A DNA stretch of 64,000 nucleotides from Erysipelotrichaceae bacterium (GTDB taxonomy: Bacteria > Bacillota_I > Bacilli_A > Erysipelotrichales > Coprobacillaceae), in contig JAJQFG010000104.1 in NCBI GenBank assembly GCA_021201315.1, positions 60,693 to 124,692 on the forward strand, read 5' to 3'. The stretch's first letter is position 1. Each line of letters opens with the position of its first letter. Below are positions 1 through 64,000 of this stretch, piece after piece. The translations under genes were made by a program, and so were the position numbers. The notes under the pieces were generated by a model. That model searched no databases. It was not told where the DNA came from and saw only the letters and a list, made by a program, of their open reading frames with translations.

Positions 1-90
1 CTGGATGTGAGAACCGCTTTATTGTTCACTTTTGACTGGATGTGAGAACCGCTTTATTGTTCACTTTTGACTGGATGTGAGAACCGCTTT
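1..90. repeat. 35-bp perfect tandem direct repeat, 2.6 copies, cut by window edge
   Basis: Two identical 35-bp units lie at 1-35 and 36-70, followed by the first 20 bp of a third (71-90). Each unit starts CTGGATGTGAGAACCGCTTT. The whole unit is identical from copy to copy, so there is no repeat/spacer alternation. The array may continue left of the window. Bases 91-180 are AT-rich and I see no gene or site in them. Confidence 0.9.
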
Positions 91-180
91 TAAAGTATAA
101 ATCAATACTTTTTACAACATAATTATAATATATTTTATGATTCACATCAATAAATATGATAAAATTTAATAAAATTAAAG

Positions 181-210
181 TAATAAAAAACCTTGATTAA
201 TACAAGGTTT
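181..210 (-). terminator. Rho-independent terminator after tRNA-Arg
   Basis: An 8-bp stem (188-195 with 203-210, AAACCTTG/CAAGGTTT) has a 7-nt loop and is followed on the minus strand by a T-rich run. It starts 10 nt beyond the tRNA CCA end. Confidence 0.85.
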
Positions 211-220
211 ATTTTATGAA

Positions 221-297
221 TGGCGTCCACGGAGGGATTCGAACCCGCGACCGCACGCTTAGAAGGCGTGTGCTCTATCCGGCTGAGCTACGTAGAC
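221..297 (-). tRNA. tRNA-Arg (anticodon UCU)
   Basis: The minus strand folds as a 77-nt cloverleaf. The acceptor stem is GTCTACG/CGTGGAC with one G-U pair, and the D-arm is GCTC...GAGC. The anticodon stem is CACGC/GCGTG with loop CTTCTAA, giving anticodon TCT. The T-arm carries GGTTCGAATCC, and the CCA end is encoded. It reads AGA codons, which are abundant in this AT-rich genome. A consensus-like promoter and a terminator flank it, so it appears to be a single-gene transcription unit. Confidence 0.97.
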
Positions 298-318
298 ACG
301 TTTCTTTACTGCTCATAT

Positions 319-347
319 ATAATAGCACAACGCCCAACATCATGCAA
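319..347 (-). promoter_or_regulatory. Promoter of tRNA-Arg
   Basis: On the minus strand TTGCAT (347-342) and TATTAT (324-319) are separated by 17 nt. Transcription would start about 15 nt before the tRNA 5' end. Confidence 0.7.
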
Positions 348-394
348 GCATTTTTTTATTTTTTTAGCACAGCATTTTTTTATTTTTTTAGCAT
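347..394. repeat. 24-bp tandem duplication, poly-T rich
   Basis: Two adjacent 24-bp units (347-370, 371-394) differ only in the last base. Each consists of AGCA, T7, A, T7 and AGCA/T. The second copy covers the stop codon of the membrane-protein gene ending at 388, so the duplication may have altered its C-terminus. Confidence 0.8.
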
Positions 395-930
395 AGCTGT
401 TTATCCATATATGCTAACGTTAAAGAAACAATACAAATATAAACAATTTCAATAATACCATTAATTCTACCCATAACAACAATCAATACTAATAATATAT
501 TAATAGAAAAATAAAAATAATGATGACACTTTAAATAAATATTAACATAATCAATTGATAGAAAATACATATAAATACATAATAGAAATAAAAAAATAAT
601 ACATGAAATAATAGATGTATAAACATGAATATTAGAATATAAAGGAGAAGCACCATAAGTAAATAATGATCCAATTGCCATAGAAAAAGCAGCTATGATG
701 ATAAGAGGTATACAAAACTTATAAATATAATGAAATTTCTTATATATTTGATACATCTTAAAGGCAAAAAATAAACTGCAAATAAAGGTATAAGCAACAA
801 CCATTATACGATAATGTGGTAATGAAGCCACATAGGATATATTATCATACATTAAATCAGCTCTACTAGCAATAAAAATGGTTAAAACAATAATTAAATA
901 ATACATAAAACCAAAAGCAAGATTTACCAT
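388..930 (-). CDS. Hypothetical multi-spanning membrane protein
   Basis: This 180-aa protein is very hydrophobic, with about six predicted transmembrane helices (roughly residues 4-22, 42-60, 70-90, 103-125, 135-153, 158-174) and no motif I recognise. It starts with ATG inside the stop region of the upstream phosphoesterase gene (7-nt overlap), so the two are probably co-translated. Its 3' end runs into a poly-T tandem duplication. Small polytopic proteins of the lysoplasmalogenase (YhhN) or DUF998 type have similar topology, but I cannot see their signature residues. The function is unknown. Confidence 0.7.
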   Translation of the reverse strand: MVNLAFGFMYYLIIVLTIFIASRADLMYDNISYVASLPHYRIMVVAYTFICSLFFAFKMYQIYKKFHYIYKFCIPLIIIAAFSMAIGSLFTYGASPLYSNIHVYTSIISCIIFLFLLCIYMYFLSIDYVNIYLKCHHYFYFSINILLVLIVVMGRINGIIEIVYICIVSLTLAYMDKQLC

Positions 931-1406
931 CTTGCCTTCCTCTTTATTTCTTTAAATTGGCATTGTATTTTATCACCATTGATAGTAACAATAGCATAAC
1001 TTGGTTGACTACCACCCCTAGGTAAACTTGTTGATCCAGGGTTAATATAGGTATAAGGATAATCTTCAATAAACATAGGCATATGAGTATGTCCACACAA
1101 TAATAATTTACATTCATTTTGTTCAAGAATATTACGCATTGCTAATTCTCTATTAAAATAGCCAAAATATTGACCATGGGTTATAAGTATAGGGACATCT
1201 TCAACAATAAGTTTGGCTTCTTTAGGAAGATCTAAAGCCCAATCATTATTACCCTTAACACAAATATAACCTGATAGCATTTCTTTAAAATAAGCTTCAC
1301 TATCTCCACAATGAACATAGTAATCAGCATGTGGTTCCTTTTCTAAAATATATTCTAGCATTTCATCATCACCATGATTATCAGACATCACAACAATTTT
1401 TTTCAT
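924..1406 (-). CDS. YfcE/MJ0936-family metallophosphoesterase (YsnB-like)
   Basis: This is a small calcineurin-fold phosphodiesterase of about 160 aa, the usual family length. The metal-binding blocks are all present in order: DNHGD near the N-terminus, HCGD, KGNND, THG and GHTHMP. Members hydrolyse phosphodiesters in vitro; the physiological substrate is not known. An upstream GTG at 1415 lies inside the Shine-Dalgarno-like GGTGAT, so I place the start at the ATG at 1406 (MKKIVV). In Bacillus subtilis the homologue ysnB lies at the end of the gerE-racE-gerM-rph cluster, which matches the gerM gene upstream here. Confidence 0.88.
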   Translation of the reverse strand: MKKIVVMSDNHGDDEMLEYILEKEPHADYYVHCGDSEAYFKEMLSGYICVKGNNDWALDLPKEAKLIVEDVPILITHGQYFGYFNRELAMRNILEQNECKLLLCGHTHMPMFIEDYPYTYINPGSTSLPRGGSQPSYAIVTINGDKIQCQFKEIKRKARW

Positions 1407-1452
1407 TTCTATCACCGCTGATATTATAACATATTGAATTGTTTTATACCAT

Positions 1453-2337
1453 TTATATTTTTATATAATTGTAAGTGGTTTCAGATGTTTCGATTGTTGA
1501 TATGGATTGACCATCGATAATGATATCTATATTATCAATATTCTCTAATGAAGTTAATGATAAGACAATGAGTTCTTCTAGATCTTTATCAATGGTTTCA
1601 TTATCTAATAATATATTTGAATCTAATTCAATAGTTAAAATACCATCATTCAATGATGCATCTAATGCTTGAATATTATTTTGAATATAATGAAGAATCG
1701 TATTAACTTGTTCTAAAAGAGATATGTTTTCATTAATACGATAAGTTGTGGGAACATAATAGTTATAACCATTAATGTTTTTGTTTTGATATATCATTAC
1801 AGGTGTTGTATTATGCAAGTAAGTACTATTGGTATCTTCAAAGTTATTCAATCCCAAAGTTGATGATAATGCTGATAAAGGAATATCACTATTAGGAAGA
1901 TAAGATACATTTTCTCCATTTATTTGGATTTCTAAAGTATCTACTTCACTATAATCAATCATAGTAAAAGATAATGTTTCAATAATATCTAAAGCATTAT
2001 TACTATAAAGTTCATCATTAAAATTAATTGTTAAAACACTATTATTAAGTTCAACACCTAAAACTTCTAAATCTTGTGAAAAAACAGGATACAACCCATA
2101 GCTTTCCATCTCCGTTGATTTCATCATTTCCAAACGATTCATAACATCTTCTTCTATATCTACAGCACTATAGAAATTAAGCGAAACAGGAATCAATTCA
2201 TTATCACTATCTTTAAACACAACAGTTTGTAAATAAGTATCCATTTCTGTATTATTTATATCTTCTTGAAGATATAAATAACTCACAAATGCTAATAAAA
2301 AAATAACCATCGTTATCATAGTAATTTTAAACTTCAT
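1453..2337 (-). CDS. gerM: GerM-like sporulation/germination protein, two GerMN domains
   Basis: It has an N-terminal membrane anchor (residues about 5-23) followed by two repeats of the GerMN fold. These lie at roughly 50-160 and 185-294, each with the pattern of a short beta strand (VLTINF, ILTIEL) and a helix before a closing strand (LEIQINGE, IDIIIDGQ). GerM in Bacillus is needed for spore cortex formation and germination. The ATG at 2337 sits behind GAGGTGG; an upstream in-frame GTG overlaps that site and is rejected. Position between gerE and the YsnB-like gene supports the call. The sequence is divergent and contains no catalytic motif. Confidence 0.75.
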   Translation of the reverse strand: MKFKITMITMVIFLLAFVSYLYLQEDINNTEMDTYLQTVVFKDSDNELIPVSLNFYSAVDIEEDVMNRLEMMKSTEMESYGLYPVFSQDLEVLGVELNNSVLTINFNDELYSNNALDIIETLSFTMIDYSEVDTLEIQINGENVSYLPNSDIPLSALSSTLGLNNFEDTNSTYLHNTTPVMIYQNKNINGYNYYVPTTYRINENISLLEQVNTILHYIQNNIQALDASLNDGILTIELDSNILLDNETIDKDLEELIVLSLTSLENIDNIDIIIDGQSISTIETSETTYNYIKI

Positions 2338-2380
2338 AATTACCACCTCGTCTTAATATATGTTATATTATTTTAAATAT

Positions 2381-2410
2381 GAAAAAAAGGATCATAATGA
2401 TAATGATCCT
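2381..2410 (-). terminator. Terminator after the VanY-like gene
   Basis: An 8-bp perfect stem (2388-2395 with 2403-2410, AGGATCAT) is followed by T6 on the minus strand. The stem includes the stop codon of the upstream gene, separating it from gerM. Confidence 0.85.
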
Positions 2411-3528
2411 AAATATTCTTCTAATGTTAAATTGTTTTCATACATATAAGTAGCAGCTTCTACACCAACATAGCGATAAATATGTGCATCATAACTATTA
2501 CCTGTGACTGATGCTTTTTGCTTTGGATAACGTAATACAAAGCCATATTTATAACTGTTATTCTCTAACCAAGATGATAAATCCGTATCTTCAAAATCAG
2601 CATAACTAATACCTATTTCGCCTATATTAATACTTAAACCTAATTGAAACTCATCATAACCACCATCATCTAGAGAATCATATGAGATATAAGCTTCTCT
2701 TAAAAGAAAGTTTTCATTAAAAGCACTTATTTCATCATACATTTCTTTTAAGGCATTATAAGCATCTTTACGTAAATACATAGTATATCTAACTCTAGAG
2801 ATATCCTGACATAATATTAGATCATTAGCTTCATATTGTCCTATGTAATGTGTATTATCAACAAGTGTCGTTAATTCATCAGGTGTATAAACAATATGTG
2901 TACCTTCTTCTAATTCAATAGTAAATAAGTCATAAAGTGTATCTTTGTTATAAGAAGATGTTAGATTTGTCATAATCGTCATCCATTGTTCTTCATTAAT
3001 ACCATCATTTTGCAGATAGTCTAAATAAGTTTCACAATCAATCACAAAACTATAATCATCCTTATCATATAATGGTTTTAACAAAACATAATAGTCAACA
3101 TAATCAAAATTAAAGTTTTCTTGATTCAAAAATGCCAATTCTAAATAATCACTAATTAAAATATCAGCATAGCTAAAAGCCTTATTATTATAAAGATATA
3201 TTAAACGATCTGCTAACTGATTACCAACATCTAATATATCATTAACACTATCATAATGCGATGAAGATGCTAAAGCATTATAATATTGATAATAAGGTAA
3301 ATAAAAATCATCATATTTTAAATAATCAATAAACAAATCGACTGATATTTGATTATCAATTAAGTATGTTTGTTCATCCTCATCTAAATATTTTTCAATT
3401 AATACACGATTATCATTATTGATGCCATTAACACGATAAAACTTATCAAACCTCTGATTAACCACATAAAATGAACATGCAAATAGCAGTGTAATAATCA
3501 AAAACAGATGCCAAATTTTTATTTTCAT
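2392..3528 (-). CDS. VanY/LdcB-fold protein lacking zinc ligands (probable pseudoenzyme)
   Basis: This 378-aa protein has one N-terminal transmembrane segment (6-24), a long unrecognised extracellular part, and a C-terminal region matching D-alanyl-D-alanine carboxypeptidases of the VanY family. The preserved family blocks are WLENNSYKYGFVLRYP (about 320-335), TG at 342-343, RYVG (352-355) and LTLEEYL. The catalytic blocks are altered. The SEHQTGLAxD motif reads DEFQLGLSIN (292-301), so the zinc His is Phe294 and the zinc Asp is Asn301. The EPWH motif reads DAHI (347-350), losing the second His. It cannot be a normal zinc peptidase. Its place between gerE and gerM suggests a spore-envelope role, which is inference. 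AGGTGAT precedes the ATG. Confidence 0.75.
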   Translation of the reverse strand: MKIKIWHLFLIITLLFACSFYVVNQRFDKFYRVNGINNDNRVLIEKYLDEDEQTYLIDNQISVDLFIDYLKYDDFYLPYYQYYNALASSSHYDSVNDILDVGNQLADRLIYLYNNKAFSYADILISDYLELAFLNQENFNFDYVDYYVLLKPLYDKDDYSFVIDCETYLDYLQNDGINEEQWMTIMTNLTSSYNKDTLYDLFTIELEEGTHIVYTPDELTTLVDNTHYIGQYEANDLILCQDISRVRYTMYLRKDAYNALKEMYDEISAFNENFLLREAYISYDSLDDGGYDEFQLGLSINIGEIGISYADFEDTDLSSWLENNSYKYGFVLRYPKQKASVTGNSYDAHIYRYVGVEAATYMYENNLTLEEYLGSLSL

Positions 3529-3588
3529 GTCATCACCTGCTTTACATTATATACTAATATCTTCTATTTTAAAAGAGAAGAAATTGAT

Positions 3589-3792
3589 TCATAAATCAAT
3601 TTCTCCTAATTTAACTAATTCTAACAACGCCTGCAAACGAGATTGAACACCTAATTTACAAATTACATTAGATATATGATTACGCACCGTTTTTTCACTA
3701 ATACCTAATTGATTTGAAATTTCTTTAGTTGAAAAATTCAACGCTAAAAGATGAAATATTTCTTTCTCTCTTTTGGTAAGTAAGGTATGCAT
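3589..3792 (-). CDS. gerE: GerE, LuxR-type late sporulation transcription regulator
   Basis: This 67-aa single-domain protein is a LuxR/GerE helix-turn-helix with no receiver domain. It begins LLTKREKEIFHLL and carries the recognition region TKEISNQLGISEKTVRNHIS, then KLGV and ending LGEIDL. The pattern and length match Bacillus GerE (74 aa), which acts in the mother cell with sigma-K to control coat genes. Synteny (uvrC upstream, gerM and YsnB-like downstream) strengthens the call. GGGGAGG lies 5 nt before the ATG. A generic LuxR-type regulator is the alternative, but neither size nor context favours it. Confidence 0.88.
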   Translation of the reverse strand: MHTLLTKREKEIFHLLALNFSTKEISNQLGISEKTVRNHISNVICKLGVQSRLQALLELVKLGEIDL

Positions 3793-3822
3793 GATAACCT
3801 CCCCTGCTAATATATGTTAAAA

Positions 3823-5589
3823 TCACGATGATGTGTCATGTAAAGCATTGTAGAGTTCTTCAGCAACTTTATTAGGAAGATTTTCTTGTAAATCTTCTAG
3901 TGTGGCTTCCTTCATTTTTTTGACACTTTTATATTTATTAAGTAATTGTTTTTTTCGTTTTGGTCCAATACCATCTATATCATCTAAAATAGATGAAAAC
4001 AAAGATTTAGAACGGACATTTTTATGAAAACTGATGGCATAACGATGAACTTCATCTTGCATCCTTGTTAGTAAAAAAAACAATTCACTTTTAGGATTAA
4101 TCTTAATTTGTTGTCCATTTCGATCTAATAACATAGCTGTAGAATGCTTATCATCTTTAGACAAACCACATACAGTAATATTCATATTAAGACTATCAAT
4201 CACTTCAACAGCAGCATGTATTTGTCCCAATCCACCATCCACTATAACCATATCTGGTGGGGTTAACCCCTCACTTAAAACACGAAAATAACGACGATAA
4301 ATGACTTCACGCATGCTACCATAATCATCAGGTCCTTCAACTGTCTTAATTTTAAATTTACGATAATCTTTCTTTGAAGGCAAACCATCTTTAAAACATA
4401 CCATTCCAGCTACTGCATAAGCACCTTGAATATTAGAATTATCAAATAGTTCAATAGTATGAGGTGTATTGATATGTAATAATTCACCTAATTGTTGCAT
4501 AGCTCCAATGGTAGCAGCTTCATTTTTTTGTTTTAATTCAAATTGTTTTTCTAAAGATTCTTTAGCATTTTCTATGGCCATATTGACAAGCTGATATTTA
4601 TTACCTTTTTGAGGTTGTAATATTTTACAATCTAATATTTCTTTAAGCAATTCAATATCTAAATCTTTAGGTAATAATAATTCTTTAGGTAACGTATTAT
4701 TTTGATAAAAAGTAACTATAAATTGTTGAATATCATCTTGTACATTATCACTCACTGGAAGTAAATCTAAATTACGGGACAGTAATTTACCATTACGCAT
4801 AAAAAATAATTGAATACTTAAATAACCTCGATCAATATAATAACCTAAAATATCACGATCAATATGATCATTAAATTGCACATGTTGTTTAGCAGTAACA
4901 TATTGAATATGTTCAATGAGATCACGGTATTCTTTCGCTTCTTCATATCTCATTTGTTCACTAGCTGTAAGCATTTTTTCAGTTAATTCATCAACTTTTT
5001 CCTTAATATCACCATTCATTAGTTTACTAATAGATTTTTTTATTTTAACATATTCTTGTTGATCAACTTCATTAATACAAGGTGCTAAGCATTGTCCAAG
5101 TGAATAATATAGACAAGGTTTAGCAGGGATATGATTGCATTTTCTTAATGGATATAAACGATTCAATAATTTGAATGTGTCTCTAGCTGCACTTGCATCT
5201 GGAAACGGGCCAAAGTGCTTAGCTTTTTTTTCTTTAGCATGTCTTACTATTTTTAAAGTTGGATGTTCTTCATTAGTCATTTGAATATATGGATAATAAG
5301 TATTATCCATAAACATGATGTTATATTGAGGTTGATAATCTTTAATCAAATTGATTTCTAATAATAAAGCTTCTTTTTCACTATCCGTCACAATATATTC
5401 AAAATCCTCGATTTCACTAACTAATTTTGTTGTTTTATAATTATGAACACCAACAAAATAAGAATTTACACGATTTTTTAGTTTCTTAGCTTTACCTACA
5501 TAGATAATGGTTCCCTCTTTATTTTTCATCAAATAACATCCAGGACTTAATGGTAACAGTGTTAATTTATCCTTAATATTTTGATTCAT
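3823..5589 (-). CDS. uvrC: UvrABC excinuclease subunit C
   Basis: UvrC makes the two incisions around DNA lesions after UvrA/UvrB recognition. The 588-aa protein has the full domain set. An N-terminal GIY-YIG nuclease spans about 12-90 (CYLMKN, IIYVGKAKKLKNRV). A UVR/UvrB-binding segment lies near 203-235 (RYEEAKEYRDLI). The RNase H-like 5' nuclease spans about 380-500 (ELFDNSNIQGA, DYGSMREVIYRR). A C-terminal helix-hairpin-helix lies near 535-575 (DDIDGIGPKRKKQLL). The start codon shares one base with the mutS2 stop (TAATG), so the two repair genes are translationally coupled. Confidence 0.97.
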   Translation of the reverse strand: MNQNIKDKLTLLPLSPGCYLMKNKEGTIIYVGKAKKLKNRVNSYFVGVHNYKTTKLVSEIEDFEYIVTDSEKEALLLEINLIKDYQPQYNIMFMDNTYYPYIQMTNEEHPTLKIVRHAKEKKAKHFGPFPDASAARDTFKLLNRLYPLRKCNHIPAKPCLYYSLGQCLAPCINEVDQQEYVKIKKSISKLMNGDIKEKVDELTEKMLTASEQMRYEEAKEYRDLIEHIQYVTAKQHVQFNDHIDRDILGYYIDRGYLSIQLFFMRNGKLLSRNLDLLPVSDNVQDDIQQFIVTFYQNNTLPKELLLPKDLDIELLKEILDCKILQPQKGNKYQLVNMAIENAKESLEKQFELKQKNEAATIGAMQQLGELLHINTPHTIELFDNSNIQGAYAVAGMVCFKDGLPSKKDYRKFKIKTVEGPDDYGSMREVIYRRYFRVLSEGLTPPDMVIVDGGLGQIHAAVEVIDSLNMNITVCGLSKDDKHSTAMLLDRNGQQIKINPKSELFFLLTRMQDEVHRYAISFHKNVRSKSLFSSILDDIDGIGPKRKKQLLNKYKSVKKMKEATLEDLQENLPNKVAEELYNALHDTSS

Positions 5590-7898
5590 TATTCAAAATA
5601 CACCAGGGTCGCCCCTAGCCCTCCCTCATTAGGACCACCATCACGATAAGATACTACATTTTTGTTTTTTTCTAAAATTTGTCTTACTCCTTTTCTTAAA
5701 GCACCTGTTCCCATACCATGAACAATACGCACATGAGGATAACCTAAAACCAATGCATCATCCAAAAACTTATCTACCATATTCATAGCCTCTTCATAAC
5801 GTTTTCCAATAATATTTAATTCATAATTTCCTGTCTTTTTAACTGTTGTTTTTCTAACAGTTGCTTTCTTTTCTTTTTTAACTCTTGTTTTAGAATGCAT
5901 AAAAATCACTTCATCTTGATGCAACTTGACTTTTAATCCTCCAACTGATACAACAAGCATTTGATTCTTTAATATTTCAACAATATCACCTTCTCGATTC
6001 ATACGAATCACTTTAACATGATCTCCTATAGACAAAGAATGATCTTGATGTACCAATTGTTGCTTATCCATAAAACGAATATCATTCAAATCATGTTTTG
6101 CTTGATTAATTTCATGTTGTTTCATCTGTGATTGTTTCATTGTTTCAATAATAATATCAATATTATCTTTTGCTTCGTCTACAAGTTGATTGGCTTCATC
6201 TTTAGCTTTTTGTATGATTTGATCTTTTTGATGATTGATTTGCTTCATTTTTGATTCATATTGATTTTGGAGTTTTTGATTATCTATAAGAAGTTGTTGA
6301 AGTTCTTGTTGTTTTAAATTGAGTTGATCTTGTTGCAATGTTAGCTGTTCTAACATTTTTTCATAATCATTCTGACTTTCTTCTTTAATTTGATAAGCAT
6401 GTTCAATAATATCTTTATCCATACCCAACATACTAGCGATTTCTAAAGCATATGAAGATCCTGCTTTATCCAATGTTAAGTGATATGTTGGTTTCATTTG
6501 TTCTAAATCAAATGAAACAGATGCCATTCCTATAGACTCATGCGTAGAGGCAAATGTTTTAAGTTTACCAAAATGGGTTGAAGCTAAAACATAACAATTC
6601 TTTTCTAAAAACTTTGATAGAATAGCTTCTGCTAAACATTCTCCTTCCTGAGGATCCGTTCCTGATCCGATTTCATCAATAAGAACCAAACTATTTTTTG
6701 AAGCATGATGTAATATATCAATGATTTTATGCATATGAGATGAAAAAGTAGATAGGGATTGTTCAATCGATTGTTCGTCTCCTAAATCAACATAAATATT
6801 ATCAAAGAAAGGTACTATAGCCTCACTACAAGGAACAACCATACCTGATAAAGCCATAAAAGACAACAAACCAGTTGTTTTTAAAGTCACTGTTTTACCA
6901 CCTGTATTACTTCCTGTAATCAATAACATACGATAATCTTTTAAAATAATATTATTTGCAACTACTTTTTTCTTATCAATAAAAGGATGTCTAGCTTGTC
7001 TTAAAGACAATATTTTACCATCTTCATCAATTGTAGCTTTACAACAATCCCATATAACACCATATTGACCTTTCGCAAAAATAAAATCTAATTCCTGTAA
7101 TATATCTAAATTATAATGAAAATGAATATAATGTTTTTTAACCAATTGTGACAATTGATATAAAATACGTTCAACCTCTTCTTTTTCCTCTTGCATTAGA
7201 ATTGCCAATTGATTATTCATATTTACAATCGCTGTAGGTTCTATATATAAAGTTTGACCAGTACCACTTTGACCATGAATCAAACCTTGTACTTCATTTT
7301 TATAATTGGCTTTTACTGGTAAAACCAAGCGATCATTTCTAGTTGTAACATTATCAATAGAAAGATAATCCTTAGAATCTTTTACCATAGAATCCATTTT
7401 ATTTCTAATGTTCACTTGCATAGATTGAATCTGCTTTCGCAAACGATAAAGTTCAGGGGATGCATGATCACTCATATTCCCTTCAGGGGTAATACATCTT
7501 TGTATTTCATTAAGTAAATGTATTTGCCCTACTAAACCATCAACCAATTCACTTATCAATGGTGTCTCTATATCTGAAGCATTCATATAATTTTTAACAT
7601 TTTCAATACATTCTAAATGGGCTGCAATCAATAATAATTCATCACCATATAATGTTCCATCATGTTTAGCACGTTCGATAAGCTTAGAAATATCATATAA
7701 TCCACCTAATGGTAAACGATCCTGTAATGAAATTAAATGCATAGCTTCATCCACTTTATTCAATGCAATATTCAAATCATCAAAATCATCAATAAAGTTT
7801 AACTTATCTACTTCACTCTTACCTAAACTTGATGCACAATAGGATTTTATTTGATTTTTTAAACGATCTATTTCTAAAGTTTCAAAAATTGTTTTCAT
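5589..7898 (-). CDS. mutS2: Endonuclease MutS2
   Basis: MutS2 is a MutS-family ATPase implicated in suppressing recombination and in rescuing collided ribosomes. It has the core clamp helices, Walker A GSNTGGKT near residue 330, Walker B LVLIDEIGSGTDP, a long coiled coil (about 500-620), and a C-terminal Smr domain (about 695-769) with HGMGTGALR. The LDLRG-type motif at the start of Smr reads LNIIG here, so the Asp and Arg linked to nuclease activity are missing. I start at the ATG at 7898 behind GGAG. The ATG at 7913 lies inside cvpA and its reading frame contains this Shine-Dalgarno sequence. Confidence 0.95.
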   Translation of the reverse strand: MKTIFETLEIDRLKNQIKSYCASSLGKSEVDKLNFIDDFDDLNIALNKVDEAMHLISLQDRLPLGGLYDISKLIERAKHDGTLYGDELLLIAAHLECIENVKNYMNASDIETPLISELVDGLVGQIHLLNEIQRCITPEGNMSDHASPELYRLRKQIQSMQVNIRNKMDSMVKDSKDYLSIDNVTTRNDRLVLPVKANYKNEVQGLIHGQSGTGQTLYIEPTAIVNMNNQLAILMQEEKEEVERILYQLSQLVKKHYIHFHYNLDILQELDFIFAKGQYGVIWDCCKATIDEDGKILSLRQARHPFIDKKKVVANNIILKDYRMLLITGSNTGGKTVTLKTTGLLSFMALSGMVVPCSEAIVPFFDNIYVDLGDEQSIEQSLSTFSSHMHKIIDILHHASKNSLVLIDEIGSGTDPQEGECLAEAILSKFLEKNCYVLASTHFGKLKTFASTHESIGMASVSFDLEQMKPTYHLTLDKAGSSYALEIASMLGMDKDIIEHAYQIKEESQNDYEKMLEQLTLQQDQLNLKQQELQQLLIDNQKLQNQYESKMKQINHQKDQIIQKAKDEANQLVDEAKDNIDIIIETMKQSQMKQHEINQAKHDLNDIRFMDKQQLVHQDHSLSIGDHVKVIRMNREGDIVEILKNQMLVVSVGGLKVKLHQDEVIFMHSKTRVKKEKKATVRKTTVKKTGNYELNIIGKRYEEAMNMVDKFLDDALVLGYPHVRIVHGMGTGALRKGVRQILEKNKNVVSYRDGGPNEGGLGATLVYFE

Positions 7899-7899
7899 T

Positions 7900-8646
7900 C
7901 TATTCTCCAACATGAATATTCTCTAATATACTTTTTACATCATCCTGAGAATATCCTAATTCATTTAAAATATTATTCAATTTATCATATTGACCTTCAC
8001 TTAACACAAGATCTTGGTCACTGTTCATAATTTCTGCATTGATAATTGTTACTAAATCATCATCACTTATAACATCAAAATCATAAGCACTCATCAACAT
8101 ATTTAAAGCAATTTGATCACTCATCTCTGCGCTATTTAAACATTCACCCATTTCTATAAAAGATTCACTCACTTCTGGCATAACATCTAATAAATAATCA
8201 ACTATTTTTGAATCAATCAAAAGATCATTATTAAACGGAATAATCACAAATAAGATAACAAGATAAATAAGAATCAAGCTTTCTGCAATACTCATAATTG
8301 CACCTAATAGATGATCAATAAAAGCTGTCAACGAGAAAAAATGAGTAATTCCTAGTAAAACAGGTTTCAACAACAAACCAAATAATTTCTTTATAATAGA
8401 TAAAACGATAAATAAAATAATAAATATCAATAACTGATTAATCACTTGACCAAACATCAGAGATAATGGATCTGTTGTATCATAATGGTAAATAGTATAT
8501 TGAGATGCTAATATACTACAAAAATGGCGTGATAAAAAGACTACTAAAATTGTACCAATAAGATCATATAAACGAATAATAAAACCTTTTATATAACCAT
8601 ATATAACCATACCTAAAATAAATATCAAACATATGATATCTAGCAA
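7900..8646 (-). CDS. CvpA family membrane protein (YshB-like), TTG start
   Basis: It has four predicted transmembrane helices in the first 150 residues, typical of the CvpA/colicin V production family, then an acidic, mostly helical tail of about 90 residues. In Bacillus the homologue yshB lies next to mutSB and rnhC, the same order as here. I choose TTG at 8646, six bases after GAGGAAGGTG. The ATG at 8670 would lie only 3 nt from the -10 box of a consensus promoter, upstream of the likely transcription start. The stop is 1 nt before the mutS2 ATG, so cvpA-mutS2-uvrC form one operon. Confidence 0.82.
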   Translation of the reverse strand: MLDIICLIFILGMVIYGYIKGFIIRLYDLIGTILVVFLSRHFCSILASQYTIYHYDTTDPLSLMFGQVINQLLIFIILFIVLSIIKKLFGLLLKPVLLGITHFFSLTAFIDHLLGAIMSIAESLILIYLVILFVIIPFNNDLLIDSKIVDYLLDVMPEVSESFIEMGECLNSAEMSDQIALNMLMSAYDFDVISDDDLVTIINAEIMNSDQDLVLSEGQYDKLNNILNELGYSQDDVKSILENIHVGE

Positions 8647-8672
8647 ATTTAACACCTTCCTCAGTGGCATTT

Positions 8673-8701
8673 ATTATAACATTATCATTTCGTACTGTCA
8701 A
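8673..8701 (-). promoter_or_regulatory. Consensus sigma-A promoter of cvpA-mutS2-uvrC
   Basis: A perfect TTGACA (8701-8696), 17-nt spacer and perfect TATAAT (8678-8673) on the minus strand. Predicted start is near 8666. Confidence 0.92.
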
Positions 8702-8816
8702 AAAAGGTTGTTATAAAAGAATAAAATCAATAATTATAATGAAAATATTAGGATAAATCAATTTTTTTCTATCAAAATATTAAAATTTATGTTAAAATTA
8801 GATTGAGGTGATTATC

Positions 8817-9728
8817 GTGGAACCTATATTACTAAAAGTTGGAAATAGTACATTGGAGAAAATGAAAAAGTTTTATGATGGTCAAATGGTTCCAATTGAT
8901 GACACTAACTTGATATTTAAAGCACACGCTATTGGTTGTGATATTGTTGCTAAAGAGGATATGACAGTTGAATTTACGGGAGAAAATGCTTTAAATGAGG
9001 CAAAGCACTGGTCTAAAAAATTAGCTAAAAGACTTGCAGAAGATCCAACTGATCATTATGATATATTTCCTTATCCTCATATTGGCTGTGCTGAAACGGG
9101 ATCGAGTGATTATTTGGGACCTATTTGTGTAGTAGCTTGTTTTGTTAACGAGGAGGATGTAGAATTATTAAAGAGTTTTGAAATTAATGACATTGATAAG
9201 TTATCCAATCAGGATATTATAAAGTATGCCAAAATTATTAAAGATAAACTGATTTATAGCTTATTAATATTAGATAATTCTCACTATAATAAGATGGTTC
9301 AAAGTGGTCTTAATCAGGCAAATATCAAATCAAAGCTTTACAATCAGGCAACGGTAAATGTTATACAAAAAGTAAAGCAAAATGTGAGAGTTAAAGTGAT
9401 CAATCAATTTGTTTCTCCAAAAACTTATTTCAACTATTTAAAGAATGAGGTTATTGTTGTCAAAGACATGTTGTTTGAAAAAAATGCACAAGCAAATTAT
9501 ATGGCTGTTTTAGCTGCTGAAATACTTTCTCGATATGCTTATTTGCAATATTTTGCCAACATGACAAAAAGTTTGAAAATGAACTTATGTCGTGGTACAA
9601 GTTCTAATGTAGATGTTGTAGTCGCCAAAATTGCATCCAAATATGGTGAAAGAATGTTAACAAAGGTCGCTAAATTAAATTTCACCAATACAAAACGTGT
9701 GAAAGCTTTATTAAGTGATCAACAGTAG
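8817..9728 (+). CDS. rnhC: RNase HIII homologue with substituted active site
   Basis: Length (303 aa), N-terminal TBP-like hybrid-binding domain (about 1-80) and C-terminal RNase H fold match RnhC, and the neighbour cvpA fits Bacillus synteny. However, conserved catalytic positions are changed. The usual GSDEVGTGD motif reads GCAETGSSD (Asp to Ala, near residue 92). IDQF reads INQF (near 196), and STKAE reads EKNAQ. Only the Glu of the DE pair and a late VD remain. Hydrolysis of RNA-DNA hybrids by the usual two-metal mechanism looks unlikely, so it may only bind hybrids or be decaying. An intact rnhB lies at 52.6 kb. Start is the GTG at 8817 behind GAGGTG; an upstream GTG overlaps that site. 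Confidence 0.85.
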   Translation: MEPILLKVGNSTLEKMKKFYDGQMVPIDDTNLIFKAHAIGCDIVAKEDMTVEFTGENALNEAKHWSKKLAKRLAEDPTDHYDIFPYPHIGCAETGSSDYLGPICVVACFVNEEDVELLKSFEINDIDKLSNQDIIKYAKIIKDKLIYSLLILDNSHYNKMVQSGLNQANIKSKLYNQATVNVIQKVKQNVRVKVINQFVSPKTYFNYLKNEVIVVKDMLFEKNAQANYMAVLAAEILSRYAYLQYFANMTKSLKMNLCRGTSSNVDVVVAKIASKYGERMLTKVAKLNFTNTKRVKALLSDQQ

Positions 9729-9755
9729 AAATGGCATTAGCCATTTCTTTTATAT
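9728..9755 (+). terminator. Terminator after rnhC
   Basis: The stem GAAATGGC/GCCATTTC (9728-9735, 9740-9747) with an ATTA loop is followed by TTTTATATTTT. It begins at the last base of the rnhC stop codon. Confidence 0.85.
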
Positions 9756-9769
9756 TTTAGGAGGATTTT

Positions 9770-10540
9770 ATGAGTAATCATGTTTTAGAGGTTATGAATT
9801 TAAAGAAAGTTTATGGAATTCATACATCAAATGAGTTTGAAGCTTTACATGATATTAATTTTATATGTGATCAAGGTGAATTTATATGTATTATGGGACC
9901 TTCTGGTTCAGGAAAATCAACTTTTATTAATAATATTTCTACCATTGATAATCCTACTAGTGGTAAGGTTTATATTCAAGGAACAGAAATAAGAACCATG
10001 TCTTCTAATGAGATTGGTAAGTTTAGATATGAAAATTTAGGTTTTATTTTTCAAGATTTTAATCTTTTAGATAGTCATACTATCTACGAAAACATTGCTA
10101 TGCCGTTATCACTAAAAAAGATTAAACCTTCTATTATCAACGAAAAAATACAGAAATTAGCCAAAAACATGAACATTGAAACCTTATTAAAAAAATATCC
10201 ACATGAATGCTCAGGTGGACAAAGACAGCGTGCTGCAATATGTCGTGCTTTAGTTAATGATCCTAAAATTATCATTGCTGATGAACCAACAGGAAATCTT
10301 GATAGTGTTAATTCCAATGAATTATTAAAAACACTTCAACAATTAAATCAAGAAAATGGTGTTACCATTATTATGGTATCCCATGATCCATTAATTGCTT
10401 CCTATTCATCAAGATTAATTTATATTAAAGATGGCCGTATTGAACAAACACTAGAAAGAAAGGATTTGACTCAAGAGAAATATTTTCAACATATTGTTGA
10501 AATTAATGCAGCTGAGTCAAAAGAAGCATTACATCAATGA
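9770..10540 (+). CDS. ABC transporter ATP-binding protein (BceA/MacB-like)
   Basis: This 256-aa nucleotide-binding subunit has Walker [10 protein letters not shown] (about residue 44), a Q-loop in [10 protein letters not shown], signature SGGQRQR, Walker [13 protein letters not shown] and the switch His in MVSHD. It resembles ATPases paired with FtsX/MacB-like permeases that move or sense antimicrobial peptides (BceA family). The downstream permease gene overlaps by 4 nt. There is no adjacent two-component system, unlike classical bce modules, so its substrate cannot be named. AGGAGG lies 7 nt upstream of the ATG. Confidence 0.9.
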
Positions 10541-11797
10541 TATATAAAGAAGCAATAAGATCTATTAAGGATGACTTTTCAAGATCATTATTTTATTGGT
10601 TGACCTTTGTCATCACTTCAATGTTTATATTTTTATTTTTTAATCTTTCTTATAATCAGATGATTGGTTTTACTTTTATTGATAATAAAAATGATCTTAT
10701 AAGTTATATTACAATATTTGTCGTTGCTATATGTTTAATTGTAATATTTTTTGCAAATGATTTTTATGTGAAAAAGAAAGCCAAAATACTTGCTGTTCAA
10801 TTGGTATGTGGTGCTACGTTTTTCCAATTGGCACAGTTTTTATTATTTCAAACATTATTGTTATTATTAATTGCAATTCCAATAGGTATTATATTAGCTT
10901 TATGTTTATTACCTCTATTCAACACTTTTATGTCCTACTATCTTCATACAGCTATCAATATAACCCTGCAATCAGGTGCCATAGGAGCTACTGTGGTTAT
11001 TTTACTTATGGTGATTATATGGTGTACTATTCTAAATTTAGGATATGCTTATCGTAATAGTATTGTCCATTTACTTAATGATGATAAAATTAATCATCAA
11101 ACAATTAGCCTCCCAGCATTGTATCATCTACAAATATCCAAAAAAGTTGTTGTTATTTTAGCATGTGTTTTATATTTTGGTGGTGCTATTTATCTTATTT
11201 ATGATATTGATTCAGTTTTATTTGTAGCTATTTTAGGTGTGATTGGATTTTATTTATGCTTAAATTATATTGTTTTACCTTATCTTAATCAATGTACACA
11301 TCAAACACATACTGATCGCCCTATCGATTTGATTTATCTAGGAAATATTCGAAATGATATCACTCTTTTTAAGACAAATATCGTTTTATTAATTATTAGT
11401 GATATTTTATTAGTTTCAATGATGGTACAAGGCAAGGATAATGCATTAGAAATAATGATGGCTGTACTTTCGCTTGTAGTGATTAATATTTTATTGTCAT
11501 TATCAATTATGTTTAAGTTTTCTACAGAAATAAGTACAAAAAAAAGCTTTTGCCTCATTAGAAAGAATTGGTTATATGAAAGATAGTCAAAAGAAAATTA
11601 TTGGTCATGAAATCATTGGTTTTTATGGATTTCTAATTGGTTCAACTTTGATTTATATTTTAGCTATATTTGTATCTTTGATTATTCATCATATTTTATC
11701 TTATATTTTTTGTATTATTTTATTTATATTATATATCATTCCCATTATCTTATGTGCATTTATCAATCATATATATTATAAAAAGCAAGTTTTATAA
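10537..11797 (+). pseudogene. FtsX-like ABC permease, frameshifted at an A8 run
   Basis: Frame 1 (10537-11586) encodes 349 aa with about eight transmembrane helices and ends soon after a run of eight A (11538-11545). Removing one A joins it to the second frame, which reads KKAFASLERIGYMKDSQKK and continues through two more helices to 11797, about 420 aa in total. The join restores a typical FtsX/BceB C-terminal segment (SLERIGY). So the gene is either broken, phase-variable, or read by slippage on A8. It overlaps the ATPase stop by 4 nt. It is shorter than BceB (about 640 aa) because the large extracellular domain is absent. Confidence 0.75.
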
Positions 11798-11805
11798 ACT
11801 TGCTT
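11780..11805 (-). terminator. Terminator after comEB (shared with convergent permease)
   Basis: A 10-bp perfect stem AAGCAAGTTT/AAACTTGCTT (11783-11792, 11796-11805) with a 3-nt loop is followed by TTTT on the minus strand. Both convergent stop codons fall inside or beside it. Confidence 0.85.
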
Positions 11806-12265
11806 AAACTTTCACATCAAAGAAAGGCACTTTGGTATATTTAACACCTGCTGAATGTAGCATACGCTTAGCTGCTATATCAGTGGGTGTATTTTTATAT
11901 TTATCATCTTCATAAATAATTTCTTTAATACCACTTTGAATAATAGCTTTCGTGCATTCATTGCAAGGAAATAAAGATACATAAATACGACAACCTTGGA
12001 GATTTTGTGTACTATTTAAAATCGCATTCAATTCAGCATGAACAACATAAGCATATTTAGTATCATTAACTACACCTTCTCGTTTATCCCAAGGGAAATC
12101 CTTATCATCACAACCCCATGGCATACCATTGTAGCCAACACCAACAATTTTATTTTCTGGATTGACAATACAAGCTCCAACCTGAGTATTAGGATCTTTA
12201 GAACGATAAGATGATAATTTTGCAACCCCCATAAAATATTGATCCCAGCTGATAATCTTATTCAT
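11804..12265 (-). CDS. comEB: ComEB-like dCMP deaminase
   Basis: This 153-aa zinc-dependent cytidine/deoxycytidylate deaminase converts dCMP to dUMP for thymidylate supply. Zinc site and catalytic Glu are in HAELNAI (about 78-84) and FPCNEC (about 98-103). SSYRSKDPNTQVGA near the N-terminus matches the family. The ATG is 1 nt after the rluD stop; lspA-rluD-comEB read as one operon. In Bacillus comEB lies in the comE competence operon, but the enzyme itself is metabolic. Confidence 0.92.
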   Translation of the reverse strand: MNKIISWDQYFMGVAKLSSYRSKDPNTQVGACIVNPENKIVGVGYNGMPWGCDDKDFPWDKREGVVNDTKYAYVVHAELNAILNSTQNLQGCRIYVSLFPCNECTKAIIQSGIKEIIYEDDKYKNTPTDIAAKRMLHSAGVKYTKVPFFDVKV

Positions 12266-12266
12266 G

Positions 12267-13181
12267 CTATACCTCCATTTCCGATCTTAATTCCTTTAAT
12301 CTATCTTCAAAATATAATGGTAAATCACTATCAAAATAAAGCTCCTCACCACTTGTAGGATGAATAAAGCCCAGTATTTTCGCATGCAAATATTGTCCAT
12401 GTGATTGATCATCTTTACGTAATCCATATTTAGGATCACCATAAACAGGATATCCAATATATTGCATATGAACACGTATTTGATGTGTTCTACCTGTTTC
12501 TAATCGACATTCTACCAATGTCATATCTTTAAATCTTTCTATGACTTTAAAATTTGTAACGGCTTCTTTAGCATTTTTATCCGTACAAGTCATTTTCTGG
12601 CGATCTTGAGGATCTCTACCAATTGGTGCTTCAATACGCCCATAGTCATGAGGAATAACACCATGAACTAAAGCATAATAACGACGAATAACTGTATGTT
12701 CTTCTAATTGCTTGGATAATGAAGCATGCGCTTTATCATTCTTAGCAACCATTAATAACCCACTTGTTTCCTTATCAATACGATGAACAATACCTGGACG
12801 CATAATCCCATTGATTCCTGATAAATCCTTACAATGATATAATAAAGCATTCACCAATGTACCACTATAAATACCACTTGAAGGATGAACAATCATGCCA
12901 CTTGGCTTATTAACAACAATCACATCTTTATCTTCATAAACAATATCTAAATCAATAGCTTCTGGTAATATCTCCGTGCTTTTTAAAGCTGGTAAATGGA
13001 CTTCAATAGTATCATTTTTTTCTACTTTATAACTTGATTTAACATTCTTATCATTAACATAAACAAATTGATCATTAATCAATTGTTGAATTTGTGTTCT
13101 AGACATATCCAATTCTTTGGTTAATAATTTATCAATTCTACCCTTCATTGAATCATCAACTATGATTTTGATAATTTCCAT
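12267..13181 (-). CDS. rluD: RluD-family 23S rRNA pseudouridine synthase
   Basis: This 304-aa protein has an N-terminal S4 RNA-binding domain (about 12-70, RIDKLLTKELDMSRTQIQQL) and the RluA/RluD catalytic domain with active-site Asp in HRIDKETSGLL (about 138). Later blocks include GRTHQIRVH. It isomerises uridines in 23S rRNA; exact sites cannot be read from sequence. The ATG behind GAGGAG lies inside the end of lspA (22-nt overlap), the same pairing (lspA-ylyB) as in Bacillus. Confidence 0.93.
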   Translation of the reverse strand: MEIIKIIVDDSMKGRIDKLLTKELDMSRTQIQQLINDQFVYVNDKNVKSSYKVEKNDTIEVHLPALKSTEILPEAIDLDIVYEDKDVIVVNKPSGMIVHPSSGIYSGTLVNALLYHCKDLSGINGIMRPGIVHRIDKETSGLLMVAKNDKAHASLSKQLEEHTVIRRYYALVHGVIPHDYGRIEAPIGRDPQDRQKMTCTDKNAKEAVTNFKVIERFKDMTLVECRLETGRTHQIRVHMQYIGYPVYGDPKYGLRKDDQSHGQYLHAKILGFIHPTSGEELYFDSDLPLYFEDRLKELRSEMEV

Positions 13182-13663
13182 ATTTTAATCTCCTCTATCA
13201 CAGTTTCAAAAATCACTAAAAATATACCAATGGTAATAGCCATATCTGCTACATTAAAAATCGGAAAATTATAACCAAAAATAAGAAAATCAATAAAATC
13301 TCTTACATAACCAAAAACCATTCGATCAATTAAATTACCAATCAAACCACTAAATACCAATATCAGACCAAACCTCGTTAATTTTTGATAACTAGGTGAT
13401 TGAATAAAATAATACACAATTCCAATAGTCGCTACAATACTCACTAAAAAGAAAAAATTCAATTTACCTTCCAGTATTCCCCATGCTGCTCCAGTATTAT
13501 GAACATATGTAAAATAAAAGAAATTATCTATAATAGGATAACTAGCTCCATAGGATAATGTACGATTAACAATCACTTTCGTTAATTGATCACCAACAAC
13601 AATAATAATAATTGTTATTATATATAATAGAATCATCTTCGATGTTAAACCTAACTTTTTCAT
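13160..13663 (-). CDS. lspA: Lipoprotein signal peptidase (signal peptidase II)
   Basis: This 167-aa membrane aspartyl protease removes signal peptides from diacylglyceryl-modified prolipoproteins, such as CamS encoded at 28 kb. Four transmembrane helices are visible, with the two catalytic Asp regions NLIDRMVFGYVRDFIDF (about 110-126) and FNVADMAI (about 135-142). It is first in an operon with rluD and comEB and has a good promoter upstream. Confidence 0.95.
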   Translation of the reverse strand: MKKLGLTSKMILLYIITIIIIVVGDQLTKVIVNRTLSYGASYPIIDNFFYFTYVHNTGAAWGILEGKLNFFFLVSIVATIGIVYYFIQSPSYQKLTRFGLILVFSGLIGNLIDRMVFGYVRDFIDFLIFGYNFPIFNVADMAITIGIFLVIFETVIEEIKIWKLSKS

Positions 13664-13681
13664 TTATATCACCCAACAACC

Positions 13682-13710
13682 ATTATAAACAAAAAAACAT
13701 GATATCTCAA
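13682..13710 (-). promoter_or_regulatory. Promoter of lspA-rluD-comEB
   Basis: Minus-strand TTGAGA (13710-13705), 17-nt spacer, perfect TATAAT (13687-13682), ending about 19 nt before the lspA ATG. Confidence 0.75.
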
Positions 13711-13775
13711 GAAAAATAATTCTTTTATATGATATGATTTTCATCTCTACATTAAAATGTTTATCAAACTATATC

Positions 13776-13804
13776 TTGTACAATTCTATTTTTTGAGTTA
13801 TGAT
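13776..13804 (+). promoter_or_regulatory. Promoter of DUF1836 gene
   Basis: TTGTAC (13776-13781), 17-nt spacer, TATGAT (13799-13804). The Shine-Dalgarno AGAGGTG of the following gene is about 8 nt further on. Confidence 0.65.
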
Positions 13805-13821
13805 TAATAAGAGGTGAAAAT

Positions 13822-14367
13822 ATGAATAATGAAAAATTTATAGATATTATTAACGAAATAGAAAATATTAGTGATTTACATAGTCAAGATATACCAGATT
13901 TAAATCTTTATATGGATCAAATTATGACATTGTTTGATACTTATTTATCTGATAATAAACGTTATCCAGATGATAAGTTACTAACAAAGACCATGATTAA
14001 TAATTATTCTAAAGAAGGATTAATCAAAAAAATTAAAGGAAAAAAATATTCTAAAGATCATATATTACAAATGCTTCTAATTTATTCACTAAAGAATACC
14101 ATTTCCATTCAAGAAATTAAAAAAATATTATCTCCATATCATAAAGAAACAAATAAGATAGAACCAATTTATAATCAATATCTAGATATCAAAAAAGAGT
14201 TGTCACATTTAGTAACAAACTCTTTAACTCAAATCATTGAAGAACATGATCTTAATCTTAATGATCAAGATCAATTAACACTAATGATTCTATATATTTG
14301 TACACTTTCTAATCAATACAAAATGATTGCAGAAAAGATGCTAGATACTTTTTATATAGATGAATAG
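13822..14367 (+). CDS. DUF1836 domain protein
   Basis: This 181-aa soluble helical protein shows the DUF1836 pattern: LTKTMINNYSKEGLI followed by KKYSKDHILQMLLIYSLKN and then SIQEIKKIL. The N-terminal half resembles a MerR-type winged-helix DNA-binding fold, so a regulatory role is possible but untested. It is a single-gene unit with its own promoter and terminator, one of the few plus-strand genes. AGAGGTG precedes the ATG. Confidence 0.8.
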   Translation: MNNEKFIDIINEIENISDLHSQDIPDLNLYMDQIMTLFDTYLSDNKRYPDDKLLTKTMINNYSKEGLIKKIKGKKYSKDHILQMLLIYSLKNTISIQEIKKILSPYHKETNKIEPIYNQYLDIKKELSHLVTNSLTQIIEEHDLNLNDQDQLTLMILYICTLSNQYKMIAEKMLDTFYIDE

Positions 14368-14385
14368 CTTTGCTATTCGTTTTTT
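14362..14385 (+). terminator. Terminator after DUF1836 gene
   Basis: Stem GAATAGC/GCTATTC (14362-14368, 14372-14378) with a TTT loop then GTTTTTT; the stop codon is within the stem. Confidence 0.88.
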
Positions 14386-15067
14386 ATATGAAGAAAACAA
14401 AAGCAATAAAATGTAATGAACTTGCAACAATAATAAATAAATGCCAAATAAAATGAAAATAATTCTTATGTTGACTATAGAAAATAACACCTAAAGAATA
14501 CATGATGCCACCTAATACAACTAACAATATAAAAACAAATGAAACATGATGTATCATTGAAGGTAAAAGCAGTAAAGCACTCCAACCCATAACTAAATAA
14601 ATAACAGTAGTCAAAATAGGATAAGCTTTCTTAGATAATGATTTAAGAAAAATACCGAAAATGGTTGCACCCCATTCTAATACTAATATAAATATAGATA
14701 ACCAGCCGTCAACAACACATAACGCCACAGGTGTAAAACTACCAGCAATGGCTAAATAAATCATAATATGATCCATTTTTCTAAGGACATATTTCTGCTT
14801 TGAACCAAATGGCATACTATGATATAGAGTTGATGTTATAAACATCAAAAACATACATGTCATAAATATAGCAATTCCAACAAAACGAATCATGCCACCT
14901 TTTTGATAGGAATATAATGAAATAAAAGGTAACATAATTAAATATAAAACAGCCATCACACCATGACTAACTGCATTACCTACTTCTTCACCAAACGAAA
15001 GCTTAAACATATCATGCATAGTCTTTTGTTTATTTAATTTTCTTATTTGAACGATACCATCTGACAT
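14384..15067 (-). CDS. Hemolysin III / PAQR-family membrane protein
   Basis: This protein of about 227 aa has seven predicted transmembrane helices and the conserved family residues: SHG at the first helix, STLYHS, KMDHIMIYLAIAGSFTPV, and a final HFIWHLFIIVASSLHF. These His/Asp/Ser positions form the metal site of the PAQR/CREST superfamily. Bacterial members (YqfA/TrhA) affect membrane lipid homeostasis; the hemolysin name is historical. The ATG at 15067 follows AGGAG; an earlier GTG in frame overlaps that site. Confidence 0.9.
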   Translation of the reverse strand: MSDGIVQIRKLNKQKTMHDMFKLSFGEEVGNAVSHGVMAVLYLIMLPFISLYSYQKGGMIRFVGIAIFMTCMFLMFITSTLYHSMPFGSKQKYVLRKMDHIMIYLAIAGSFTPVALCVVDGWLSIFILVLEWGATIFGIFLKSLSKKAYPILTTVIYLVMGWSALLLLPSMIHHVSFVFILLVVLGGIMYSLGVIFYSQHKNYFHFIWHLFIIVASSLHFIAFVFFI

Positions 15068-15146
15068 AATATTCACTCCTTTTTAATATAGTTTTGATAA
15101 CTACTTTATAAAGAAAGTATAACATTATTTCGTCATTTGTCAATAC

Positions 15147-16877
15147 TTATTCTATAATTCCAACCTGTTTTAATAAAAATTGTCCATTTGATGACGTAGC
15201 TGGACCTTTTTTAATTGTATAATCAAAGTAGATTTTATTATTTTCATAGTATTCTGTAAAATGATAATTAAGACATGGTAAATGCGTTAATTCATAATCA
15301 TGGGTTGTTACAAATAAGTAGATGTGTTCTTGTGATAATTTTTGAATTGTTTCACTAGCACCAGCAATACGATCTAGCGAATTTGTACCTTTAAATATTT
15401 CATCAATGAAACAGATAAGAGGAAGTTGTTTCTTAGAATAATCAATCATTTCTTTAATACGTAATAATTCACCATAAAAAGTAGATATACCTTCTTCTAC
15501 ATTATCCTTGACACGCATCGATGTCATTATATGCATTGGATAACACATAAAATCATCACCAAATACATAACCACCGCTATAAGCTAAAACAAGATTTAAG
15601 GCAATGGTACGCATAAATGTTGTTTTGCCGCTCATATTTGATCCAGTAATAATACAACTTGATTCTTGCATATCAAAATCATTACCTATAGCTTTTTCTT
15701 CATTTATTAATGGATGTTTCAATTGATGAAATGATAAAGTTTTATCATCAATAATGTTAGGTGTACATACATGAAAGCCATCAATTTTCAATATGCTTAA
15801 ACTCATTAATGCTTCTAACTTTCCAAATGCTACAAAATAATCATTAACTTTATATTGATATAACTCTAACCATTGATTGTATTGATTGGTAATATAGAAA
15901 TCAAACAATCCTAAACCGTTCAATAATACAAAAGCAATTATATTTTGACGATAGTTTATTTTTTCAGCAATAGAAGACAATTTTTTTAAGGCTTCAATAT
16001 CAATACAATCTTGAATATTTATTAAATAATTACTTTTAAAATTAGTATCTTTAATCTTTTCAAAACTCTTTAAATAGTTTTGAATACCTTCAGATAACTT
16101 GATTACAGGTTCAAATAATTGACTATGCACACCATAAGTTAATAAACTTAATGCAAGTTGAAACATAAACCCTATTTCTAAAATAATACGACTATATGGA
16201 TATCCAATAGAAAAACAAACACCTATAAGTCCAATAACCGTTACTATTGATAACATAAATATTATAGAAGAGACTTTTTTGACATGGATTTTTTTTATTT
16301 GATGTAACCATGTATCTAATGTTTGATTATTTAATGATATATTTAATGTTTCCATTTCAATTACAAATTCTTTCATAGAAGCCAATTCTTCAACTGCTTC
16401 TTGTCTTTGAAGAATTTCTTCCTTTTGACTATCTTGTGTTAATAAATAAGATAAATAGGATTGTCCTTGATAAGTAGAGGCTACATTAATCATTTGAAAT
16501 AATGATGACTTACCTAAAATATCTAAATCAGTTATTTTATAATCTTTATCATTGATAAATTGTGCTCCTGTTTCACTAAAATCATGCCACTTTCCTTGAA
16601 TACGCATGATGTGTTTCTGATAAACTTTATAAAGATTATCATAATAATGATATTGATCTTGATATTGTTGATGAAAATAAATCAATATAAAAAAGATAAT
16701 TAAAGAAATAAGCGAAAAAATATATAAATAATTTTGTTGATAAAAATAACCAATTAATAAAAATATAATCATCAATATAAATACGATCAATCTTAGCAAA
16801 GCAATCATATTCATATTTCTTTGGTATTGTTTTAGCTTTTTATAAATTTCATTTTGTTTTTGAATAAATTCATCCAT
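15147..16877 (-). CDS. Membrane-anchored MutS-like ATPase
   Basis: This 576-aa protein carries a C-terminal MutS core and ABC-type ATPase: Walker A GSNMSGKTT (about 408), SMRVKDNVEEGISTFYGELLR, Walker B PLICFIDEIFKGTNS and an H-loop in VTTHDYEL. Unlike MutS/MutS2 it has two pairs of transmembrane helices (about 22-66 and 203-246) and lacks the mismatch-recognition domain and Smr. Such MutS-related membrane proteins occur across Firmicutes without a known role. It is monocistronic here, downstream of the uppP terminator. GAGGTG precedes the ATG. Confidence 0.85.
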   Translation of the reverse strand: MDEFIQKQNEIYKKLKQYQRNMNMIALLRLIVFILMIIFLLIGYFYQQNYLYIFSLISLIIFFILIYFHQQYQDQYHYYDNLYKVYQKHIMRIQGKWHDFSETGAQFINDKDYKITDLDILGKSSLFQMINVASTYQGQSYLSYLLTQDSQKEEILQRQEAVEELASMKEFVIEMETLNISLNNQTLDTWLHQIKKIHVKKVSSIIFMLSIVTVIGLIGVCFSIGYPYSRIILEIGFMFQLALSLLTYGVHSQLFEPVIKLSEGIQNYLKSFEKIKDTNFKSNYLINIQDCIDIEALKKLSSIAEKINYRQNIIAFVLLNGLGLFDFYITNQYNQWLELYQYKVNDYFVAFGKLEALMSLSILKIDGFHVCTPNIIDDKTLSFHQLKHPLINEEKAIGNDFDMQESSCIITGSNMSGKTTFMRTIALNLVLAYSGGYVFGDDFMCYPMHIMTSMRVKDNVEEGISTFYGELLRIKEMIDYSKKQLPLICFIDEIFKGTNSLDRIAGASETIQKLSQEHIYLFVTTHDYELTHLPCLNYHFTEYYENNKIYFDYTIKKGPATSSNGQFLLKQVGIIE

Positions 16878-16920
16878 AAAGATTCACCTCGTTTTTACTA
16901 TAACATATTTTTATGAAATA

Positions 16921-16948
16921 TATATTAAAAAACACGCATAGCGTGTTT
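16921..16948 (-). terminator. Terminator after uppP
   Basis: Stem AAACACGC/GCGTGTTT (16930-16937, 16941-16948) with a 3-nt loop followed by TTTAATATA on the minus strand; it touches the uppP stop. Confidence 0.85.
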
Positions 16949-17799
16949 TAATGAATAAATATAAAATAAACAAGTACAATGATACCTAACACAATACGAT
17001 ACCATCCAAAAATCTTAAAGTCATGCTTTTTAATATAACTTAGTAAAAATTGAATAATTAGTATAGATACCACAAATGCTACAATCATACCAACAATTAA
17101 AATAATAGCTTCCTGCATGGTAAATACGAAACCAAATTTCACAATTTTTAAAAGTGATGCGCCAAACATTACTGGAATAGCCAAATAAAAAGTAAACTCA
17201 GCAGCAACAGTTCTAGATACACCTAATAATAAAGCACCAATAATGGTTGCTCCAGATCTTGAAGTGCCTGGGAATATAGCTGCAATAAGTTGAAAAATAC
17301 CAATTAATAAAGCTGTATCATAACCAATTTCATTAATTGAATTAATTTTTGGTCTGGCATTTTTATTGTGATTTTCAATTACTATAAATGCAATACCAAA
17401 AACAATTAAAGCAATAGATACAGTTTGATAATTATAAAATAATGCCTCTAATTGTTCATCAAATAAAATACCTATAATAGCAGCAGGAATACATGCAATC
17501 AATATTTTTATCCATAAGATAATCTTATCCATCTTAACATAAGATAATATACCAGAATAACGCATTGGTTGACGATTGTTTCTTTTACCAAAAGGCCATA
17601 TATCATGCCAAAATATCACAACAACTGCTAAAATAGCACCTAATTGAATAACAACTTGAAACATACTATAAAATTCATCAGTAACATTGAGTTGAATAAA
17701 TTCATCTAATAAAATCATATGTCCAGTACTACTAACAGGTAGCCATTCAGTAACACCCTCTACTATACCAAATAGAATGGCTTTTAATATCTCTATCAT
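16948..17799 (-). CDS. uppP: Undecaprenyl-diphosphatase (BacA/UppP)
   Basis: This 283-aa polytopic enzyme recycles undecaprenyl pyrophosphate to the carrier lipid used for peptidoglycan; extra copies confer bacitracin resistance. Both signature motifs are present: GVTEWLPVSSTGHMIL (about 14-29) and FPGTSRSGATIIGALLLG (about 173-190). Its presence shows that the organism builds a wall despite other Mollicutes-like traits. GGAGG lies just before the ATG. Confidence 0.96.
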   Translation of the reverse strand: MIEILKAILFGIVEGVTEWLPVSSTGHMILLDEFIQLNVTDEFYSMFQVVIQLGAILAVVVIFWHDIWPFGKRNNRQPMRYSGILSYVKMDKIILWIKILIACIPAAIIGILFDEQLEALFYNYQTVSIALIVFGIAFIVIENHNKNARPKINSINEIGYDTALLIGIFQLIAAIFPGTSRSGATIIGALLLGVSRTVAAEFTFYLAIPVMFGASLLKIVKFGFVFTMQEAIILIVGMIVAFVVSILIIQFLLSYIKKHDFKIFGWYRIVLGIIVLVYFIFIH

Positions 17800-17884
17800 A
17801 AATTACCTCCAATTCAATACTTTCTAACTATATACCAAAACAAATCATTTGTACATAAATATTTTTATACAATTTTTTTAATAA

Positions 17885-17923
17885 AATTAAAAGCAAGGAT
17901 AAAATATATATTTGTCTTTGCTT
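17885..17923 (-). terminator. Possible terminator of the AI-2E-family permease gene
   Basis: A 9-bp stem with one mismatch (17891-17899 with 17915-17923, AAGCAAGGA/TCTTTGCTT) followed by TTAATTTTATT on the minus strand. It lies about 165 nt beyond the gene. The rest of 17800-18086 is AT-rich and shows no other feature. Confidence 0.45.
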
Positions 17924-18086
17924 CATATTAATTATTTAAACTGGAAATCTCAAAAATCAAATTTAAATACTAAATACCACCATTGATTACCAGAACCATT
18001 AAGTGATATGAACTAACACAAGTATAAAATAACAGGTTATATATAAGTTGATTTAAAAGCCAAATCTTTCAATATAACAACTAAGC

Positions 18087-19205
18087 TTATTTATTAGCAT
18101 TTGATAAACGATGATTCGTCCATCTTCTTACCAATTCATAAATAACCGCAAATGTTGGTAATCCAATAACCATACCTACTATACCAAATAATTCACCACC
18201 AACAACAACAGCCAACAATACCCATAAAGGAGATAAACCAATACTTCTACCAATGACTTGTGGATAAATAACATGGCTTTCAAATTGTTGCAAACAAGTA
18301 GAAAAAATTAAAAATACTATTGCTTGAAATGGATCAACTGAAAAGATAATTAAACAATCAATAATAGCACCAATAAATGGTCCAAAATACGGTATTACAT
18401 TAGTAACTCCAATGACCAGCGAACAAATAAGTCCATAAGGTATATTTAAAATAATACATCCAATATAACACAATACCCCTATAATAATTGCTTCTTTTAA
18501 TTGACCAAATAAGAAATCACCAAAACATCTAGCTACTAAAATTTCAAAATCTTTGAGCCATTCATATTGTTTTTCTTTAAAGATAGCACGTGTTAATTTA
18601 TCCATTTGTCTAATTAACATATTTTTATATAAAAGTATATAAATTGACATAATAAATCCAATAACAAAATCTACGATTCCTGATGATAATTGTTTAATTA
18701 AAATTAAAATATCTGGAAAAAAATTACGTAATAATTCAAGAACTGTATCTGTAATATTAGATTCATAAGGTTCTACAGTAATAAGCATATCAGATGATAA
18801 ATTAAAATATATAAGTATATCTTGTATTTGCGACCATAAACCATCTAATAATGAAGAAGAATTATTAATAAACATGCTTAAATTTTCAATAATTTGAGGT
18901 ATCACTGCTACTAATACTATAACAACAAAAATGAGTACAGTAGCTATAGCTAAGATAGCTGCAATAATTTTCTTTGTTTTATTATTTTTAATAGGTAATT
19001 TTCTTTCATAATAAGACATCGGCATATTAAAAATAAAAGCTAAAGCGATACCAATAAATACAGGTATTAATACATCAAAAATATTAATTATAATATCAAC
19101 AATATTTTTAAAATAAACCAATATTAAAATCATAATTATAACGATAGATATTAAACGTATCAAACCTCTTACATCCAAATCTTTAATTTTCTTTGTAAAA
19201 TCCAC
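18087..19205 (-). CDS. AI-2E family transporter (PerM-like)
   Basis: This 372-aa polytopic membrane protein has about eight helices. It shows the family hallmarks IPVFIGIALAFIFNMP near residue 50 and, in the C-terminal half, NVIPYFGPFIGAI and YPQVIGRSIGLSPLWVLLAVVVGGELFG. Members are linked to AI-2 export, ion/H+ antiport or unknown substrates, so no substrate is named. The start is a GTG (19205) with a weak AGAAG site. A strong terminator hairpin and a short leader ORF lie immediately upstream, so expression probably needs read-through. Confidence 0.88.
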   Translation of the reverse strand: MDFTKKIKDLDVRGLIRLISIVIIMILILVYFKNIVDIIINIFDVLIPVFIGIALAFIFNMPMSYYERKLPIKNNKTKKIIAAILAIATVLIFVVIVLVAVIPQIIENLSMFINNSSSLLDGLWSQIQDILIYFNLSSDMLITVEPYESNITDTVLELLRNFFPDILILIKQLSSGIVDFVIGFIMSIYILLYKNMLIRQMDKLTRAIFKEKQYEWLKDFEILVARCFGDFLFGQLKEAIIIGVLCYIGCIILNIPYGLICSLVIGVTNVIPYFGPFIGAIIDCLIIFSVDPFQAIVFLIFSTCLQQFESHVIYPQVIGRSIGLSPLWVLLAVVVGGELFGIVGMVIGLPTFAVIYELVRRWTNHRLSNANK

Positions 19206-19223
19206 TTATATCAACTTCTTTCT

Positions 19224-19269
19224 GATTAAAAAGAGACATGAGTGCATTTAAAAAATGCAGACATGTCTC
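19224..19269 (-). terminator. Strong terminator in the AI-2E permease leader
   Basis: A two-part stem: GAGACATG/CATGTCTC (19233-19240, 19262-19269) outside TGCATTT/AAATGCA (19243-19249, 19253-19259). T5 follows on the minus strand. It ends about 20 nt before the GTG of the permease, so it is placed as an attenuator. Confidence 0.85.
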
Positions 19270-19284
19270 AATACTTAAAAGATG

Positions 19285-19323
19285 CTAAATAATAAATAAC
19301 AGCAAGTTGATAAGATTACACAT
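19285..19323 (-). CDS. Putative 12-residue leader peptide
   Basis: The minus strand reads MCNLINLLLFII then TAG. AAGAGGG lies 9 nt before its ATG. The region from 19342 to 19309 can fold so that this ribosome site and start are inside a hairpin (GATAAGA/TCTTATC outside TATACA/TGTGTA). The position between a promoter-like sequence and a terminator just before a structural gene is the layout of translational attenuation leaders. No protein evidence; the ORF could be coincidental. Confidence 0.4.
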   Translation of the reverse strand: MCNLINLLLFII

Positions 19324-19351
19324 ATCTGTATACCCTCTTATCGTTATATGT

Positions 19352-19381
19352 ACTCTAACACAATAAAAATAACATTGTCAA
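19352..19381 (-). promoter_or_regulatory. Promoter-like sequence of the AI-2E permease leader
   Basis: Perfect TTGACA (19381-19376), 18-nt spacer, TAGAGT (19357-19352, 4 of 6 consensus). It would make a leader of about 140 nt. Confidence 0.5.
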
Positions 19382-19411
19382 TCTTTGATTATTAATAATA
19401 GACATTTTAGT

Positions 19412-21016
19412 TTATTTGTCTTTTTTATCATATACTTTTTTTCCAGCCAAATAAGTTGCTAATATATTGACTTGGTTAAATTGCATAGGATCTATTTCAA
19501 ATAGGTTTTGATCTAATACAACAAAATCAGCATACATTCCTTCTTGGATTTTACCTTTCCTATTTTCTTCAAAAGAAGCATATGCACCTTCAGATGTAAA
19601 TGAGGCAATGGCTTGTTTTACTGTACAACCTTCTTCTAATAAATAAGGGCCCAAATGATCTTTTAATGTCATTCTAGTAATTGAACATTGCATACCGCCA
19701 AGTACATTAGGTATTTCTACAGGACAATCAGATCCATTGGATACATGGCATCCAAGATCCAAATAATGTTTGAATTGATAGCTTTCTAAGGCTCTATCAC
19801 CTACTCTATTCTCCACAATATGAATATCATAATCCAAGAAGATTGATTGAATATATGCATGTAAATGTAACTTAGCAAATCGTTTTATTTGATTGTCATT
19901 AGTAATTTGACAATGAACAATACCATGTCTATGATCACTGGTATCATTTTGAAGCAATGTTTCATAAGCTGAAAGAACAGATTCAAAAGCTCCGTCACCA
20001 ATCGCATGAACAGCAATTTGCATATGATGCTTACTTGCTAAAAACATCATATCTAATAAATCTTCATGATTAATGATCTCTATTCCTCTTGTAGTCGGAT
20101 CATCATTATATGGTTCTAACATCAAAGCCGTTCTAGCTCCTAAAGATCCATCCACAATCATTTTCAAAGGACCTATTTTAAAATATTCACTTCCCACACC
20201 AGTTGTATAACCTTTTTCTAAAAATGATTCATAGCTTTCTTTACTTATAAACTGTGATTGTTCATTAATACGTACATTGAGATTATGATCCGCTTCTAAT
20301 TCTTGATAAGCAGTTATTACATCATCATAAGTGACATTATCAAGTGTCAATAAATCATCACTTTGACAAGAAGTAATGCCATAAGAATTAACTTTTTGGC
20401 TTGCTAATAAAATTCTTTCTTTAATATCTTCTTTTGTATATATTGGTTTTACTTTTGCTAAAAGAGCTATTGCATTTTCACGAAAAATACCCAATGGTTT
20501 ACCATCTTCATCAACATCCATAAAACCATCATCCAATTCAATAGCATGATCCTTTAAACCTAGCATTGATAGAACTTTACTATTGACAACACAAACATGT
20601 CCACATGCTCTAGTAATACAAATTGGCATAGTTAAAGATACTTTATCTAAATCATAGCGATTTATAAAACGATTTTCATCCGTAAAATAATCCTGATTCC
20701 ATCCTCTTCCCTCTAGCCATTGATTTTCATCTAATTCAAGACTCTTTGTCTTTAAAGCATCTAATACATCAGACAAAGAAGAAGTATGCTTAGATAAATC
20801 TACTTGCTTTAAAAAACAACCTAAATTTAATAAATGCATATGAGAATCATTGAATCCTGGTAATACAAAATGTTGTTTTAAATCAACAATTTCATAATCT
20901 TCAATATTTAATTTTGATACATCAGGAACTTTTATAAAACAACCATCTTTAACCGCAAAGCTATCAATAAATTGTTCACCAGTATATATTATTCCATTTT
21001 GATAGATTGTAATCAT
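19412..21016 (-). CDS. YtcJ-like amidohydrolase
   Basis: This amidohydrolase-superfamily enzyme of about 534 aa has metal-ligand blocks NDSHMHLL (HxH near residue 60), HAIGDGA and SNGSDCPVE, plus KMIVDGSLGARTALM in the middle of the barrel. The family (YtcJ, also called AepA-like) contains deacylases of N-substituted formamide or amide substrates, with specificity rarely known. I place the start at the ATG at 21016 behind GGAGG; the open frame extends 17 codons further without a ribosome site. A TTGACA lies at 21067-21062. Confidence 0.87.
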   Translation of the reverse strand: MITIYQNGIIYTGEQFIDSFAVKDGCFIKVPDVSKLNIEDYEIVDLKQHFVLPGFNDSHMHLLNLGCFLKQVDLSKHTSSLSDVLDALKTKSLELDENQWLEGRGWNQDYFTDENRFINRYDLDKVSLTMPICITRACGHVCVVNSKVLSMLGLKDHAIELDDGFMDVDEDGKPLGIFRENAIALLAKVKPIYTKEDIKERILLASQKVNSYGITSCQSDDLLTLDNVTYDDVITAYQELEADHNLNVRINEQSQFISKESYESFLEKGYTTGVGSEYFKIGPLKMIVDGSLGARTALMLEPYNDDPTTRGIEIINHEDLLDMMFLASKHHMQIAVHAIGDGAFESVLSAYETLLQNDTSDHRHGIVHCQITNDNQIKRFAKLHLHAYIQSIFLDYDIHIVENRVGDRALESYQFKHYLDLGCHVSNGSDCPVEIPNVLGGMQCSITRMTLKDHLGPYLLEEGCTVKQAIASFTSEGAYASFEENRKGKIQEGMYADFVVLDQNLFEIDPMQFNQVNILATYLAGKKVYDKKDK

Positions 21017-21101
21017 ATATAAAACCTCCAATAAAAAAAGATTAAAGAATAAAACATTATTTGTCAATGTTAATTAATAAACATATTCAAAAAAAATGTT
21101 G

Positions 21102-21130
21102 TTGTATTTTATAAAAACACGATTTATAAT
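21102..21130 (+). promoter_or_regulatory. Promoter of the PlsC-like/GtrA-like pair
   Basis: TTGTAT (21102-21107), 17-nt spacer, perfect TATAAT (21125-21130), about 22 nt before the ATG at 21153. Confidence 0.75.
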
Positions 21131-21152
21131 AATAAATTCAAAGGAGGCACAT

Positions 21153-21923
21153 ATGAATAAGGTCAAGTACTATGAATCATATGACGAAGACTTTGTTGAA
21201 AGCCAAAATCAAGATTATCAATTAAAATCAAATTATCAATGGATACATCATCATATTTTATATCTATTTATATCATATTTATTCTATTATTTTGTTTTAA
21301 TCATTGCTTTTATTTATAGCAAATTCTATTTAAGAGTAACTATTAAGAATAAAAAAGTTCTTAAGCATCATCATAATTATTATCTATACAGTAATCATAC
21401 ACAAATGTTAGGTGATGTTTTCAATCCTTTTTTAACATGCTTTCCTAAAAAGCCATATATTATTTGTAGTCCAGCTAACTTAGGTATTCCTATTATTGGT
21501 AAATTATTACCTATGGGTGGTGCCCTTCCTATTCCAAGTCGTCTTAGAGGTATGAAGAAATTTGTAGAAAGTATTCATTACTATAATAGTAAGAAACATC
21601 CAATTGTCATTTATCCTGAAGGACATCTTTGGCCTTGGTGTACTCAAATTAGAGAATTTAGTCATACATCATTTCATTTCCCAGTTGATACTAACAGTCC
21701 AGTATTTGTTTCAACTACAACTTATCAAAAGAGTCATATTTTTAAGCATCCTAAAATAACTATTTACATCGATGGACCATATTATCCACAAGAAAATATA
21801 TCAAAAGAAGACAATATTCAATATCTACATGATATCGTTTATGAAAAAATGAAAGAAAGAAGTCAATTGAATAATGATTCTTATATTGTTTATAAAAAGA
21901 AGGAGATGCATAATGATGAGTAA
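21153..21923 (+). CDS. PlsC-like lysophospholipid acyltransferase
   Basis: This 256-aa protein has one strong hydrophobic segment (about 33-55) and acyltransferase motifs: SNHTQMLGD (block I, with five rather than the usual four residues between His and Asp), a central GGALPIPSR, and VIYPEGHLWPW (block III, PEG). It probably acylates a lysophospholipid or other lipid alcohol at the membrane; the substrate is open. The ATG at 21153 follows AAGGAGG; upstream in-frame ATGs lack a site. It overlaps the next gene by 11 nt. Confidence 0.8.
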   Translation: MNKVKYYESYDEDFVESQNQDYQLKSNYQWIHHHILYLFISYLFYYFVLIIAFIYSKFYLRVTIKNKKVLKHHHNYYLYSNHTQMLGDVFNPFLTCFPKKPYIICSPANLGIPIIGKLLPMGGALPIPSRLRGMKKFVESIHYYNSKKHPIVIYPEGHLWPWCTQIREFSHTSFHFPVDTNSPVFVSTTTYQKSHIFKHPKITIYIDGPYYPQENISKEDNIQYLHDIVYEKMKERSQLNNDSYIVYKKKEMHNDE

Positions 21924-22443
21924 GATCAATGACTATTTTAAACTTCATAAGAGCCAGTTACAAGTTGCCTGGTTTTTAGTATTTGGTTTATGTGCTTTAA
22001 TAGCTCAGCTTATTTCTCGTATCATTTGTGATATTATTTTTGAAGATTTAGTGAATACCATTACTATTTGGCCTTTTCCATCACAAACATTAGGTTCATT
22101 TTTAGCATTTTTAATATCGAATATTATAGCGAAAGTTATTTCATATATCACTAATAGAAAGAAAACATTTCAAGCTAATAATAATGTTTACTTAAGTATT
22201 ATTTTATATATTATTCTTGTTATAATACTTATCATTGTAGAAACGATTATTGGTACACCATTACAAAATGCTTTATATACCATTGTTGGCGGAAGCTTTA
22301 TAAATGCTACGCAAGCAACCGCAAATGCTTCATCTCAAGTTTTATATCAAATATGTGGTGTTGTTTCACAACTTATTTATGGTATCGGTGATGCTATTAT
22401 TGTATTTTTTATGGATAAATATCTTATTATGAGAAAAAGTTAA
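21913..22443 (+). CDS. GtrA-like membrane protein
   Basis: This 177-aa protein has about four transmembrane helices. It carries the GtrA-type segment FLISNIIAKVISYITNRKKTF (split here: FLISNIIAKV, then ISYITNRKKTF). GtrA proteins are thought to help move polyprenyl-linked sugars in cell-surface glycan assembly. The insert between the last helices (about 120-150) is longer than usual. GGAG lies 7 nt before the ATG and the start is inside the acyltransferase gene, so the pair is co-translated and may act together on a surface lipid. Confidence 0.72.
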   Translation: MMSKINDYFKLHKSQLQVAWFLVFGLCALIAQLISRIICDIIFEDLVNTITIWPFPSQTLGSFLAFLISNIIAKVISYITNRKKTFQANNNVYLSIILYIILVIILIIVETIIGTPLQNALYTIVGGSFINATQATANASSQVLYQICGVVSQLIYGIGDAIIVFFMDKYLIMRKS

Positions 22444-22458
22444 GCTTATGAATAAATC

Positions 22459-22494
22459 AAAAAAGGTTTTAGATTTCTAATTCTAAAACCTTTT
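22459..22494. terminator. Bidirectional terminator between GtrA-like and rlmD-like genes
   Basis: A 13-bp perfect stem AAAAGGTTTTAGA/TCTAAAACCTTTT (22461-22473, 22482-22494). It has A-rich and T-rich flanks suited to both strands and sits between convergent stops. Confidence 0.88.
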
Positions 22495-22498
22495 AATC

Positions 22499-23848
22499 TT
22501 ATACTTTTAATAACCTAACAATATTTTCAATATTATGTGTTTGTGGAAACATATCAACAGGTTGACAATAATCTGCTTTATAGTATTTTGATAAATTAGC
22601 AATATCTCTAGCTTGAGTTGCGACATCACAAGAGATATAGATGATTTTTTTAGGTGATAATTCTATGAGTTGTTCTAAGAATTTATTAGAACAACCTTTG
22701 CGTGGCGGATCTACAAATACGACATCAATATCCTTATTTTGACGAGAAAAATCAACCATAAAATCTCCAGCATCCTGACATTTAAAAGTCACATTGTCAA
22801 TATGATTACGTTTGGCGTTTTCATTTGCATCGATAATAGCTTGTTCTACGACTTCAACACCATAAACACGATGAACAAGACGAGCTAAAGATAAAGTAAT
22901 TGTCCCAATACCACAATAGGCATCAATAACATTATCAGTTGCTTTTAGACAAGCTAATTGGATTGCTGTACTATAAAGTTTTTCTACTTGAATAGGATTA
23001 ACTTGATAAAAAGAATGTGTAGATATTCTATAAGTATTACCTAACAAACAATCTTCTATATAACCATTTCCATAAAGTATGTTTATTTCTTCACCTAAAA
23101 TAACATTATCATGACGTGGATTAATGTTTTGAACTATTGTTTCTAAATGATCAAATTCTTGAGTTAAAATAGAAATCATTTTATCTACTTTTTTTATTTT
23201 ATGTGTATAAGTAATGATGATAAGCATCAATGATTGTGTTTGATAGCCATATTTAATTAGAATATGTTTAATGTTTCCTGTATGAGTTGTTTTATTGAAT
23301 GGTTTTTCATGGAATTGATTAAGTAGTTCTTTGACTCTTTTAACAAGACGATTTGATTCATCATTTTGCACAAAACAAATATCATAAGGAACAATATCAT
23401 TAGTATGTTGTTTATAAAAACCAGTAACAATTCTTTTATCTAATAAACCTACGGGAACCTGAACTTTATTACGATAAAACCATGGATCATCCATCATTAT
23501 ACAAGGTTGTACATCAATATCCACATGCCCAATACGAGAAAGCGTTGATTTGACACGTTGAGTTTTAAAATTTTGTTGGCCTTGTATTGATAAATGTTGA
23601 ATATGACAACCGCCACATTGTTTAAATAATGGACATCTAGGTGTTACACGATAAGGACTTTCTTGATGTAATGTAATTAAACGACCGACTGCATAATTCT
23701 TTAAAATCTTAATAATTTTAATATCTCCTATTTCACCAACAATCATATTTTTTACAAAAACAGGAAAGCCATCAATTTTTACAATACCTTGACAATCATG
23801 AGTATAATCAATACATTCAACATTATTTATATAATCATTCTTTTGCAT
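22499..23848 (-). CDS. rlmD: RlmD/RumA-family 23S rRNA uracil-5 methyltransferase
   Basis: This SAM-dependent m5U methyltransferase of 449 aa has an N-terminal TRAM domain (about 10-65), an iron-sulfur cluster motif in CPLFKQCGGCHIQH (about 75-88), and the Rossmann region VIDAYCGIGTITLSLA. The catalytic VDPPRKGC precedes IIYISC (nucleophile Cys). Bacillus has the dual-specificity RlmCD beside gatCAB; the same neighbourhood here suggests orthology, so RlmCD is an equally valid name. ATG at 23848 follows GGAGG; the frame extends to a TTG that overlaps this site. Confidence 0.93.
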   Translation of the reverse strand: MQKNDYINNVECIDYTHDCQGIVKIDGFPVFVKNMIVGEIGDIKIIKILKNYAVGRLITLHQESPYRVTPRCPLFKQCGGCHIQHLSIQGQQNFKTQRVKSTLSRIGHVDIDVQPCIMMDDPWFYRNKVQVPVGLLDKRIVTGFYKQHTNDIVPYDICFVQNDESNRLVKRVKELLNQFHEKPFNKTTHTGNIKHILIKYGYQTQSLMLIIITYTHKIKKVDKMISILTQEFDHLETIVQNINPRHDNVILGEEINILYGNGYIEDCLLGNTYRISTHSFYQVNPIQVEKLYSTAIQLACLKATDNVIDAYCGIGTITLSLARLVHRVYGVEVVEQAIIDANENAKRNHIDNVTFKCQDAGDFMVDFSRQNKDIDVVFVDPPRKGCSNKFLEQLIELSPKKIIYISCDVATQARDIANLSKYYKADYCQPVDMFPQTHNIENIVRLLKV

Positions 23849-23856
23849 AGAAACCT

Positions 23857-23882
23857 CCAAAAAAAACGAGCATTGCTCGTTT
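23857..23882 (-). terminator. Terminator after the bitopic membrane-protein gene
   Basis: Stem AAACGAGC/GCTCGTTT (23864-23871, 23875-23882) with an ATT loop and T6 on the minus strand. Confidence 0.88.
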
Positions 23883-24616
23883 TATTCTTCTTCACTTTCA
23901 TCATCTTCCAATGTATCAAGCGCTTTTTGGGCACTGTCCTCATCAGCAACTGAAGCTAATGTATAAGTAAATTCATCACTTTGAACACTCTTTGTACCAT
24001 AAATAGGGAAATCATCACTATTTTCACTAGTCATATAAACATTCACTTCATATTGAGTTTCATTATCTATTGTACCAAATAAATTACTATAAGTATTCCC
24101 TTCTTCTTTAGACTCTCCTACTAAATCATCTAAAGTCTGAACGGTTTCTTCAGCAATTTCTTGTGCTTCCTCAGTATCCATACCTTCACTAAAAGTAATA
24201 TCAACATGTAAAGTACGACATTCAATAGATAAATCTAATTCAGTAATTGAATCATATTTTTCTTCAATCGTATTTTCAGTAGAAGTAATAAGATCTTTTG
24301 AAATTGAAACCAAACCTTCACAACGATCACCATAAACTGGACCATTATTATTAGATTTAATAATAATATAAATACCAAATGCTAAACAAAGCACTAATAT
24401 AATTATGAATAAATAATACCACCAATGCCATCTAAATTTCTTTTTCTTTTTACGTTTAGCCATTGTATCTTCCTCTTCGTGATTAAAATCAAAAACATTA
24501 TCAAATGCATCATCACCAAATTCTGAATCAATATTGTTATCTTCTTCAACAAATTTTTGAGAATTATCTGAAAAATCATCATCAAATTCATCATCAAATT
24601 GAAATTTTTTAGACAT
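23882..24616 (-). CDS. Hypothetical bitopic membrane protein, acidic cytoplasmic region
   Basis: This protein of 244 aa starts MSKKFQFDDEF behind a GGGTG site. The first 55 residues are highly acidic, followed by a basic patch (AKRKKKKKFR) and one transmembrane helix (about 70-92), then an extracellular domain of about 150 residues and an acidic tail. The charge order predicts an N-in topology. The extracellular part has two Cys (CEG, ECR) that could pair. I recognise no family. It lies between gatB and the rlmD-like gene, where Bacillus has dgkB; it is not a kinase. Confidence 0.75.
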   Translation of the reverse strand: MSKKFQFDDEFDDDFSDNSQKFVEEDNNIDSEFGDDAFDNVFDFNHEEEDTMAKRKKKKKFRWHWWYYLFIIILVLCLAFGIYIIIKSNNNGPVYGDRCEGLVSISKDLITSTENTIEEKYDSITELDLSIECRTLHVDITFSEGMDTEEAQEIAEETVQTLDDLVGESKEEGNTYSNLFGTIDNETQYEVNVYMTSENSDDFPIYGTKSVQSDEFTYTLASVADEDSAQKALDTLEDDESEEE

Positions 24617-24669
24617 ATTTTCACCCACTTTCTCACATTGTATCAAAAAAATGAATAAATGTATAGAGA

Positions 24670-26109
24670 TTATTTATCACTTATACGTTCTTTTAATAGT
24701 TTCATCAATAATTGATTGGTTTGTTTTGGATTGGCTTGTCCTTTAGTTTTTTTCATGATTTGACCTATAAGATAACCTACTGCTCGATCTTTTCCAGACT
24801 TATAATCATTAACTGATTGACTATTTTGATCTAATACTTCATTAATAATTGAAATAAGAGTATTAGGATCAGATATTTGTTTCAACCCTTTTTCTTTAAT
24901 GATTATTTCAGGATCTTTTCCACTATCCATGATTTCTTCAAAGACTTTTTTAGCTTGTTTTGAAGATATAGTACCATTTTGAATAAAAGTAATAAGTTTT
25001 CCTAAATACTGCGGTGTTAGCTTTGTCTCATTGATAGTTAAATTAACTTTATTAAGATAAGCCTGAACATCACCTAATAGCCAATGACATACCAATTGAT
25101 ATTCTTGACAATAGTGAATAGTTTCTTCATAAAAGTCTGATATTTCTTTAGATGTCACTAAAATATGAGCATCTGTAGAAGTAATACCATATTCATTAAT
25201 ATATTTATCAATTCGTTCATCTGCAAGCATAGGTAATTCATCTTTGATTTGCATAACCCATTGATGATCTAGACGAATTGGTAATATATTAGGTTCGTTG
25301 TAATATTTATAATCAACAGCGTCTCCTTTAGCACGCATAACAATAGTTTCCTTTAAATTTTCATCATAACGTCTAGTTTCCTGTAATACTTTTCCACCTT
25401 GAATTAAAACTTTTTCTTGACGTAAAGCTTCATATTCTATGGCTTTTCGAACATTAGAAATAGAGTTCAAGTTTTTAATTTCAGTACGTGTACCAAATTG
25501 AATACTACCATAAGGTCTAATTGAGATATTAACATCACAACGCATAGATCCTTCTTCCATTTTAGCATCAGATACATCAGTATATAAAAGTATTTGTCTT
25601 AGTTTTTCAAGATATAAAGCTGCCTGTTTTCCACTTCTTATCATTGGTTTTGTAACAATTTCAATTAAAGGAATACCAGCACGATTATAATCTAATAAAG
25701 AAAAATCATCTAAATGAAATTGTTTGCATGTATCTTCTTCCATATGCAAACGTTCAATTTCAATGCGTTTCTTTTGTTCATTAACTTCAATATCAAGATA
25801 TCCATTTCTACCTATTGGCCTTTGATTTTGAGTAATTTGAAAACCTTTAGGTAAATCAGCATAATAATAATTTTTTCTATCAAAACATAATAATTCATCA
25901 ATATCCATATGTAAAACATGACATACTCGAATAGCATATTCAACAGCACGTTTATTAAGTACAGGCATAGTACCTGTCATGCCCATATCTATTTCATTTA
26001 CCATGGTATTAACTTCTTCACCAAAGGTTACAGGAGAAGCTGAAAACATCTTAGATTTTGTTTTTAATTCGCAATGAACTTCTAACCCAATGACTTGTTC
26101 AAACTGCAT
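24670..26109 (-). CDS. gatB: Asp-tRNA(Asn)/Glu-tRNA(Gln) amidotransferase subunit B
   Basis: GatB binds the mischarged tRNA and activates the Glu/Asp side chain with ATP. It begins MQFEQVIGLEVHCELKTKSK with family blocks MEEGSMRCDVNISIRP and TEIKNLNS, and ends with the YqeY-like tail (KTKGQANPKQTNQLL). The length of 479 aa is normal. ATG at 26109 lies behind GGAGGGG, 2 nt after the gatA stop. The longer reading frame starting inside gatA is rejected. Confidence 0.97.
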   Translation of the reverse strand: MQFEQVIGLEVHCELKTKSKMFSASPVTFGEEVNTMVNEIDMGMTGTMPVLNKRAVEYAIRVCHVLHMDIDELLCFDRKNYYYADLPKGFQITQNQRPIGRNGYLDIEVNEQKKRIEIERLHMEEDTCKQFHLDDFSLLDYNRAGIPLIEIVTKPMIRSGKQAALYLEKLRQILLYTDVSDAKMEEGSMRCDVNISIRPYGSIQFGTRTEIKNLNSISNVRKAIEYEALRQEKVLIQGGKVLQETRRYDENLKETIVMRAKGDAVDYKYYNEPNILPIRLDHQWVMQIKDELPMLADERIDKYINEYGITSTDAHILVTSKEISDFYEETIHYCQEYQLVCHWLLGDVQAYLNKVNLTINETKLTPQYLGKLITFIQNGTISSKQAKKVFEEIMDSGKDPEIIIKEKGLKQISDPNTLISIINEVLDQNSQSVNDYKSGKDRAVGYLIGQIMKKTKGQANPKQTNQLLMKLLKERISDK

Positions 26110-26111
26110 GC

Positions 26112-27554
26112 TTACCCCTCCCTTGAATATTGATTTGCAAAGCCTAAAGCTTTTTCTAAAGCATAAGCACAATTTAGAACTGTTTGTTCCTCAAATAAAC
26201 GCCCCATGATATTAACCGCAATTGGCATGCCATCTACAAAACCAGAGGGTAAGGAAATTGATGGTGTACCAGCAAAATTACCCAGGCATAAATGATTTTC
26301 TAAAATAATATATTCATCACTTAAACGATCATCATTTGCTTCATTTAATTTTGGTGCAATACTACCACAATTAGGTGTTAATATAATATCATAATCTTGA
26401 TAAATTTTATTCATTGCTTCAACAATTAATCGTCTTACTTTTTGAGCTTTTCTAAACATACGTTCCTGATTTTCGGAAGATATAGCAAGGTTACCAAGAA
26501 TAAAACGTCTTTTAATATGATCACCAAAGCCATCGCTACGAGAATTGATCATTACTTCATCAACAGTGGCACCATCTTGTCTATTACCATATTTAATACC
26601 ATCCAAACAAGCATGATTACTTGTAGCTTCACTATTAGCAATAATTGTATAAGTTGGTAGAATAGAACGCATGAGTTCTATAGGAATTGTGACGTTGTTT
26701 ACAATAGCACCTAATTGTTTGAATGTATTGATAACATATTCAAAATTAGCTTGGATGTCTTTATTTCGAATTTCATCAGAAACAGATGTTAAAATTGCAA
26801 TTTTATAATTTGAGATATCATCTGTCAAATCGTTTAGATAATGTGGCACTTCTCTATTAGATGAAGTCATATCTCTATCATCTCTACCTGAAATAGCCTC
26901 CATAACAATACACATATCTCTCACATTTCTAGTAAAAGCACCCACTGTATCCAAAGAAGAAGCATAAGGAATAATACCATAACGAGAAATACGTCCCCAG
27001 GTAGGTTTAAAACCGACAATACCACAATAACCTGCAGGTTTTCTAATTGAATCACCTGTATCACTTCCTAGGGCAAATGGTACCAATCCACTGGCAACAA
27101 CAGCCGCACTACCTCCTGAAGATCCTCCTGCAATACGTGATAAATCCCAAGGATTAAAAACTGGTCCTGTTAAGGCAGACTTATTGGTACCACCCATGGC
27201 TAGTTCATCCATAGACGCTTTACCAATTAAACATGTATGAGCATCTTTTAATAAATCAACCACAGTAGCATTATAAATAGGTACATAATCAGCTAACATT
27301 TTACTAGAAGCTGTCGTTAAAATACCTTTAGTATTATAATTATCTTTTAATACGAATGGTATACCACTTAACAAATCATTAAAAGATGCATCTTCTAAAT
27401 CCATATATGCTTTATCTTTTGTAATCGTTACAAAGGCATTTAATCTCTCTTGTTGAAAATCTACTTCATTAAATAATTCATCGTAATAATCAATAGGATT
27501 TATTTTTTTATTTTTAAATAATTCATGTAATTCTTCAATACTATAAGTAATCAA
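26112..27554 (-). CDS. gatA: Asp-tRNA(Asn)/Glu-tRNA(Gln) amidotransferase subunit A
   Basis: GatA is the amidase-signature glutaminase that supplies ammonia to GatB. The Ser-cisSer-Lys triad lies in the FVLKDN region (about residue 80), the glycine-serine stretch AGGSSGGSAA (about 145-155) and SDTGDSIRKPAG (about 168-179). It is 480 aa. The start is a TTG directly abutting the gatC stop, with GGTGGTGGGA as ribosome site, so the three subunits are tightly coupled. Confidence 0.96.
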   Translation of the reverse strand: MITYSIEELHELFKNKKINPIDYYDELFNEVDFQQERLNAFVTITKDKAYMDLEDASFNDLLSGIPFVLKDNYNTKGILTTASSKMLADYVPIYNATVVDLLKDAHTCLIGKASMDELAMGGTNKSALTGPVFNPWDLSRIAGGSSGGSAAVVASGLVPFALGSDTGDSIRKPAGYCGIVGFKPTWGRISRYGIIPYASSLDTVGAFTRNVRDMCIVMEAISGRDDRDMTSSNREVPHYLNDLTDDISNYKIAILTSVSDEIRNKDIQANFEYVINTFKQLGAIVNNVTIPIELMRSILPTYTIIANSEATSNHACLDGIKYGNRQDGATVDEVMINSRSDGFGDHIKRRFILGNLAISSENQERMFRKAQKVRRLIVEAMNKIYQDYDIILTPNCGSIAPKLNEANDDRLSDEYIILENHLCLGNFAGTPSISLPSGFVDGMPIAVNIMGRLFEEQTVLNCAYALEKALGFANQYSREG

Positions 27555-27845
27555 TTATCCCACCACCTTTGGGACTTTAATTTGATGTTCCTGGACATCT
27601 TTAGCATTCTTTAAAGCATCTTCACGACTAATCACATGATTAGCTACATCTTCCCTTAAAAAAGTTGTTTCAATTTCATAGGGAAAAGCTAATGGTTCAA
27701 CATCACTCGTATCAATCGCTTCTAATGCTTTTACATGATTCATAAAAATATGATATTCTTCAACTAAAGCTGGCATTTGTTCATCGCTAATATCAAACAT
27801 TGTTTGTAGCGCTAATTTTTTAAGCATTTTTTCTGTATCATCCAT
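27555..27845 (-). CDS. gatC: Asp-tRNA(Asn)/Glu-tRNA(Gln) amidotransferase subunit C
   Basis: This 96-aa subunit wraps around GatA and GatB to stabilise the complex. The sequence follows the family: LALQTMFDISDEQM at the start, the conserved LxxxxIDTSDVEPL segment, LREDV, and a C-terminal IKVPKVVG. It leads the gatCAB set, 9 nt downstream of camS. Confidence 0.93.
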   Translation of the reverse strand: MDDTEKMLKKLALQTMFDISDEQMPALVEEYHIFMNHVKALEAIDTSDVEPLAFPYEIETTFLREDVANHVISREDALKNAKDVQEHQIKVPKVVG

Positions 27846-27854
27846 TTTAAACTC

Positions 27855-30937
<3,083 letters not shown>

Positions 30938-30947
30938 TCATTGTCCC

Positions 30948-30953
30948 ATTATA
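30948..30953 (-). promoter_or_regulatory. Extended -10 promoter of ligA-camS-gatCAB
   Basis: TGTTATAAT on the minus strand (TATAAT 30953-30948 with the TG extension). No clear -35 element is visible 17 nt upstream. Confidence 0.6.
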
Positions 30954-31015
30954 ACAAAATTTACTCATGATTAAAACTGTAAACACGAAAAAAATAAGAA
31001 TCCCCATAATTTAAA

Positions 31016-32101
31016 CTAATCTAAAAAATCAACTAATATTGTATTCAAATATTTCATACCTAATGAAGTTGTCATAAGATGATTATCCCTAATCTGTAAC
31101 ATATCTAAATGCATATATTTATCAATAATATTATGATACTTATTTATAAAATCGATATGATAAAGTTGATTCAATTCTAATATATCTATACCTCCTACTA
31201 ATCTTAATCCCATCATAATTTTTTCAAACATTTCATCTTGTTGATTTAAAGAAATTATCTCTTCTAAATAATGATGTTTCATATATTGTGTCATACTTCT
31301 GGTATTTTCATACCTTTTATGATTTTTTAAAGCATGTGCTGATACACCTATACCATCATAATCTTCATAATGCCAATAAACAAGATTATGTAATGAAGGT
31401 TTATTATGATAATAATTACTTACTTCATAATGAATAAATCCATGATTTGATAAATAATCATTAATATGATCATACCAATAAGCATCTTCTTCATCATCTA
31501 ATGGTCTATAATTTATATTCTTTAATTTTGTATGATCTTCTAATATTAATGAATAAATAGAAACATGAGATATATGAAGTTTATCTATAATATCAATATC
31601 TTCATAAACATTTTCTAATAATTGAAAAGGTAATCCATAAATCAAATCAACATTAATATCATCAATACCCTTAGTTTTAGCATTCTTTATAAGCTCGATG
31701 GCTTGTTTAGCACTATGATAACGATCAATCTTTTTTAATAAATCATCATGAAAAGTTTGAACCCCGATACTTAAACGATTAATATGATATTTAACCATTA
31801 AATCCAATTTATCATCGCTCATCGATTCAGGATTAACTTCTATAGTATATTCTTTAACAGAATTTGTTAAAGGTTTTAATAATTCAAATAATTTGGTTAA
31901 TTGAAGAATATTTAGACTACTAGGTGTTCCCCCACCAATATAAACAGTATCATAATCACCTTCAATATGCTTATCTTGTATTTCATAATATAATGCATCT
32001 AAATAAGGATCAACCCATTTTTGAATAGTATGTACTTTACAAAAATCACAATAAGCACATATATGATCACAAAACGGAATATGAACATATAAAGCTTTCA
32101 T
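31016..32101 (-). CDS. hemW: HemW, radical-SAM heme chaperone-like
   Basis: This 361-aa radical SAM protein has cluster motif CDHICAYCDF (CxxxCxxC, about residues 11-18), GGGTPSSL, EVNPESM and GVQTFHD. These match HemW, formerly called oxygen-independent coproporphyrinogen oxidase. HemW inserts or carries heme; true HemN has an extra Cys pattern and is longer. ATG overlaps the sdaA stop by 4 nt. In Bacillus the homologue lies upstream of hrcA near holA/comE genes, consistent with the neighbours here. Confidence 0.93.
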   Translation of the reverse strand: MKALYVHIPFCDHICAYCDFCKVHTIQKWVDPYLDALYYEIQDKHIEGDYDTVYIGGGTPSSLNILQLTKLFELLKPLTNSVKEYTIEVNPESMSDDKLDLMVKYHINRLSIGVQTFHDDLLKKIDRYHSAKQAIELIKNAKTKGIDDINVDLIYGLPFQLLENVYEDIDIIDKLHISHVSIYSLILEDHTKLKNINYRPLDDEEDAYWYDHINDYLSNHGFIHYEVSNYYHNKPSLHNLVYWHYEDYDGIGVSAHALKNHKRYENTRSMTQYMKHHYLEEIISLNQQDEMFEKIMMGLRLVGGIDILELNQLYHIDFINKYHNIIDKYMHLDMLQIRDNHLMTTSLGMKYLNTILVDFLD

Positions 32102-33303
32102 GATAAACCAAATTCCTTTGCAAGACCACCTAAAGAAGTTTCTTTATATTCATATGCTAAATCTTTACCTGTATCCTTCATCACTTTAACTATCGTATCA
32201 AATGAAACTTTATTCTTTCTTACATAACCCAATTGCTTAGCAAGCATCGCAGCATCTAATGCACGCAAGGAACCATAGCCGTTTCTTTCAATACAAGGAA
32301 TTTGAACATAACCTCCTACTGGATCACAAATCAAACCTAAATTATGTTCTAATCCCATTTCAGCTGCATATTCTATTAAAGAATTATTCAATTCATAAAT
32401 CCATGCCATGGCTGAAGCAGCCATCGCACAAGCAGTTCCAACTTCTGCTTGACAACCTCCATCAGCTCCTGAAATTGTCGCATTAGTTTTAACTACATTA
32501 CCAATAATACCTGCAATGGCTAAAGCTTTGATAATATCCTTTTTCTCAATATGCATATTTTTATAACAATAATAAAGTACCGCTGGTAAAATACCACTAG
32601 CGCCACATGTTGGTGCCGTAACAATCATACCACCATCAGCATTTTCTTCTGCTACAGCATAAGCATAACTAGTCAAAAATAACCTTTCTCTTTCTACTTC
32701 ACGTCTAGTATTTTGAGCTTGTTGATACATAGATTTCGCAACTCTTTGTAGTTTTAATTTACCTTGAATTGTTCCCGTTTTACTTAAACCATTTTCAACA
32801 GATAAAAACATGGCATCTAATATTTTATATAAATAATGATCAAAATCCTGACCTTCATTTTCTAATACATAATCATATAAAGAAATACCATGTTTATCTA
32901 CATAATCTAATATTTCTTTTAAACTATTTTGATGATAAATTTGAATTGGTTCATTTTGTTGATCGCCCTTATAAACAACTGATCCTCCACCAATTGAATA
33001 AGCTTCAATTTCATCAACAATAGTATCATTTTCATAAACAGTAACAATCATGCCATTGGGATGAAAAGGTAATGTATCACTTTTAAATGAAAAAGTAACT
33101 GGAATCGGCGCAAATGTTTTTTCCATCATAAAATCGGTTAAATGACCTTTACCAGTTAAAGACAAAGATCCATATAAATCTACATGAAACTTAGTCGCTC
33201 TAGGATATATTTTCATGATATTTTTAGCAATTCTTTGAGGTCCCATGGTATGAGATGAAGAAGGTCCTTCACCAATTCTATATAATTCCTTTAATGATTC
33301 CAT
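32098..33303 (-). CDS. sdaA: L-serine dehydratase, iron-sulfur type, single chain
   Basis: This 401-aa enzyme converts L-serine to pyruvate and ammonia using a 4Fe-4S cluster. It is a fusion of the beta part (GPSSSHTMGPQ at the start) and the alpha part (VTAPTCGASGILPA, GGCQAEVG, ICDPVGGYVQIPCIERN, holding the cluster Cys). Bacillus splits these into sdaAB and sdaAA. It starts on the TAATG overlap with the holA stop and overlaps hemW, so this catabolic gene sits inside a housekeeping operon. Confidence 0.95.
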   Translation of the reverse strand: MESLKELYRIGEGPSSSHTMGPQRIAKNIMKIYPRATKFHVDLYGSLSLTGKGHLTDFMMEKTFAPIPVTFSFKSDTLPFHPNGMIVTVYENDTIVDEIEAYSIGGGSVVYKGDQQNEPIQIYHQNSLKEILDYVDKHGISLYDYVLENEGQDFDHYLYKILDAMFLSVENGLSKTGTIQGKLKLQRVAKSMYQQAQNTRREVERERLFLTSYAYAVAEENADGGMIVTAPTCGASGILPAVLYYCYKNMHIEKKDIIKALAIAGIIGNVVKTNATISGADGGCQAEVGTACAMAASAMAWIYELNNSLIEYAAEMGLEHNLGLICDPVGGYVQIPCIERNGYGSLRALDAAMLAKQLGYVRKNKVSFDTIVKVMKDTGKDLAYEYKETSLGGLAKEFGLS

Positions 33304-34262
33304 TAATTCTCTCCCCCAATACGTATAATAAACAATTCCAATCCCTTATAACGATCAATTTTACCAGTTTTAATATCAACATCCAATTTGGATAATTCAT
33401 CCATCTTCTTTAATAATTCATTAATATCAAAATCCTTACCATCCTGTCTAATATATTTTAAACGATAAGGATTAATAGATAAAATATTACCAATTTCTCT
33501 GTCATTATAACCTTTTCTATCCAATAATTTAACCTGATATAATAAACGCATTGAATTCGCTATTAATACAATAAGTTTAATAGGTTCTTCTTTATTCCTA
33601 ATTAAATCTTGATATATTGATATACTTTTATCCAACTCTTTATTTAATATCGCTTTAGTTAGTTCAAAAACATTATCTTCTAATTGCTTTGGGACTAATA
33701 AATTAATGGTATCAGTTGTAATATGATTTGTATATAAACAAAGTTTATTGACTTCCTGTGATATGGTTAATAAATCACTAGGAACTCTAGAAATAAACAA
33801 ATTCATAGCATCATCATCAATCGTACAATTTCTTTTTTTAATAGATTGATATGTTGCTTTATATATTTGATGATAATCTAGTTTTTCAAAATTATAAAAA
33901 TCAGCATTCTTTCTTAATGTTTTAACAACCTTCTTTCTGTCATCAAAATTCTTTTCATCATGATATATCACAAATATTGTTGTGGGATTATCATGCGTAA
34001 TATAATCTAAAAATAATTCAATATCTTTATCATTAACATCTTTTTGTTTTTTAGTTGTTAAAAATAAAGGATTTTTAACAACAATCATTTTATAATCATC
34101 TAAAAAAGGAAATGTTAAAGCATCGTCAATAATTTCCTTCATTGGTGTTTCATTACACCAATAAGTTTTCATATTATCCTGACTAATATGATACTTTTTC
34201 TTGAGTTTTTCTAATCTTTGTTGAATCAAATATTTTTCATCACCATATAAAACAATATTCAT
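33303..34262 (-). CDS. holA: DNA polymerase III delta subunit (clamp loader)
   Basis: Delta opens the beta sliding clamp. This 319-aa protein has the divergent AAA+ fold with the start NIVLYGDEKYLIQQ, a middle EVNKLCLY and a C-terminal part matching HolA (LNIDPYRLK-like SINPYRLKY). Two consecutive ATGs follow GAGGTGG; the second (34262) gives a better spacing. It lies downstream of comEC as in Bacillus (comEC-yqeN). TATAAT at the comEC 3' end may be an internal promoter. Confidence 0.9.
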   Translation of the reverse strand: MNIVLYGDEKYLIQQRLEKLKKKYHISQDNMKTYWCNETPMKEIIDDALTFPFLDDYKMIVVKNPLFLTTKKQKDVNDKDIELFLDYITHDNPTTIFVIYHDEKNFDDRKKVVKTLRKNADFYNFEKLDYHQIYKATYQSIKKRNCTIDDDAMNLFISRVPSDLLTISQEVNKLCLYTNHITTDTINLLVPKQLEDNVFELTKAILNKELDKSISIYQDLIRNKEEPIKLIVLIANSMRLLYQVKLLDRKGYNDREIGNILSINPYRLKYIRQDGKDFDINELLKKMDELSKLDVDIKTGKIDRYKGLELFIIRIGGEN

Positions 34263-34295
34263 CATACCACCTCAAACAAAACCATTATACATGAT

Positions 34296-36284
34296 TTATC
34301 TAAAAATATAAAATGATTTATCATAAAAGCGTATATGAAACATACCATCTTCATCAGTTCTGAGTATTGTAATACCTTTTCTTTCTAAACGATCAATAAC
34401 TTCATCACTTGGATGGCCATATAAATTATTTTTACCTACTCCAATCATCGCAATACTTGGATGAATTACTGATAATAGAGTTGTAGAGGTTGCTGTAGCA
34501 GAGCCATGGTGGCTTATTTTTATAAGTGTAGGATCTAATAATTCAAGCTGGTCAGCAATATCCGCTTCTACAGTTGAAGAAATATCACCTGTAAATAAAA
34601 CATTTAAAGCAGGTAATTCAACATACATCACTAAAGATGAATCATTAACATCGCTATATACTTGATCCGATTGAATCATCGTTACTTTCATACAACCAAT
34701 CTCACGATAAGCTTCATATGTATCTATAATATGTTCAATGGTAATATTCTCTTGTAAAGATTCTAAAGCACCACAATGATCATAATCACTATGAGAAATA
34801 TAAACATAATCTAATTTTTGAATACCAATAGATTTAAGATAAGGAATAATAACATTAGTTGCCAAATCATAATTCACATTACCACCGGTATCTACTAATA
34901 TATTTCCTCGATTCATTGGCAAACGAATTAAAGTACAATCACCTTGACCTACATCAATCATAGTAATTTCACCATAGATTTTATATTGACTATAAATACT
35001 AAAACTAAGAATCAATGATAATAATAAACACACTTGACGATGTATTGGTTTCCTTAACCCTTGTAAATATATTATATAAAAGAATATGACATAAAATATA
35101 ACAATAAAAGATAGATTAGGTTTAGCTAATATAAGAAATTGGTTCATGTCACTTAAAAATGTTAATATATTTTGAAACATGATGACACAATATTGTAGCA
35201 TCCAATCACAAATAGATAAAAATAAAGAAGCAAAACATAATATATAGAATATTTCTATAAATGGAGTTAAAAAGGAACTAACAATAACTGTTATAAGGGG
35301 AATTTGAAAGTTCATATACAATACAATAGGAATACTAGAAAGATAAATAAGTAGAGAAGAATGTTTATGATTTTGTGTTAATAAAACAATGAAGTAAATA
35401 AAATAAGAGAAGATAAATGTAATATTAAAGATGATATAAGGATTATAATATAAAGATAAAATAATAAGAAAACATAATATATCCAATTGATTAAACCATT
35501 CTTTTAATAAATCATATAAAAACATAACAAAAAAAGCACGATATAATGATATATTCATAGGTATAGAAAATATATATAGTGCAAGTAATAAATAAGATAA
35601 GATTTTTGATAATCTTTTTTGAAAGATAAAACCAAAGATTTGCGTTAATAAAGAAAATAATATATGCACATGCATGCCCGAAAGGGCAAATAAATGGACA
35701 AGAGATAATTGAGATAAGGATGTATAATCTTCGTCAATGGTTGAAGAGCGTTGACCTAATAAAAATAATCTTTGATAGTCATTAACATCCTGATTAGATG
35801 AAAAACGCGATTCAATGAATGTATATAGATTATAATGAGATGTTTGTGATATTAGTGATGTTAATGAGGCTTTATAAAATATTTTTAATGAATAAAGATA
35901 TGTTTTTTCATTAAAAGCGTTATCATTACTAGCTTCATTTAAATCATAGTTTTCTACTTCTACTTGAATGATATCACCATAACTAAAGTCTTCATCATGA
36001 TAAAGTTTAACGATACCAAAATCACATTCCACATAACAATACTTCTCACTTGTTTTAATAACTTTACCTTCTATTGTAGAAGGTAAAGGAGATATAGTTG
36101 GATGGACAATATATAATCCTATACATAAAACAAATATCATACATAAATGAATCATATTCAAACGATAAATAAGCCATAAACAATAGATAATCAAACCGAT
36201 AAAAAAGATGGGATGTAAATACAATCCCATCACAAATAATAAACAACCTATGGCATAATAAAATATATGATAACTTATAAACAT
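34296..36284 (-). CDS. comEC: ComEC/Rec2 DNA uptake channel
   Basis: This 662-aa membrane protein is expected to pass single-stranded DNA through the membrane. It has an N-terminal pair of helices and OB-like domain. The central competence domain (about 165-410) has LFALSGMHVHIL, and the C-terminal metallo-beta-lactamase-like domain has VGQGDCTLI, VDTGG, SHSDYDHCGAL and SHHGSATATS. The nuclease motif SHSDYDH is intact. The start lies within comEA (10-nt overlap). DUF4131-like N-terminal region present. Confidence 0.94.
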   Translation of the reverse strand: MFISYHIFYYAIGCLLFVMGLYLHPIFFIGLIIYCLWLIYRLNMIHLCMIFVLCIGLYIVHPTISPLPSTIEGKVIKTSEKYCYVECDFGIVKLYHDEDFSYGDIIQVEVENYDLNEASNDNAFNEKTYLYSLKIFYKASLTSLISQTSHYNLYTFIESRFSSNQDVNDYQRLFLLGQRSSTIDEDYTSLSQLSLVHLFALSGMHVHILFSLLTQIFGFIFQKRLSKILSYLLLALYIFSIPMNISLYRAFFVMFLYDLLKEWFNQLDILCFLIILSLYYNPYIIFNITFIFSYFIYFIVLLTQNHKHSSLLIYLSSIPIVLYMNFQIPLITVIVSSFLTPFIEIFYILCFASLFLSICDWMLQYCVIMFQNILTFLSDMNQFLILAKPNLSFIVIFYVIFFYIIYLQGLRKPIHRQVCLLLSLILSFSIYSQYKIYGEITMIDVGQGDCTLIRLPMNRGNILVDTGGNVNYDLATNVIIPYLKSIGIQKLDYVYISHSDYDHCGALESLQENITIEHIIDTYEAYREIGCMKVTMIQSDQVYSDVNDSSLVMYVELPALNVLFTGDISSTVEADIADQLELLDPTLIKISHHGSATATSTTLLSVIHPSIAMIGVGKNNLYGHPSDEVIDRLERKGITILRTDEDGMFHIRFYDKSFYIFR

Positions 36285-36748
36285 AAACTTTCCCTCAAAT
36301 TTAAATAAGTCTTCTCACCTATACCACTAATATTCATAATATCTTCTAAACATTCAAAAGGTGTAACTTCACGATAATCTATAATCTTTTGTGCAGTCTT
36401 TTCTCCAACACCACTTAATGTCATCAATTCTTCAAGAGTTGCACTATTAAGTGAAATAGCATTATTATTTTGCGGAGGTAAATAGATTCTAGATTCATCT
36501 TCTACTTTTTTATCCATATCTAAAACATCTAAATTAGCCTCATCACTAACACCAACTTTATCAATCAATTCACCAATCGTTAGTTCTCCCTCAAATTCAT
36601 AATTACCTGTTACATTAAATTCACCTTCTAATGTTACATATGACATTTCAATGGTTTCTTCTTCTATAGCTTCAGGTTTTTGATAATCATATATGATTGA
36701 ACATATAATGAGTATTATCATACCTAATATTTGATATCTTTTTTTCAT
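36275..36748 (-). CDS. comEA: ComEA DNA receptor for competence
   Basis: This 157-aa protein has an N-terminal membrane anchor (about 5-21), a SLBB-like domain in the middle (LEGEFNVTGNYEF, RIYLPP) and a C-terminal double helix-hairpin-helix that binds DNA (ISLNSATLEELMTLSGVGEKTAQKIIDYR, given here as SLNSATLEELM and GVGEKTAQKII, then ISGIGEKTY). It is somewhat shorter than Bacillus ComEA (205 aa). comEA-comEC-holA is conserved order. Confidence 0.94.
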   Translation of the reverse strand: MKKRYQILGMIILIICSIIYDYQKPEAIEEETIEMSYVTLEGEFNVTGNYEFEGELTIGELIDKVGVSDEANLDVLDMDKKVEDESRIYLPPQNNNAISLNSATLEELMTLSGVGEKTAQKIIDYREVTPFECLEDIMNISGIGEKTYLNLRESLCL

Positions 36749-36762
36749 AATATACCTCCAAA

Positions 36763-36788
36763 TAAAAAAAGTGATTTTAAAATCACTT
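36763..36788 (-). terminator. Terminator after ruvB
   Basis: Stem AAGTGAT/ATCACTT extending through a TTTAAA apex (36769-36788), followed by T7 on the minus strand; it overlaps the ruvB stop. Confidence 0.85.
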
Positions 36789-37791
36789 AAAATTTAAAAC
36801 TCTGTTGTCTAGGAATATGCAAATGCTGATAAGCTAAATCTGTAGCAATTCTACCTCTTGGTGTTCGTTTAATAAGACCTATTTGTAGTAAATAAGGTTC
36901 ATAAACATCTTCTAAGGTAGTAGGTTCTTCACCAATACTAGCTGCTAAAGATTCAACTCCAACAGGACCTCCCTGGAAGCGATGAATAATACCTAATAGA
37001 TATTTATGATCCACTTCATCCAAACCAAGTTCATCAACTTGTAATCTATTTAAAGCTTCATTAGTACGTTCTTTATTAATCACATCATCACCATTAAATT
37101 GGGCAAAATCTCTTACACGTCTAAATAATCTATTCGCAATACGAGGTGTTCCTCTAGATCTTTTAGCAAGTTCCTTAGCTGCTTCTTCATCCATAGGCAT
37201 ATTATAAACCTGACTTGTACGATTAATAATACGTGTTAATTCATCTTCATTATAATATTCTAATTTTGAAACAATGCCAAAACGATCTCTTAATGGTGCT
37301 GATAAATCACCAGCACGCGTTGTTGCTCCAACTAAAGTAAATGGTGGCAAATCAATGCGAATAGAACGTGTTGAGGCATCCTTACCAATAACAACATCAA
37401 CACAATAATCTTCCATAGCTGGATATAATATTTCTTCAACGACTTTATTGAGTCGATGAATTTCATCAATAAATAATACATCCCCTGGATTTAAAGCTGT
37501 TAATATAGCTACTAAATCTCCTGTTTTTTCAATACTTGGACCAGTTGTTGTTTTAAGTTGTGTACCCATTTCATTAGCAATGATCATTGCCATAGTTGTT
37601 TTTCCTAGTCCTGGAGGACCATATAACAAAACATGATCTAAGCTTTCATCACGCATTTTGGCAGCACCAATAAATACACGTAAATTATTTTTTAAATTTT
37701 CTTGACCAACATATTGGTCTAATGATTGAGGTCGCAACTGACTTTCATCATCATCAAAATGTTGATTTAAATCCATGATATCTCTATCCAT
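36787..37791 (-). CDS. ruvB: Holliday junction helicase RuvB
   Basis: RuvB is the AAA+ hexameric motor that drives branch migration with RuvA. Walker [12 protein letters not shown] (about 60-70), Walker [12 protein letters not shown], sensor VGATTRAG, arginine finger LRDRFG and the C-terminal winged helix ([16 protein letters not shown]) are all present. The length of 334 aa is normal. It follows ruvA by 9 nt. Confidence 0.98.
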
Positions 37792-37800
37792 GTTTTCCTC

Positions 37801-38370
37801 CTATAATTTCACTAATAAGCTTAAAGCTTTCTTCACATAACCATTTGTATCTAATTGTTCATGTGATAATTTATTCATCACACGATCAACTTCCTGTTTC
37901 TTATAACCTAAAGCTATTAAAACTTCAATAGCCTCATCAAATTCTGGTGTTGTTAGAACTGTTTGACTCACTTGAACATTCTTAAATTTACCTTGTAAAT
38001 CTAATACAATCTGTTGGGCTGCTTTTGGGCCAATACCTGGAATACGTTTTAAATAAGCAATATTCTTTGATTCAATAGCTGCAATAATTGCATCAACATC
38101 ACCAGTTGCTAAAATACCAATAGCTGTTTTACAGCCGATTCCTTTAACCAATATAAGTTTCAAGAATAAATCTTTTTCTTGTATTGTTTGAAAACCATAT
38201 AAGGTCATACCATCTTCTCTAACTTGTGTATAAATATAAACCACTAATTCTTTACCTTTAGTAAATTGATAAGGATTAGACACAAAAACTTGATAACCGA
38301 TTCCATGATTATCAATCACTATATAATCTTTACCTAAATCAACAATTAATCCTTTAATATAACTAAACAT
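37801..38370 (-). CDS. ruvA: Holliday junction protein RuvA
   Basis: RuvA is the junction-binding tetramer subunit. It begins MFSYIKGLIVDL (OB fold), with two helix-hairpin-helix motifs LVKGIGCKTAIGIL and IPGIGPKAAQQIVLDL, and a C-terminal RuvB-binding domain (VLIALGYKKQEV). The ATG at 38370 is 7 nt after GAGGAG; an upstream GTG in frame overlaps that site. The gene has its own promoter directly after the toxin-gene terminator. Confidence 0.97.
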   Translation of the reverse strand: MFSYIKGLIVDLGKDYIVIDNHGIGYQVFVSNPYQFTKGKELVVYIYTQVREDGMTLYGFQTIQEKDLFLKLILVKGIGCKTAIGILATGDVDAIIAAIESKNIAYLKRIPGIGPKAAQQIVLDLQGKFKNVQVSQTVLTTPEFDEAIEVLIALGYKKQEVDRVMNKLSHEQLDTNGYVKKALSLLVKL

Positions 38371-38396
38371 ACTATGACTCCTCACAATTTTTAAAC

Positions 38397-38425
38397 ATTA
38401 TAACATAGATTATTATCTAAAACAA
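38397..38425 (-). promoter_or_regulatory. Promoter of ruvAB
   Basis: TTGTTT (38425-38420), 17-nt spacer, TGTTATAAT extended -10 (TATAAT 38402-38397). Its -35 overlaps the T-run of the toxin terminator. Confidence 0.78.
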
Positions 38426-38448
38426 AAAAATGAGAAAACATTTTTCTC
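38424..38448 (-). terminator. Terminator after the type III toxin gene
   Basis: Stem GAGAAAA/TTTTCTC (38432-38438, 38442-38448) with a 3-nt loop and T7 on the minus strand, 6 nt after the toxin stop. Confidence 0.83.
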
Positions 38449-38453
38449 TTATC

Positions 38454-38924
38454 TTAAATTCCTAATTCTTTATGAAAATATTTTAATGTAGAATATTGAT
38501 ATTTTCTATTAAATTCACGTTTGTTCATAATTTTAGTACCTTTATAGTGATTGACATAATCACAAATATATTTTTTTAAATTATTATGTATATAATCTTT
38601 ATAAGCATAAAATTCATTAAATTCATCAGAATCAATCATTGTACTTTCCCCAATATAAATAATTTTTGTAATAATAACAAGCTTAGAGAAATCCAAACCA
38701 GAAAAATGTTTTTTACTTCTTTTAGAATATCTAAATCGATAACCATTATTGTGATGCATTTCACTTCTAAAAGGAATGCATACATAACATTCGCTTAAAC
38801 AATCTAATTCAAATATAACAATATTATAATTTCTATTTATTTTTGTTAGAATTTCTGGATATAATGAATGAGAATAGTCACTATAAAATTTTCTACTCAA
38901 TCTTCTGATTTCATAATCATACAT
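38454..38924 (-). CDS. Type III toxin-antitoxin toxin, CptN/TenpN-like endoribonuclease
   Basis: This 156-aa basic protein resembles the ToxN superfamily, closest in my recollection to CptN/TenpN toxins of gut Firmicutes. It opens MYDYEIRRLSRKFY, has CIPFRSEMHHNNGYRFRYSK (about 48-67), GLDFSKLVII (75-84), a conserved EFNEFY and YICDYVNHYKG, and closes EFNRKYQYSTLKYFHKELGI. Such toxins cut mRNA and their own antitoxin RNA. Context decides the call: two tandem pseudoknot repeats and an intrinsic terminator lie directly upstream, the layout of type III systems. AGGAGGT lies 4 nt before the ATG. No other protein in the window resembles it. Confidence 0.82.
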   Translation of the reverse strand: MYDYEIRRLSRKFYSDYSHSLYPEILTKINRNYNIVIFELDCLSECYVCIPFRSEMHHNNGYRFRYSKRSKKHFSGLDFSKLVIITKIIYIGESTMIDSDEFNEFYAYKDYIHNNLKKYICDYVNHYKGTKIMNKREFNRKYQYSTLKYFHKELGI

Positions 38925-38952
38925 AACTACCTCCTAAATATTGATTATATGC

Positions 38953-38980
38953 AAAAAAGAGGAATCATTATAGATTCCTC
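38953..38980 (-). terminator. Terminator between antitoxin RNA and toxin gene
   Basis: An 8-bp perfect stem GAGGAATC/GATTCCTC (38959-38966, 38973-38980), 6-nt loop and T6 on the minus strand. In type III systems this position sets the antitoxin-to-toxin transcript ratio. Confidence 0.9.
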
Positions 38981-38986
38981 ATTATA

Positions 38987-39093
38987 GCATCCTAAGCAAC
39001 TTTTATTTTACCGATGTGTCAGAGCTTCCACACATCATCTAACGCACGGTCAATTTTTATATTTCCGACGAGTCAGAACCGTCACTCGTCATC
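38987..39093 (-). repeat. Two tandem antitoxin repeats
   Basis: Unit 1 spans 39093-39040 and unit 2 spans 39039-38987. They share GATGA at the start, TCTGA in the loop, CGG after the stem and the A-rich linker, but differ in both stem and pseudoknot bases in compensating ways. Confidence 0.85.
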
Positions 39094-39131
39094 AAAAAAA
39101 GGATGCATAAAGGTTTTCACCTTACACTATT

Positions 39132-39159
39132 ATTATACACATTTATAAACATTTGTCTA
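39132..39159 (-). promoter_or_regulatory. Promoter of the type III toxin-antitoxin module
   Basis: TAGACA (39159-39154), 16-nt spacer, perfect TATAAT (39137-39132). Predicted start near 39125. It lies between the obgE stop and the repeats. Confidence 0.8.
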
Positions 39160-39165
39160 TTATTT

Positions 39166-40449
39166 TTATTCGTAGAATTCAAATTCAAAGTCTAAAATGA
39201 CAACCGTATCTCCTGATTCACATCCAGCTTTGCGTAAAGCATCATCCAAACCAATTTGACGCATTTTTAAAGCAAAACGTTTAACACCATCATCACTACC
39301 TAAAGAAGACATTTGAACAATTCTTTCAACCTTAGGACCATCAACACGCCAATAATGATTTCCTAAATTATGTATTTCATAACCTTTTTTGTCTTTACTT
39401 TCGTAAGTATAAAGCACACTGTTTTCAATTTCTTCTTCATCATCAAAGATTGGTGTTTGATCTAATAAATCAGCAATTGCATATAATGGTAAATCTACAC
39501 CTTCTCCAATTAATGCAATAACTGGAAATACTTGAACTTCATCGCCAACTTTTTCTTTAAATCGTTTTAAGTTTTCTTCAGCATTATCTTCATCCATCTT
39601 ATTAGCAATAACAATTTGTGGACGATCCAATAAATGATATTGATATTCACCCAATTCTTTATTAATAGCTAAATAGTCTTCATAAGGATCTCTACCATCA
39701 TTGCCACTCATATCAACGATATGAACAATAACACGACATCTTTCAATATGTCTTAAAAATTGATGTCCCAATCCTTTGCCTTGAGATGCACCTTCAATAA
39801 GACCTGGTAAATCTGCCATAACAAATGATCGACCATCTTTAGCTTGTACAACACCTAAATTAGGCACAATAGTGGTAAAAGGATAATCAGCAATCTCTGG
39901 TTTAGCACGTGAAACAACTGATAATAATGTTGATTTACCAACAGAAGGGAAACCAACAAGACCAACATCAGCTAGTAATTTTAATTCAATAATTAAATTG
40001 AATTTTTCGCCAGGTTCACCACGTTCACAAATTGTTGGTGCTGGATTTCTACTGGTTGCAAAGCGTGCATTACCTCGTCCACCACGACCACCTTTGGCAA
40101 TCACAACACGTTGTCCATCACGTGTTAAGTCTGCTAATTTTTTATTGGTATCTTCATCATAAATAACACTACCAACAGGTACTTTTAACACCAAATCATC
40201 AGCATCTGCACCATGCATTTTTTTATTCATTCCCTGTTGTCCAGCTCTGGCTTTATAACTACGATGATATCTAAAATCTAATAAAGTTGATAAAGAATGT
40301 GTAGCTTCAAAAATAATACTACCACCCTTACCACCATCTCCACCATAAGGACCACCTTTTGGTACATAGGCTTCTTTTCTAAAAGATACAATACCGTCTC
40401 CTCCTTTACCAGATTCGACGTATATTTTTACTTTATCAACGAATTTCAT
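39166..40449 (-). CDS. obgE: GTPase ObgE/CgtA
   Basis: Obg acts in 50S ribosome assembly and stress control; in Bacillus it is also needed for sporulation entry. This 427-aa protein has the glycine-rich Obg domain (1-158, [14 protein letters not shown]), the G domain (GFPSVGKST near 165, [14 protein letters not shown]), and the C-terminal OCT domain found in Firmicutes (about 350-427). Most of the gene uses a terminator-spaced unit after rpmA. No hairpin follows its stop before the toxin module promoter, so it may read into the antitoxin. Confidence 0.97.
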
Positions 40450-40467
40450 CTATTCACCTTCCTTTTA

Positions 40468-40493
40468 TAAAAAAGAACCTCAACCGAGGTTCT
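40468..40493 (-). terminator. Terminator between rpmA and obgE
   Basis: Stem AGAACCTC/GAGGTTCT (40474-40481, 40486-40493), AACC loop, T6 on the minus strand, 3 nt after the rpmA stop. Confidence 0.85.
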
Positions 40494-40495
40494 CA

Positions 40496-40780
40496 TTAAG
40501 CTTGAGGATATACAGAAACTTGCTTTCTATTTTTTCCTAATCTCTCATATTTAACAACACCATCAACTAATGCAAATAAAGTGTCATCTCCACCTCTACC
40601 TACATTTGTCCCAGGATGAATCTTAGTTCCTCTTTGTCTGTAAATAATAGAACCAGCATGACAGCTTTGGCCATCAGATAATTTCACACCTAATCTTTTT
40701 GCATGAGAATCACGACCGTTCTTAGTAGAACTAACACCCTTTTTAGATGCAAATAATTGTAAATCTAATTTAAACATCAT
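40496..40780 (-). CDS. rpmA: 50S ribosomal protein L27 with Prp-cleaved leader
   Basis: This 94-aa protein has the L27 body ([32 protein letters not shown]). The N-terminal extension [15 protein letters not shown] contains the LQLFA site that Firmicutes remove with the cysteine protease Prp, encoded just upstream. Removal exposes the tail that reaches the peptidyl-transferase centre. Second ATG at 40777 is also possible. Confidence 0.97.
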
Positions 40781-40784
40781 GGTT

Positions 40785-41102
40785 TTATACCTCCATCTTT
40801 ATAATTTTTAAATATTCACCATAAGATTCTTCAATTGTTTCTAAAATTGTTTCAAATGTCTCTAGTACCACTTGATGCAATTTCTCAAATTGATTAACAT
40901 ATATACGGCAATACCCTGCTTGTAAGTCAATACTTCCATATTCAAGGAAATTACATTTAACAAGTTCATTACAAATACCAACACATGTTGTACTAACACC
41001 AGCGCAAACAAGATCATGTCCATATTCATCGCTATCAGCATGTCCTGATACTTCTATTTCAAGGATATTACATTCTTCTTTTACTATTTTAACATTAACC
41101 AT
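40785..41102 (-). CDS. prp: Ribosomal-processing cysteine protease Prp
   Basis: This 105-aa protease has its catalytic His in GHADSDEYG (about 21) and Cys in [10 protein letters not shown] (about 33). It cleaves the L27 leader and sits between rplU and rpmA as in most Firmicutes. The ATG at 41102 overlaps the rplU stop by 8 nt; a longer frame beginning with TTG further inside rplU is less likely. Ribosome site is weak, suggesting coupling to rplU translation. Confidence 0.93.
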
Positions 41103-41400
41103 TAATAGCTTCAATTAATAATTTTGTATAAGGTTGTCTGTGACCTTGTTTTTTATGATAATTCTTTTTTGGATTATATTTGTAGACAGTAACCTTTTTT
41201 TCTTTTCCTTGTTTTTCAACTTTAGCGTTAACACTGGCATCCTTAATATAAGGATTACCAATCTTAGCACCTTCAGAAATATATAAAACTTTATCTAAAG
41301 TGATTTCCTCACCTTCAGCTACATCTAATTTTTCTACAAAAATACTTTGTCCAACTTCAACCTTAAATTGTTTTCCACCTGTTTCAACAACTGCGTACAT
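41095..41400 (-). CDS. rplU: 50S ribosomal protein L21
   Basis: This 101-aa protein starts [15 protein letters not shown] and ends with the [16 protein letters not shown] region typical of L21. AAGGAGG is 6 nt before the ATG at 41400. The open frame continues upstream through the leader RNA and is not coding. The first gene of rplU-prp-rpmA. Confidence 0.97.
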
Positions 41401-41498
41401 GATGTACCTCCTTCTATATAATATTCCAAGACTCGCCAACCAAGGCAGCAAAAGCATTTAATACCTTTTATGCGCGGTTGTAGCTAGAGGTCTACAAC
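41401..41498 (-). ncRNA. Ribosomal protein L21 leader (autoregulatory)
   Basis: The 5' UTR of about 98 nt has a stem TTGTAG/CTACAA around the sequence acctctag, then CCGCGCA and a conserved-looking GCTGCCTTGGTTGGCGAG before the ribosome site. These agree with my memory of the Firmicutes L21 leader family. Likely binds L21 to regulate the operon. Confidence 0.6.
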
Positions 41499-41504
41499 AA
41501 GTGT

Positions 41505-41533
41505 ATAATAGCATTTTATCGCTTTATCGTCAA
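41505..41533 (-). promoter_or_regulatory. Promoter of rplU-prp-rpmA
   Basis: TTGACG (41533-41528), 17-nt spacer, TATTAT (41510-41505). The -35 box overlaps the xerC stop codon (41530-41532). Confidence 0.78.
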
Positions 41534-42465
41534 TCATTTTTTAAATTATTTCGAGGATCATTTTTTAAATTATTTCGAGGATGAGAATGATCATAGACTT
41601 CTTTAAGATGTTGTATAGATACATGGGTATAAATTTGTGTAGTTGAAAGAGACGCATGTCCTAATAATTCTTGAACCAAACGAATATCAATACCCTCTTC
41701 TAATAAATGAGTCGCAAATGAATGTCTAAAAGTATGAGGATGAATTTTTTTAGTTGGATCATAATTTTTGGCTACTCTATCAACGATATTTTCGACACCA
41801 CGATTTGTCAGTTTTTTTCCATATTTATTGATAAATACATAATCATGGTCTTCATGATATTTATCCATAATTTCTTTTCGATCATCTTGAATATAATTTT
41901 GTAAGCATTCACCTGCAAAATCATGAAAAGGAACATAACGATCCTTTTTACCTTTACCATGTATTAATAATACTTGTCTAGAAAAATCAATTTGTTTTAA
42001 AGTTAAATTAACTACTTCACTACATCTTAACCCTGATGCATACATTAACTCTAGCATGGCTTGATTTCTTCTACCTAAAGATGTAGAAGTATCAATACTA
42101 TCTAATAAATCCATCATTTCATCAATATACAAAACATCTGGATTTCTTTGGCCAACTTTTAAGGAATCAACTTCTAAAAATGGATTATCATTAATATAAT
42201 CTTCATTTTGCATAAATTTATAAAATCCACGTAAAGATGATATTTTTCGATTGATTGTTTTAGAAGCTAATGCATCTTGATGAAGCATTGCTAAATAACC
42301 TCTTATATCTTGGTAAGTCACTGATAAGCAATCATCAATCGATTGTTGTGTTAGATAATTAAAAAACGAATCAATGTCTCTTTCATATTCTTTTATCGTT
42401 AGAGATGAATAGTCTTTTTGATAATGTAGATAGTCTAGATATTCTTTTTTATATTGATTGTTCAT
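41530..42465 (-). CDS. xerC: Tyrosine recombinase XerC (CodV-like)
   Basis: This 311-aa protein has an N-terminal SAM-like core-binding domain (about 1-90) and a catalytic domain with ASGLRCSE (Arg), [12 protein letters not shown] (HxxR), [14 protein letters not shown] (His and Tyr). It resolves chromosome dimers with XerD. Its position after trmFO and topA matches Bacillus codV, so a housekeeping Xer is more likely than a phage integrase. The last 16 residues are a duplicated octapeptide (PRNNLKND twice), from a 24-bp duplication at the 3' end. Confidence 0.9.
41534..41581. repeat. 24-bp tandem duplication at the xerC 3' end
   Basis: Identical units at 41534-41557 and 41558-41581 encode PRNNLKND twice on the minus strand. 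The duplication abuts the -35 box of the rplU promoter. Confidence 0.9.
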
Positions 42466-43738
42466 CTATGAATTCCTTCATTTCATTAATAGCACGCGTA
42501 GCATAGGCTGCTTTTCTTTCTTTTTTCTTAACCCTTATTTCTAAATCAGGTAAAATTCCAAAATTGGCTTTCATTGGTTGAAAATTATTTTTACTAGCAT
42601 GTGTAATATAATAAGCCAATGATCCCATAACACTATTTTTTGGATAAACCACCGGATCCAAACCATTGATATAACGAGCCATATTAATACCAGCAACCAA
42701 ACCACTTTGAGCTGATTCAACATAACCCTCTACTCCTGTCATTTGACCAGCAAAATAAAGATCTTCACGATTTATAAATTGATACGTAGGTTTTAAGCAA
42801 ACAGGAGAACATATATAAGAGTTACGATGCATCACGCCATATCTAACTATTTCAGCATTTTCTAAACCTGGAATCATATGAATAATACGTTTTTGCTCGC
42901 CCCACTTTAAATGTGTTTGAAAACCAACAATATTATATAAAGAACCAATAGCATTATCCATTCTAAGTTGTACAACCGCATGAAATCTATGTCCATCCTT
43001 TTCCAAACCAACTGGTTTCATAGGACCAAATAATAAGGTTTGTTTTCCTCTTTGGGCCATAACCTCAAAAGGCATACATCCTTCAAAAAACTTTTCATCT
43101 TCTTCTTTAACTGTTTCACCATGGATTAATGCATCATAAAAAGCATCAAATTGAGATTCATCCATAGGACAATTAATATATTCACCATCACCCTTATCAT
43201 AGCGTGATTTATAATAAGCTTTTCTAAAATCTATACTTTCCTTAGTGACAATGGGAGCTGCAGCATCGTAAAAATAAAAATATTCCTCATTTAATAATGT
43301 TTTAATTGATGATGATAAAGCATCACTGGTTAAAGGACCAGTAGCAATGATTGTAGGCGTATCAGGAATGATTTTTACTTCTTCATGTTTCACTTCTACT
43401 AAAGGATGATTGATTATATAATCTGTAATATCTTGAGAAAAACCATAGCGATCTACAGCAAGTGAACCACCTGCTGGCACACGATGCTTTTGTGCCATCT
43501 TTATTATTAAACTATCATGCATACGCATTTCTTCTTTTAATACACCTACAGCATTATTCAAGCCTTCAGCACGTAAAGAATTAGAACAAACAAGTTCAGC
43601 AAAATATTCAGTTTTATGAGCTCCAGTCATTTTAGCAGGTCGCATTTCATAAAGTGTAACAGGTATACCACGTTTAATCAATTGATAGGTTGCTTCAACA
43701 CCTGCCAAACCTCCACCAATAACATTTACTTTTTTCAT
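42449..43738 (-). CDS. trmFO: tRNA m5U54 methyltransferase TrmFO
   Basis: This 429-aa FAD- and folate-dependent enzyme makes ribothymidine at tRNA position 54. It starts [15 protein letters not shown] (FAD-binding), with [24 protein letters not shown] and [17 protein letters not shown]. Overlaps xerC by 17 nt. Order topA-trmFO-xerC is conserved in Firmicutes. Confidence 0.96.
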
Positions 43739-43753
43739 TGTATCAGTCCTTTC

Positions 43754-43773
43754 AAAAAAATCCTAAATTAGGA
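43754..43773 (-). terminator. Weak terminator-like hairpin after topA
   Basis: A short stem TCCTA/TAGGA (43761-43765, 43769-43773) followed by T7 on the minus strand. Only 5 bp, so termination may be partial. Confidence 0.4.
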
Positions 43774-45858
43774 CTTCTTTTCTTTAATAATCGTCTTACA
43801 TTTAGGATAATTAGAGCAAGCCTTAAACTGTCCCCAACGTCCATTTTTTATAACAATCGGACTACCACATTTTGGGCACACTTCATCTGTCTCAATAGGC
43901 TGTTGTTTAGCTTTCTTTTCATTTTTAATATATTTACATTCTGGATAAGAAGAACAAGCCTGAAAACGTCCATAACGTCCTGTTTTATAAACCATCGGAG
44001 ACCCACACTTAGGGCAAGTTTCTCCTGTATATTCTACTTCCTTAGGTTCTTTTTTGATATACTTACATTTTGGATAAGAAGAACAAGCCACAAAATCACC
44101 ATATCTACCTTTTCTTATCACTAAATCTGAACCACATTCTGGACATTTTTCACCAGTTTTTTCTGGTTCTACCTGTTCCATCTTTTCATATGCATTTTCT
44201 AATAAAGGTTCAAAACGTTCCTCAAAAGAAGACAAAGCATGAACATAATTATCATTACCTTCTGCTATTTCATCTAATACTTTTTCCATTTGTGCAGTAT
44301 ATTCAACATTAATAATACTATCAAAATAAGCAACAAGCTGACTATTCGTTAATTTACCAGATTCAGTAGGCTTAAATGTTCGATCAACCATTTCAACATA
44401 ACGTCTTGTAACAATCGTATCAATAATACTAGCATAAGTACTAGGTCTACCGATGCCTAATTCTTCTAACTCTCTAATAAGCTTAGCTTCAGTATATCGT
44501 GCTGGTGGTTTTGTAAAGTGTTGAGACTTTTTAATATCTTGACTTAATAATAATTCATGAATATCCACTTCTGGTAAAATCTCATCATTTTGTTTTTCAT
44601 ATTGACTATAAACACGTAAATAACCATCAAAAACAATAACTGAACCACTTGATTTAAATTCATAATTATTATTTTCTAATAAAATAGTAGTAGCGTTAAA
44701 TGAAGCACTAGCCATTAGCGAAGCTAATGCACGTGCATAAATTAAAGCATATAATTTATATTCATCATTCGTTAAATAATGTTTAACACTTTCAGGTGTA
44801 CGTAATACACTAGTTGGTCGAATCGCTTCATGAGCATCTTGCACATTTTCTTTTTTCTTACTAGTTTTTACTTTACCAACATAATTTTTACCATATTTTT
44901 CGCCAATATATTTCTTTGCTTCGCTTACGAACGAATCAGATAAACGAATAGAATCTGTACGCATATAAGTGATTAAACCTACAGTCTCATTACCTATATC
45001 TACACCTTCATAAAGTTTCTGAGCTATTTGCATAGTTTTTCTAGCTTTGAAATTGAGTTTTGAAGAAGCTTCTTGTTGTAATGTTGATGTAATGAATGGT
45101 GGTTTTGAAGCACGTTTCTTTTGTGTTTTTTTCACATCTGAAACCATAAATTCTTTATTTAATGATGCAAAAACATGATTTGTTTCTTCTTCATTCTTTA
45201 ATTCAATTTTCTTTCCTTGATATTTAGAAAGTTCAGCCTCAAAATTAATACCATTTTTTTCAAATAATGCCTTAATACGCCAATATTCTTCAGGAACAAA
45301 TGCCTCAATCTCGGCCTCTTTTTCACAAATCAATCTCAAAGCAACTGATTGTACACGCCCAGCTGATTTTGACTTAATCTTTTTCTGCAATAATTTTGAT
45401 AATTTAAAACCAATAATACGATCTAAAACACGTCTTGTTTCCTGTGACTTAACTAAATTTTGATCAATCTGTCTAGGATTTTCTAAAGCATGAACAACCG
45501 CATCTTTTGTAACTTCGTTAAACACAATACGATTATCCAAACTTTGATCTAATCCTAATACCTCTGCCAAATGCCAAGATATAGCTTCCCCTTCTCTATC
45601 AGGGTCGGTTGCCAAATAAACATAATCAGCATTTTTAACCGATTTTTTTAATTCCTTAACAACATCTTTCTTATCTTTATTTATAACATAATGAGGCTTG
45701 AAATTATCTTCAATATCAACTCCAAGTCCACCTTTTCCACTTGTGGCTAAGTCTCTAATATGTCCTTTAGAAGAAGTTGCTTCATAATCTGAACCAAGAT
45801 ATTTTTCAATTGTTTTAGATTTAGAAGGTGATTCTACAATCACTAAATTCTTTCCCAT
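43768..45858 (-). CDS. topA: DNA topoisomerase I
   Basis: This 696-aa type IA enzyme relaxes negative supercoils. The Toprim domain starts KNLVIVESPSKSKTIEKYL with DPDREGEA; the catalytic Tyr is in GLITYMRTDS (about 300). Three Cys4 zinc ribbons end the protein: CPECGSDLV..., CPKCGSPMV... and CPKCGSPIV... (about 575-690), each followed by YPKCK/YPECK. Size and ribbon number match Bacillus TopA. Confidence 0.97.
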   Translation of the reverse strand: MGKNLVIVESPSKSKTIEKYLGSDYEATSSKGHIRDLATSGKGGLGVDIEDNFKPHYVINKDKKDVVKELKKSVKNADYVYLATDPDREGEAISWHLAEVLGLDQSLDNRIVFNEVTKDAVVHALENPRQIDQNLVKSQETRRVLDRIIGFKLSKLLQKKIKSKSAGRVQSVALRLICEKEAEIEAFVPEEYWRIKALFEKNGINFEAELSKYQGKKIELKNEEETNHVFASLNKEFMVSDVKKTQKKRASKPPFITSTLQQEASSKLNFKARKTMQIAQKLYEGVDIGNETVGLITYMRTDSIRLSDSFVSEAKKYIGEKYGKNYVGKVKTSKKKENVQDAHEAIRPTSVLRTPESVKHYLTNDEYKLYALIYARALASLMASASFNATTILLENNNYEFKSSGSVIVFDGYLRVYSQYEKQNDEILPEVDIHELLLSQDIKKSQHFTKPPARYTEAKLIRELEELGIGRPSTYASIIDTIVTRRYVEMVDRTFKPTESGKLTNSQLVAYFDSIINVEYTAQMEKVLDEIAEGNDNYVHALSSFEERFEPLLENAYEKMEQVEPEKTGEKCPECGSDLVIRKGRYGDFVACSSYPKCKYIKKEPKEVEYTGETCPKCGSPMVYKTGRYGRFQACSSYPECKYIKNEKKAKQQPIETDEVCPKCGSPIVIKNGRWGQFKACSNYPKCKTIIKEKKS

Positions 45859-45905
45859 AATATACCTCCTAGCTTTTTCTATTATTATTTGTTTTTTTTA
45901 ATTTG

Positions 45906-46670
45906 TCAATGAAAATCTTCATCTTCCATAATATCACTCACATTTAATACTAACGTAGCTCCCTGTCTAATTAATTCATTACAGCCATTATAATCATTAT
46001 AACGAGATGGTACACAATAAATTGTTTTTCCTTGTTCTAAAGCATAACCAGCTGTAATCATCGTACCACTTTTAATTCTTGCTTCAGTAATCAAAATAGA
46101 ATCTGATAAACCTGCAATAATACGATTACGAAATGGAAACTGCTTTTTAGATGGGGTTGTAAGATGGGGATATTCACTCATAACTAATTGATTTTTCTTT
46201 AATTCATCATATAAGGAACGATTTTCTTTAGGATATATATAATCAATACCCGTTCCTAATATTGCAATTGTAGAACCATGATTACTGATTGCAGTCAAAT
46301 GAGAAACTGTATCAACACCTTTTGCCATACCACTAACTATCGTATAATGATTGAAAATCAAATTTTTTGCAAAATATTCCGTAGCTTGTTTACCATATGG
46401 ACTCATTTGACGCATCCCTACTATACCAATCGTTTTATTATTTACCAAATCCAAATTTCCATAATAATATAATACATATGGCGGTGCATTCATAGTTTTT
46501 AATCTTTCAGGATAATCTTTACTCAATAGTGTTGTATACTTACAATTCATTACTTTTAACATATCCTTAAATAAAATCAAATCAATCTCCTCATGTTCCT
46601 TAATTGCTTTTGTAATTTTATTAAAATCTCCATGATACTTCAATGATAAATACAATAATGTTTGTTCCAT
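45906..46670 (-). CDS. dprA: DNA processing protein DprA
   Basis: DprA loads RecA on incoming single-stranded DNA. The 254-aa Rossmann domain shows GIVGMRQMSPYG, VSGMAKGVDTVSH, AILGTGIDYIYP, FPFRNRIIAGLSD and KSGTMITAGYALEQG. It is on the short side, with little beyond the core. Its first 16 codons and ribosome site lie inside a 61-bp sequence repeated at 48395-48455, on the far side of the AbiE module. That suggests an insertion rebuilt its 5' end; transcription may now come from the AbiE promoter. Confidence 0.95.
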   Translation of the reverse strand: MEQTLLYLSLKYHGDFNKITKAIKEHEEIDLILFKDMLKVMNCKYTTLLSKDYPERLKTMNAPPYVLYYYGNLDLVNNKTIGIVGMRQMSPYGKQATEYFAKNLIFNHYTIVSGMAKGVDTVSHLTAISNHGSTIAILGTGIDYIYPKENRSLYDELKKNQLVMSEYPHLTTPSKKQFPFRNRIIAGLSDSILITEARIKSGTMITAGYALEQGKTIYCVPSRYNDYNGCNELIRQGATLVLNVSDIMEDEDFH

Positions 46671-46683
46671 AATTTTCCTCCAA
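46623..46683. repeat. 61-bp flanking direct repeat, dprA-proximal copy
   Basis: 60 of 61 bp match 48395-48455; the one difference is 46676 (T versus A). It covers the first 16 codons of dprA, the ATG and GGAGG. It ends 7 bp before the AbiEii stop codon, so the repeat is the exact edge of the inserted module. Confidence 0.93.
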
Positions 46684-46690
46684 TAAAATT

Positions 46691-47599
46691 TTACATTTCT
46701 TTACCCATCCATATACACAAACAACTATTCCATTTTTTCATACATACAGAATCATTTATAATACACAACCATATAGGAAAAAGAAAATAGTAAATACCTT
46801 CTATTACAATTGAAAAAGATAACTCTTCATCATTGATTGTATGAACAAACGATTGCCATCTTAACTCCATATCTTTATTTAAAGCTAATGATTTTAAATG
46901 AATCAGACTATCTTTATTATATTTTGTATGTCTATGTATAATTGTTTCATTGATGGCATGTTGTAATTCTCTGCCATCAAAATCAAAACATCTCGATAAA
47001 TAATAAATATCGTAAAAATCCTTCATTCTGCTAGAAAGCTCAAATCTTTGTAATATCGCCTCGAATTTCTCAGCAATTGTACTCTCCAAAGAGTAAGTGT
47101 ATATAATAGGTGATTCGAATTCTGGTAACTGAGTATTCACTTTTCTTTCAATCGGACAAGGCCATATCATATCACCAATACCTATATCAATATGAAAAGG
47201 AACACGTATATTTCTTATCATACCAATAAGTTGTACACATGTTCCTTGATATTTCTTTTCCGGTGTGATTTTATGACATCCCACTATTTTAAAATGTATG
47301 AAATCATTTGATGATGGAGAATCGATGATTTCTTGAATCATCGATTGTATATTTTTTAAAGATCCTGGAAAATTTTGTAAAAGAAAATCCACATCAAGTG
47401 TGGATCTACTCTCAAAGTTTGTTAAAATATATATAAATAGACCACCTTTCAATATTAATGCATGACTATACTTTGAGAAAGAAAGTCTTCTCAAGAATTC
47501 TTCTTGCATTAGCAATTGCAAACATTGTTGATAACTAACTTCTAAAAGAACTGATCTATTTTTTAATCTTGACAATACCGATGAAACATAATCTTTCAT
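46691..47599 (-). CDS. AbiEii family nucleotidyltransferase toxin (type IV TA)
   Basis: AbiEii-type toxins are nucleotidyltransferases; some members modify tRNA 3' ends and abort phage infection. This 302-aa protein has the DUF1814/NTase motif LKGGLFIYILTNF then RSTLDVDFLL (GG and DxD, about 47-75). Later it carries VPFHIDIGIGD and YSLESTIAEKFEAILQR (catalytic Lys region) and SSRMKDFYDIYYL. The ATG at 47599 shares a base with the AbiEi stop (TAATG). Nothing nearby resembles a mobile-element enzyme. The last 30 residues are hydrophobic and Cys-rich, unlike typical members. Confidence 0.85.
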   Translation of the reverse strand: MKDYVSSVLSRLKNRSVLLEVSYQQCLQLLMQEEFLRRLSFSKYSHALILKGGLFIYILTNFESRSTLDVDFLLQNFPGSLKNIQSMIQEIIDSPSSNDFIHFKIVGCHKITPEKKYQGTCVQLIGMIRNIRVPFHIDIGIGDMIWPCPIERKVNTQLPEFESPIIYTYSLESTIAEKFEAILQRFELSSRMKDFYDIYYLSRCFDFDGRELQHAINETIIHRHTKYNKDSLIHLKSLALNKDMELRWQSFVHTINDEELSFSIVIEGIYYFLFPIWLCIINDSVCMKKWNSCLCIWMGKEM

Positions 47600-48204
47600 T
47601 ATAACCACACTCCTATTATATTTTTAACCTTGTTCTCAATTCTTAATATTTTTGCATATGATAAAAGATTTACAATATTCTTTTGCGGATCAGCTATATA
47701 TCTTTGAATAGCTTCATTAAAAACCTCTCGATCCATATGATTCATGTTCTTTAGAATATCACAAATAGTACGATCTCTATCATAAATGCATATTTTGATA
47801 TCATTAATTATACATTCATCAACACCAATGCTAAGTGTATGCGAATCTAATCGTTTCGCTTTTATTTTTAAATAATCATTTTTCAATCGATTTCTTGAAA
47901 TATTTTTATCAATCGCAATATGCCATTCTCTTGGATTTCTATTACTATAATCATAATAGATTAAAGCAGACTCATTACATATAATGGCATTTGGATAAAG
48001 TTTTTTGATAATCATAATATCTCCATAATCCATAACATCACACCAATGATAATATCCTCTTCTTATTTTCTCTATCATGCCATTTTCTAAAAGAATTCTA
48101 ATATCATCATAATATATTTTTTCAATAGTTAATTCTGATGTTTTCATAACACCATTATAATTCATAAATATTCTTCTTATTCTTTCTAATTTATTTTCGT
48201 TCAT
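47599..48204 (-). CDS. AbiEi family antitoxin (type IV TA)
   Basis: This 201-aa protein has an N-terminal winged helix (GVMKTSELTIEKIYYDDIRILLENGMIEK in two parts: MKTSELTIEKIYY and ILLENGMIEKIRRGYY) and a C-terminal AbiEi domain (YPNAIICNESALIYYDY, REWHIAID, IYDRDRTICDILK). AbiEi proteins repress their own promoter and block the toxin without stable contact. A perfect inverted repeat lies between its promoter and start. Ribosome site AGGAG 6 nt before ATG. Confidence 0.85.
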   Translation of the reverse strand: MNENKLERIRRIFMNYNGVMKTSELTIEKIYYDDIRILLENGMIEKIRRGYYHWCDVMDYGDIMIIKKLYPNAIICNESALIYYDYSNRNPREWHIAIDKNISRNRLKNDYLKIKAKRLDSHTLSIGVDECIINDIKICIYDRDRTICDILKNMNHMDREVFNEAIQRYIADPQKNIVNLLSYAKILRIENKVKNIIGVWL

Positions 48205-48223
48205 TTTATTCTCCTATCAAACT

Positions 48224-48249
48224 ACACCTTATTAAATATTTAAAGGTGT
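48224..48249 (-). promoter_or_regulatory. Likely AbiEi operator (inverted repeat)
   Basis: ACACCTT (48224-48230) and AAGGTGT (48243-48249) flank a 12-bp centre that is itself nearly palindromic (TTAAATATTTAA). It sits just downstream of the -10 box. AbiEi proteins of known systems bind inverted repeats in their promoter. Confidence 0.65.
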
Positions 48250-48259
48250 GCTTTAATAT

Positions 48260-48288
48260 ATTATAATAACTATAAAATATAAAATCAA
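48260..48288 (-). promoter_or_regulatory. Promoter of abiEi-abiEii
   Basis: TTGATT (48288-48283), 17-nt spacer, perfect TATAAT (48265-48260). Transcripts could continue through dprA-topA because no hairpin is visible after AbiEii. Confidence 0.78.
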
Positions 48289-48322
48289 CATCAGTAAACT
48301 AAATTTTATAAAAATAAATATA

Positions 48323-48442
48323 CTATTTTTTGCATCTTGGTGGACTATGTGATAGTTTTTCAAAATAATTATTACTAGCAATAAAACACTTATAAAAATC
48401 TCCATGATACTTCAATGATAAATACAATAATGTTTGTTCCAT
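48323..48442 (-). pseudogene. Truncated 5' fragment of dprA (dprA')
   Basis: Starting at ATG 48442 with GGAGG upstream, 16 codons are identical to DprA (MEQTLLYLSLKYHGDF). The frame then runs into unrelated sequence for 23 codons and stops. It is the left-over start of the ancestral dprA, still behind the original upstream region, separated from the intact gene by the AbiE module. Confidence 0.85.
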
Positions 48443-48455
48443 AATTTACCTCCAA
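48395..48455. repeat. 61-bp flanking direct repeat, promoter-proximal copy
   Basis: Partner of 46623-46683. The distance between copies is 1,772 bp and encloses only abiEi, abiEii, their promoter and operator, and the tail of dprA'. Confidence 0.93.
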
Positions 48456-48484
48456 AAAAAGAGATCAAAATAAACCTCCTTACT

Positions 48485-48490
48485 ATTATA
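48485..48490 (-). promoter_or_regulatory. Probable original dprA -10 box
   Basis: Perfect TATAAT (48490-48485) preceded by a poor -35 (TTTTGA with 15-nt spacer). It would have driven dprA before the insertion; it now faces dprA'. Confidence 0.4.
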
Positions 48491-48529
48491 TATACGCTAA
48501 AAATTTCAAAATTTCTTTTTTTATTTTAA

Positions 48530-48567
48530 AAAAAATAAAAAAAAAGTCTAGTTTTTAATACTAGACT
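48530..48567 (-). terminator. Terminator of the gshA operon
   Basis: Stem AGTCTAG/CTAGACT (48545-48551, 48561-48567) with a 9-nt loop and a long T-rich run on the minus strand; it overlaps the esterase stop. Confidence 0.85.
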
Positions 48568-49309
48568 ACTCATCATTTAAAACATAAGGTAAAAAATATA
48601 ACATTTGTTTTTTCCACCAAGGCCAATCATGATCAACATCATAACCCCAAAAATCAAGCCAACCCTCAATACCTTTTTCTCTAAAAATATCTCTAATAAT
48701 ATTCAAAGTGCGAATTCCTTCTCTTTGCCAAGCACCTTGACCAATAGAAAGAATAATTTTTCTTTGATTATATAATTCAATATAAGGATGATCATTAGGT
48801 AATTCAGCTAAAAAATGAACTGGAGAATTATAATAGAGTGTACTATTACACCATCCATCCCAAAAATGCATAGCATCATAACATCCTGATAAAGCTATAA
48901 CACCTTCAAACAAATCAGGTCTTCTTAAAAATGTAATCGCAGCATGCGTTGCCCCTAAACTACATCCATTGGTAATAAGTTTATCTACATGATATTGTGC
49001 TTTGATAAAAGGAACAACTTCATCAACGATATAGTAATAGTATTGTTCTTGTATATAAGCACGATGTTCTTTATCACCATTTACATCAGACCAGCTTTCC
49101 TGATCCACTGTATCAACACAGAACAATTGAATTTGTCCTGATTCTATGAAGTCTTTTAATGTATCAACCATGCCAAAATTTTCATAATTATCACACATTG
49201 AATCCTGACATGGAAATACCAATATACCAAGTCCACTATGACCATAAATAAGCATATGCATATCTCGATTAAGGCATTGACTGTATTGTGTTATATGTTC
49301 TCTTCTCAT
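48566..49309 (-). CDS. Esterase family alpha/beta hydrolase
   Basis: This 247-aa putative-esterase (esterase D-like) protein has nucleophile elbow TNGCSLGATHA (GxSxG, Ser about 116), acidic region near LSIGQGAWQREG and a late His in GYDVDHDWPWW. No signal peptide, so it acts in the cytoplasm. It ends the gshA operon, overlapping the ATP-grasp gene by 4 nt. Substrate unknown; the operon suggests a product of amide or thioester chemistry, which is inference. Confidence 0.85.
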   Translation of the reverse strand: MRREHITQYSQCLNRDMHMLIYGHSGLGILVFPCQDSMCDNYENFGMVDTLKDFIESGQIQLFCVDTVDQESWSDVNGDKEHRAYIQEQYYYYIVDEVVPFIKAQYHVDKLITNGCSLGATHAAITFLRRPDLFEGVIALSGCYDAMHFWDGWCNSTLYYNSPVHFLAELPNDHPYIELYNQRKIILSIGQGAWQREGIRTLNIIRDIFREKGIEGWLDFWGYDVDHDWPWWKKQMLYFLPYVLNDE

Positions 49310-50493
49310 TTGTTTTCCATCCTTTTTAATATATAATCAACTTGTTCATCAAGCTCTTGTTGGCTATCAGCCTTAAGTAAAAATGCATGATTTCCCATTT
49401 CACCAGCTAAAGCCTGATCAACTTCACTTTCTTGAATAATGTTTAAAGCAAATTTATTTCTAATATCTTCATTACTATGAGCATAGTCAATAGAATTTTT
49501 TCGACCAAAATGTGTCACATAATGTTTAAATTCACTTTGCATGAAACATTTATCATAAATCAAACTATCTGCCCAAATAGTATAAACATCTGTTTCATAA
49601 GAATAATTCATCTTATCCGTAATATACCCTCCAGGTGCTCGCATATTTACTTCTAAGCCAACAATATCACCTTTTTTACCTAAACCATCTTGATCTTCAT
49701 CCAACCTAAAAAATTCAAAATGGAAAAATTTATTACGACTATCCAATTCCTTCAATAATCTGCTACCAGCATCATACAAATCTTTTGCAGGTGCTTGCCC
49801 AATGCTGACAACATCGTTATCATTGTTTACTGCATCCATCAAACTTACTGGAAGCACCTGACTTGATGCAAAAAGCACATTTCTTTGACTATCACTAATT
49901 CCATCAAATGTTTCTACATGACCTTTAACAACCTCTTCCTCAATAAATAATAAATCTGGTTTATTATTATAAAAGTTAATAAGTTCATCTTCATTATGCA
50001 ACTTATAAGTATAATTAGCACCAACACCATGATCAGGTTTAACAATCACAGGATAATTAACATCACAAGCAAATTCTAAAGCATCATCAATATTTTCAAT
50101 GAGTTTATAACGTGCTGTTGGAATACCAGCACGCTTATAAGCTTCTTTCATTAGCGATTTATGATTCATATATTTCAATGATTCACTTCCTGGGCCACTT
50201 GTTATATGAAAATCATCTCTAAACTTAGCTTCTAATTCTAACCAATATTCATTTTCTGATTCAATATAATCAATTTTTCCATAATGATAGATATAATATG
50301 CAACAATGCGTAATACTTGATCATAATCTTCTAGTGAAGATACATATTGATATTCAGTCAAACTGTTTTGAACCTTCTCATCAATAAATACAGCATCGCC
50401 TATTCCTAAAACATTGACACCACGAACTTTTAATCTATCACAAAATTGATAGAAATGCGTTGGAAAATGTGGTGAAATAAATATAACATTCAT
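49306..50493 (-). CDS. ATP-grasp domain ligase
   Basis: This 395-aa protein of carbamoyl-phosphate-synthase-like ATP-grasp type joins a carboxylate to an amine, thiol or similar through an acyl phosphate. It has YPVIVKPDHGVGA (ATP Lys, about 150), FIEEEVVKGHVETFDG and the metal-binding GLEVNMRAPGGY (ExNxRxxGG, about 285). It is not recognisably GshB. ATG at 50493 follows GGGAGG; upstream frame codons overlap the amidotransferase gene. Its place after gshA and an amidotransferase suggests it uses or makes a gamma-glutamyl compound. Confidence 0.83.
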   Translation of the reverse strand: MNVIFISPHFPTHFYQFCDRLKVRGVNVLGIGDAVFIDEKVQNSLTEYQYVSSLEDYDQVLRIVAYYIYHYGKIDYIESENEYWLELEAKFRDDFHITSGPGSESLKYMNHKSLMKEAYKRAGIPTARYKLIENIDDALEFACDVNYPVIVKPDHGVGANYTYKLHNEDELINFYNNKPDLLFIEEEVVKGHVETFDGISDSQRNVLFASSQVLPVSLMDAVNNDNDVVSIGQAPAKDLYDAGSRLLKELDSRNKFFHFEFFRLDEDQDGLGKKGDIVGLEVNMRAPGGYITDKMNYSYETDVYTIWADSLIYDKCFMQSEFKHYVTHFGRKNSIDYAHSNEDIRNKFALNIIQESEVDQALAGEMGNHAFLLKADSQQELDEQVDYILKRMENK

Positions 50494-50503
50494 ACAATCC
50501 TCC

Positions 50504-51259
50504 CTATAAATTTGAATACGTTTGATATATTTGATTAAGATCTTGTTGATTATCATAATAAGTATGATGATGGTTATTACCTTCATAAATAAGTTGACCT
50601 TTATCGTATACTAGTAAACAATTCATTGGTACTTTTTGCCAATTTTCATCACTTAATGGTACAGTAGCAAATAAAGTGCCTTCTTCTTTTTTTAGATAAT
50701 ATAAAGATGAATCATAATTTGTATGCACATATACATAGCTACCATCACTAAAAATAACATTTAGTTTATTACCTTTAGACATATCCGTTATTATCTTATC
50801 AAAAAAATAAAATAAATCATTTCCTTCTGTATAAGATTGATTCATTTGATCTATTAAATAATACAATATTCTCTCGCTATCTGTACTTCCTTTTTGAATA
50901 TGAATATAAGAATCTAGCGCAGAATATTTGAAAATTGTGCCATTATGAATGAGTGTCCATGCATTATTTTTATAATCATTTAAGGTATATGGATGCGTGT
51001 TCACATATTCCATAGTTCCCATCGTTGCATAACGAATATGAGCTAATACAACAGGACTGGAAATAGGTACTTCAAGTCTTTGTGTTAAATAATCACTATC
51101 TATCGCCATGATAGGTTCTTTTTCTATATTAACTAATGAACCAGATATACAAGCAAGTCCCCAACCATGAGGATGATTGGGACTATGGGTATAAAATTCT
51201 TTTAAATAATTATTAAGCAACAAAGGTTGATTTAAACTTGCGGCGAATAATTCACACAT
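50504..51259 (-). CDS. YafJ/EgtC-like class II glutamine amidotransferase
   Basis: This protein of about 251 aa has its N-terminal nucleophile Cys directly after Met (MCELFAASLN), then HGWGLACI, LAHIRYATMG, NTHPY, LIHNGTI and STDSERIL, all family blocks of GATase_6. EgtC, a relative, hydrolyses gamma-glutamyl amides; YafJ is uncharacterised. Its ATG shares a base with the frame-restored stop of gshA (TAATG). Start of the longer frame lacks the Cys2 and is rejected. Confidence 0.87.
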   Translation of the reverse strand: MCELFAASLNQPLLLNNYLKEFYTHSPNHPHGWGLACISGSLVNIEKEPIMAIDSDYLTQRLEVPISSPVVLAHIRYATMGTMEYVNTHPYTLNDYKNNAWTLIHNGTIFKYSALDSYIHIQKGSTDSERILYYLIDQMNQSYTEGNDLFYFFDKIITDMSKGNKLNVIFSDGSYVYVHTNYDSSLYYLKKEEGTLFATVPLSDENWQKVPMNCLLVYDKGQLIYEGNNHHHTYYDNQQDLNQIYQTYSNL

Positions 51260-51379
51260 TAAATTTCTCTCTCCTTGCATATTTTTATTGCATTTTTAAT
51301 AGCTACTTTTAAGCCTTCACCAACATAATTGTCTTTATATTGTGCCATAATACGTTCTACATATCGGTGATTGAGTTTG
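51259..51379 (-). pseudogene. Frame-shifted C-terminal end of gshA
   Basis: In a second frame the DNA after the gshA stop reads NHRYVERIMAQYKDNYVGEG then LKVAIKNAIKICKEREI and a TAA that overlaps the amidotransferase ATG. Adding one base to the run of six A (minus strand, 51385-51380) joins it to gshA. The coupling at the end argues this was the true terminus. Confidence 0.65.
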
Positions 51380-52517
51380 TTTTTTGATAACGAATAGTTG
51401 CTTTCGAAGTTTCATCATCAAAATAGTTTTCCATATCATTAAGTATTGATAATGTTTTATCTTTAATATTTGTATCATCTATAAAGATTTTTGAATCATC
51501 ATAACGTGCAGCTGCTTTTTCATTAGATATGGCTTGTTTTTGCATATTTTCAGTTAAATTTATTTTTTCTAAAGACATTAAATAAATAATAAATAAATTA
51601 ACAAAACGTAAGTCTTCTTTAATGATACCAATAGGACTAAACGGATTTAAATCAAAGACACGAAGTTCAATATGATTGATACCATTTTGACGTAAGTTTT
51701 CATTATTATTGATTCCTTTAGGTTTTAAACGAACAGGATAATAAAGTTCACTTGCTGCTTGTAACATACCATCATCGACGTATTTTTGAATGCTATCAAC
51801 ATAAGCTTCAACACTATCATATTGAAGAATTGGTACAAAATCATTCCAATAGCCTATTTCACTACAACGTGCTGAGCCTAAATCATGATAAATCGAAGCT
51901 GTCATATCTTTTTCATATGAGTCATCAAGAATAGGACTAGCTGCCGTAAGATAAACAATCATCCATATATAATAAACAATCTTTTGAGCCAATTCCAAAT
52001 AGAGTTGATTTTTAAACTCTTGAAAAGATAAATTAGAATGATACTGATATTCCTGTTCTAATAATACATTATCAAATGAATAGTTAACATGAATACCAGA
52101 AAAAAGCATTTTCTTTTTACCATACTTCGTTGCTAAATATTGACGATAAACTTCCTTAGCTTTTTGTTCACCTTCAAACGTGGCAACAGGAATATCACTT
52201 TCACCTTTAACAAACGGTGGATTAGAAAATGGCCACAATATCTCTCTACCAGTTTCCAAAGTATACAAAGACTTAACAGTTTGTTTATGAATAATTTCCA
52301 TTTCACGATAAGCCTTATCACAACTATCACAGGCATCTGTAATCATTTCTACTTGATTCTCACAAAAATCCCTATCAATATAAGGATTACCCAAAAAAGG
52401 ATGTTCAACATGTGACAAATATCCCTCTAAGTTTACTCTTAAGCTTTCTTTTTCTAAACCAAATCCACCAGTTAATAAATGTTCTTTAATTATTTTATTA
52501 TTTGTATGAAACCCCAT
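51357..52517 (-). CDS. gshA: Glutamate-cysteine ligase (GshA, GshF N-domain type)
   Basis: This enzyme forms gamma-glutamylcysteine from Glu, Cys and ATP. The 386-aa protein has GGFGLEKESLRV (about 18-29), the metal/substrate region FCENQVEMITDA, LFSGIHVNYSF and HIELRVFDLNPFSP. It lacks the fused ATP-grasp domain of GshF. The frame ends early at 51357, probably by a one-base loss; the catalytic core is complete. Start ATG at 52517 behind GAGGTG. It leads an operon with amidotransferase, ATP-grasp and esterase genes, but no gshB is seen. Confidence 0.88.
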   Translation of the reverse strand: MGFHTNNKIIKEHLLTGGFGLEKESLRVNLEGYLSHVEHPFLGNPYIDRDFCENQVEMITDACDSCDKAYREMEIIHKQTVKSLYTLETGREILWPFSNPPFVKGESDIPVATFEGEQKAKEVYRQYLATKYGKKKMLFSGIHVNYSFDNVLLEQEYQYHSNLSFQEFKNQLYLELAQKIVYYIWMIVYLTAASPILDDSYEKDMTASIYHDLGSARCSEIGYWNDFVPILQYDSVEAYVDSIQKYVDDGMLQAASELYYPVRLKPKGINNNENLRQNGINHIELRVFDLNPFSPIGIIKEDLRFVNLFIIYLMSLEKINLTENMQKQAISNEKAAARYDDSKIFIDDTNIKDKTLSILNDMENYFDDETSKATIRYQKTNSITDM

Positions 52518-52545
52518 AATCACACCTCATTTTCACTATATATTC

Positions 52546-52574
52546 ATAGTAAACATATAGGAATTAAATGTCAA
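52546..52574 (-). promoter_or_regulatory. Promoter of the gshA operon
   Basis: Perfect TTGACA (52574-52569), 17-nt spacer, TACTAT (52551-52546). Confidence 0.82.
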
Positions 52575-52580
52575 GCGATA

Positions 52581-53222
52581 TTATAATTTGAATTCATCAC
52601 TATCAATAGTTAATTGAATATTTAAAGCATCTTTTACCGGTTGAAAAGAACGACGATGAATGGGTGTGACGCCATATTTTTGTAAAGCTTCTTTATGTTG
52701 TTTGGTTGGATAACCTTTATGTTTGGCAAAGCCATATTGAGGATATTGTTTATCATATTCTTGCATTATATGATCTCTTGTTACTTTAGCAAGTATACTT
52801 GCTGCACCTATCGAAATAGACTTACTGTCACCTTTGATAATTGCTTCATGTTCGATAATATTGCCCAATGGCATCGCATCACTTAATGCATAATCTGGTT
52901 TAATAGATATATGTTCAATAGCTTGAATCATGCCTAAACGTGATGCTTGATAAACATTTAAATTATCAACATCTTCTATACTTATAATTTCTATTTGATA
53001 AGACAAGGCATCTTGTTTAATAATTTCAAATAATTTTTCGCGCTTTTTTTCAGATAACTTTTTTGAATCATTGATTTCATTATTAACATAACCTTTAGGA
53101 AAAATAACGCCAGCAACTACCAAAGGACCAGCCATAGGTCCTCTACCTGCTTCATCTAAACCAATAATATATTTCTTACCTTTTTGATATGCAGCTTGTT
53201 CATATTCTAATCTTTCACACAT
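52581..53222 (-). CDS. rnhB: Ribonuclease HII
   Basis: This 213-aa enzyme removes ribonucleotides and RNA from DNA hybrids. Catalytic residues are intact: GLDEAGRGPMAGP (DE pair), NDSKKLSEKKR, the Asp in YALSDA and GAASILAKVTRD. This contrasts with the altered RNase HIII homologue at 8.8 kb. ATG at 53222 follows GGGAGG and overlaps the rbgA end by 16 nt, the same pairing as in Bacillus (ylqF-rnhB). Confidence 0.96.
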   Translation of the reverse strand: MCERLEYEQAAYQKGKKYIIGLDEAGRGPMAGPLVVAGVIFPKGYVNNEINDSKKLSEKKREKLFEIIKQDALSYQIEIISIEDVDNLNVYQASRLGMIQAIEHISIKPDYALSDAMPLGNIIEHEAIIKGDSKSISIGAASILAKVTRDHIMQEYDKQYPQYGFAKHKGYPTKQHKEALQKYGVTPIHRRSFQPVKDALNIQLTIDSDEFKL

Positions 53223-54076
53223 GTTGTATCCTCCCATGATATTGGACCTATTATACCACTATTAATTTCACTAAAAAACAATTGCATAACTCTATCATAG
53301 TCAGTTTCACCTTTAATAGGTTTTATTTTTCTAAGCTTTGCAATATGATCAAAAGCATGAATAAGCCAATCTTCATCACTAAAATCAATGGTTAATTGAT
53401 AACGTGCTTCTAATAACTTTGGATAATGTTGACTAAGATATTTTAAAGCATATATAAATAAATCATCTAATGGTAGGATATCTTGTTTAATCGAACCAAT
53501 AAGTGCAATATTTTTAGCAATTCTTTCATCATCAAATTTAGGCCATAAAACACCTGGTGTATCAAATAACTCAAAATCTTTAGCAACTCTAATAATTTGT
53601 TGTGATTTCGTGACTCCTGGTTTATTACCTGTAATAGTTGCTTTTCGGGATGCTAATTTATTAATAAAAGTTGACTTGCCAACATTAGGAATACCTAAAA
53701 CCATAGCACGAATTGGACGTGGTTTGATGCCACGAGCTTGTTCTTTAGCTTTTTTATCTTTTAAAATGATTTGACATTGATCAATAATTTTTTGATACTC
53801 TTTAAAATTTTTCAAATTAACACTCATCGCAAAATAATGATGTTCTTTATAATAATTAATCCATTGATTTGTTACATCAGCATCTGCCATATCTTTTTTA
53901 GTTAAAACAATGAGTCTAGGCTTTTGTTTAATGATATCATTAAGCATTGGATTTTTAGAAGAATACGGAGCTCTAGCATCAACTAACTCTATGACAATAT
54001 CGATGACTTTTAATTTATCACTAATCTCCCTTTTAGCTTTCGCCATATGTCCAGGGTACCATTGAATCTGTGCCAT
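53207..54076 (-). CDS. rbgA: Ribosome biogenesis GTPase RbgA (YlqF)
   Basis: This circularly permuted GTPase, needed for late 50S maturation, shows the motif order G4 (VLTKKDMAD) before G1 (GIPNVGKSTFINKLA) and G3 (FDTPGVLWPK). It begins QWYPGHMAKAKR, the family start. The 289 aa include the C-terminal ANTAR-like helices. It sits 11 nt after lepB. Confidence 0.95.
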   Translation of the reverse strand: MAQIQWYPGHMAKAKREISDKLKVIDIVIELVDARAPYSSKNPMLNDIIKQKPRLIVLTKKDMADADVTNQWINYYKEHHYFAMSVNLKNFKEYQKIIDQCQIILKDKKAKEQARGIKPRPIRAMVLGIPNVGKSTFINKLASRKATITGNKPGVTKSQQIIRVAKDFELFDTPGVLWPKFDDERIAKNIALIGSIKQDILPLDDLFIYALKYLSQHYPKLLEARYQLTIDFSDEDWLIHAFDHIAKLRKIKPIKGETDYDRVMQLFFSEINSGIIGPISWEDTTCVKD

Positions 54077-54086
54077 AATAATCCTC

Positions 54087-54629
54087 CTAATCTAACCATT
54101 GAATACTATCAAACGGATAAATAACCAATCCTTTAAAACCAATAATATCATCTATACTAAAAGCACCTAAAACTCTTGAATCAGTAGAGCGCAAACGATT
54201 ATCACCCATTAAGAAGTACTCATCTTCACCTAAAGTGACTTCAAAATCCTCAGTAAAATTATCAACATTATAAGTTGCTTTTGATGCTTCTACAAAATCT
54301 TCATCTAAAAAATCCTGTACAACAATTTCTCCATCAACATATAAAACATCATTCACAAAAGCAATGGTTTCACCAGGTAAGCCAATAACTCTTTTAATAA
54401 TCTTTTCATCCAATTGATCACTATATGCTACAACAACATCAAATCTATCTATATGATCTTCATTGACACCAATAGCATTAATAAGAGCAATATCACTATC
54501 ATGTAAAGTATTTTCCATAGAAGAACCATCAATTCTAATAGGAATAGCTACAAATCTAAAGACACAAATAGTAATAGCAACTACTATAACAAATTCAACA
54601 ATAGAAAATAATACTTGTTTTAATTTCAT
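54087..54629 (-). CDS. lepB: Signal peptidase I
   Basis: This 180-aa membrane Ser/Lys protease releases secreted proteins. One transmembrane helix (about 8-28), catalytic Ser37 in DGSSMENTL, Lys79 in KIIKRVIGLPGE and the box GDNRLRSTDSR are present. It lies between rplS and rbgA, as in several Firmicutes. Confidence 0.95.
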   Translation of the reverse strand: MKLKQVLFSIVEFVIVVAITICVFRFVAIPIRIDGSSMENTLHDSDIALINAIGVNEDHIDRFDVVVAYSDQLDEKIIKRVIGLPGETIAFVNDVLYVDGEIVVQDFLDEDFVEASKATYNVDNFTEDFEVTLGEDEYFLMGDNRLRSTDSRVLGAFSIDDIIGFKGLVIYPFDSIQWLD

Positions 54630-54644
54630 GATAACCTCCTAATA

Positions 54645-54674
54645 AGCAAAAAAGTATGAGTTTCCCCATACTTT
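54645..54674 (-). terminator. Terminator after rplS
   Basis: Stem AAAGTATG/CATACTTT (54651-54658, 54667-54674), 8-nt loop and T6 on the minus strand; it overlaps the rplS stop. Confidence 0.85.
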
Positions 54675-55023
54675 ATTTACGAATTTCTTTAATTCTAGCA
54701 GCTTTTCCAGATAATCCACGTAAGTAATGTAATTTAGCTCTACGTACTTTACCAACCTTAGCAACTTCAATTCTGTCAATAATTGGTGAATGAAGTGGGA
54801 AAGTTCTTTCTACACCAACCTGGTAAGAAATCTTTCTAACAGTAAATGATTCAGAAATACCTCCACCTTTTCGAGAAATACAAACACCTTCAAATAATTG
54901 TAAACGTGTCTTGTTACCTTCTTGAATACGAACATAAACTTTTAATGTATCCCCAGGTTTGAAATCTGGAATATCATTTCTTAATTGTTTCTTAGTAATT
55001 TGATCTACTAATTGCATATTCAT
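54673..55023 (-). CDS. rplS: 50S ribosomal protein L19
   Basis: This 116-aa protein starts [21 protein letters not shown] (given in two parts: [19 protein letters not shown]), with [16 protein letters not shown] and the C-terminal [18 protein letters not shown]. The ATG at 55023 lies behind AAAGGAGG. The open frame reaches 30 codons upstream through the leader, which is more likely an L19 leader RNA. Confidence 0.96.
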
Positions 55024-55100
55024 AATATGACTTCCTCCTTTATCAAATTTTAGTCTTTGAAGTTCATACGTTATTATAACCAGCGGAGCTTCTGCGTCAA
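55024..55100 (-). ncRNA. Possible L19 leader RNA
   Basis: Between trmD and rplS the minus strand has AACAAGTCTTTTGACGC, GAAGCTCCGCTGG and then the ribosome site. Position and several short blocks resemble the L19 leader of low-GC Firmicutes, but I cannot confirm the fold by eye. Confidence 0.35.
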
Positions 55101-55136
55101 AAGACTTGTTCATAATATCATTTAACTATGAAAAAA

Positions 55137-55856
55137 TCAATCATTTTCTTTAATTTCCTGTAAAATTTTTAATTCTTCTTTGGTAAGTTCCTTATTTTGC
55201 AAGAGATCTGGTCTTTTATGATAAGTTTTAAGCAATGATTGTTTAAGTCTCCATTTTCGAATGTTTTCATGGTGACCACTCAATAAAATATCTGGAACAC
55301 AATTGCCATCATATTCATAAGGCCTTGTATATTGAGGATATTCCAATAAACCTTCACTAAAGCTATCATCTTCATGACTGATTTCTCGAATAGTACCATC
55401 TAATAAACGAATAATCGAATCACAAACAACCATACTTGCTAATTCGCCACCAGTCAAAATATAATCGCCAATTGAAATCTCCATGTCAACATAATCTCTA
55501 ATACGTTCATCAAATCCTTCATAATGACCACATATAATAACAATATGTTCATACTTAGATAGTTGCACACTTATTGATTGTTTTAATGTTTGTCCTTGTG
55601 GAGACATAAGAATTACAAAAGATTTAGACGTAGTAATTGTTTTTAAACAATCAACAATTGGTTGACACATAAGCACCATACCTTGACCACCACCATAAGG
55701 ATAATCATCAACTTTTTTATGCTTATTATCCGCAAATTTTCTAAAATCATGAATATTTACTTCAACAATTTGACTATCAATAGCACGTTTAATAATTGAT
55801 GTATTTAAAAAACCATCAAACATTTCAGGAAATAAAGATAATATATCAATCTTCAT
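55137..55856 (-). CDS. trmD: tRNA (guanine-N1)-methyltransferase TrmD
   Basis: TrmD makes m1G37, which prevents frameshifting. The 239-aa SPOUT enzyme has MKIDILSLFPEMFDGF, YGGGQGMVL, LMSPQGQTL, ICGHYEGFDERI and the trefoil-knot ISIGDYILTGGELA. ATG at 55856 overlaps the rimM stop by 11 nt; a TTG five codons earlier is not needed. Confidence 0.97.
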   Translation of the reverse strand: MKIDILSLFPEMFDGFLNTSIIKRAIDSQIVEVNIHDFRKFADNKHKKVDDYPYGGGQGMVLMCQPIVDCLKTITTSKSFVILMSPQGQTLKQSISVQLSKYEHIVIICGHYEGFDERIRDYVDMEISIGDYILTGGELASMVVCDSIIRLLDGTIREISHEDDSFSEGLLEYPQYTRPYEYDGNCVPDILLSGHHENIRKWRLKQSLLKTYHKRPDLLQNKELTKEELKILQEIKEND

Positions 55857-56349
55857 CAATAAAACCTTCAATCAATTCGACATCAATTCGTTTATTGTCA
55901 ATATCTTCATTTTTTACAAAGGCTTCAACATAAGGAATCATAATTTTATGTTGTCCTTGTACAACTAAAATATCATGATGCTCAAATAATTGAACCTCAG
56001 ACACATCACCAATATATTCATCATAATTATAAACTTGACAACCTATTAAATCATCAACATAATATTCGCCCTCATCAAGCAAAGACAAATCCTTATCACA
56101 ATATAAATCACAACCCTTATATTTTTCTACTAAATTAATATCTTCATAATCTTTAAAAGCAACTAATATATGACCTTTATGATAACGATGTTTCAATACT
56201 TCCATATTGATATCATGGTTTTGATAACGTATAGTTACAATGTTTCCTTTTTGAAATCTTTCTTCAGGAAAATCTGTCATTGATTTTACTTTTAATTCAC
56301 CTTTTATGCCATGAGTATTAACAATTTTACCAATCTTTACTTTTTCCAT
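55846..56349 (-). CDS. rimM: 16S rRNA processing protein RimM
   Basis: This 167-aa 30S maturation factor has an N-terminal RimM beta barrel (IVNTHGIKGELKVKS at about 8-22) and a C-terminal PRC barrel (YYVDDLIGCQVY, then IPYVEAFV). It follows khpA after a terminator, so read-through or its own weak promoter is required. AAGGAG precedes the ATG. Confidence 0.95.
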   Translation of the reverse strand: MEKVKIGKIVNTHGIKGELKVKSMTDFPEERFQKGNIVTIRYQNHDINMEVLKHRYHKGHILVAFKDYEDINLVEKYKGCDLYCDKDLSLLDEGEYYVDDLIGCQVYNYDEYIGDVSEVQLFEHHDILVVQGQHKIMIPYVEAFVKNEDIDNKRIDVELIEGFIDED

Positions 56350-56364
56350 AAATTCTCCTTATAA

Positions 56365-56390
56365 TGAAAAAATAGATGGTTACATCTATT
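56365..56390 (-). terminator. Terminator between khpA and rimM
   Basis: Stem AATAGATG/CATCTATT (56371-56378, 56383-56390), 4-nt loop and T6 on the minus strand; overlaps the khpA stop. Confidence 0.8.
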
Positions 56391-56637
56391 CTCCATACGA
56401 TTCAAATTTGATGTCTAATCGCTTGTTATTCAAACGTCCTGAAACAGACATAAGTTGACGAATTGAATTAGCCATCATACCTTTTCTACCAATGAGCTTT
56501 GCTATATCATCATGTGAAGCATATACATATAAAACAACTGTATCCTCTTCTAAAGAAGGCATTTGTCTTACTTCAAGATGTTCTTTATCCTTGACAAGCT
56601 CAACAGCGATATCATGTAACGTCTTTACATAATCCAT
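56386..56637 (-). CDS. khpA: KH-domain RNA-binding protein KhpA (YlqC)
   Basis: This 83-aa single type II KH-domain protein has the GxxG loop in IGRKGMMANSIRQL (about 47-60). With KhpB it binds RNAs affecting cell elongation and division. Located between rpsP and rimM as in most Firmicutes, 12 nt after rpsP. Confidence 0.94.
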   Translation of the reverse strand: MDYVKTLHDIAVELVKDKEHLEVRQMPSLEEDTVVLYVYASHDDIAKLIGRKGMMANSIRQLMSVSGRLNNKRLDIKFESYGE

Positions 56638-56649
56638 GAATACTCACCA

Positions 56650-56925
56650 CTATTTCTTTGCATTTTTTTGATCAGCAAATTTTTTCATGATTCCTTCTTT
56701 TCTTAAGATACTTCTAACTGTATCTGAAGGTTGAGCACCTTTTTCTAGCCATGATAAAATTGCTTCTTCTTTAACTGTTATAACAGCAGGATTTTTAGTA
56801 GGATCATAAGTACCTACTTGTTCAATAAAACGTCCATCTCTTTTTGATTTTGAATCTGCTACAACAATTCTATAAAATGGTGCTTTTTTTGCACCCATTC
56901 TCTTTAATCTAATTTTAACTGCCAT
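56650..56925 (-). CDS. rpsP: 30S ribosomal protein S16
   Basis: This 91-aa protein starts [20 protein letters not shown] (given in parts: [24 protein letters not shown]), followed by [12 protein letters not shown] and [16 protein letters not shown]. First gene of rpsP-khpA-rimM-trmD with a good promoter upstream. Confidence 0.98.
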
Positions 56926-56955
56926 AATTTACCTCCATTTATTGATTGCTTGTAT

Positions 56956-56983
56956 ATCATAACACAAATAAAGTATCTGTCAA
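56956..56983 (-). promoter_or_regulatory. Promoter of rpsP operon
   Basis: Perfect TTGACA (56983-56978), 16-nt spacer, extended TGTTATGAT (-10 at 56961-56956). Confidence 0.82.
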
Positions 56984-57001
56984 GTATTTTTACTTAACAT
57001 C

Positions 57002-58390
57002 CTATCTTTTTTTCTTCTTTTTATGTCTGACTTTCTTACGATATGGATTATATGTATTATTTTGTTTTTTACGTTGCGTTGGCATGCCAGTAACTGGATC
57101 AATATTACCCATTTGTTTCATCATTTGTTTTGTATTTTCTAATTGTTTAACCAAACGATTAACTTCAGCTACAGTATGACCAGAACCATTAGCAATTCTT
57201 ATTTTTCTTTTAGCATTCAATAAATCAGGATTTTTACGTTCTGCAGGTGTCATGGAATATATAATAGATTCCATCACTTTAAAACGTTGATTGGTTTCTT
57301 CATCATCAATATCAACTTTTGGCATACCAGGAATCATTTTCATAATACCTGAAATTGGACCAAGTTTTTGCATATTATGCATCTGTTCAAGTAAATCATC
57401 AAAGCCAAAAATGCCTTGTTGCATACGTTCTGCAGTTTTAACGGCTTCTTTTTCATCATAAACATCCTGAACTTTTTCTACTAATGAAACAACATCCCCC
57501 ATGCCAAGAATTCTATCAGCCATACGCTCAGGATAGAACAAATCAATAGCATCAAGCTTTTCACCAGTACCGATAAACTTAATAGGAACATGGGTTACAT
57601 GACGAATAGAAATAGCGCCACCACCACGAGAATCACCATCTAGTTTTGTAAGCACTGCCCCCGTAATACCTAATTGTTCATTAAATGAAGAAGCAACATT
57701 AACGATATCTTGACCAGTTAAGGCATCAACAACCAATAATATATCGCTAGGATGAGCAATTTCCTTAATATCAGCTAATTCCTGCATTAAAGGCTCATCA
57801 ATATGTAAACGACCTGCTGTATCTATTAAGATAACATCATGATGATTTTCTTGTCCATAAACTAAAGCATCACGAACAATATCTTGAGCTGAAACATCTG
57901 TTCCTTTTTCAAATACTGGTATATTCAATTGCTTTCCTAACGTAACCAACTGATCAATGGCAGCAGGACGATAGATATCAGCTGCTACCAATAATGGTTT
58001 TTTACTTTTCTTTTCAACCAAATATTTTGCAATTTTTGCAGCAGAAGTTGTTTTACCAGAACCTTGAAGACCAACCATCATAATGACTGTAGGTGTTTTT
58101 GACAAATCCAATTCACTTTCTTTAGTACCTAACAATTCTACTAATTCATCATGAACAATCTTGACTACAACCTGTCCAGGTTTCAAAGAACCTAAAACAT
58201 CCTGCCCTAATGCTTTTTCTTTTGTCTGTGCGATAAATTCTCTAACAACATCATAATTGACATCAGCTTCAAGTAATGCTAAACGTATTTCACGAAGCAT
58301 CTCGTCCATATTTTCTTCAGTTAGAGTTGATTGCCCTCTTACTTTTTTTAAACTTTCCTGTAATCTTTCAGAAAGAGATTCAAAAGCCAT
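57002..58390 (-). CDS. ffh: Signal recognition particle protein Ffh
   Basis: Ffh targets nascent membrane proteins with SRP RNA. The 462-aa protein has the N and G domains (GLQGSGKTTSAAKIA about 107-121, DTAGRLHID, TKLDGDSRGGGA) and a C-terminal M domain with GPISGIMKMIPGMP and the RNA-binding SGHTVAEVNRLV. The last 25 residues are Lys/Arg-rich. It is downstream of ylxM, 12 nt apart. Confidence 0.97.
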   Translation of the reverse strand: MAFESLSERLQESLKKVRGQSTLTEENMDEMLREIRLALLEADVNYDVVREFIAQTKEKALGQDVLGSLKPGQVVVKIVHDELVELLGTKESELDLSKTPTVIMMVGLQGSGKTTSAAKIAKYLVEKKSKKPLLVAADIYRPAAIDQLVTLGKQLNIPVFEKGTDVSAQDIVRDALVYGQENHHDVILIDTAGRLHIDEPLMQELADIKEIAHPSDILLVVDALTGQDIVNVASSFNEQLGITGAVLTKLDGDSRGGGAISIRHVTHVPIKFIGTGEKLDAIDLFYPERMADRILGMGDVVSLVEKVQDVYDEKEAVKTAERMQQGIFGFDDLLEQMHNMQKLGPISGIMKMIPGMPKVDIDDEETNQRFKVMESIIYSMTPAERKNPDLLNAKRKIRIANGSGHTVAEVNRLVKQLENTKQMMKQMGNIDPVTGMPTQRKKQNNTYNPYRKKVRHKKKKKR

Positions 58391-58402
58391 AAATTCTACC
58401 TC

Positions 58403-58732
58403 CTATATCCTTCTTAACATTTCTAAATAATCATTGAGTTCTTCATTATTTTGATTTTGCTTATTTTCAATGCGTTCAATAAGTTCTAATCTTTGTTGAT
58501 GTTTTTCTAGTAAATGGAGCTTATTTTCATAAGTTTCTAATGTATGAACAGCACGTTTTAAATTATCAAACACTGCATTACGTGATACATTTAACTCCTC
58601 TGCAATTTCACCTAAAGACAAATCTTCTTGATAATACAATGATAAATATTGGCGTTGTTTATCCGTTAATAACTCTTCATAACAATCCATTAAAAGATTA
58701 ACATGTTGTTTTTTCTCTAAACTATCTTCCAT
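58403..58732 (-). CDS. ylxM: YlxM family helix-turn-helix protein
   Basis: This 109-aa protein is related to sigma factor region 4 ([21 protein letters not shown], in two parts: [13 protein letters not shown] and [22 protein letters not shown]). In streptococci YlxM influences SRP function. Location between ftsY and ffh is conserved. It starts 3 nt after ftsY. Confidence 0.93.
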
Positions 58733-58735
58733 TGT

Positions 58736-59713
58736 CTACTCCATCATATTTTTACATAAACCATAAATATATTGTTCCAAATCAAATTCCTGTAGATCAT
58801 CCATTTGTTCACCTAAACCTATAAATTTAACAGGAATATTCAATTTATCTTTAATAGATAACACAATACCACCTTTAGCTGTACCATCCATCTTCGTTAA
58901 AACAATACCTGTAATATCCGTGATTTTTGCAAACTCTGAAGCTTGAGAAACACCATTCTGACCAGTTGTTGCATCAATTACCAATAATGTTTCTTGAGGT
59001 CCATTTGGGACAACACGCTTAATAATACGATTCATCTTTTCTAATTCATTCATTAGATTGACTTTATTTTGTAAACGTCCAGCAGTATCACATATTAAAA
59101 CATCAACATTATTCTCTTTAGCCTTTTTCAAAGCATCAAAAACAACCGCTGAAGGATCGCCACCTTCTTTGCCTTTAATACACTCAATATTTAAGCGATC
59201 TGCCCAAACAGCTAATTGATCAATTGCCCCAGCTCTAAAAGTATCGCCAGCTGCTAACATAACTGTTTTACCTTCATCAATCATCTTATGTGCTAATTTA
59301 GCAATAGTCGTAGTTTTACCTGCCCCATTAACACCAACCATTAAAATAACAGTCAAATCATTATCATCATAATTGATTTTGGTAGTCATATAGCCATCAT
59401 TAGCATATATAACAAACATTTTATCAACGATGATTTCATTGATTTTAGCAGGATCCTTAATATTTTGAAGTCTAACCTCTTTTTTTATTTCATCAACAAT
59501 TGTCATAACCATTGAAACGCCTACATCGCTCATAATAAGTATATTTTCTAATTCTTCAAAATAAGCATCATCAATTTCACGATAACGAGCTGCTAATTCA
59601 TTAATTTTAGAAGACAATGAAGAACTTGATTTATCCAACCCTGCAACATATTTTTCATTTTGCTTAGCTGAATTTCCTACCAAAGCTTCTTTTATTTTAC
59701 TAAAAAATCCCAT
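58736..59713 (-). CDS. ftsY: Signal recognition particle receptor FtsY
   Basis: This 325-aa SRP GTPase receptor has GVNGAGKTTTIAKLA (about 118-132), AAGDTFRAGAIDQL, CDTAGRLQNK, TKMDGTAKGG and FIGLGEQMDDLQEFD. It has almost no acidic A-domain, as in most Firmicutes. The second ATG (59713) is 9 nt from AGGAGG; the first (59719) is only 3 nt away. Confidence 0.96.
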   Translation of the reverse strand: MGFFSKIKEALVGNSAKQNEKYVAGLDKSSSSLSSKINELAARYREIDDAYFEELENILIMSDVGVSMVMTIVDEIKKEVRLQNIKDPAKINEIIVDKMFVIYANDGYMTTKINYDDNDLTVILMVGVNGAGKTTTIAKLAHKMIDEGKTVMLAAGDTFRAGAIDQLAVWADRLNIECIKGKEGGDPSAVVFDALKKAKENNVDVLICDTAGRLQNKVNLMNELEKMNRIIKRVVPNGPQETLLVIDATTGQNGVSQASEFAKITDITGIVLTKMDGTAKGGIVLSIKDKLNIPVKFIGLGEQMDDLQEFDLEQYIYGLCKNMME

Positions 59714-59726
59714 ATTCATATACCTC

Positions 59727-62672
59727 CTAAACAGGATTAGCTAAATCAATAGCATCTTTCAATTTTACACTTACTAATTTTGTAACACCTTTTTGTTGCA
59801 TAGTAGCACCATAAAGAAGATCACATTCTTCCATTGTACCTTCACGATGCGTTACAACAATAAACTGTGTTTCACTAGAGAAAGAACGCAAATATTTTGC
59901 AAATCTTTCAACATTAGCTACATCCAATGCTGCTTCAACCTCATCCAAAATACACATAGGTAAAGGTCTTACACGTAATATAGCAAATAGACATGATATT
60001 GCAATTAATGCTTTTTCCCCACCAGAAAACAAAGTAATATTTTGCACTGCTTTACCAGGCGGTTGCACATCAATATCAATTCCTGTTTCTAAAATATTGT
60101 CTGGATCACTATATTTTAATTGAGCTTTGCCACCACCAAACAAACTTCTAAAAACAATATTAAATTCTTTATTGATTTTTTCAAAAGTATCACTAAAACG
60201 ATTTATCATGATTTCATCCATCTCATCAATAGCTTTTAATATACTATCTTGAGCATGTAATAAATCTAAACGTTGTGTATTCAGTGTTTCATAACGTGAC
60301 GAAATACTTTGAAAATCTTCAATAGACTGAATATTAACATTTCCTAAACTTTCAATTTCATGTTGTAATGTTTTGACTTCTTCTCTTGCTTTATCCATAT
60401 CTAAAGTAAGTGTATATTCTTCTTTAGCATGATCATATGTCATCTTATATTCATCATTCAATCTTTTCAAGTAATTCGATAATTCTGTTTCATTTTTTGC
60501 CTTTAATACTTGTTTTTGTGATATTTCTGATTGAATTTGACGTAATTGTTGACGCATTTGTTTCAATATATTTTCTGTTTTATCGTTGTCATTCACAAAA
60601 CTCATACGTAATTCTCTTTTAGCTTGAATTGATTCAGTTAAACGATCACGTTTTTTCTTAGCTGCATTTAATTCATTAATCATTTCATTATTTTGAGAAC
60701 CATTTTCTAAAGCAGATAATTCAATACTTTGATGTGTCAAACTTTCATATTCACTTTTAGTAACATTTAATTCATTGCGTTTATTGGTAACAACCACTTC
60801 TAACTTAGCAAATGACATCTGTTTTTGAAGCAAATTATGTGCAATTTCTCTACCCTGATTATCCAAATCATTAAGCATTGTTTTTTTCTCATTTAATTGT
60901 TTTTCTTGTTTCTTAATAGTTTCTTCAAGTCTTTGCATTTCACGTTTACTTTCATATGGAGAGTTTTGATTGCGATTACTACCACCTGTCAAAGATCCAC
61001 CAATATTCACAACATCACCATCAAGTGTTACCACTTTATAACGATTAAATGTAGCTTTTGATAAAGCAGAAGCATTTTCCAATGTATCTGCTAAAATGAT
61101 ATGTCCTAATTGATTTTTTACAACATTACCTATATGTTTATCATATTTTACAAAATCACTCATAATGCCTAAATATCCTTTTGTATTTTGACATACCATA
61201 AAATGTTCTTGTCGTAATTGTCTTGGTTGCATAGTATCTAAAGGCAGAAAAGTAGCTCTGCCTGATTTATTATTTTTTAAAAAGCTAATAGCATTTCTTG
61301 CATCTTTATCACTTTGACATACAATAAATTGTATAGCTCCACCTAGTGCTACAGAAAGGGCTGTTTCATACTTTTCGTCGCATTGTATAATATCACCTAA
61401 AATACCTATAATACCATTTAATGATCGTTTTGCTTGTAAAACAGAACGAACACCATAACTATAACCAGATTTATTTTCTATAGCATCTAATAATTGTGTA
61501 TGTTTTTGACGATTGTTGTAAAGCGAAAGATTTAATTGTTCAATTTCATCTCTTAAATGTGTTATTTTTGTACGATTGGTTTCCTGTGCTGCTTCTAAAG
61601 TTTGTTTTTCATTTTTTGTTTCATTATAACGATTAACACGGTCATTATATTCGTTAATGGCATCTTGTAGTAATTGTTTTAAAGAATTTATTTTTTGTTC
61701 AATATCTTCTTTAGAAGTTGTTTCTAAAAGATGTTTACGATTAGCATCTATTTCTACTTTTTGTGTTTCTAATTCATTAACACGATTCATAGCTCCTAAT
61801 AGTTGTCCTTGTAAATCATTGATTTCACTATCTAAATCAAACATCTTTTTCTTATATGTTTCATTTTGCTGTTCATTTAATAATATTTGTCCATCAATTT
61901 GTGTTTCGTCTTTTTTTAATATATCAATATCATGATTCAATTTTTTTAATGAATCTGATATTTGACTAATTTCTGATACAAGTACAGTAACCTCAATTGA
62001 TTGCAATTGATCTTTTAATTCTAAATAAGTTTCAGCTTTTTCTTTTTGACGTTTTAAAGGTCCAATTTGTTTTTCCAATTCCAAACAAATATCTTCAACA
62101 CGATCCAAATTATCACGTGTACGTTCCAATTTACGTATGGATTCTGTCTTTCTTTTTTTATACTTAGCTACACCAGCTGCTTCTTCAAACATACCACGTC
62201 GATCTTCTGGCTTACTATCTGCAAATGTAGAAATATTTCCCTGTGAAATAATAGACAACGAATCTCTACCCAATCCTGTATCCATAATTAAATCAACAAT
62301 ATCCTTTAAACGACAAGATTGCTGATTAATCAAATACTCTGCTTCATTATTTTGACGATAAAGTCTTCTCGTAATCTCTATTTCATTATAATCCAAACTC
62401 ATCGTACGGTCTTGATTATCAAATACTAAAGTAACTTCAGCAACATTTTGAGCCTTACGATCTTCACTACCATTGAAAATAACATCAGACATATTTGATC
62501 CTCTAAGAGACTTCACTGATTGTTCTCCTAAAACCCAACGAACAGCATCTGCAATATTTGATTTTCCACAACCATTAGGTCCTACAATTCCAGTAATCCC
62601 AGGCTGAAATTCTATAACTGATTTATCTGCAAAAGACTTAAAACCATGTAGTTCTATTCTTTTTAAATACAT
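59727..62672 (-). CDS. smc: Chromosome segregation protein SMC, short-armed
   Basis: SMC forms the ATPase rod of condensin. Walker A GPNGCGKSN (about 32-40), hinge about 400-570 (IGILGDIIQC, VNIGGSLTGGSN), signature LFSGGEKALIAI, Walker B CILDEVEAALD and the H-loop VVTHREGTM are present. At 981 aa it is about 200 residues shorter than Bacillus SMC (1186), with both coiled coils reduced, a length seen in mycoplasmas. Starts 6 nt after the kinase stop. Confidence 0.96.
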   Translation of the reverse strand: MYLKRIELHGFKSFADKSVIEFQPGITGIVGPNGCGKSNIADAVRWVLGEQSVKSLRGSNMSDVIFNGSEDRKAQNVAEVTLVFDNQDRTMSLDYNEIEITRRLYRQNNEAEYLINQQSCRLKDIVDLIMDTGLGRDSLSIISQGNISTFADSKPEDRRGMFEEAAGVAKYKKRKTESIRKLERTRDNLDRVEDICLELEKQIGPLKRQKEKAETYLELKDQLQSIEVTVLVSEISQISDSLKKLNHDIDILKKDETQIDGQILLNEQQNETYKKKMFDLDSEINDLQGQLLGAMNRVNELETQKVEIDANRKHLLETTSKEDIEQKINSLKQLLQDAINEYNDRVNRYNETKNEKQTLEAAQETNRTKITHLRDEIEQLNLSLYNNRQKHTQLLDAIENKSGYSYGVRSVLQAKRSLNGIIGILGDIIQCDEKYETALSVALGGAIQFIVCQSDKDARNAISFLKNNKSGRATFLPLDTMQPRQLRQEHFMVCQNTKGYLGIMSDFVKYDKHIGNVVKNQLGHIILADTLENASALSKATFNRYKVVTLDGDVVNIGGSLTGGSNRNQNSPYESKREMQRLEETIKKQEKQLNEKKTMLNDLDNQGREIAHNLLQKQMSFAKLEVVVTNKRNELNVTKSEYESLTHQSIELSALENGSQNNEMINELNAAKKKRDRLTESIQAKRELRMSFVNDNDKTENILKQMRQQLRQIQSEISQKQVLKAKNETELSNYLKRLNDEYKMTYDHAKEEYTLTLDMDKAREEVKTLQHEIESLGNVNIQSIEDFQSISSRYETLNTQRLDLLHAQDSILKAIDEMDEIMINRFSDTFEKINKEFNIVFRSLFGGGKAQLKYSDPDNILETGIDIDVQPPGKAVQNITLFSGGEKALIAISCLFAILRVRPLPMCILDEVEAALDVANVERFAKYLRSFSSETQFIVVTHREGTMEECDLLYGATMQQKGVTKLVSVKLKDAIDLANPV

Positions 62673-62677
62673 TCCAT

Positions 62678-64000
62678 TTATCCTTTCTTTAATCTACCAC
62701 CAATTAAAAAAGTTCTATTTTCTGGTAATTTGACAGTAAACTCACTACCACCATCTTCTCTTGAAACAACATCAATGCTGCCTTGATGCAAATCAACAAT
62801 ACGTTTAACAATTGATAATCCTAAACCATTACCTTCAATCTTTCGAGATTTATCAGAACGATAAAATCTTTCAAAAATGTGAGAAATGGCTTCCTTACTC
62901 ATACCAATTCCCGTATCTTGAACACTAACTTCTACACCTAATACCGTTTTTTTAACTTTAATAGTCACAATACCATTATCATTTGTATATTTTATCGCAT
63001 TATTAATAAGATTTAACCAAACTTGTTCTAATCTGGCTTCATCAGCCTGTATCATAACATCATTTTTAGGTTTTTCAAACTCAATTTCAATATTTTTACT
63101 ATCAGCCAAATGAAGTTGTGTATCAATAACACGATCCAATTGATCAATTAATGAATATTCAGCTATATCCAATTGAACATCTTCCCCATCAAGTAATGTT
63201 AATTGTAACATATTTTTTGATAATGTTGATAATCGACGACTATGAAATAAGATGATATCAGCATATTTTTGTCTTTGTTCATCACTTATTTTTTCATTCT
63301 TTAAAATAGTGGCAAAACCACTAATAGCTGTTAATGGCGTCTGGAATTCATGTGAAACATCAGATATAAACTGTTGACGTGTTTCTTCCTGTTTAGCTAG
63401 TTGTTGTGCCATTTGATTAAAACTGCGATTCAAACGTGCAATTTCATCATTACCTGTATAATTAACACGAACATGATAATTACCTTTGGATAATTCGTTT
63501 GTCGCTTTAGTTAAACGTGATATTGGTTTAACAATAATATCGGCAATCACCAAAAAGATAACACTACCAGCAATTAAAATACAAAAGATAGCTATGATAC
63601 CAGAAGTCAAAAAAACTGTTTCTCTTTCTTCAATATCTTTTTGAGCTTTAATAATATAAACAGTTCCATTAATCTCATAAGATTTAGCAAATTGTCTAAT
63701 AGAAGAATCATTAGAAGAAACAACTTCACCAACATTATCATAAAGATATTGTAATGACTTTTCATCCAAAAAATCATCAACATTGCCGTAACTTTTTGTA
63801 TTATTATTACTGATAATTGCAAAACTTAAATCAGAAGAAGTTTCATAATCTTTTAAAACTTGATCTAACTTTTCATTATCAATATCATCAATGAAATCAC
63901 TAATTAATTGTGTAGAACTATTTAATTCATCAATAGCCATTTGAGTCAAAGCACTATTATTTCTTCTTAACGAAAAATAACCAGCAATCGAAAAACTCAA
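62678..64000 (-). CDS. Sensor histidine kinase, N-terminus beyond window
   Basis: At least 440 residues with no certain start at the edge. An extracellular sensor region of about 110 residues precedes a transmembrane helix (about 130-155), a HAMP domain (156-208) and HisKA with His217 in SDVSHEFQTPLTAI. The ATPase domain has NLINNAIKYTND, VQDTGIGM, FERFYRSDKS and GNGLGLSIVK. It is a typical class I two-component kinase; the regulator should lie beyond 64000. It occupies the place where rnc usually precedes smc. Confidence 0.92.
   Translation of the reverse strand: MSFSIAGYFSLRRNNSALTQMAIDELNSSTQLISDFIDDIDNEKLDQVLKDYETSSDLSFAIISNNNTKSYGNVDDFLDEKSLQYLYDNVGEVVSSNDSSIRQFAKSYEINGTVYIIKAQKDIEERETVFLTSGIIAIFCILIAGSVIFLVIADIIVKPISRLTKATNELSKGNYHVRVNYTGNDEIARLNRSFNQMAQQLAKQEETRQQFISDVSHEFQTPLTAISGFATILKNEKISDEQRQKYADIILFHSRRLSTLSKNMLQLTLLDGEDVQLDIAEYSLIDQLDRVIDTQLHLADSKNIEIEFEKPKNDVMIQADEARLEQVWLNLINNAIKYTNDNGIVTIKVKKTVLGVEVSVQDTGIGMSKEAISHIFERFYRSDKSRKIEGNGLGLSIVKRIVDLHQGSIDVVSREDGGSEFTVKLPENRTFLIGGRLKKG

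Follow-up and report, generated by a model that had tools for sequence, protein, structure and literature searches.

What becomes of a ribonuclease when its cutting residues disappear while its reading frame stays open? The rnhC gene (RNase HIII) in a stretch of 64,000 nucleotides from an Erysipelotrichaceae bacterium, hereafter the window, raises this question. The gene, its signals, the two domains of its product and the neighbours that identify the locus are as follows.

8817 to 9728, plus strand: degenerate rnhC (pseudo-RNase HIII), 303 aa with a GTG start, from homology, fold and motif alignment
8805 to 8810, plus strand: ribosome-binding site GAGGTG, 6 nt upstream of the rnhC GTG, read directly
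9727 to 9748, plus strand: terminator-like hairpin directly 3′ of the rnhC stop
8817 to 9032, plus strand: N-terminal TBP-like (DUF3378) domain, residues 1–72, with the contacts Y46/S48/Q54 replaced
9072 to 9725, plus strand: RNase H-fold (pseudo-catalytic) domain, residues 86–303
7900 to 8670, minus strand: cvpA-like gene, divergent neighbour of rnhC, ancestral synteny
5589 to 7913, minus strand: mutS2, ancestral synteny partner of rnhC

The window protein matched Bst RNase HIII (3asm) with E=1e-32 over residues 7–298, so that both domains were covered. Its score against the TIGR00716 rnhC profile, 155.5 bits, fell slightly short of the curated cut-off of 161.2, and the N-terminal domain, which is present with its contact residues replaced, scored 22.5 bits against DUF3378, under the cut-off of 27. 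The AlphaFold2 model had a mean pLDDT of 91, and its top Foldseek matches in the PDB were two Bst RNase HIII structures, 3asm and 2d0a (E about 4e-28). The open reading frame is the RnhC orthologue at its customary locus, divergent from cvpA-mutS2, and from its flanking signals it looks monocistronic. Across the host family the locus is conserved, with uvrC-mutS2-cvpA divergent on one side and comEB-rluD-lspA convergent on the other, in line with the preliminary description's remark that the protein keeps RnhC neighbours. An ABC transporter insertion was restricted to the host genus among the genera checked. No new operon partner for rnhC was found at the loci compared, where the flanks were the ancestral genes. 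Across the family rnhC was about as well conserved in identity as uvrC and comEB, and considerably better than mutS2 and cvpA. The intergenic region also holds a perfect (12/12) sigma-70 consensus promoter with TGn (8673–8701, minus strand), directed into cvpA-mutS2.

The active site departs from this ancestral picture in three motifs, all of which had been quoted in the preliminary description and were confirmed by alignment.

9084 to 9110, plus strand: degenerate motif I, GCAETGSSD, formerly GSDEVGTGD; D97 replaced by A, E98 kept, second Gly of GXG replaced by S
9399 to 9410, plus strand: degenerate motif INQF, formerly IDQF; Bst D202 replaced by N
9474 to 9491, plus strand: degenerate motif FEKNAQ, formerly FETKAE; Bst E232 replaced by Q, in the host species only

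Bst D97/E98/D202/E232 align with A/E/N/Q in the window protein. The earlier count of two replaced metal-binding aspartates was right about D97A and D202N but too low, E232Q being the third change among the four catalytic carboxylates. E232Q is confined to the host species; E stands at this position in its two genus mates and in most close relatives. The GXG motif, whose second Gly is S in the window, has A, S, T, N, Q or G at that place in the family and G in 54 of 54 outside sequences. Because the matching D→N change in Thermotoga RNase H2, D107N (its equivalence to D202 taken from the order of the carboxylates), abolishes activity while substrate binding is retained (PMC3025331), cutting by RnhC has very probably been lost. 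Ta RNase H3 has been inactivated by D78N, at the D97 position (PMC4132731).

To see how far the degeneration extends, 43 genomes of the host family (Longibaculum, Massilimicrobiota, Sharpea, Kandleria, Beduini and the [Clostridium] spiroforme group) were sampled, and an RnhC orthologue was found in 41. The two others were G003, whose contig ends at this locus, and G011, which is 69% complete. True absence from G003 was rejected: the contig starts ~147 bp from the cvpA start, which marks an assembly gap. The gene was present in every family genome with an assembled locus and intact over at least 19 genera. DEDE was retained in none of the 41 family orthologues and in all 54 proteins sampled elsewhere in the order, a sample that deliberately included the lowest-scoring ones. 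The preliminary description had allowed that orthologues might keep the DE and D residues, the window copy then simply decaying. None of the 41 did so, and the orthologue alignment that it proposed revealed a degenerate active site in every one. The catalytic states in the family were AENE, AENQ, SENE, AENS, AEDD, AEED, AEND, AEEK, AEEQ, DENE, DETE, DENY and DDEY, and E98 was invariant save for one E→D.

In a tree of 69 rows, built with the four catalytic columns left out, all degenerate copies formed one clade (support 100/100), with short branches beyond a long stem of 1.08 changes per column. A single change from the intact to the degenerate state suffices on this tree. Since all degenerate copies belong to one clade, catalytic loss happened once, and a vertically inherited RNase HIII probably became a pseudoenzyme in the family ancestor. 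Within the clade D97 changed five times, D202 eight times and E232 eight times. This pattern bears on whether the protein is still a nuclease with an altered site, in which E98 is kept and other carboxylates are partly re-used for another substrate or metal. The near-invariance of E98 fits that idea, as do the retention of D97 in the DENE branch and of D202 in the AEDD genera; judged from these residues, such branches may have weak residual activity. However, no member has all four carboxylates, only one is left in the window protein, D97 and D202 changed repeatedly while the remainder stayed frozen, and the D→N change at the D202 position kills RNase H2 (PMC3025331). We regard an altered-site nuclease as very unlikely.

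The dN/dS estimate that the preliminary description recommended gave 0.02–0.13 for the main rnhC gene in close pairs (Nei-Gojobori), with about 0.05 (0.04–0.06) in most, indicating strong purifying selection; mutS2 in the same genus had higher values (0.09–0.11). The intact 303-aa frame and these low ratios bear out its view that the reading frame is maintained. A gene heading for loss and still unbroken could be read from E232Q, found in the host species only, and from G004, where rnhC is frameshifted at an A-run (L024, G004:C1:2497750-2498654, a single-contig assembly), perhaps through a sequencing error, perhaps through recent breakage. The dN/dS of about 0.05 and the presence of an intact gene wherever the family locus was assembled speak against such decay, which was ruled out on these data as a negligible prospect. 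High expression was considered as the reason for slow evolution and found unsupported, rnhC having the lowest codon adaptation to ribosomal-protein usage among the 59 window open reading frames scored (with the window and a single ribosomal-protein locus as reference). Conserved loss of catalytic residues, a maintained fold and purifying selection, which together characterise a pseudoenzyme, were all found. As read from sequence, the protein descends from RNase HIII but is a pseudoenzyme and does not count as a working RNase HIII.

Two further observations concern the gene and its copies. In codons 16–30 of rnhC (window 8862–8906; same codons in L004–L014) synonymous differences were 0.14 versus 0.3–0.5 elsewhere, and dS of the N-terminal domain was about half that of the core; the few synonymous differences in these codons may reflect a hidden regulatory or overlapping signal. 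A second RnhC paralogue occurs in genus g9, of the [Clostridium] spiroforme group (L063, L064, L065, L066, L067, L050). It is shorter and more degenerate (YEDE, CDHE, DDHY), lacks the N-terminal domain, and at L063 and L050, the two loci examined, has a Crp/Fnr-type regulator and a YitT membrane protein as immediate neighbours.

Does the protein still hold RNA-DNA hybrids in the manner of RNase H3? Among 32 core columns conserved at ≥98% outside the family, only 12 remain at ≥90% inside. Lost or variable in the family core are D97, D202, E232, the second Gly of GXG, K132 of the DSK motif, D136, H180 and H295, the last corresponding to H263 in the phosphate pocket of Ta RNase H3 (PMC4132731). 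Mutation of the N-terminal domain contacts of RNase H3, for which the Bst equivalents are Y46, S48 and Q54, lowers affinity (PMC4132731), and all three positions are replaced or variable in the family. Of the RNase H3 hybrid contacts examined, only E98, G100 and D103, which contact 2′-OH groups (PMC4132731), remain. In the g9/g20/g12/g13 branch the N-terminal domain is wholly absent; in its place is a tail of ~30–50 residues that AlphaFold2 predicts to be disordered (pLDDT ~30), followed by a confident core. A short conserved motif, (M/I)N(I/V)I(N/D)MH, recurs in the disordered tails of g9 and g20 (L027–L032, L052–L060).

These losses weigh on the preliminary description's suggestion that the protein binds hybrids without cutting them. 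Catalytic loss, the more basic core described below and the D107N analogue agree with that suggestion, while the disappearance of most tested hybrid contacts and the absence of the N-terminal domain in one branch do not. In its strict form, a substrate trap would bind hybrids in the ordinary RNase H3 manner without cutting and would shield or mark R-loops or primers. The three preserved 2′-OH contacts, the basic core and the identity of N202 with the cleavage-dead, substrate-binding Thermotoga change are what one would expect of a trap. Nevertheless, the family has lost, or does not consistently keep, Y46, S48, Q54, the second Gly of GXG, K132 and H295, and one large branch has no N-terminal domain. 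Because of the lost contacts and this deletion, a simple hybrid trap is weakened, and we consider it rather unlikely.

Features were also gained. The mean net charge of the core was +6.8 in the family versus +0.6 outside, counting related genomes as independent, and +11 in the window protein. About 35 positions are conserved in the family and not outside, including H88, H156, G164, A168, K193 and S200 to D217 of an invariant SPKTYFNYLKNEVIVVKD block. At positions 212–213, K/P/E outside the family is V/I inside, a change from polar to hydrophobic.

9405 to 9467, plus strand: clade-specific conserved block QFVSPKTYFNYLKNEVIVVKD, residues 197–217, from the family alignment

Such a block might mediate contact with another protein, and RnhC might then, with no nucleic-acid role, scaffold or regulate a partner such as RNase HI, RNase HII or the replication machinery. 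The hydrophobic turn at 212–213 in the invariant block, the tolerated loss of the N-terminal domain and the joint presence of RnhC and RNase HI in near-complete family genomes would suit such a partner. On the other hand, nucleic acid is at least as compatible with the more basic core, and no conserved new neighbour suggests a partner; a purely protein-protein role is possible, though on the doubtful side. Taken together, the charge shift and the new block suggest that RnhC binds nucleic acid or acts as a scaffold without cleaving.

Other RNases H occur beside RnhC. The window itself contains a second RNase H gene.

52581 to 53237, minus strand: rnhB (RNase HII), apparently intact, residues judged by eye

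The statement that RNase HII is intact at 52.6 kb was correct as far as inspection by eye goes. RNase HI with a hybrid-binding domain (HBD) was found in 41 of 43 family genomes versus 4 of 153 outside, and its DEDD residues and catalytic His were intact in 37 of 37 aligned sequences. An apparent absence from G021 in the Pfam search (PF00075) was a false negative, since a protein query matched at E=3.7e-53. In a survey of 353 genomes, RNase HI with an HBD and RNase HIII never occurred together (PMC1950709); the same paper gives the rnhB rnhC double mutant of B. subtilis as lethal. The host family has both, and its RNase HIII is always degenerate. The presence of HBD-type RNase HI in the same family, which the preliminary description had not noted, explains how RnhC could give up cutting, and from these gene contents RNase HI very probably took over hybrid cleavage. 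The link between the two carries no statistical weight because it is a single coincidence on the tree. At least two sister genomes (G087, G177) have an RNase HI-like gene together with intact RnhC; therefore, gain of RNase HI alone does not force loss of RnhC activity. One such locus outside the family (L172, G087:C1:739940-740566) encodes a 479-aa open reading frame with HBD and RNase H domains and a long C-terminal extension, in a genome that also has intact RnhC.

We favour, with moderate confidence, the explanation that RnhC is a neofunctionalised pseudo-RNase that arose after takeover by HBD-type RNase HI and that binds nucleic acid or acts as a scaffold without cleaving. The family protein would now serve a non-cutting role, cutting having apparently been ceded to a second enzyme. 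In this proposal HBD-type RNase HI would have assumed cleavage of RNA-DNA hybrids, which freed RnhC to be selected as a non-cleaving protein. Binding would occur through a putative basic surface of the RNase H fold and through the new SPKTYFNYLKNEVIVVKD block, and the likely targets would be nucleic acid or a partner in replication or RNA processing. Forks and R-loops are the sites of action of Bacillus RNase HIII, and RnhC could act at either; the Bacillus enzyme is enriched at replication forks (PMC11352351), and by analogy a replication-fork role is possible. The fullest version, in which the family gained HBD-type RNase HI, ceded hybrid cleavage and turned RNase HIII into a non-cleaving nucleic-acid binder, essential or nearly so, with a putative basic surface, is more tentative, and we think it somewhat less probable than its negation.

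Kochiwa et al. took the non-coexistence of HBD-RNase HI and RNase HIII as a model of redundancy removing genes (PMC1950709). In the host family the gene for the redundant enzyme persisted, but very probably not as that of an active one: the catalytic site was taken apart, and the protein is strongly constrained. As a case confined to one clade, it makes the fate of a redundant enzyme directly testable and offers a probable naturally cleavage-dead RNase H for study. It also means that counts of rnhC from annotation probably overstate RNase HIII activity in common gut bacteria. If RnhC was rebuilt as a non-cleaving binder, it would be a natural cleavage-dead RNase H working alongside active RNases H, and a chromosomal counterpart of the tether domain of retroviruses.

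In the literature on inactive RNase HIII, generally or in Erysipelotrichia, we found nothing on such a case. The family protein resembles RNase HIII (RnhC; Bst 2d0a/3asm, Ta 4py5; TIGR00716) in sequence orthology, two-domain fold and locus beside cvpA-mutS2. It differs in lacking DEDE and most tested hybrid contacts, in its basic core and new block, and in the deletion of the N-terminal domain in one branch. The inactive RNase HI of B. subtilis (Group A, Kochiwa et al. 2007; PMC1950709) is likewise a Firmicute RNase H orthologue reported inactive beside active other types, but there RNase HI is inactive and RNase HIII active, the reverse of the host family. Laboratory D→N mutants (Tm RNase H2 D107N, PMC3025331; Ta RNase H3 D78N, PMC4132731) carry the same change or a change at the same position and are cleavage-dead, whereas the host-family change is natural, family-wide and accompanied by many further changes of binding residues. 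In the tether (connection) domain of retroviral reverse transcriptase, the old RNase H degenerated and lost its catalytic role once a new one had been gained (PMC9040795). Both retroviral domains lie in one retroelement polyprotein and the tether derives from an RNase H1-type domain, whereas the host family has two separate chromosomal genes and its degenerate protein descends from RNase HIII.
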